Source of the DNA: Pseudomonadota bacterium
GTDB lineage: Bacteria > Pseudomonadota > Gammaproteobacteria > Burkholderiales > Burkholderiaceae_C
Length of the DNA stretch: 12,229 bases
Assembly (NCBI GenBank): GCA_023394015.1
Contig: JAEXBL010000220.1
Location: 1 to 12,229 of the forward strand
Reading direction: 5' to 3'
Each line of letters starts with the position of its first letter. Position 1 is the stretch's first letter. Below are positions 1 to 12,229 of this stretch, in pieces. Made by a program: the position numbers and the translations under genes. The notes beneath the pieces are model-generated. The model was not told the DNA's origin. It ran no database searches and saw nothing but the letters and a program-made list of their open reading frames with translations.

Positions 1-2991
1 CACACCGGGGTCGCCCTGCGCGACTACGTCGCGCTGTTGAGCGCCCCGCGTTTGGCGCCCAGCGTGCAAGAACCGCGCGCCACCTACCACGCCCAACACT
101 CAACGTCCCACGCTGAACCTGCCATCGAGATCGTCCACGCCCGCGAACACAACCTGAAGAACCTCAGCGTCGACATTCCGCGCGGCAAGTTCAACGTCAT
201 CACCGGCGTCAGCGGCTCGGGCAAGAGCACGCTGGCCTTCGACATCCTGTTCAACGAGGGGCAGCGGCGCTACCTGGAATCGCTCAACGCCTACGCGCGC
301 AGCATCGTGCAGCCGGCGGGCCGGCCCGAGGTGGACGCGGTGTACGGCATTCCGCCCACCGTGGCGATCGAGCAGCGCCTGTCGCGCGGCGGACGCAAGT
401 CCACCGTGGGCACCACCACCGAGGTGTGGCACTTTCTGCGCCTGCTCTACGTCAAGCTGGGCGTGCAGCACTGCGTGCACGATGGTGCCGCCGTGCAGCC
501 GCAAACGCCCGAGCGCATCGCGGCGCAGATCATGACGCGCTTTCGCGGCCAGACCATCGGCCTGCTGGCGCCCCTGGTGGTGGGCCGCAAGGGCGTCTAC
601 ACCGAGCTGGCCGACTGGGCGCGCCCGCGCGGCTTCACCCACCTGCGGGTCGACGGCGAGTTTCTGCCGACCACCGGCTTTCCGCGCATCGCCCGCTTCA
701 AGGAACACACCATCGAGCTGCCGGTGATGAGCCTGGCGGTGACGCCGGGTAACGAGGTGCAATTGCGCGAATCGCTGGCGCGCGCGCTGGAGCACGGCAA
801 GGGCGTGGTGCATGTGCTGCACGACATCGCCGGCTTGCGCAACGCGATGGAGACGGGGCAGCCCACGGCGGGCATCGGCCGGATCGAGGTGTTCTCCACC
901 AAGCGCGCCTGCCCGGTGTGCGCCACCTCGTACGCCGAGCTCGACCCGCGCCTGTTCTCGTACAACAGCAAGCACGGTTGGTGCCCGGACTGCGTGGGCA
1001 CCGGCGTCAAGCTCACGCGCGAGCAGCGCAAGGCGCTTGACGATTCGGTGCTGGCCGACGACCAGAAGGGCCGCGAGCAGACCTTTGCCGAACCCGAGGT
1101 AGAGGACGTGGGCGACGTGGTGTGCCCGACGTGCCAGGGCACGCGGCTCAATCCGGTTGCCCGCGCGGTGCGCTTGGAGGTTGAGCGTTCGGCGTTGGGC
1201 GTTGAGGGTGGCGAGGGCGTGGCGATCACTGAACTGGCCCGCCTCAGCGTGAGCGAGTTGCGCGCCTGGTTCGACCGCCTGCAACTGCATGGCCGCGACG
1301 CCGACATCGCGCGCGACCTGATCCCCGAGATCAGGAGCCGGCTCGACTTTCTGGTGCAGGTCGGCCTGGGCTACCTCACGCTCGACCGCGGCGCGCCCAG
1401 CTTGAGCGGCGGCGAGGCGCAGCGCATCCGCCTGGCGGCGCAACTGGGCAGCAACCTGCAGGGCGTGTGCTATGTGCTCGACGAGCCGACCATCGGCCTG
1501 CACGCGCGCGACAACCAGATCCTGCTGAACGCGCTGCACACGCTGAGCGACAAGAGCAACACCCTGGTGGTGGTGGAGCACGACGAGGACACCATCCGCC
1601 GCGCTGAGCACCTGATCGACATCGGCCCCGGCGCCGGCGTGCGCGGCGGCCGGCTGTTGGCCGAGGGCACGGCGGCCGACCTGGAGGCGGCGCCCGATTC
1701 CGCCACCGGGCGCTACCTGCGCGATGCCATGCGGCACCCGATGCAGGAGCGGCGCGTGGTGCAAGCGCCGCAGCCCCTCACCCCAGCCCCCGGATCCAGT
1801 CCGGCGCCGGCGCTCTCCCCAGAGGAACGAGGGAGCGCAACCAAAAAGGGGCGCGGGAACAAGCCGGCATGGCCCCCTCTCCCGCTGGCGGGAGAGGGCA
1901 GGGGTGAGGGCAGCGGCGCCACCGCAGAGCCGTCATGGCTCACCGTCCTCGGCGCGCACCTGCACAACCTGAAGCACATCGACGTCGCCGTGCCACTGAA
2001 GCGCCTGGTGGCCGTCACCGGCGTCAGCGGCTCAGGCAAGTCCACGCTGGCGCGCGACGTGCTGCTGGCCAACGTGGCGGCCTGGGTCGGCCAGCGCGCC
2101 ACCCGGGCCGGACGCGAGGCGATGGACGCCGGCAAGGCGCCGGCGCTGGCGGGTTGCACCGGCCTGAAAGGCTTCGAGGGCATCGACCGCGTGCTCGAAG
2201 TCGACCAGACGCCGATCGGCAAGACGCCGCGCTCCTGCCCCGCCACCTACATCGGCTTCTGGGACACGGTGCGGCGCCTGTTCGCCGACACGCTGGAGGC
2301 CAGGGCGCGCGGCTACGCGCCGGGGCGCTTCAGCTTCAACACCGGCGAGGGCCGCTGCCCCAGTTGCGAGGGCCAAGGCGTGCGCACCATCGCCATGAGC
2401 TTTCTGCCCGACGTGAAGGTGCCGTGCGAGGTCTGCCACGGCGCGCGCTTCAACCCCGAGACGCTGGCCGTCACCTGGCGCGGCAAGAACATTGGCGAGG
2501 TGCTGCAGATGGAGGTGGACGAGGCGGTCGAGTTCTTCGCCAGCATGCCCGCCATCGCCCACCCGCTGCAACTGCTCAAGGACGTGGGCCTGGGCTACCT
2601 CACGCTCGGCCAGCCGTCGCCCACGCTCTCCGGCGGCGAGGCGCAGCGCATCAAGCTGGTCACCGAGCTCAGCAAGGTGCGCGACGACGTCGGCCGGCGC
2701 GGCCAGCGCACACCGCACACGCTGTACGTGCTGGACGAACCCACCGTCGGCCTGCACATGCAGGACGTGGAAAAGCTCATCCGCGTGCTGCACCGCCTGG
2801 TCGATGGCGGGCAGAGCGTGATCGTGATCGAGCACGACCTCGACCTGATCGCCGAGGCCGACTGGATCATCGACCTCGGCCCCGAAGGTGGCGACGCCGG
2901 CGGCCAACTGGTGGCCACCGGCACGCCCGAAGACGTGGTGCGCGCCGGCACGCACACCGGGCGGGCGCTCAGGCCCGTGCTGTCACGCTGA
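1..2991 (+). CDS. uvrA: UvrA excinuclease subunit A, 3' part of an apparent tandem-duplicated UvrA (5' end outside window)
   Basis: DNA-damage recognition ATPase of nucleotide excision repair, working in the cytoplasm with UvrB. The frame is open from base 1, with no stop before 2989-2991. The first codons read HTGVALRDY, which resembles a UvrA C-terminus (this protein itself ends near [12 protein letters not shown]). A complete second UvrA unit follows a short linker. In that unit: Walker [10 protein letters not shown] (205-231), a UvrB-binding-like insertion including [11 protein letters not shown] (about 565-730), zinc cysteine codons at 910, 919, 982 and 991, ABC signature LSGGEAQR near 1402, Walker [11 protein letters not shown] and VVVEHD. 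The second half has Walker A at 2020-2046, zinc cysteines at 2356, 2365, 2425 and 2434, signature LSGGEAQR near 2626, [10 protein letters not shown] and VIVIEHD. The second unit alone is about 980 residues against about 940 for an ordinary UvrA. All ATPase and zinc motifs are intact, so it looks functional. A TTG at 37 could be mistaken for a start, but it lies inside the open frame. The two-unit reading depends on sequence left of the window. Confidence 0.93.
84..118 (+). repeat. Imperfect heptamer run, five units (GCYCAAC-like), in the uvrA inter-unit linker
   Basis: Five consecutive 7-base units can be read: ctaccac, gcccaac, actcaac, gtcccac, gctgaac. They encode the low-complexity linker (around [12 protein letters not shown]) just before the conserved start of the second UvrA unit. 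The reverse complement (GTTGRGC-like) matches the run at 1180-1207. A unit of 7 is not a multiple of 3, so any unit gain or loss would shift the frame, but the units are degenerate, which should limit slippage. Confidence 0.6.
1180..1207 (+). repeat. Imperfect heptamer run, four units (GTTGRGC-like), inside uvrA
   Basis: Four consecutive heptamers: gttgagc, gttcggc, gttgggc, gttgagg. They encode the segment [12 protein letters not shown] between the [11 protein letters not shown] motif and the conserved [14 protein letters not shown] stretch. From memory, ordinary UvrA proteins have a shorter connection here, so it reads as a small insertion in a surface loop. It is the opposite-strand version of the run at 84-118. 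Confidence 0.6.
1775..1910 (+). repeat. 136-bp REPIN/MITE-like palindromic element inserted in frame in the uvrA coding sequence
   Basis: The ends form a 15-bp inverted repeat with one A/A mismatch: ccctcaccccagccc (1775-1789) against gggcaggggtgaggg (1896-1910). Inside the right end is a strong hairpin, 11-bp arms 1875-1885 and 1888-1898 around two bases. The encoded peptide includes ALSPEERGS and [12 protein letters not shown], strings familiar from translated palindromic repeats that are common in proteobacterial intergenic DNA. It lies between the two ATPase halves of the second UvrA unit, after the last conserved segment of the first half and before [15 protein letters not shown]. The tetramer cagc flanks both ends (1771-1774, 1911-1914) and could be a target duplication, but this is weak. 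No transposase is encoded. Confidence 0.75.
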
Positions 2992-3825
2992 AGGGCGGCC
3001 GAGGCTCCGGTCGGCCAGCAAGCGCCGCGCCAGCTCGGCAAAGCCCGCGCCGCGCTCGCCCCGCGTCACATGGCGTGGCTTGAAACGCAACTGCGCCTCG
3101 AAGCGGCGGATGTTGGCCACGCCCACGCTGTGCCTGAAATGCTCGAACATCACCTGGTCGTTGGTCGAGTCGCCCACGTAGACCCAGCGCGCGATGTCGG
3201 CCGCCAGGTCGATGCCCAGCAGCTCGCGCGCGATCCAGCACGCGCCCTGCCACTTGTCGTGCGCGCCGATCCAGCCGTTGACGTGGATGCTGCTCACGCT
3301 GGCGTTCAGCCCTTCGTCGCGCATCACCGCCACGACCCGCGCGATCTGCGCGTCGCTCAGTTGGGCGAACTCGCTGTGGTCGATGGCGATGTCGGTCTCG
3401 CGCCCGGCCGAATCCTGCGCCAGCGTGGCACCGGGTACCTCGCGCAGCACGCGCGCGGCCGTGTGCTGCAGGTGGGAAAAATTCCTGACGCGCGTGGCCT
3501 CGCTCTGTTGATACAGCTTTGACAGCTGCCCGCGCTCTTCCACCAAAGCCACGGCGCCGTTCTCGGCCACGATGGCGCGCAGCGGCCAGCGCAGGGCAAA
3601 GGGCTCGCTCCAGCCCACCGGCCGGCCGGTGACGGCGATTAACGTCAGCCCCGCGCGCTGCAGCTCGTGCAGCGCGGCCAGCGCCTCGGGCGTGATGGCC
3701 CCCTCGCTGGTCAGCGTGTCATCGATGTCGGTGAACACGCCCACCACCTGCGCCCAGGCGCCGGGTTCCAACTGCTGCAGCGGGATCAGGGCAGGGCTCC
3801 GTTCGGTCGTGCGTCGGCGCTGCAC
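2983..3825 (-). CDS. HAD-superfamily phosphatase (HAD-IIB, sugar-phosphatase-like)
   Basis: 280-residue cytoplasmic protein with the haloacid dehalogenase motifs: motif I DIDDTLT (nucleophile D33, general acid/base D35), motif II VTGR (T66), a candidate motif III lysine K191, and motif IV GDSTNDQ (D219, D223). The cap between motifs II and III fits the IIB group, which includes sucrose-, trehalose- and mannosyl-3-phosphoglycerate phosphatases; the substrate here cannot be named. The GTG start at 3825 lies 6 bases after the stop of the GT2 gene, so it is probably the last gene of that operon and translationally coupled. A GAAGG lies 3 bases before the GTG, rather close, and another near start is possible because the first 28 residues precede the conserved core. 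Its stop overlaps the 3' end of uvrA by 9 bp in convergent orientation. A link to sugar-phosphate turnover for the neighbouring glycosyltransferases is inference. Confidence 0.85.
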
Positions 3826-3831
3826 GCGCCT

Positions 3832-4821
3832 TCAATGCCGGGGCGGCGAGAAGCGGTCGTCATCCAGGTCGGCCAGGTCGTTGCTCAGCGGCTCGGTCGG
3901 CACGTGCTCCACGTCGTGGTGCAGAAAGGCGATCAGGAACTGGATGCCGATGATCAGCGGCAGCGCCGCCAGCATCACCGTGCCGCTGGTCGCCGGCAGG
4001 CCGCTGACACTGCTGCGCACCCATTGCACACCGCCGAACACCACACCCACCGCGCACAGCAGCAGGCCCAGCAGGCTGTACAGGCTGCCGATGTTGAAGT
4101 CGCGCAGCAGGTACAGGTAGACGTAGCGCTTGAAGAAGCGATTGGCGTGCTTGAGCATGAACTCCGGCAGCACCTTGGACACCTTCAGGCTCGATTCCTC
4201 GTCGGCGTAGACGGCGTCCATCGGCACGTCGTGCACCACGGCGCGGATGGTATTGAGGTGGTAGAGCATGTCGGTCTCGAAGAAGTAGCGCCGCTCCAGC
4301 TTGTGGATCGGCAGCTCGCGCAGCACCGCGGGGTGGATGGCGGTGTAGCCGTTGGTCGGGTCCATGATCGACCAGTAGCCGGTGCTCAGCTTGTTGATGA
4401 ACGACTGCGCCGCGTTGCCGAACAGCCGGATCGGCGGCATGCCCTTGAGCGATTCGGGCCGGTAGAAGCGGTTGCCCTTGGTGTAGTCGGCCCGGCCGCG
4501 CTCGATGGGGCGGGTGAAGTGCGGAATCAGCGCCGGGTCCATCTGCCCATCACCATCGACCTTGACGACGATGTCCATGCCTTCTTCCAGCGCCGCGCGA
4601 TAGCCCGTGCTCACCGCGCCGCCTACGCCCTGGTTCTCCTCATGAAACAGCACGCGCACGCGCGGGTCGTGGCACTGCTCCTGCACGAGCTGCCCGCTGT
4701 GCTGCGGGCATTGGTCGTCCACCACGTAGATGCGCTGCACCTGCGGCGGGATGCGCGCGATCACGTCCAGCACGTGGGCGCGGACCTTGTAGCTGGGGAT
4801 GACGGCGGCGATGCGCGACAT
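3832..4821 (-). CDS. GT2 family glycosyltransferase, GtrB/DPM1-like polyprenyl-phosphate sugar synthase
   Basis: 329 residues. A GT-A catalytic domain (about residues 1-230) starts with AAVIPSYKV, has the nucleotide-binding pair D35-D36 in YVVDDQCPQ, and the metal-binding DxD in VDGDGQMDP (D89, D91). The segment SIMDPTNGYTAI and the downstream RRYFFETD are typical of dolichyl/undecaprenyl-phosphate sugar synthases. Two hydrophobic segments at the C-terminus (about 244-267 and 281-301) should anchor it in the inner membrane, as in GtrB-type proteins. Expected role: transfer of a sugar from a nucleotide donor to polyprenyl phosphate on the cytoplasmic face; the sugar is unknown. The frame is open upstream, but the ATG at 4821 is chosen because the conserved fold starts there and a purine-rich ribosome site precedes it. 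It starts 2 bases after the transporter gene stop and is followed by the HAD gene. Confidence 0.9.
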   Translation of the reverse strand: MSRIAAVIPSYKVRAHVLDVIARIPPQVQRIYVVDDQCPQHSGQLVQEQCHDPRVRVLFHEENQGVGGAVSTGYRAALEEGMDIVVKVDGDGQMDPALIPHFTRPIERGRADYTKGNRFYRPESLKGMPPIRLFGNAAQSFINKLSTGYWSIMDPTNGYTAIHPAVLRELPIHKLERRYFFETDMLYHLNTIRAVVHDVPMDAVYADEESSLKVSKVLPEFMLKHANRFFKRYVYLYLLRDFNIGSLYSLLGLLLCAVGVVFGGVQWVRSSVSGLPATSGTVMLAALPLIIGIQFLIAFLHHDVEHVPTEPLSNDLADLDDDRFSPPRH

Positions 4822-4823
4822 GC

Positions 4824-5180
4824 TCAGGCGCTCCCCCCGCTGGACGCGAGTGCGACGCCAGCCAGTATCAGCGAGCCCCCCACCAGCGATTGCCAAGTCA
4901 GCGGCTCGCCCAGCAACCACCACGCCAGCAGGGGCACGATGATGAAAGCCAGGCCCATGAAAGGGTAGGCGATGTGCAGCGGCGCATGCCGCAGTATCCA
5001 GATCCAGCCCAGCGTGGTCATGGCGTAGAGCCCCAGGGATGCAAGCAGCCAGCCGTTGCACAGCCAATCGGTTAGCTGTGCCTGCGCCGGCAGTGAGTTG
5101 GCGGCCTGCTTGAACATCAGCTGGCCTGCCGAGATGCACAGCACGCACAAAAGCGTCAAGGAGCTGAGGGCAATACTCAT
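4824..5180 (-). CDS. Small four-helix EamA/SMR-type membrane transporter, possible lipid-sugar flippase (ArnE/ArnF-like)
   Basis: 118 residues, almost entirely hydrophobic, with four likely membrane helices (about 4-22, 41-62, 69-90 and 96-113). Family features are the early SAGQLMFKQAA and the C-terminal AYPFMGLAFIIVPLLAW, LLGEPLTW and GGSLILAGVAL, the usual EamA half-repeat pattern. Proteins this short normally dimerise. Known small EamA members include ArnE/ArnF, which flip undecaprenyl-phosphate-aminoarabinose. Placed between a polyprenyl-phosphate sugar synthase and a GT-C transferase, flipping of the lipid-linked sugar is the natural inference, but export of another small molecule cannot be excluded. 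The ATG at 5180 is chosen over an earlier in-frame start because it follows the upstream stop by 7 bases and has a GAAG 5 bases upstream (5186-5189). Confidence 0.85.
   Translation of the reverse strand: MSIALSSLTLLCVLCISAGQLMFKQAANSLPAQAQLTDWLCNGWLLASLGLYAMTTLGWIWILRHAPLHIAYPFMGLAFIIVPLLAWWLLGEPLTWQSLVGGSLILAGVALASSGGSA
4831..4838 (-). promoter_or_regulatory. Ribosome binding site of the GT2 gene
   Basis: The purine run GGGGGGAG on the minus strand lies 9 bases before the ATG at 4821, inside the end of the transporter gene. It supports the short start over the upstream open frame, which would overlap the transporter by more than 300 bases. Confidence 0.6.
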
Positions 5181-5187
5181 GATGTCT

Positions 5188-7152
5188 TCAAGGTTCGGCG
5201 TGCAGGTAGGGGTTGATGGGCACGCCATGCAAAAGGAAGTCCCGCGCGGCCTCGCCCATCGTGATCTGCCGCATCTCCATGCCTTGCCATTGCAGCGTCG
5301 TGCCTGCCGGGCAGTTGAATGTCAGCGTGATGCGGGCCACGTCCGCCGTTGGGCGCATCGTGCCGTTGGCACCAAGCATGTAGGTGGTGGCCACCCCGGA
5401 GGGTACGGCATCGATCCATGGGGTTGGCGAATACCAGTTGATCTCGTCTGCGTGAGGCTCGACCGACATGCGCACGCGCGTGCACCGAGAAGGCGCCTTG
5501 CTTGCGGGTATGGCCATCGCCAACCGCATGCGCCAAAACGCATCCTGCATCGACGTCCATGGCACAGCTTGTGAGGAGGCATCCATGGCTATCACAAGCG
5601 TCGCGGGCTCGCTCGTCAGCGTCCAGGTGGCCTCACCGGTCGGCTGCATGCCATGGCTTTCAAGCACCGCAAACTGGGTGGACGGTACCAGCGCAGCACT
5701 TGGCCCCGGGCGGTACGGGTCCAGTCGCCATGTGTCGCGGCGGACGGCGTGCGCGGTCCAGGCGTGCGCCAGATAGATCAGGGCGAGGACAGCGAGTACG
5801 CGCCAAGCCATGCCGATGCGCAAGCGCTGCGGCCAGAAGTTGCCCTGGACCCAATAGGCCACGGACAGGCCAGTCAAGGCGATCAACCAAGGTTCGATGA
5901 AATAGCTGGCATACCGTGTGTTGTAGAGGATGGGCGTCAACTGGACGGCCATGCCCAATACGGCCAGCAGCATCAAGACGTACACGAACAACTTTTGACG
6001 TGTCGTCGTGTGAGGCCCAGGCAAGCGAACGGGTTGGCTCGTCAATCCCTTGACGGTGACAGCCAGGGCGAACAGGCCGATGGCCAGCCATTCAAACGTT
6101 CTCACAATCCGTATCTTTCTGTTCAGGAACAACTCGGGCGTCGACGTGAACAGCCAGCCTTTGAGCTTGAGTCCGAAAAACGCGAGGTTGTCGGACAGGC
6201 TCGTCTGTTTCACGATTTCCATTGCCACCATGCGGTTAATGGCATCCGAGCGGATGTCAAGCGGCTGCCCGCCAGTTTCGGGTGCAACCGCCTTGGGGGC
6301 GACATCGGCATCGAAAGTGAAGTTGGAGAACGTGGGGTCGGAGCCGTTCTTGAACGGACTCACGCCGTAGTAAAGGCCAGATCCGCTGCCGGTGCCCAGA
6401 CCCCAGACGTCAAAACAAACCCCGTTCTTGACGACGAAGGCCAAGGGCACAACAAGCGACACGAGCAGAGCCGCAAGCCAGGCCTTGGTCGCTTGTCGCT
6501 CGCCGGCGGGCCGATGGCGGGCCATGAGCACCCACGCGGTGAGCAGCGCCACGCATGCCACCAACATGTATTGCAGAACCGGGCGGGTGAGCAAGGTGAT
6601 GTCGAGCGCCAGCACAAGCGCCGCCAGCCACCGGGCCCGAGCATCGGGGTCGGTCCACGCGCGCTGCGCCGCATACATGGCCAGTGTCAGGCCAAAAAAA
6701 TACGGAGCCTCCGTCAGAACCTGGGGTGCATAACTGGCGATGTCAGGATGGAAGAGCAGCAGCGCCGTCGAGATGAACGCTGCCAGCGTGCCGCCCAGTC
6801 GTCGGACGAAGGACCAGAGCAACAGCATGCCCAACAAGAACAGCACGCCGTTGGCGATTTGAATGCTGGCCCGATCGGCGCCAAGCATCGCTGGCCAGAT
6901 ATAGGTCAGCGGCGGCACATGGTAGCTCTGGGGGTCGCTGGTCAAGAAGTGCCAAGGTGCGTCCAGCAGCTTTCTCGCGCTCGGCAGGTAGGTCCAGAAG
7001 GCGTCTGAGTTCAGCTCCGTATCAAGGGGCGGGTAGACGCGCTGGAGGCGCCTCGCGGCCATCCACAGCAGAAAAGTCAACAGCGCCCCCGTCACCCATG
7101 TCGAAGGTGGCGGCATGGGCTCTCGGACGATGCTTGCTGGGCGACGGGTCAT
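5188..7152 (-). CDS. GT-C fold integral-membrane glycosyltransferase (ArnT/GT39-like)
   Basis: About 654 residues from the ATG at 7152. The N-terminal two thirds hold roughly ten or more hydrophobic segments, beginning with GALLTFLLWMAARRL. The first periplasmic loop carries acidic residues in DTELNSDAFWTYLP (D44, E46, D50), the position where GT-C enzymes such as ArnT keep the catalytic or metal-binding acids. A long loop around SPFKNGSDPTFSNFTFDAD and a soluble C-terminal domain of about 180 residues complete the protein. Expected role: transfer of a polyprenyl-phosphate-linked sugar to an envelope acceptor on the periplasmic side; acceptor and sugar are unknown. The start is uncertain: a GTG at 7209 (673 residues) and an ATG at 7116 are also possible, and none has a clear ribosome site. 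It follows prfC by 72 bases (15 from the GTG) with no visible terminator. Hand-counted GC in 60-base lines at 6001, 6121 and 6181 is 62, 53 and 53 percent, lower than the 68 percent of a line in ahcY (9541). Confidence 0.85.
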   Translation of the reverse strand: MTRRPASIVREPMPPPSTWVTGALLTFLLWMAARRLQRVYPPLDTELNSDAFWTYLPSARKLLDAPWHFLTSDPQSYHVPPLTYIWPAMLGADRASIQIANGVLFLLGMLLLWSFVRRLGGTLAAFISTALLLFHPDIASYAPQVLTEAPYFFGLTLAMYAAQRAWTDPDARARWLAALVLALDITLLTRPVLQYMLVACVALLTAWVLMARHRPAGERQATKAWLAALLVSLVVPLAFVVKNGVCFDVWGLGTGSGSGLYYGVSPFKNGSDPTFSNFTFDADVAPKAVAPETGGQPLDIRSDAINRMVAMEIVKQTSLSDNLAFFGLKLKGWLFTSTPELFLNRKIRIVRTFEWLAIGLFALAVTVKGLTSQPVRLPGPHTTTRQKLFVYVLMLLAVLGMAVQLTPILYNTRYASYFIEPWLIALTGLSVAYWVQGNFWPQRLRIGMAWRVLAVLALIYLAHAWTAHAVRRDTWRLDPYRPGPSAALVPSTQFAVLESHGMQPTGEATWTLTSEPATLVIAMDASSQAVPWTSMQDAFWRMRLAMAIPASKAPSRCTRVRMSVEPHADEINWYSPTPWIDAVPSGVATTYMLGANGTMRPTADVARITLTFNCPAGTTLQWQGMEMRQITMGEAARDFLLHGVPINPYLHAEP

Positions 7153-7224
7153 GTCTGGGTGCGGAAGGTCGATGCGGAATCGGTGGAGCTGTGCCGGGCG
7201 TTCAGCCACGCTGGCGCTGCGGCC

Positions 7225-8850
7225 TCATGTGCCCTGCAACGCCAGGCCCGCATGCTCCCGCAGCGGGTGGAAGTGGATCTTGGGAAACCGCTCCTGCGCC
7301 AGCCGCACGTCGTAGGGTGAGGTGCACAGAAACGCCAGCGCATCGGCGGCGTCGTGGGCCATGCGCAGCGGGTAGGCGTTCTCGAACTCGCGCAGCTCGG
7401 CCGGGGTGTCGGCAGTGATCCAGCGGGCGCCGGTGTACTGGCAGCCTTCCAGGCGCACGTCGCAGTCGTACTCGGTCTTGAGGCGGTGCTGCACCACCTC
7501 GAACTGCAGTTGCCCGACGGCGCCCAGCATCATGTGGCCGCCGGCGTCGGGCTTGAAGACCTGGATCGCGCCTTCCTCGCCCAGCTGCGCCAGGCCCTGC
7601 TGCAGCTGTTTGGTGCGCAGCGGGTTCTTCAGCACCACGGTCATGAACATCTCGGGCGCGAAGAAGGGCAGGCCGGTGAATTGCAGGTTGGCGCCGTCGG
7701 TGATGGTGTCGCCCAGCTGCACGCCGCCATGCGTGGTGAAGCCGATGATGTCGCCCGCATAGGCCTCATCGACCGCCTCGCGGCGCTGGCTCAGAAAGGT
7801 GACGACGCTCGTCGGGCGCAGCTCCTTGCCGGTGCGCTGCACCTTCAGCTTCATGCCTGGCACGTACTTGCCCGAGGCCACGCGCACGAAGGCGATGCGG
7901 TCGCGGTGGTTGGCGTCCATGTTGGCCTGCACCTTGAAGACGACGCCGGCAAACGTCTTGTCTTCCGGCTGGATCACCTGCTCCTGCACCTGCCGGTTGA
8001 CCACGGCCACGCTCTTGCGCGGGCGTGGCGGCGGCGCCATGTCGACCAGGGCGTCCAGCACCTCCCTCACGCCGAAGTTGTTGACGCCGGAGCCGAAGAA
8101 CACCGGCGTCTGCTGCGCGGCCAGGAAGGCGTCGTGGTCCCACGCCGGCGAGGCGCCCACGGCCAGCTCCATGCTTTCCTCGGCGGCCAGAAAGGCGTCG
8201 CCAAAGCGTGCCACCAGCTTGTCGCGCTCGGCCAGCGGAATCACCTCGAAGTCCTGCGGGCGCTTTTCGCTGCCGGCCTCGAACACCGTCATGGCCTGCG
8301 TGCGCAGGTTGATGATGCCGCCGAAGCGCTTGCCCTGGCCCACCGGCCAGGTCATGGGCACGCAGGGCATGCCCAGCTCGCGCTCCACCTCGTCGAGGAT
8401 GTCGAGCGGGTCGCGCACCTCGCGGTCCATCTTGTTGACAAAGCTGAGGATGGGCGTGTCGCGCTGGCGGCAGACCTCGATCAGGCGGCGCGTCTGCGTC
8501 TCGACGCCGTTGGCGGCGTCGATCACCATCAGCGCCGAATCGACGGCGGTGAGCACGCGGTAGGTGTCCTCGCTGAAGTCCTTGTGGCCGGGCGTGTCGA
8601 GCAGGTTGATGACGTGGTCGCGGTAGACCATCTGCATCACGCTCGACGCCACCGAAATGCCGCGCTGCTTCTCGATTTCCATCCAGTCGCTGGTCGCGTG
8701 GCGTGACGCTTTGCGCGCCTTCACACTGCCGGCGATCTGGATCGCGCCGGAGAACAGCAGCAGCTTCTCGGTCAACGTGGTCTTGCCGGCGTCGGGGTGG
8801 CTGATGATGGCAAAGGTGCGGCGGCGCCGTGTTTCGTGGGCGTAGGGCAA
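7225..8850 (-). CDS. prfC: Peptide chain release factor 3 (RF3), translational GTPase
   Basis: 541 residues, close to the 529 of E. coli RF3. RF3 uses GTP to recycle release factors 1 and 2 from the ribosome after termination. GTPase motifs, counted from the chosen start: G1 HPDAGKTT (18-25), G2 RGISV (63-67), G3 DTPGH (85-89), G4 NKMD (139-142). The RF3-typical stretch GSVKARKASRHATSDWMEIE lies between G1 and G2. Domain II and the C-terminal domain (PEMFMTVVLKNPLRTKQLQQ, GAVGQLQFEVVQHRL) are complete. The open frame extends 63 codons upstream, but the family N-terminus (ETRRRRTFAIISHPDAGKTT) and a GGAG 9 bases upstream point to the TTG at 8850. It is first in a run of five minus-strand genes, so readthrough into the glycosyltransferase cassette is plausible. 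A role of RF3 in that cassette is not implied. Confidence 0.97.
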   Translation of the reverse strand: MPYAHETRRRRTFAIISHPDAGKTTLTEKLLLFSGAIQIAGSVKARKASRHATSDWMEIEKQRGISVASSVMQMVYRDHVINLLDTPGHKDFSEDTYRVLTAVDSALMVIDAANGVETQTRRLIEVCRQRDTPILSFVNKMDREVRDPLDILDEVERELGMPCVPMTWPVGQGKRFGGIINLRTQAMTVFEAGSEKRPQDFEVIPLAERDKLVARFGDAFLAAEESMELAVGASPAWDHDAFLAAQQTPVFFGSGVNNFGVREVLDALVDMAPPPRPRKSVAVVNRQVQEQVIQPEDKTFAGVVFKVQANMDANHRDRIAFVRVASGKYVPGMKLKVQRTGKELRPTSVVTFLSQRREAVDEAYAGDIIGFTTHGGVQLGDTITDGANLQFTGLPFFAPEMFMTVVLKNPLRTKQLQQGLAQLGEEGAIQVFKPDAGGHMMLGAVGQLQFEVVQHRLKTEYDCDVRLEGCQYTGARWITADTPAELREFENAYPLRMAHDAADALAFLCTSPYDVRLAQERFPKIHFHPLREHAGLALQGT

Positions 8851-8859
8851 GGTGGCAAA

Positions 8860-8863
8860 CTCC
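8860..8863 (-). promoter_or_regulatory. Ribosome binding site of prfC
   Basis: GGAG on the minus strand, 9 bases before the TTG at 8850. It decides the start: no ATG or GTG is available close to the conserved N-terminus, and the longer reading from a GTG at 9039 would run through the riboswitch region. Confidence 0.6.
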
Positions 8864-8943
8864 GGGGCGCGGCAAGGCCCCGGCGGGGCGGCGCGCGAAC
8901 CCACGATTATCGCCGTTCGGGCGCTGTCGACCGGGAGCGCCGT

Positions 8944-8949
8944 TATAAT
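8944..8949 (+). promoter_or_regulatory. Likely -10 box (TATAAT) of the ahcY-tlyA-metF promoter
   Basis: An exact TATAAT stands out in very GC-rich DNA and lies so that transcription would start around 8955-8958, right at the 5' edge of the riboswitch P1 stem. No good -35 hexamer is visible at 16-18 bases spacing; TGTCGA at 8925-8930 is only 13 bases away. An activator or a weak -35 is possible. Confidence 0.6.
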
Positions 8950-8959
8950 CAGTAGCTTT

Positions 8960-9037
8960 CCGAGGAGCGTTGCAGCGCCTGCAAGCACAGCCAGGCGTGA
9001 GGCTCGGAACCGGCGCACCCGCCTTGCAACGACGCTC
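8960..9037 (+). promoter_or_regulatory. SAH (S-adenosylhomocysteine) riboswitch aptamer
   Basis: The RNA folds as the SAH riboswitch class known upstream of ahcY. P1: CCGAG (8960-8964) with CTCGG (9003-9007), extendable by two U-A pairs at 8958-8959/9008-9009. P2: CGCCTG (8976-8981) with CAGGCG (8992-8997). An optional hairpin GGCG/CGCC lies at 9012-9015/9020-9023. Pseudoknot: GAGCGT (8965-8970) with ACGCTC (9032-9037). As I recall the consensus, the 5' strand reads GAGGAGCGCUGC and the 3' strand AACGGCGCUC; here the outer pair is U-A instead of C-G, a compensatory change. The segment AGGCTCGG (9000-9007) is conserved. It binds SAH, the substrate of the enzyme encoded downstream, and no coding gene competes for this region. 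Confidence 0.9.
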
Positions 9038-9068
9038 ACCCACTGATCGCGTGTGGTGAGCTTTTTTT
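9034..9068 (+). terminator. Intrinsic terminator, expression platform of the SAH riboswitch
   Basis: GCTCACC (9034-9040) pairs perfectly with GGTGAGC (9055-9061), three further pairs CAC/GTG stack inside past a bulged T, and seven T follow (9062-9068). The left arm shares 9034-9037 with the 3' strand of the aptamer pseudoknot, so the two structures exclude each other. With SAH bound the hairpin cannot form and ahcY is transcribed. This matches the known ON-type logic of the class. Confidence 0.85.
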
Positions 9069-9104
9069 CATCCCGTCAGTGGTTTTTTCAAATGCCTTGC
9101 CTTT

Positions 9105-9108
9105 GGAG
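9105..9108 (+). promoter_or_regulatory. Ribosome binding site of ahcY
   Basis: GGAG, 6 bases before the ATG at 9115. It fixes this start against an earlier in-frame GTG at 9079, which lies just behind the terminator T-tract and has no ribosome site. Confidence 0.75.
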
Positions 9109-9114
9109 CAAACC

Positions 9115-10551
9115 ATGAACGCACCCCTGAAAAACCCCGTGGCCGCCGATTCGGCCATTGCCGACATCAACCTGGCCGCCTGGGGCCGCAAGGAAATCCA
9201 GATCGCCGAGCACGAGATGCCCGGCCTGATGGCCATCCGCGCCGAATTCGCCAAGAAGAAGCCGCTGAAGGGCGCGCGCATCACCGGCAGCCTGCACATG
9301 ACGATCCAGACCGCGGTGCTGATCGAGACCCTGCAGGCCCTGGGCGCCGAGGTGCGCTGGGCCTCGTGCAACATCTTCAGCACCCAGGACCACGCCGCCG
9401 CGGCGATTGCCGCCAATGGCACGCCGGTGTTCGCCATCAAGGGCGAGTCGCTGAAGGACTACTGGGACTACACGCACCGCATCTTCGAGTTCGGCAAGAA
9501 GGGCAGCAAGGGCGAAGGCCCCAACATGATCCTGGACGACGGCGGCGACGCAACTCTGCTGCTGCACCTGGGCCAGAAGGCCGAGAAGGACCCCAAGGTG
9601 CTGGCCAAGCCGAGCAGCGAGGAAGAGAAGGTGCTGTTCGCCGCCATCCAGGCCAAGCTGAAGGAAGATCCCAGCTGGTACAGCCGCAAGAGCGCCGAGA
9701 TCATCGGCGTGACCGAGGAAACCACCACCGGCGTGCACCGCCTGAAGGAGATGAGCGCCGCCGGCACGCTGCTGTTCCGCGCCATCAACGTCAACGACTC
9801 GGTCACCAAGTCCAAGTTCGACAACCTCTACGGCTGCCGCGAGTCGCTGGTGGATGGGATCAAGCGCGCCACCGACGTGATGGTGGCCGGCAAGATCGCC
9901 GTGGTCTGCGGCTATGGCGACGTCGGCAAGGGCAGTGCCCAGGCGCTGCGCGCGCTGTCGGCCCAGGTGTGGGGGACCGAGATCGACCCCATCTGCGCGC
10001 TGCAGGCGGCCATGGAAGGCTACCGCGTGGTCACCATGGAAGAGGCCGCGCCGCTGGCCGACATCTTCGTCACCGCCACCGGCAACAAGGATGTCATCAC
10101 CTACAAGCACATGAAGGCGATGAAGAACGAGGCCATCGTCTGCAACATCGGTCACTTCGACAACGAGATCGACGTCGCCAGCCTGGAAGCCAAGTGCCAG
10201 TGGGAAGAGATCAAGCCGCAAGTCGATCACGTGATCTTCAAGGGCGGCAAGCGCATCATCCTGCTGGCCAAGGGCCGGCTGGTGAACCTGGGCTGCGCCA
10301 CCGGCCACCCCAGCTACGTGATGAGTTCCAGCTTCGCCAACCAGACCATCGCGCAGATCGAGCTGTTCACCCGCCCGGGCGACTACGAGGTCGGCCAGGT
10401 CTACGTGCTGCCCAAGCACCTGGATGAGAAGGTCGCGCGCCTGCAGCTGGCCACGCTCAACGCCCAATTGACCGAGCTGACCACCGCGCAGGCCAAGTAC
10501 ATCGGCGTGCCCAAGCAGGGGCCGTACAAGCCGGATACCTACCGCTATTGA
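9115..10551 (+). CDS. ahcY: Adenosylhomocysteinase (S-adenosyl-L-homocysteine hydrolase)
   Basis: 478-residue cytoplasmic NAD-dependent enzyme that splits SAH into adenosine and homocysteine, relieving product inhibition of methyltransferases. Seen: HMT (H61), DDGGD (141-145), EETTTGVH (201-208), the catalytic block [11 protein letters not shown] with K232, D236, N237 and C241 (equivalents of K186, D190, N191 and C195 of the human enzyme), the NAD-binding loop GYGDVGKG (266-273), IGHFD (H347), and the C-terminal KPDTYRY, whose lysine and tyrosine contact NAD of the neighbouring subunit in the tetramer. The extra segment of about 40 residues near 150-195 is usual for bacterial members. It is the first gene behind the SAH riboswitch, which should raise its expression when SAH accumulates, and is followed by tlyA and metF on the same strand. 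No key residue is missing. Confidence 0.98.
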
Positions 10552-10563
10552 TGCCATGAACGG

Positions 10564-10670
10564 ATGACCTCGCCGCTGCGCGGCTGCGATGACGAAATGA
10601 CGCACGTGTCGGCTGGTCATCGCGCGCAGCGCGGTCATATGCCGCGTCAGCGGCGAGGTCATTTCGTCAT
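10564..10670 (+). repeat. Palindrome-rich intergenic element between ahcY and tlyA
   Basis: The 127-base spacer is almost entirely inverted repeats. ATGACCTCGCCGCTG (10564-10578) is repeated inverted and exact at 10648-10662. With one bulged T at 10647 the pairing extends over CGCGGC/GCCGCG to 10584/10641. ATGACGAAATGAC (10589-10601) is repeated inverted and exact at 10658-10670, sharing bases with the first right arm, so the two pairings compete. CGCTGCGCG (10574-10582) also matches CGCGCAGCG (10623-10631). The hexamer ATGACC or its complement recurs four times. There is no T-tract, so it is not a typical intrinsic terminator. It could be a REP-like mobile repeat, an mRNA stability or processing element, or a protein site. 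Confidence 0.75.
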
Positions 10671-10678
10671 GCCGAGCC

Positions 10679-11464
10679 ATGCGCGCCGACCAGCTCCTCG
10701 TTGAACGCGGCTTGGCCGCAAGCCGCAGCCAGGCGCAGCGGCTGATCGCGGCCGGCGCGCGCTGGCTGTCGCCGGGCGGCTGGAAGGCGCTGGCCAAGAG
10801 CGATGACTTGCCGCTGCACGCCGAGGTCGAGTTGCTCGACGCGTCGGAAGCGCGCTACGTCTCGCGCGGTGGGCTGAAGCTGGAAGGCGCCTTGCGCGCC
10901 ACCGGCCTGCGGGTTGCCGGCTGGCATTGCTTGGACGTCGGCCAGTCCACCGGCGGCTTCACCGACTGCCTGCTGCAGCACGGCGCCGCCAGCGTGCTGG
11001 GTGTGGACGTGGGCCACGGCCAACTGCATCCCCGGCTGCGCGGCGACGCGCGGGTGCGGGTGCTGGAAGGCGTCAATGCGCGGCACCTCAAGGATGGCGA
11101 CCTGATGGCGGCCCATCCAGGCAGCGGCCCGGATGCGCGCTTCGAGCTCATCGTCGGCGACCTGTCCTTCATCTCGCTCACGCTGGTGCTGCCGGCGCTG
11201 GCGCCGCTGCTTCAAACAGATGGCCACCTGCTGCTGCTGGTCAAGCCGCAGTTCGAACTGCAACCGGCGCAGATCGGCAAGGGCGGCATCGTGCGCGACG
11301 CGGCGCTGTACGCCGAAGTCGAGCAACGCCTGCGCGGCGCCTGCGCCGATGCCGGCCTGGCCGTGCGGCATTGGCTGCCCAGCCCCATCGCCGGCGGCGA
11401 CGGCAACCGCGAGTTCTTCATTCACGCGGCCGCGGCAGCGGCCTCACCGGACACTGCACCATGA
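10679..11464 (+). CDS. tlyA: TlyA-family S4/FtsJ-domain rRNA 2'-O-methyltransferase
   Basis: 261 residues. An N-terminal S4 RNA-binding domain (about 1-60, RADQLLVERGLAASRSQAQ) is followed by an FtsJ/RrmJ-type methyltransferase domain. The SAM loop reads LDVGQSTGGFTD (85-96). The K-D-K-E tetrad expected of 2'-O-methyltransferases is visible as K67 (SRGGLKL), D161 (GDLSFISL), K189 (LVKPQFE) and E245 (GNREFF). In mycobacteria TlyA methylates cytidines in 16S and 23S rRNA; the shorter type modifies 23S only, and which applies here cannot be told. The family is often annotated as hemolysin A, a name that is probably misleading. The ATG at 10679 directly follows the palindrome region and has no clear ribosome site. 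The stop overlaps the metF start (ATGA), suggesting translational coupling. The enzyme uses SAM and makes SAH, which fits an SAH-controlled operon. Confidence 0.92.
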   Translation: MRADQLLVERGLAASRSQAQRLIAAGARWLSPGGWKALAKSDDLPLHAEVELLDASEARYVSRGGLKLEGALRATGLRVAGWHCLDVGQSTGGFTDCLLQHGAASVLGVDVGHGQLHPRLRGDARVRVLEGVNARHLKDGDLMAAHPGSGPDARFELIVGDLSFISLTLVLPALAPLLQTDGHLLLLVKPQFELQPAQIGKGGIVRDAALYAEVEQRLRGACADAGLAVRHWLPSPIAGGDGNREFFIHAAAAAASPDTAP

Positions 11465-12229
11465 GTTTCCCGATCAGCCTTGAGTTCTTTCCCCCCAAAA
11501 CCCCCGAAGGCGCGGCCAAGCTGCGCGCCGTGCGGCAAAAGCTGTATGCGCTCAAGCCCGAGTTTTGCTCCGTCACCTTCGGCGCCGGCGGTTCGACGCA
11601 GGAGGGCACGCTGGACACCGTGGGCGAAGTCATTGGCGAAGGCCTGTGCGGCGTGCCGCACCTGTCCTGCATCGGCCAGACCGCGGACAGCATGCGCCAG
11701 CGCCTGGCCACCTACCGCGAAGCCGGCGTCAAGCGCATCGTGGCGCTGCGCGGCGACCTGCCCAGCGGCTACGGCCTGGGCGGCGAGTTCCGCTACGCCA
11801 GCGACCTGGTGGCCTTCATCCGCGCCGAAACCGGCGACCACTTTCAGCTGGCCGTCGCCGCCTACCCCGAGTTCCACCCGCAGGCGCGCTCGCCCGAGGC
11901 CGACATCGACGCCTTCGTCACCAAGGTGCGCAACGGCGCCGACGTTGGCATCACCCAGTACTTCTTCAACGCCGACGCCTACTTCCACTTCGTCGATGAA
12001 CTGCGCCGCCGCGGCATCGACACGCCCATCGTGCCGGGCATCATGCCGATCACCAACTCCACCCAGTTGCTGCGCTTTTCCGACGCCTGCGGCGCCGAGG
12101 TGCCGCGCTGGATCCGGCTGCGCCTGCAGGCCTTCGGCGACGACACGGCGGCCATCAAGGACTTTGGCGCCGACGTGGTGACCGAGCTGTGCCAGCGCCT
12201 GCGCGCCGGCGGCGCGCCCAGCCTGCACT
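11461..12229 (+). CDS. metF: 5,10-methylenetetrahydrofolate reductase (3' end outside window)
   Basis: FAD enzyme that reduces methylene-THF to 5-methyl-THF, the methyl donor for homocysteine in methionine synthesis. 256 residues are visible of a probable 275-300; the frame is still open at the right edge. Family landmarks: SLEFFPPK with E8 (equivalent of catalytic E28 in E. coli MetF), SVTFGAGGS (37-45), HLSCIG (67-72), ALRGDLP with D99 (equivalent of D120), AAYPEFHP, GITQYFF with Q166 (equivalent of Q183), and VPGIMPI (191-197). The TIM-barrel core is complete apart from the last helix or helices. The ATG overlaps the tlyA stop in an ATGA arrangement and has no separate promoter, so it is likely co-transcribed with ahcY and tlyA under the SAH riboswitch. 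Confidence 0.96.
   Translation, partial: MSFPISLEFFPPKTPEGAAKLRAVRQKLYALKPEFCSVTFGAGGSTQEGTLDTVGEVIGEGLCGVPHLSCIGQTADSMRQRLATYREAGVKRIVALRGDLPSGYGLGGEFRYASDLVAFIRAETGDHFQLAVAAYPEFHPQARSPEADIDAFVTKVRNGADVGITQYFFNADAYFHFVDELRRRGIDTPIVPGIMPITNSTQLLRFSDACGAEVPRWIRLRLQAFGDDTAAIKDFGADVVTELCQRLRAGGAPSLH

Follow-up and report, generated by a model that had tools for sequence, protein, structure and literature searches.

An SAH riboswitch in front of ahcY whose pseudoknot strand also begins a probable terminator and is followed by a conserved competing stem

The class of SAH riboswitches is described as an ON switch, which raises the expression of ahcY, in the excerpted text of PMC7057144, and the ON logic on which the initial annotation of the locus described here was built is supported by this source. 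According to the excerpts of PMC4239095, the core targets of SAH riboswitches are ahcY and metF, and in Comamonadaceae MetH and a COG1189 methyltransferase are also among the targets. Since ahcY, metF and COG1189, which are shared with the present locus, are already listed there, the regulon is known; no expression platform is described in these excerpts. In Burkholderia cenocepacia, an SAH RNA of 119 nt is reported in the available part of PMC4603805, and this length, which is an inference of its authors, is compatible with attenuation. Related layouts are found outside the class. For the crcB and pfl motifs, predicted terminators overlap the conserved fold, and the ligand should raise expression as in our locus; these are other RNA classes, however, and have no stems like B or C in the part of PMC2864571 at hand. 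In the Guanidine-IV riboswitch, a ligand-promoted pseudoknot likewise opposes an intrinsic terminator, but according to the excerpt of PMC10907184 it takes the terminator loop, whereas the pseudoknot studied here takes the left arm of the terminator. No description of stems A, B and C was found in the literature searched, a search whose reach did not extend to the founding SAH papers, and the novelty of stems B and C is unproven.

The window, which is the whole analysed stretch of 12,229 nucleotides, was searched with all Rfam families using cmscan, and RF01057, the SAH riboswitch, was the sole match at E ≤ 1. It covers the complete model (positions 1 to 78) on the + strand and scores 60.8 bits, above the cut-off of 37 (E 1.9e-9), so that the identification as SAH riboswitch, for which the initial annotation had proposed this covariance-model check, stands. 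The same is true for P1, P2, the optional stem, the pseudoknot and the TATAAT box, all of which were found where they had been placed (Table 1). The whole aptamer model, the pseudoknot and the position before ahcY are the same as in the RF01057 class: 70 bases separate the match from the start of ahcY, whose product scores above the TIGR00936 cut-off, which agrees with the expected location of the class. The model ends at about position 9044, and stems A, B and C lie outside of it. Judged by its sequence, the element is a genuine member of the SAH riboswitch class, presumably binds SAH and is probably joined to a terminator. When the entire leader was folded without allowing pseudoknots, another structure resulted, which was not better than shuffles (z -0.72).

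Table 1. Positions of the riboswitch, its downstream stems and the genes that follow, numbered from the first base of the window.
Feature	Position	Strand	Basis	Remark
-10 box TATAAT	8944..8949	+	read off sequence	
SAH riboswitch aptamer, RF01057	8956..9044	+	cmscan, 60.8 bits	
P1	8958-8963/9004-9009	+	RF01057 alignment	
Pseudoknot 5' strand GAGCGT	8965..8970	+	sequence, RF01057 match, leader comparison	
P2	8976-8981/8992-8997	+	RF01057 alignment	
Optional 4-bp stem	9012-9015/9020-9023	+	read off sequence	
Pseudoknot 3' strand ACGCTC	9032..9037	+	sequence, RF01057 match, fold, leaders	9034-9037 also begin hairpin A
Hairpin A, anti-pseudoknot hairpin and terminator stem	9034..9061 (9034-9043/9051-9061)	+	fold, conservation	core GCTCACC 9034-9040 / GGTGAGC 9055-9061; extension CAC 9041-9043 / GTG 9051-9053; T9054 bulged
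Stem B left arm CCACTGAT	9040..9047	+	comparison and fold	9040-9043 shared with A
Seven T, likely intrinsic termination site	9062..9068	+		no gap after hairpin A
Stem B right arm GTCAGTGG	9075..9082	+		9079-9082 shared with C; then six T, 9083-9088
Stem C left arm	9079..9092	+	fold, comparison	outer pairs 9079-9085/9110-9116
Stem C right arm	9102..9116	+		inner pairs 9086-9092/9102-9108 over the Shine-Dalgarno sequence (GGAG, 9105-9108); covers first two start-codon bases (codon at 9115-9117); C9109 bulged
ahcY, adenosylhomocysteinase	9115..10551	+	TIGR00936 599.9 bits, cut-off 497.6; PF05221	
TlyA-type rRNA methyltransferase gene	10679..11464	+	TIGR00478 169.1 bits, below cut-off 185.8; FtsJ and S4 domains	
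metF	11461..12229	+	PF02219 254.5 bits	runs past window end

For the comparison, the best 80 of 253 loci were taken as named relatives, and a model made from 28 aptamers (alignment A2, which leaves out L010, L024 and L025) placed an aptamer 5' of ahcY in 79 of them. The sole named locus without aptamer, L058, lies on a contig labelled Bacteroidales, encodes an AhcY that is 84% identical to that of the window and is possibly mis-binned. Together with the window, the 79 relatives yielded 76 unique leaders, whose start codons were set by a script rule; four leaders of more than 130 nt were left out of the pairing, arm-exchange and exposure tests, which were thus made with 72. A further alignment, A3, was built from 32 similarly spaced leaders selected after inspecting the sequences, namely 23 of the 76 leaders and nine of 30 loci among the matches listed; L028, in which the pseudoknot strand was mislocated, is not part of it, and L032, whose start was placed late, was shortened by ten bases. 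Further regions were chosen by hand from among the matches listed. Among the best 80 of 253 loci, the nearest relatives are Ottowia and its kin, with AhcY proteins up to 93% identical, and the AhcY tree, made from 76 proteins, joins the window to Ottowia beijingensis (L032) and L031 (97/91).

The pseudoknot between the strand joining P1 and P2 and the 3' strand has six of six pairs in the window. Its outer U-A pair, 8970-9032, had been read as a compensatory change, which is right in kind; the U, however, is the usual base, as the 5' side is U in all 76 unique leaders, facing A (33 leaders), G (39) or U (four), so that this sixth pair is U-A or U-G in 72 of 76. The pair was therefore dropped as an unusual feature. 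All 80 leaders, window included, have a TANNNT box within the 20 bases 5' of the aptamer, which reads TATAAT in 24; going by the position of the -10 box, the RNA would probably begin at or near the first aptamer base.

The 3' strand of the pseudoknot runs into hairpin A, and bases 9034-9037 are common to both structures. Hairpin A has a folding energy of -16.1 kcal/mol (z -3.9), which was reached by none of 200 shuffles, and together with the seven T that follow it shows the layout of an intrinsic terminator, a GC-rich hairpin and then a T run. Sequence and fold thus confirm that a probable terminator hairpin with seven T shares 9034-9037 with the pseudoknot, as had been proposed. In a survey of T runs on both strands beyond the first 40 bases of each, a -14.7 kcal/mol hairpin lay 5' of two of the seven runs of at least five T in the window: the seven T at 9062-9068 and, on the - strand, a run of five at 1847 with an irregular hairpin. 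A simple promoter and terminator scan, whose rule needs an unbroken stem and a loop of 3-8 bases, listed neither element.

Hairpin A is kept in most relatives, far more often than by chance. It forms at least six pairs in 67 of 72 leaders (21.5 in shuffles), and 95.3% of its cells are paired in the 32 rows of A3, compared with at most 52.8% in slid controls; here and for the stems below, the pair columns were set on the window sequence, which favours the unslid structure. Two-sided changes affect six cells on A3 versus 1.5 in shuffles. Exchanging the arms of A between leaders revealed no covariation (7.25 versus 7.16, sd 0.19, ten distinct left arms) because the left arm is nearly constant; this line of support was dropped, and A rests on its conservation and the few two-sided changes. 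A run of at least five T after hairpin A is found in only eight of 76 leaders, namely those of the window, L031, L032, L036, L042, L076, L101 and L110, with 5-7 T in L031, L032 and L036; as background, 3.1% of eleven-base leader stretches contain such a run. Mapped onto the AhcY tree, the trait requires six changes, a little below the mean of 7.7 for shuffled labels, of which 12 in 500 were as low. Within the Ottowia group, the T run by which A would become a terminator occurs in some members, together with the window, and elsewhere its occurrence is patchy. Since A is kept in most relatives and the T run in few, termination would be a patchy addition, and A seems to be conserved for something besides termination.

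The leaders can also form a second stem, B. Just 3' of the pseudoknot strand lies a C-rich stretch that can form at least six pairs with a downstream stretch in 55 of 72 leaders, whereas the chance level in shuffles was 10.3 leaders and at most 17; the partner stretch ends 13 to 45 bases 5' of the start codon. When left arms were combined with the right regions of other leaders (32 distinct left arms), the score fell from 6.30 for own arms to 4.36 for exchanged ones (sd 0.19), and the highest of 2000 permutations reached 5.06. On A3, 92.7% of the cells of stem B are paired (slid controls at most 51.6%), with 27 two-sided changed cells versus 11.1 in shuffles; pairs with a two-sided change number three versus 2.7. 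In the window, stem B is intact with eight pairs. It does not touch the bases of the pseudoknot, but as it uses 9040-9043 of hairpin A, A and B are mutually exclusive. In the comparison, stem B is thus conserved and strongly covarying, and its formation would exclude A. Six T at 9083-9088 adjoin the right arm of B, and at least five T follow B in nine of 76 leaders.

Stem C shares 9079-9082 with the right arm of B, so that B and C are mutually exclusive as well. Support for stem C is weaker than for B. Its seven outer pairs are 81.0% paired on A3 (slid controls at most 63.2%), where stem C is blurred by some start codons being out of register, and 11 two-sided changed cells compare with 5.6 in shuffles. 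Own arms scored 5.72, exchanged arms 5.16 (sd 0.13, highest 5.65). C is less secure than B because the context of the start codon is itself constrained and because the controls leave relatedness in. Around the start codon, from -45 to +6, the leaders fold only slightly better than their shuffles, with a mean z of -0.50 (standard error 0.13).

The exchange between the three stems was followed in folds with the 3' strand of the pseudoknot either free or withheld. In the window leader cut after B, hairpin A is the best fold with the strand free (-16.5) and stem B with the strand withheld (-15.8). With the strand withheld, the best fold contains stem B in all of the 58 leaders that have at least six B pairs, likewise cut after B; with the strand free it does so in 46, which leaves 12 full switches. 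In 18 of the 55 complete leaders, withholding the strand brought a gain in B above 0.3, and in one a loss of that size; C fell by more than 0.1 in 23 and rose by more than 0.1 in one. In this test of complete leaders, withholding the strand is almost bound to favour B, so that the direction of the outcome is partly built in. At equilibrium, B rises from 0.00 to 0.13 and C falls from 0.86 to 0.73 in the complete window leader. Across 72 leaders, the mean gain in exposure of the Shine-Dalgarno sequence was 0.057 versus 0.012 in shuffles (Wilcoxon p 0.001, relatedness ignored). In these folds, the direction agrees with an ON switch and the equilibrium effect is modest. As the B/C exchange at equilibrium is small in the window, a working relay would here have to depend on the order in which the RNA is made: the choice of termination at 9062-9068 would precede the right arm of B, which in turn would precede the right arm of C.

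Sequence and comparison together show the aptamer, the shared strand, hairpin A and the seven T after it, and stem B, which is conserved and covaries; SAH binding, termination and the B/C exchange we infer. On balance, we favour the explanation that the SAH riboswitch raises ahcY-tlyA-metF upon build-up of SAH via terminator A and the exchange between A, B and C. With SAH, the pseudoknot would be stabilised, leaving GCUC at 9034-9037 unable to start hairpin A; RNA polymerase would pass 9068, and stem B could form beside the pseudoknot and oppose stem C. Without SAH, transcription would end at 9062-9068 because of hairpin A, and in any RNA that extends past this site C would mask the Shine-Dalgarno sequence and the start codon. 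The A-B-C exchange would be a widespread layer among the relatives. Several observations speak against this explanation: the small B/C exchange at equilibrium in the window, the absence of covariation when the arms of A are exchanged, the small mean gain in Shine-Dalgarno exposure, the runs of at least five T after B (9/76), which the model explains only through C pairing, and the presence of B in the best fold of 46 of the 58 cut leaders even when the strand is free.

A purely transcriptional ON switch, in which the pseudoknot competes with terminator A and stems B and C have no role in the species of the window, would fit the strong hairpin A with its seven T and the fact that C barely shifts at equilibrium in the window (0.86 to 0.73); we regard it as unlikely, however, as B is conserved and covarying in relatives and intact in the window with its eight pairs, and as A is mostly retained without a T run. 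The reverse, a mainly translational switch with an incidental T run and little termination at A, would account for the 68 of 76 leaders that lack at least five T after A and for the folds in which C covers the ribosome site. It appears improbable, since a strong hairpin directly followed by seven T is the usual terminator layout and the T run recurs in the close relatives L031, L032 and L036. It is very improbable that SAH turns the operon off, with B and its six T as the terminator and A as the antiterminator: at least five T follow B about as often as A (9/76 and 8/76) and B is the best fold with the pseudoknot strand withheld, but the six T at 9083 have no abutting hairpin that passes the simple hairpin filter, the U run belongs to C pairing, and SAH riboswitches are described as raising ahcY in the excerpt of PMC7057144.

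That the riboswitch exerts transcriptional control over ahcY-tlyA-metF had been suggested before; the operon itself is borne out by profile matches, but a purely transcriptional control is too narrow, because A is mostly kept without the T run and B and C reach the Shine-Dalgarno sequence and the start codon. COG1189 corresponds to the TlyA group. Upstream, prfC (release factor 3) lies on the opposite strand. Further genes on the - strand at 2986-7209 encode a HAD-IIB hydrolase, a family 2 glycosyltransferase, an ArnE/ArnF-like small EamA-type transporter and a PMT_2-type membrane protein and may constitute an envelope-sugar modification cluster. A UvrA-type gene at 37-2988 is above the TIGR00630 cut-off and below that of NF001503, and its translation contains a Pro/Ala/Gly-rich stretch at about residues 580-635.

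Other SAH riboswitches may make different use of the same hairpin. Fourteen second copies were fetched, 13 of which were counted since L139 precedes ahcY. In 11 of these 13 copies, which do not stand before ahcY (L138, L140, L141, L142 and L144-L150), GGTGAG of the right arm of A occupies the Shine-Dalgarno position a few bases before ATG, and, going by this placement, hairpin A would act there as a direct mask of the ribosome site. The two downstream proteins scanned, those of L138 and L148, have the Pterin_bind domain, as expected for MetH, which they probably are. In other families of the order, hairpins formed with the pseudoknot strand lead into stretches of T, L128 and L120 being the clearest cases, so that terminator versions seem to have arisen there too. 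Tandem RF01057 matches precede ahcY in four of ten loci scanned (L115, L128, L029 and L135), the second match of L135 being barely over the cut-off (38.8 versus 37). In L128, the first match is followed by a pseudoknot-strand hairpin and seven T, and a transcriptional unit may thus precede a second unit.

As both the aptamer and the genes it targets were known before, the finding in its first form is a fairly ordinary one. The present analysis contributes a testable account of the coupling between the SAH pseudoknot and expression: hairpin A is followed by a T run here, in second copies it lies over the Shine-Dalgarno sequence, and next to it in ahcY leaders stands a covarying, competing stem. 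The expression platform looks richer than the earlier reading held. It is tempting, though tentative and a little short of an even chance, to propose that in Comamonadaceae and neighbouring families the ahcY leader contains a chain of pseudoknot, A, B and C that relays the state of the aptamer over about 70 bases to the ribosome site, and that in a few lineages a T run at A has made a terminator, so that one strand serves both controls. If this is true, small changes 3' of one existing hairpin could take a riboswitch class from translational to transcriptional output or back.
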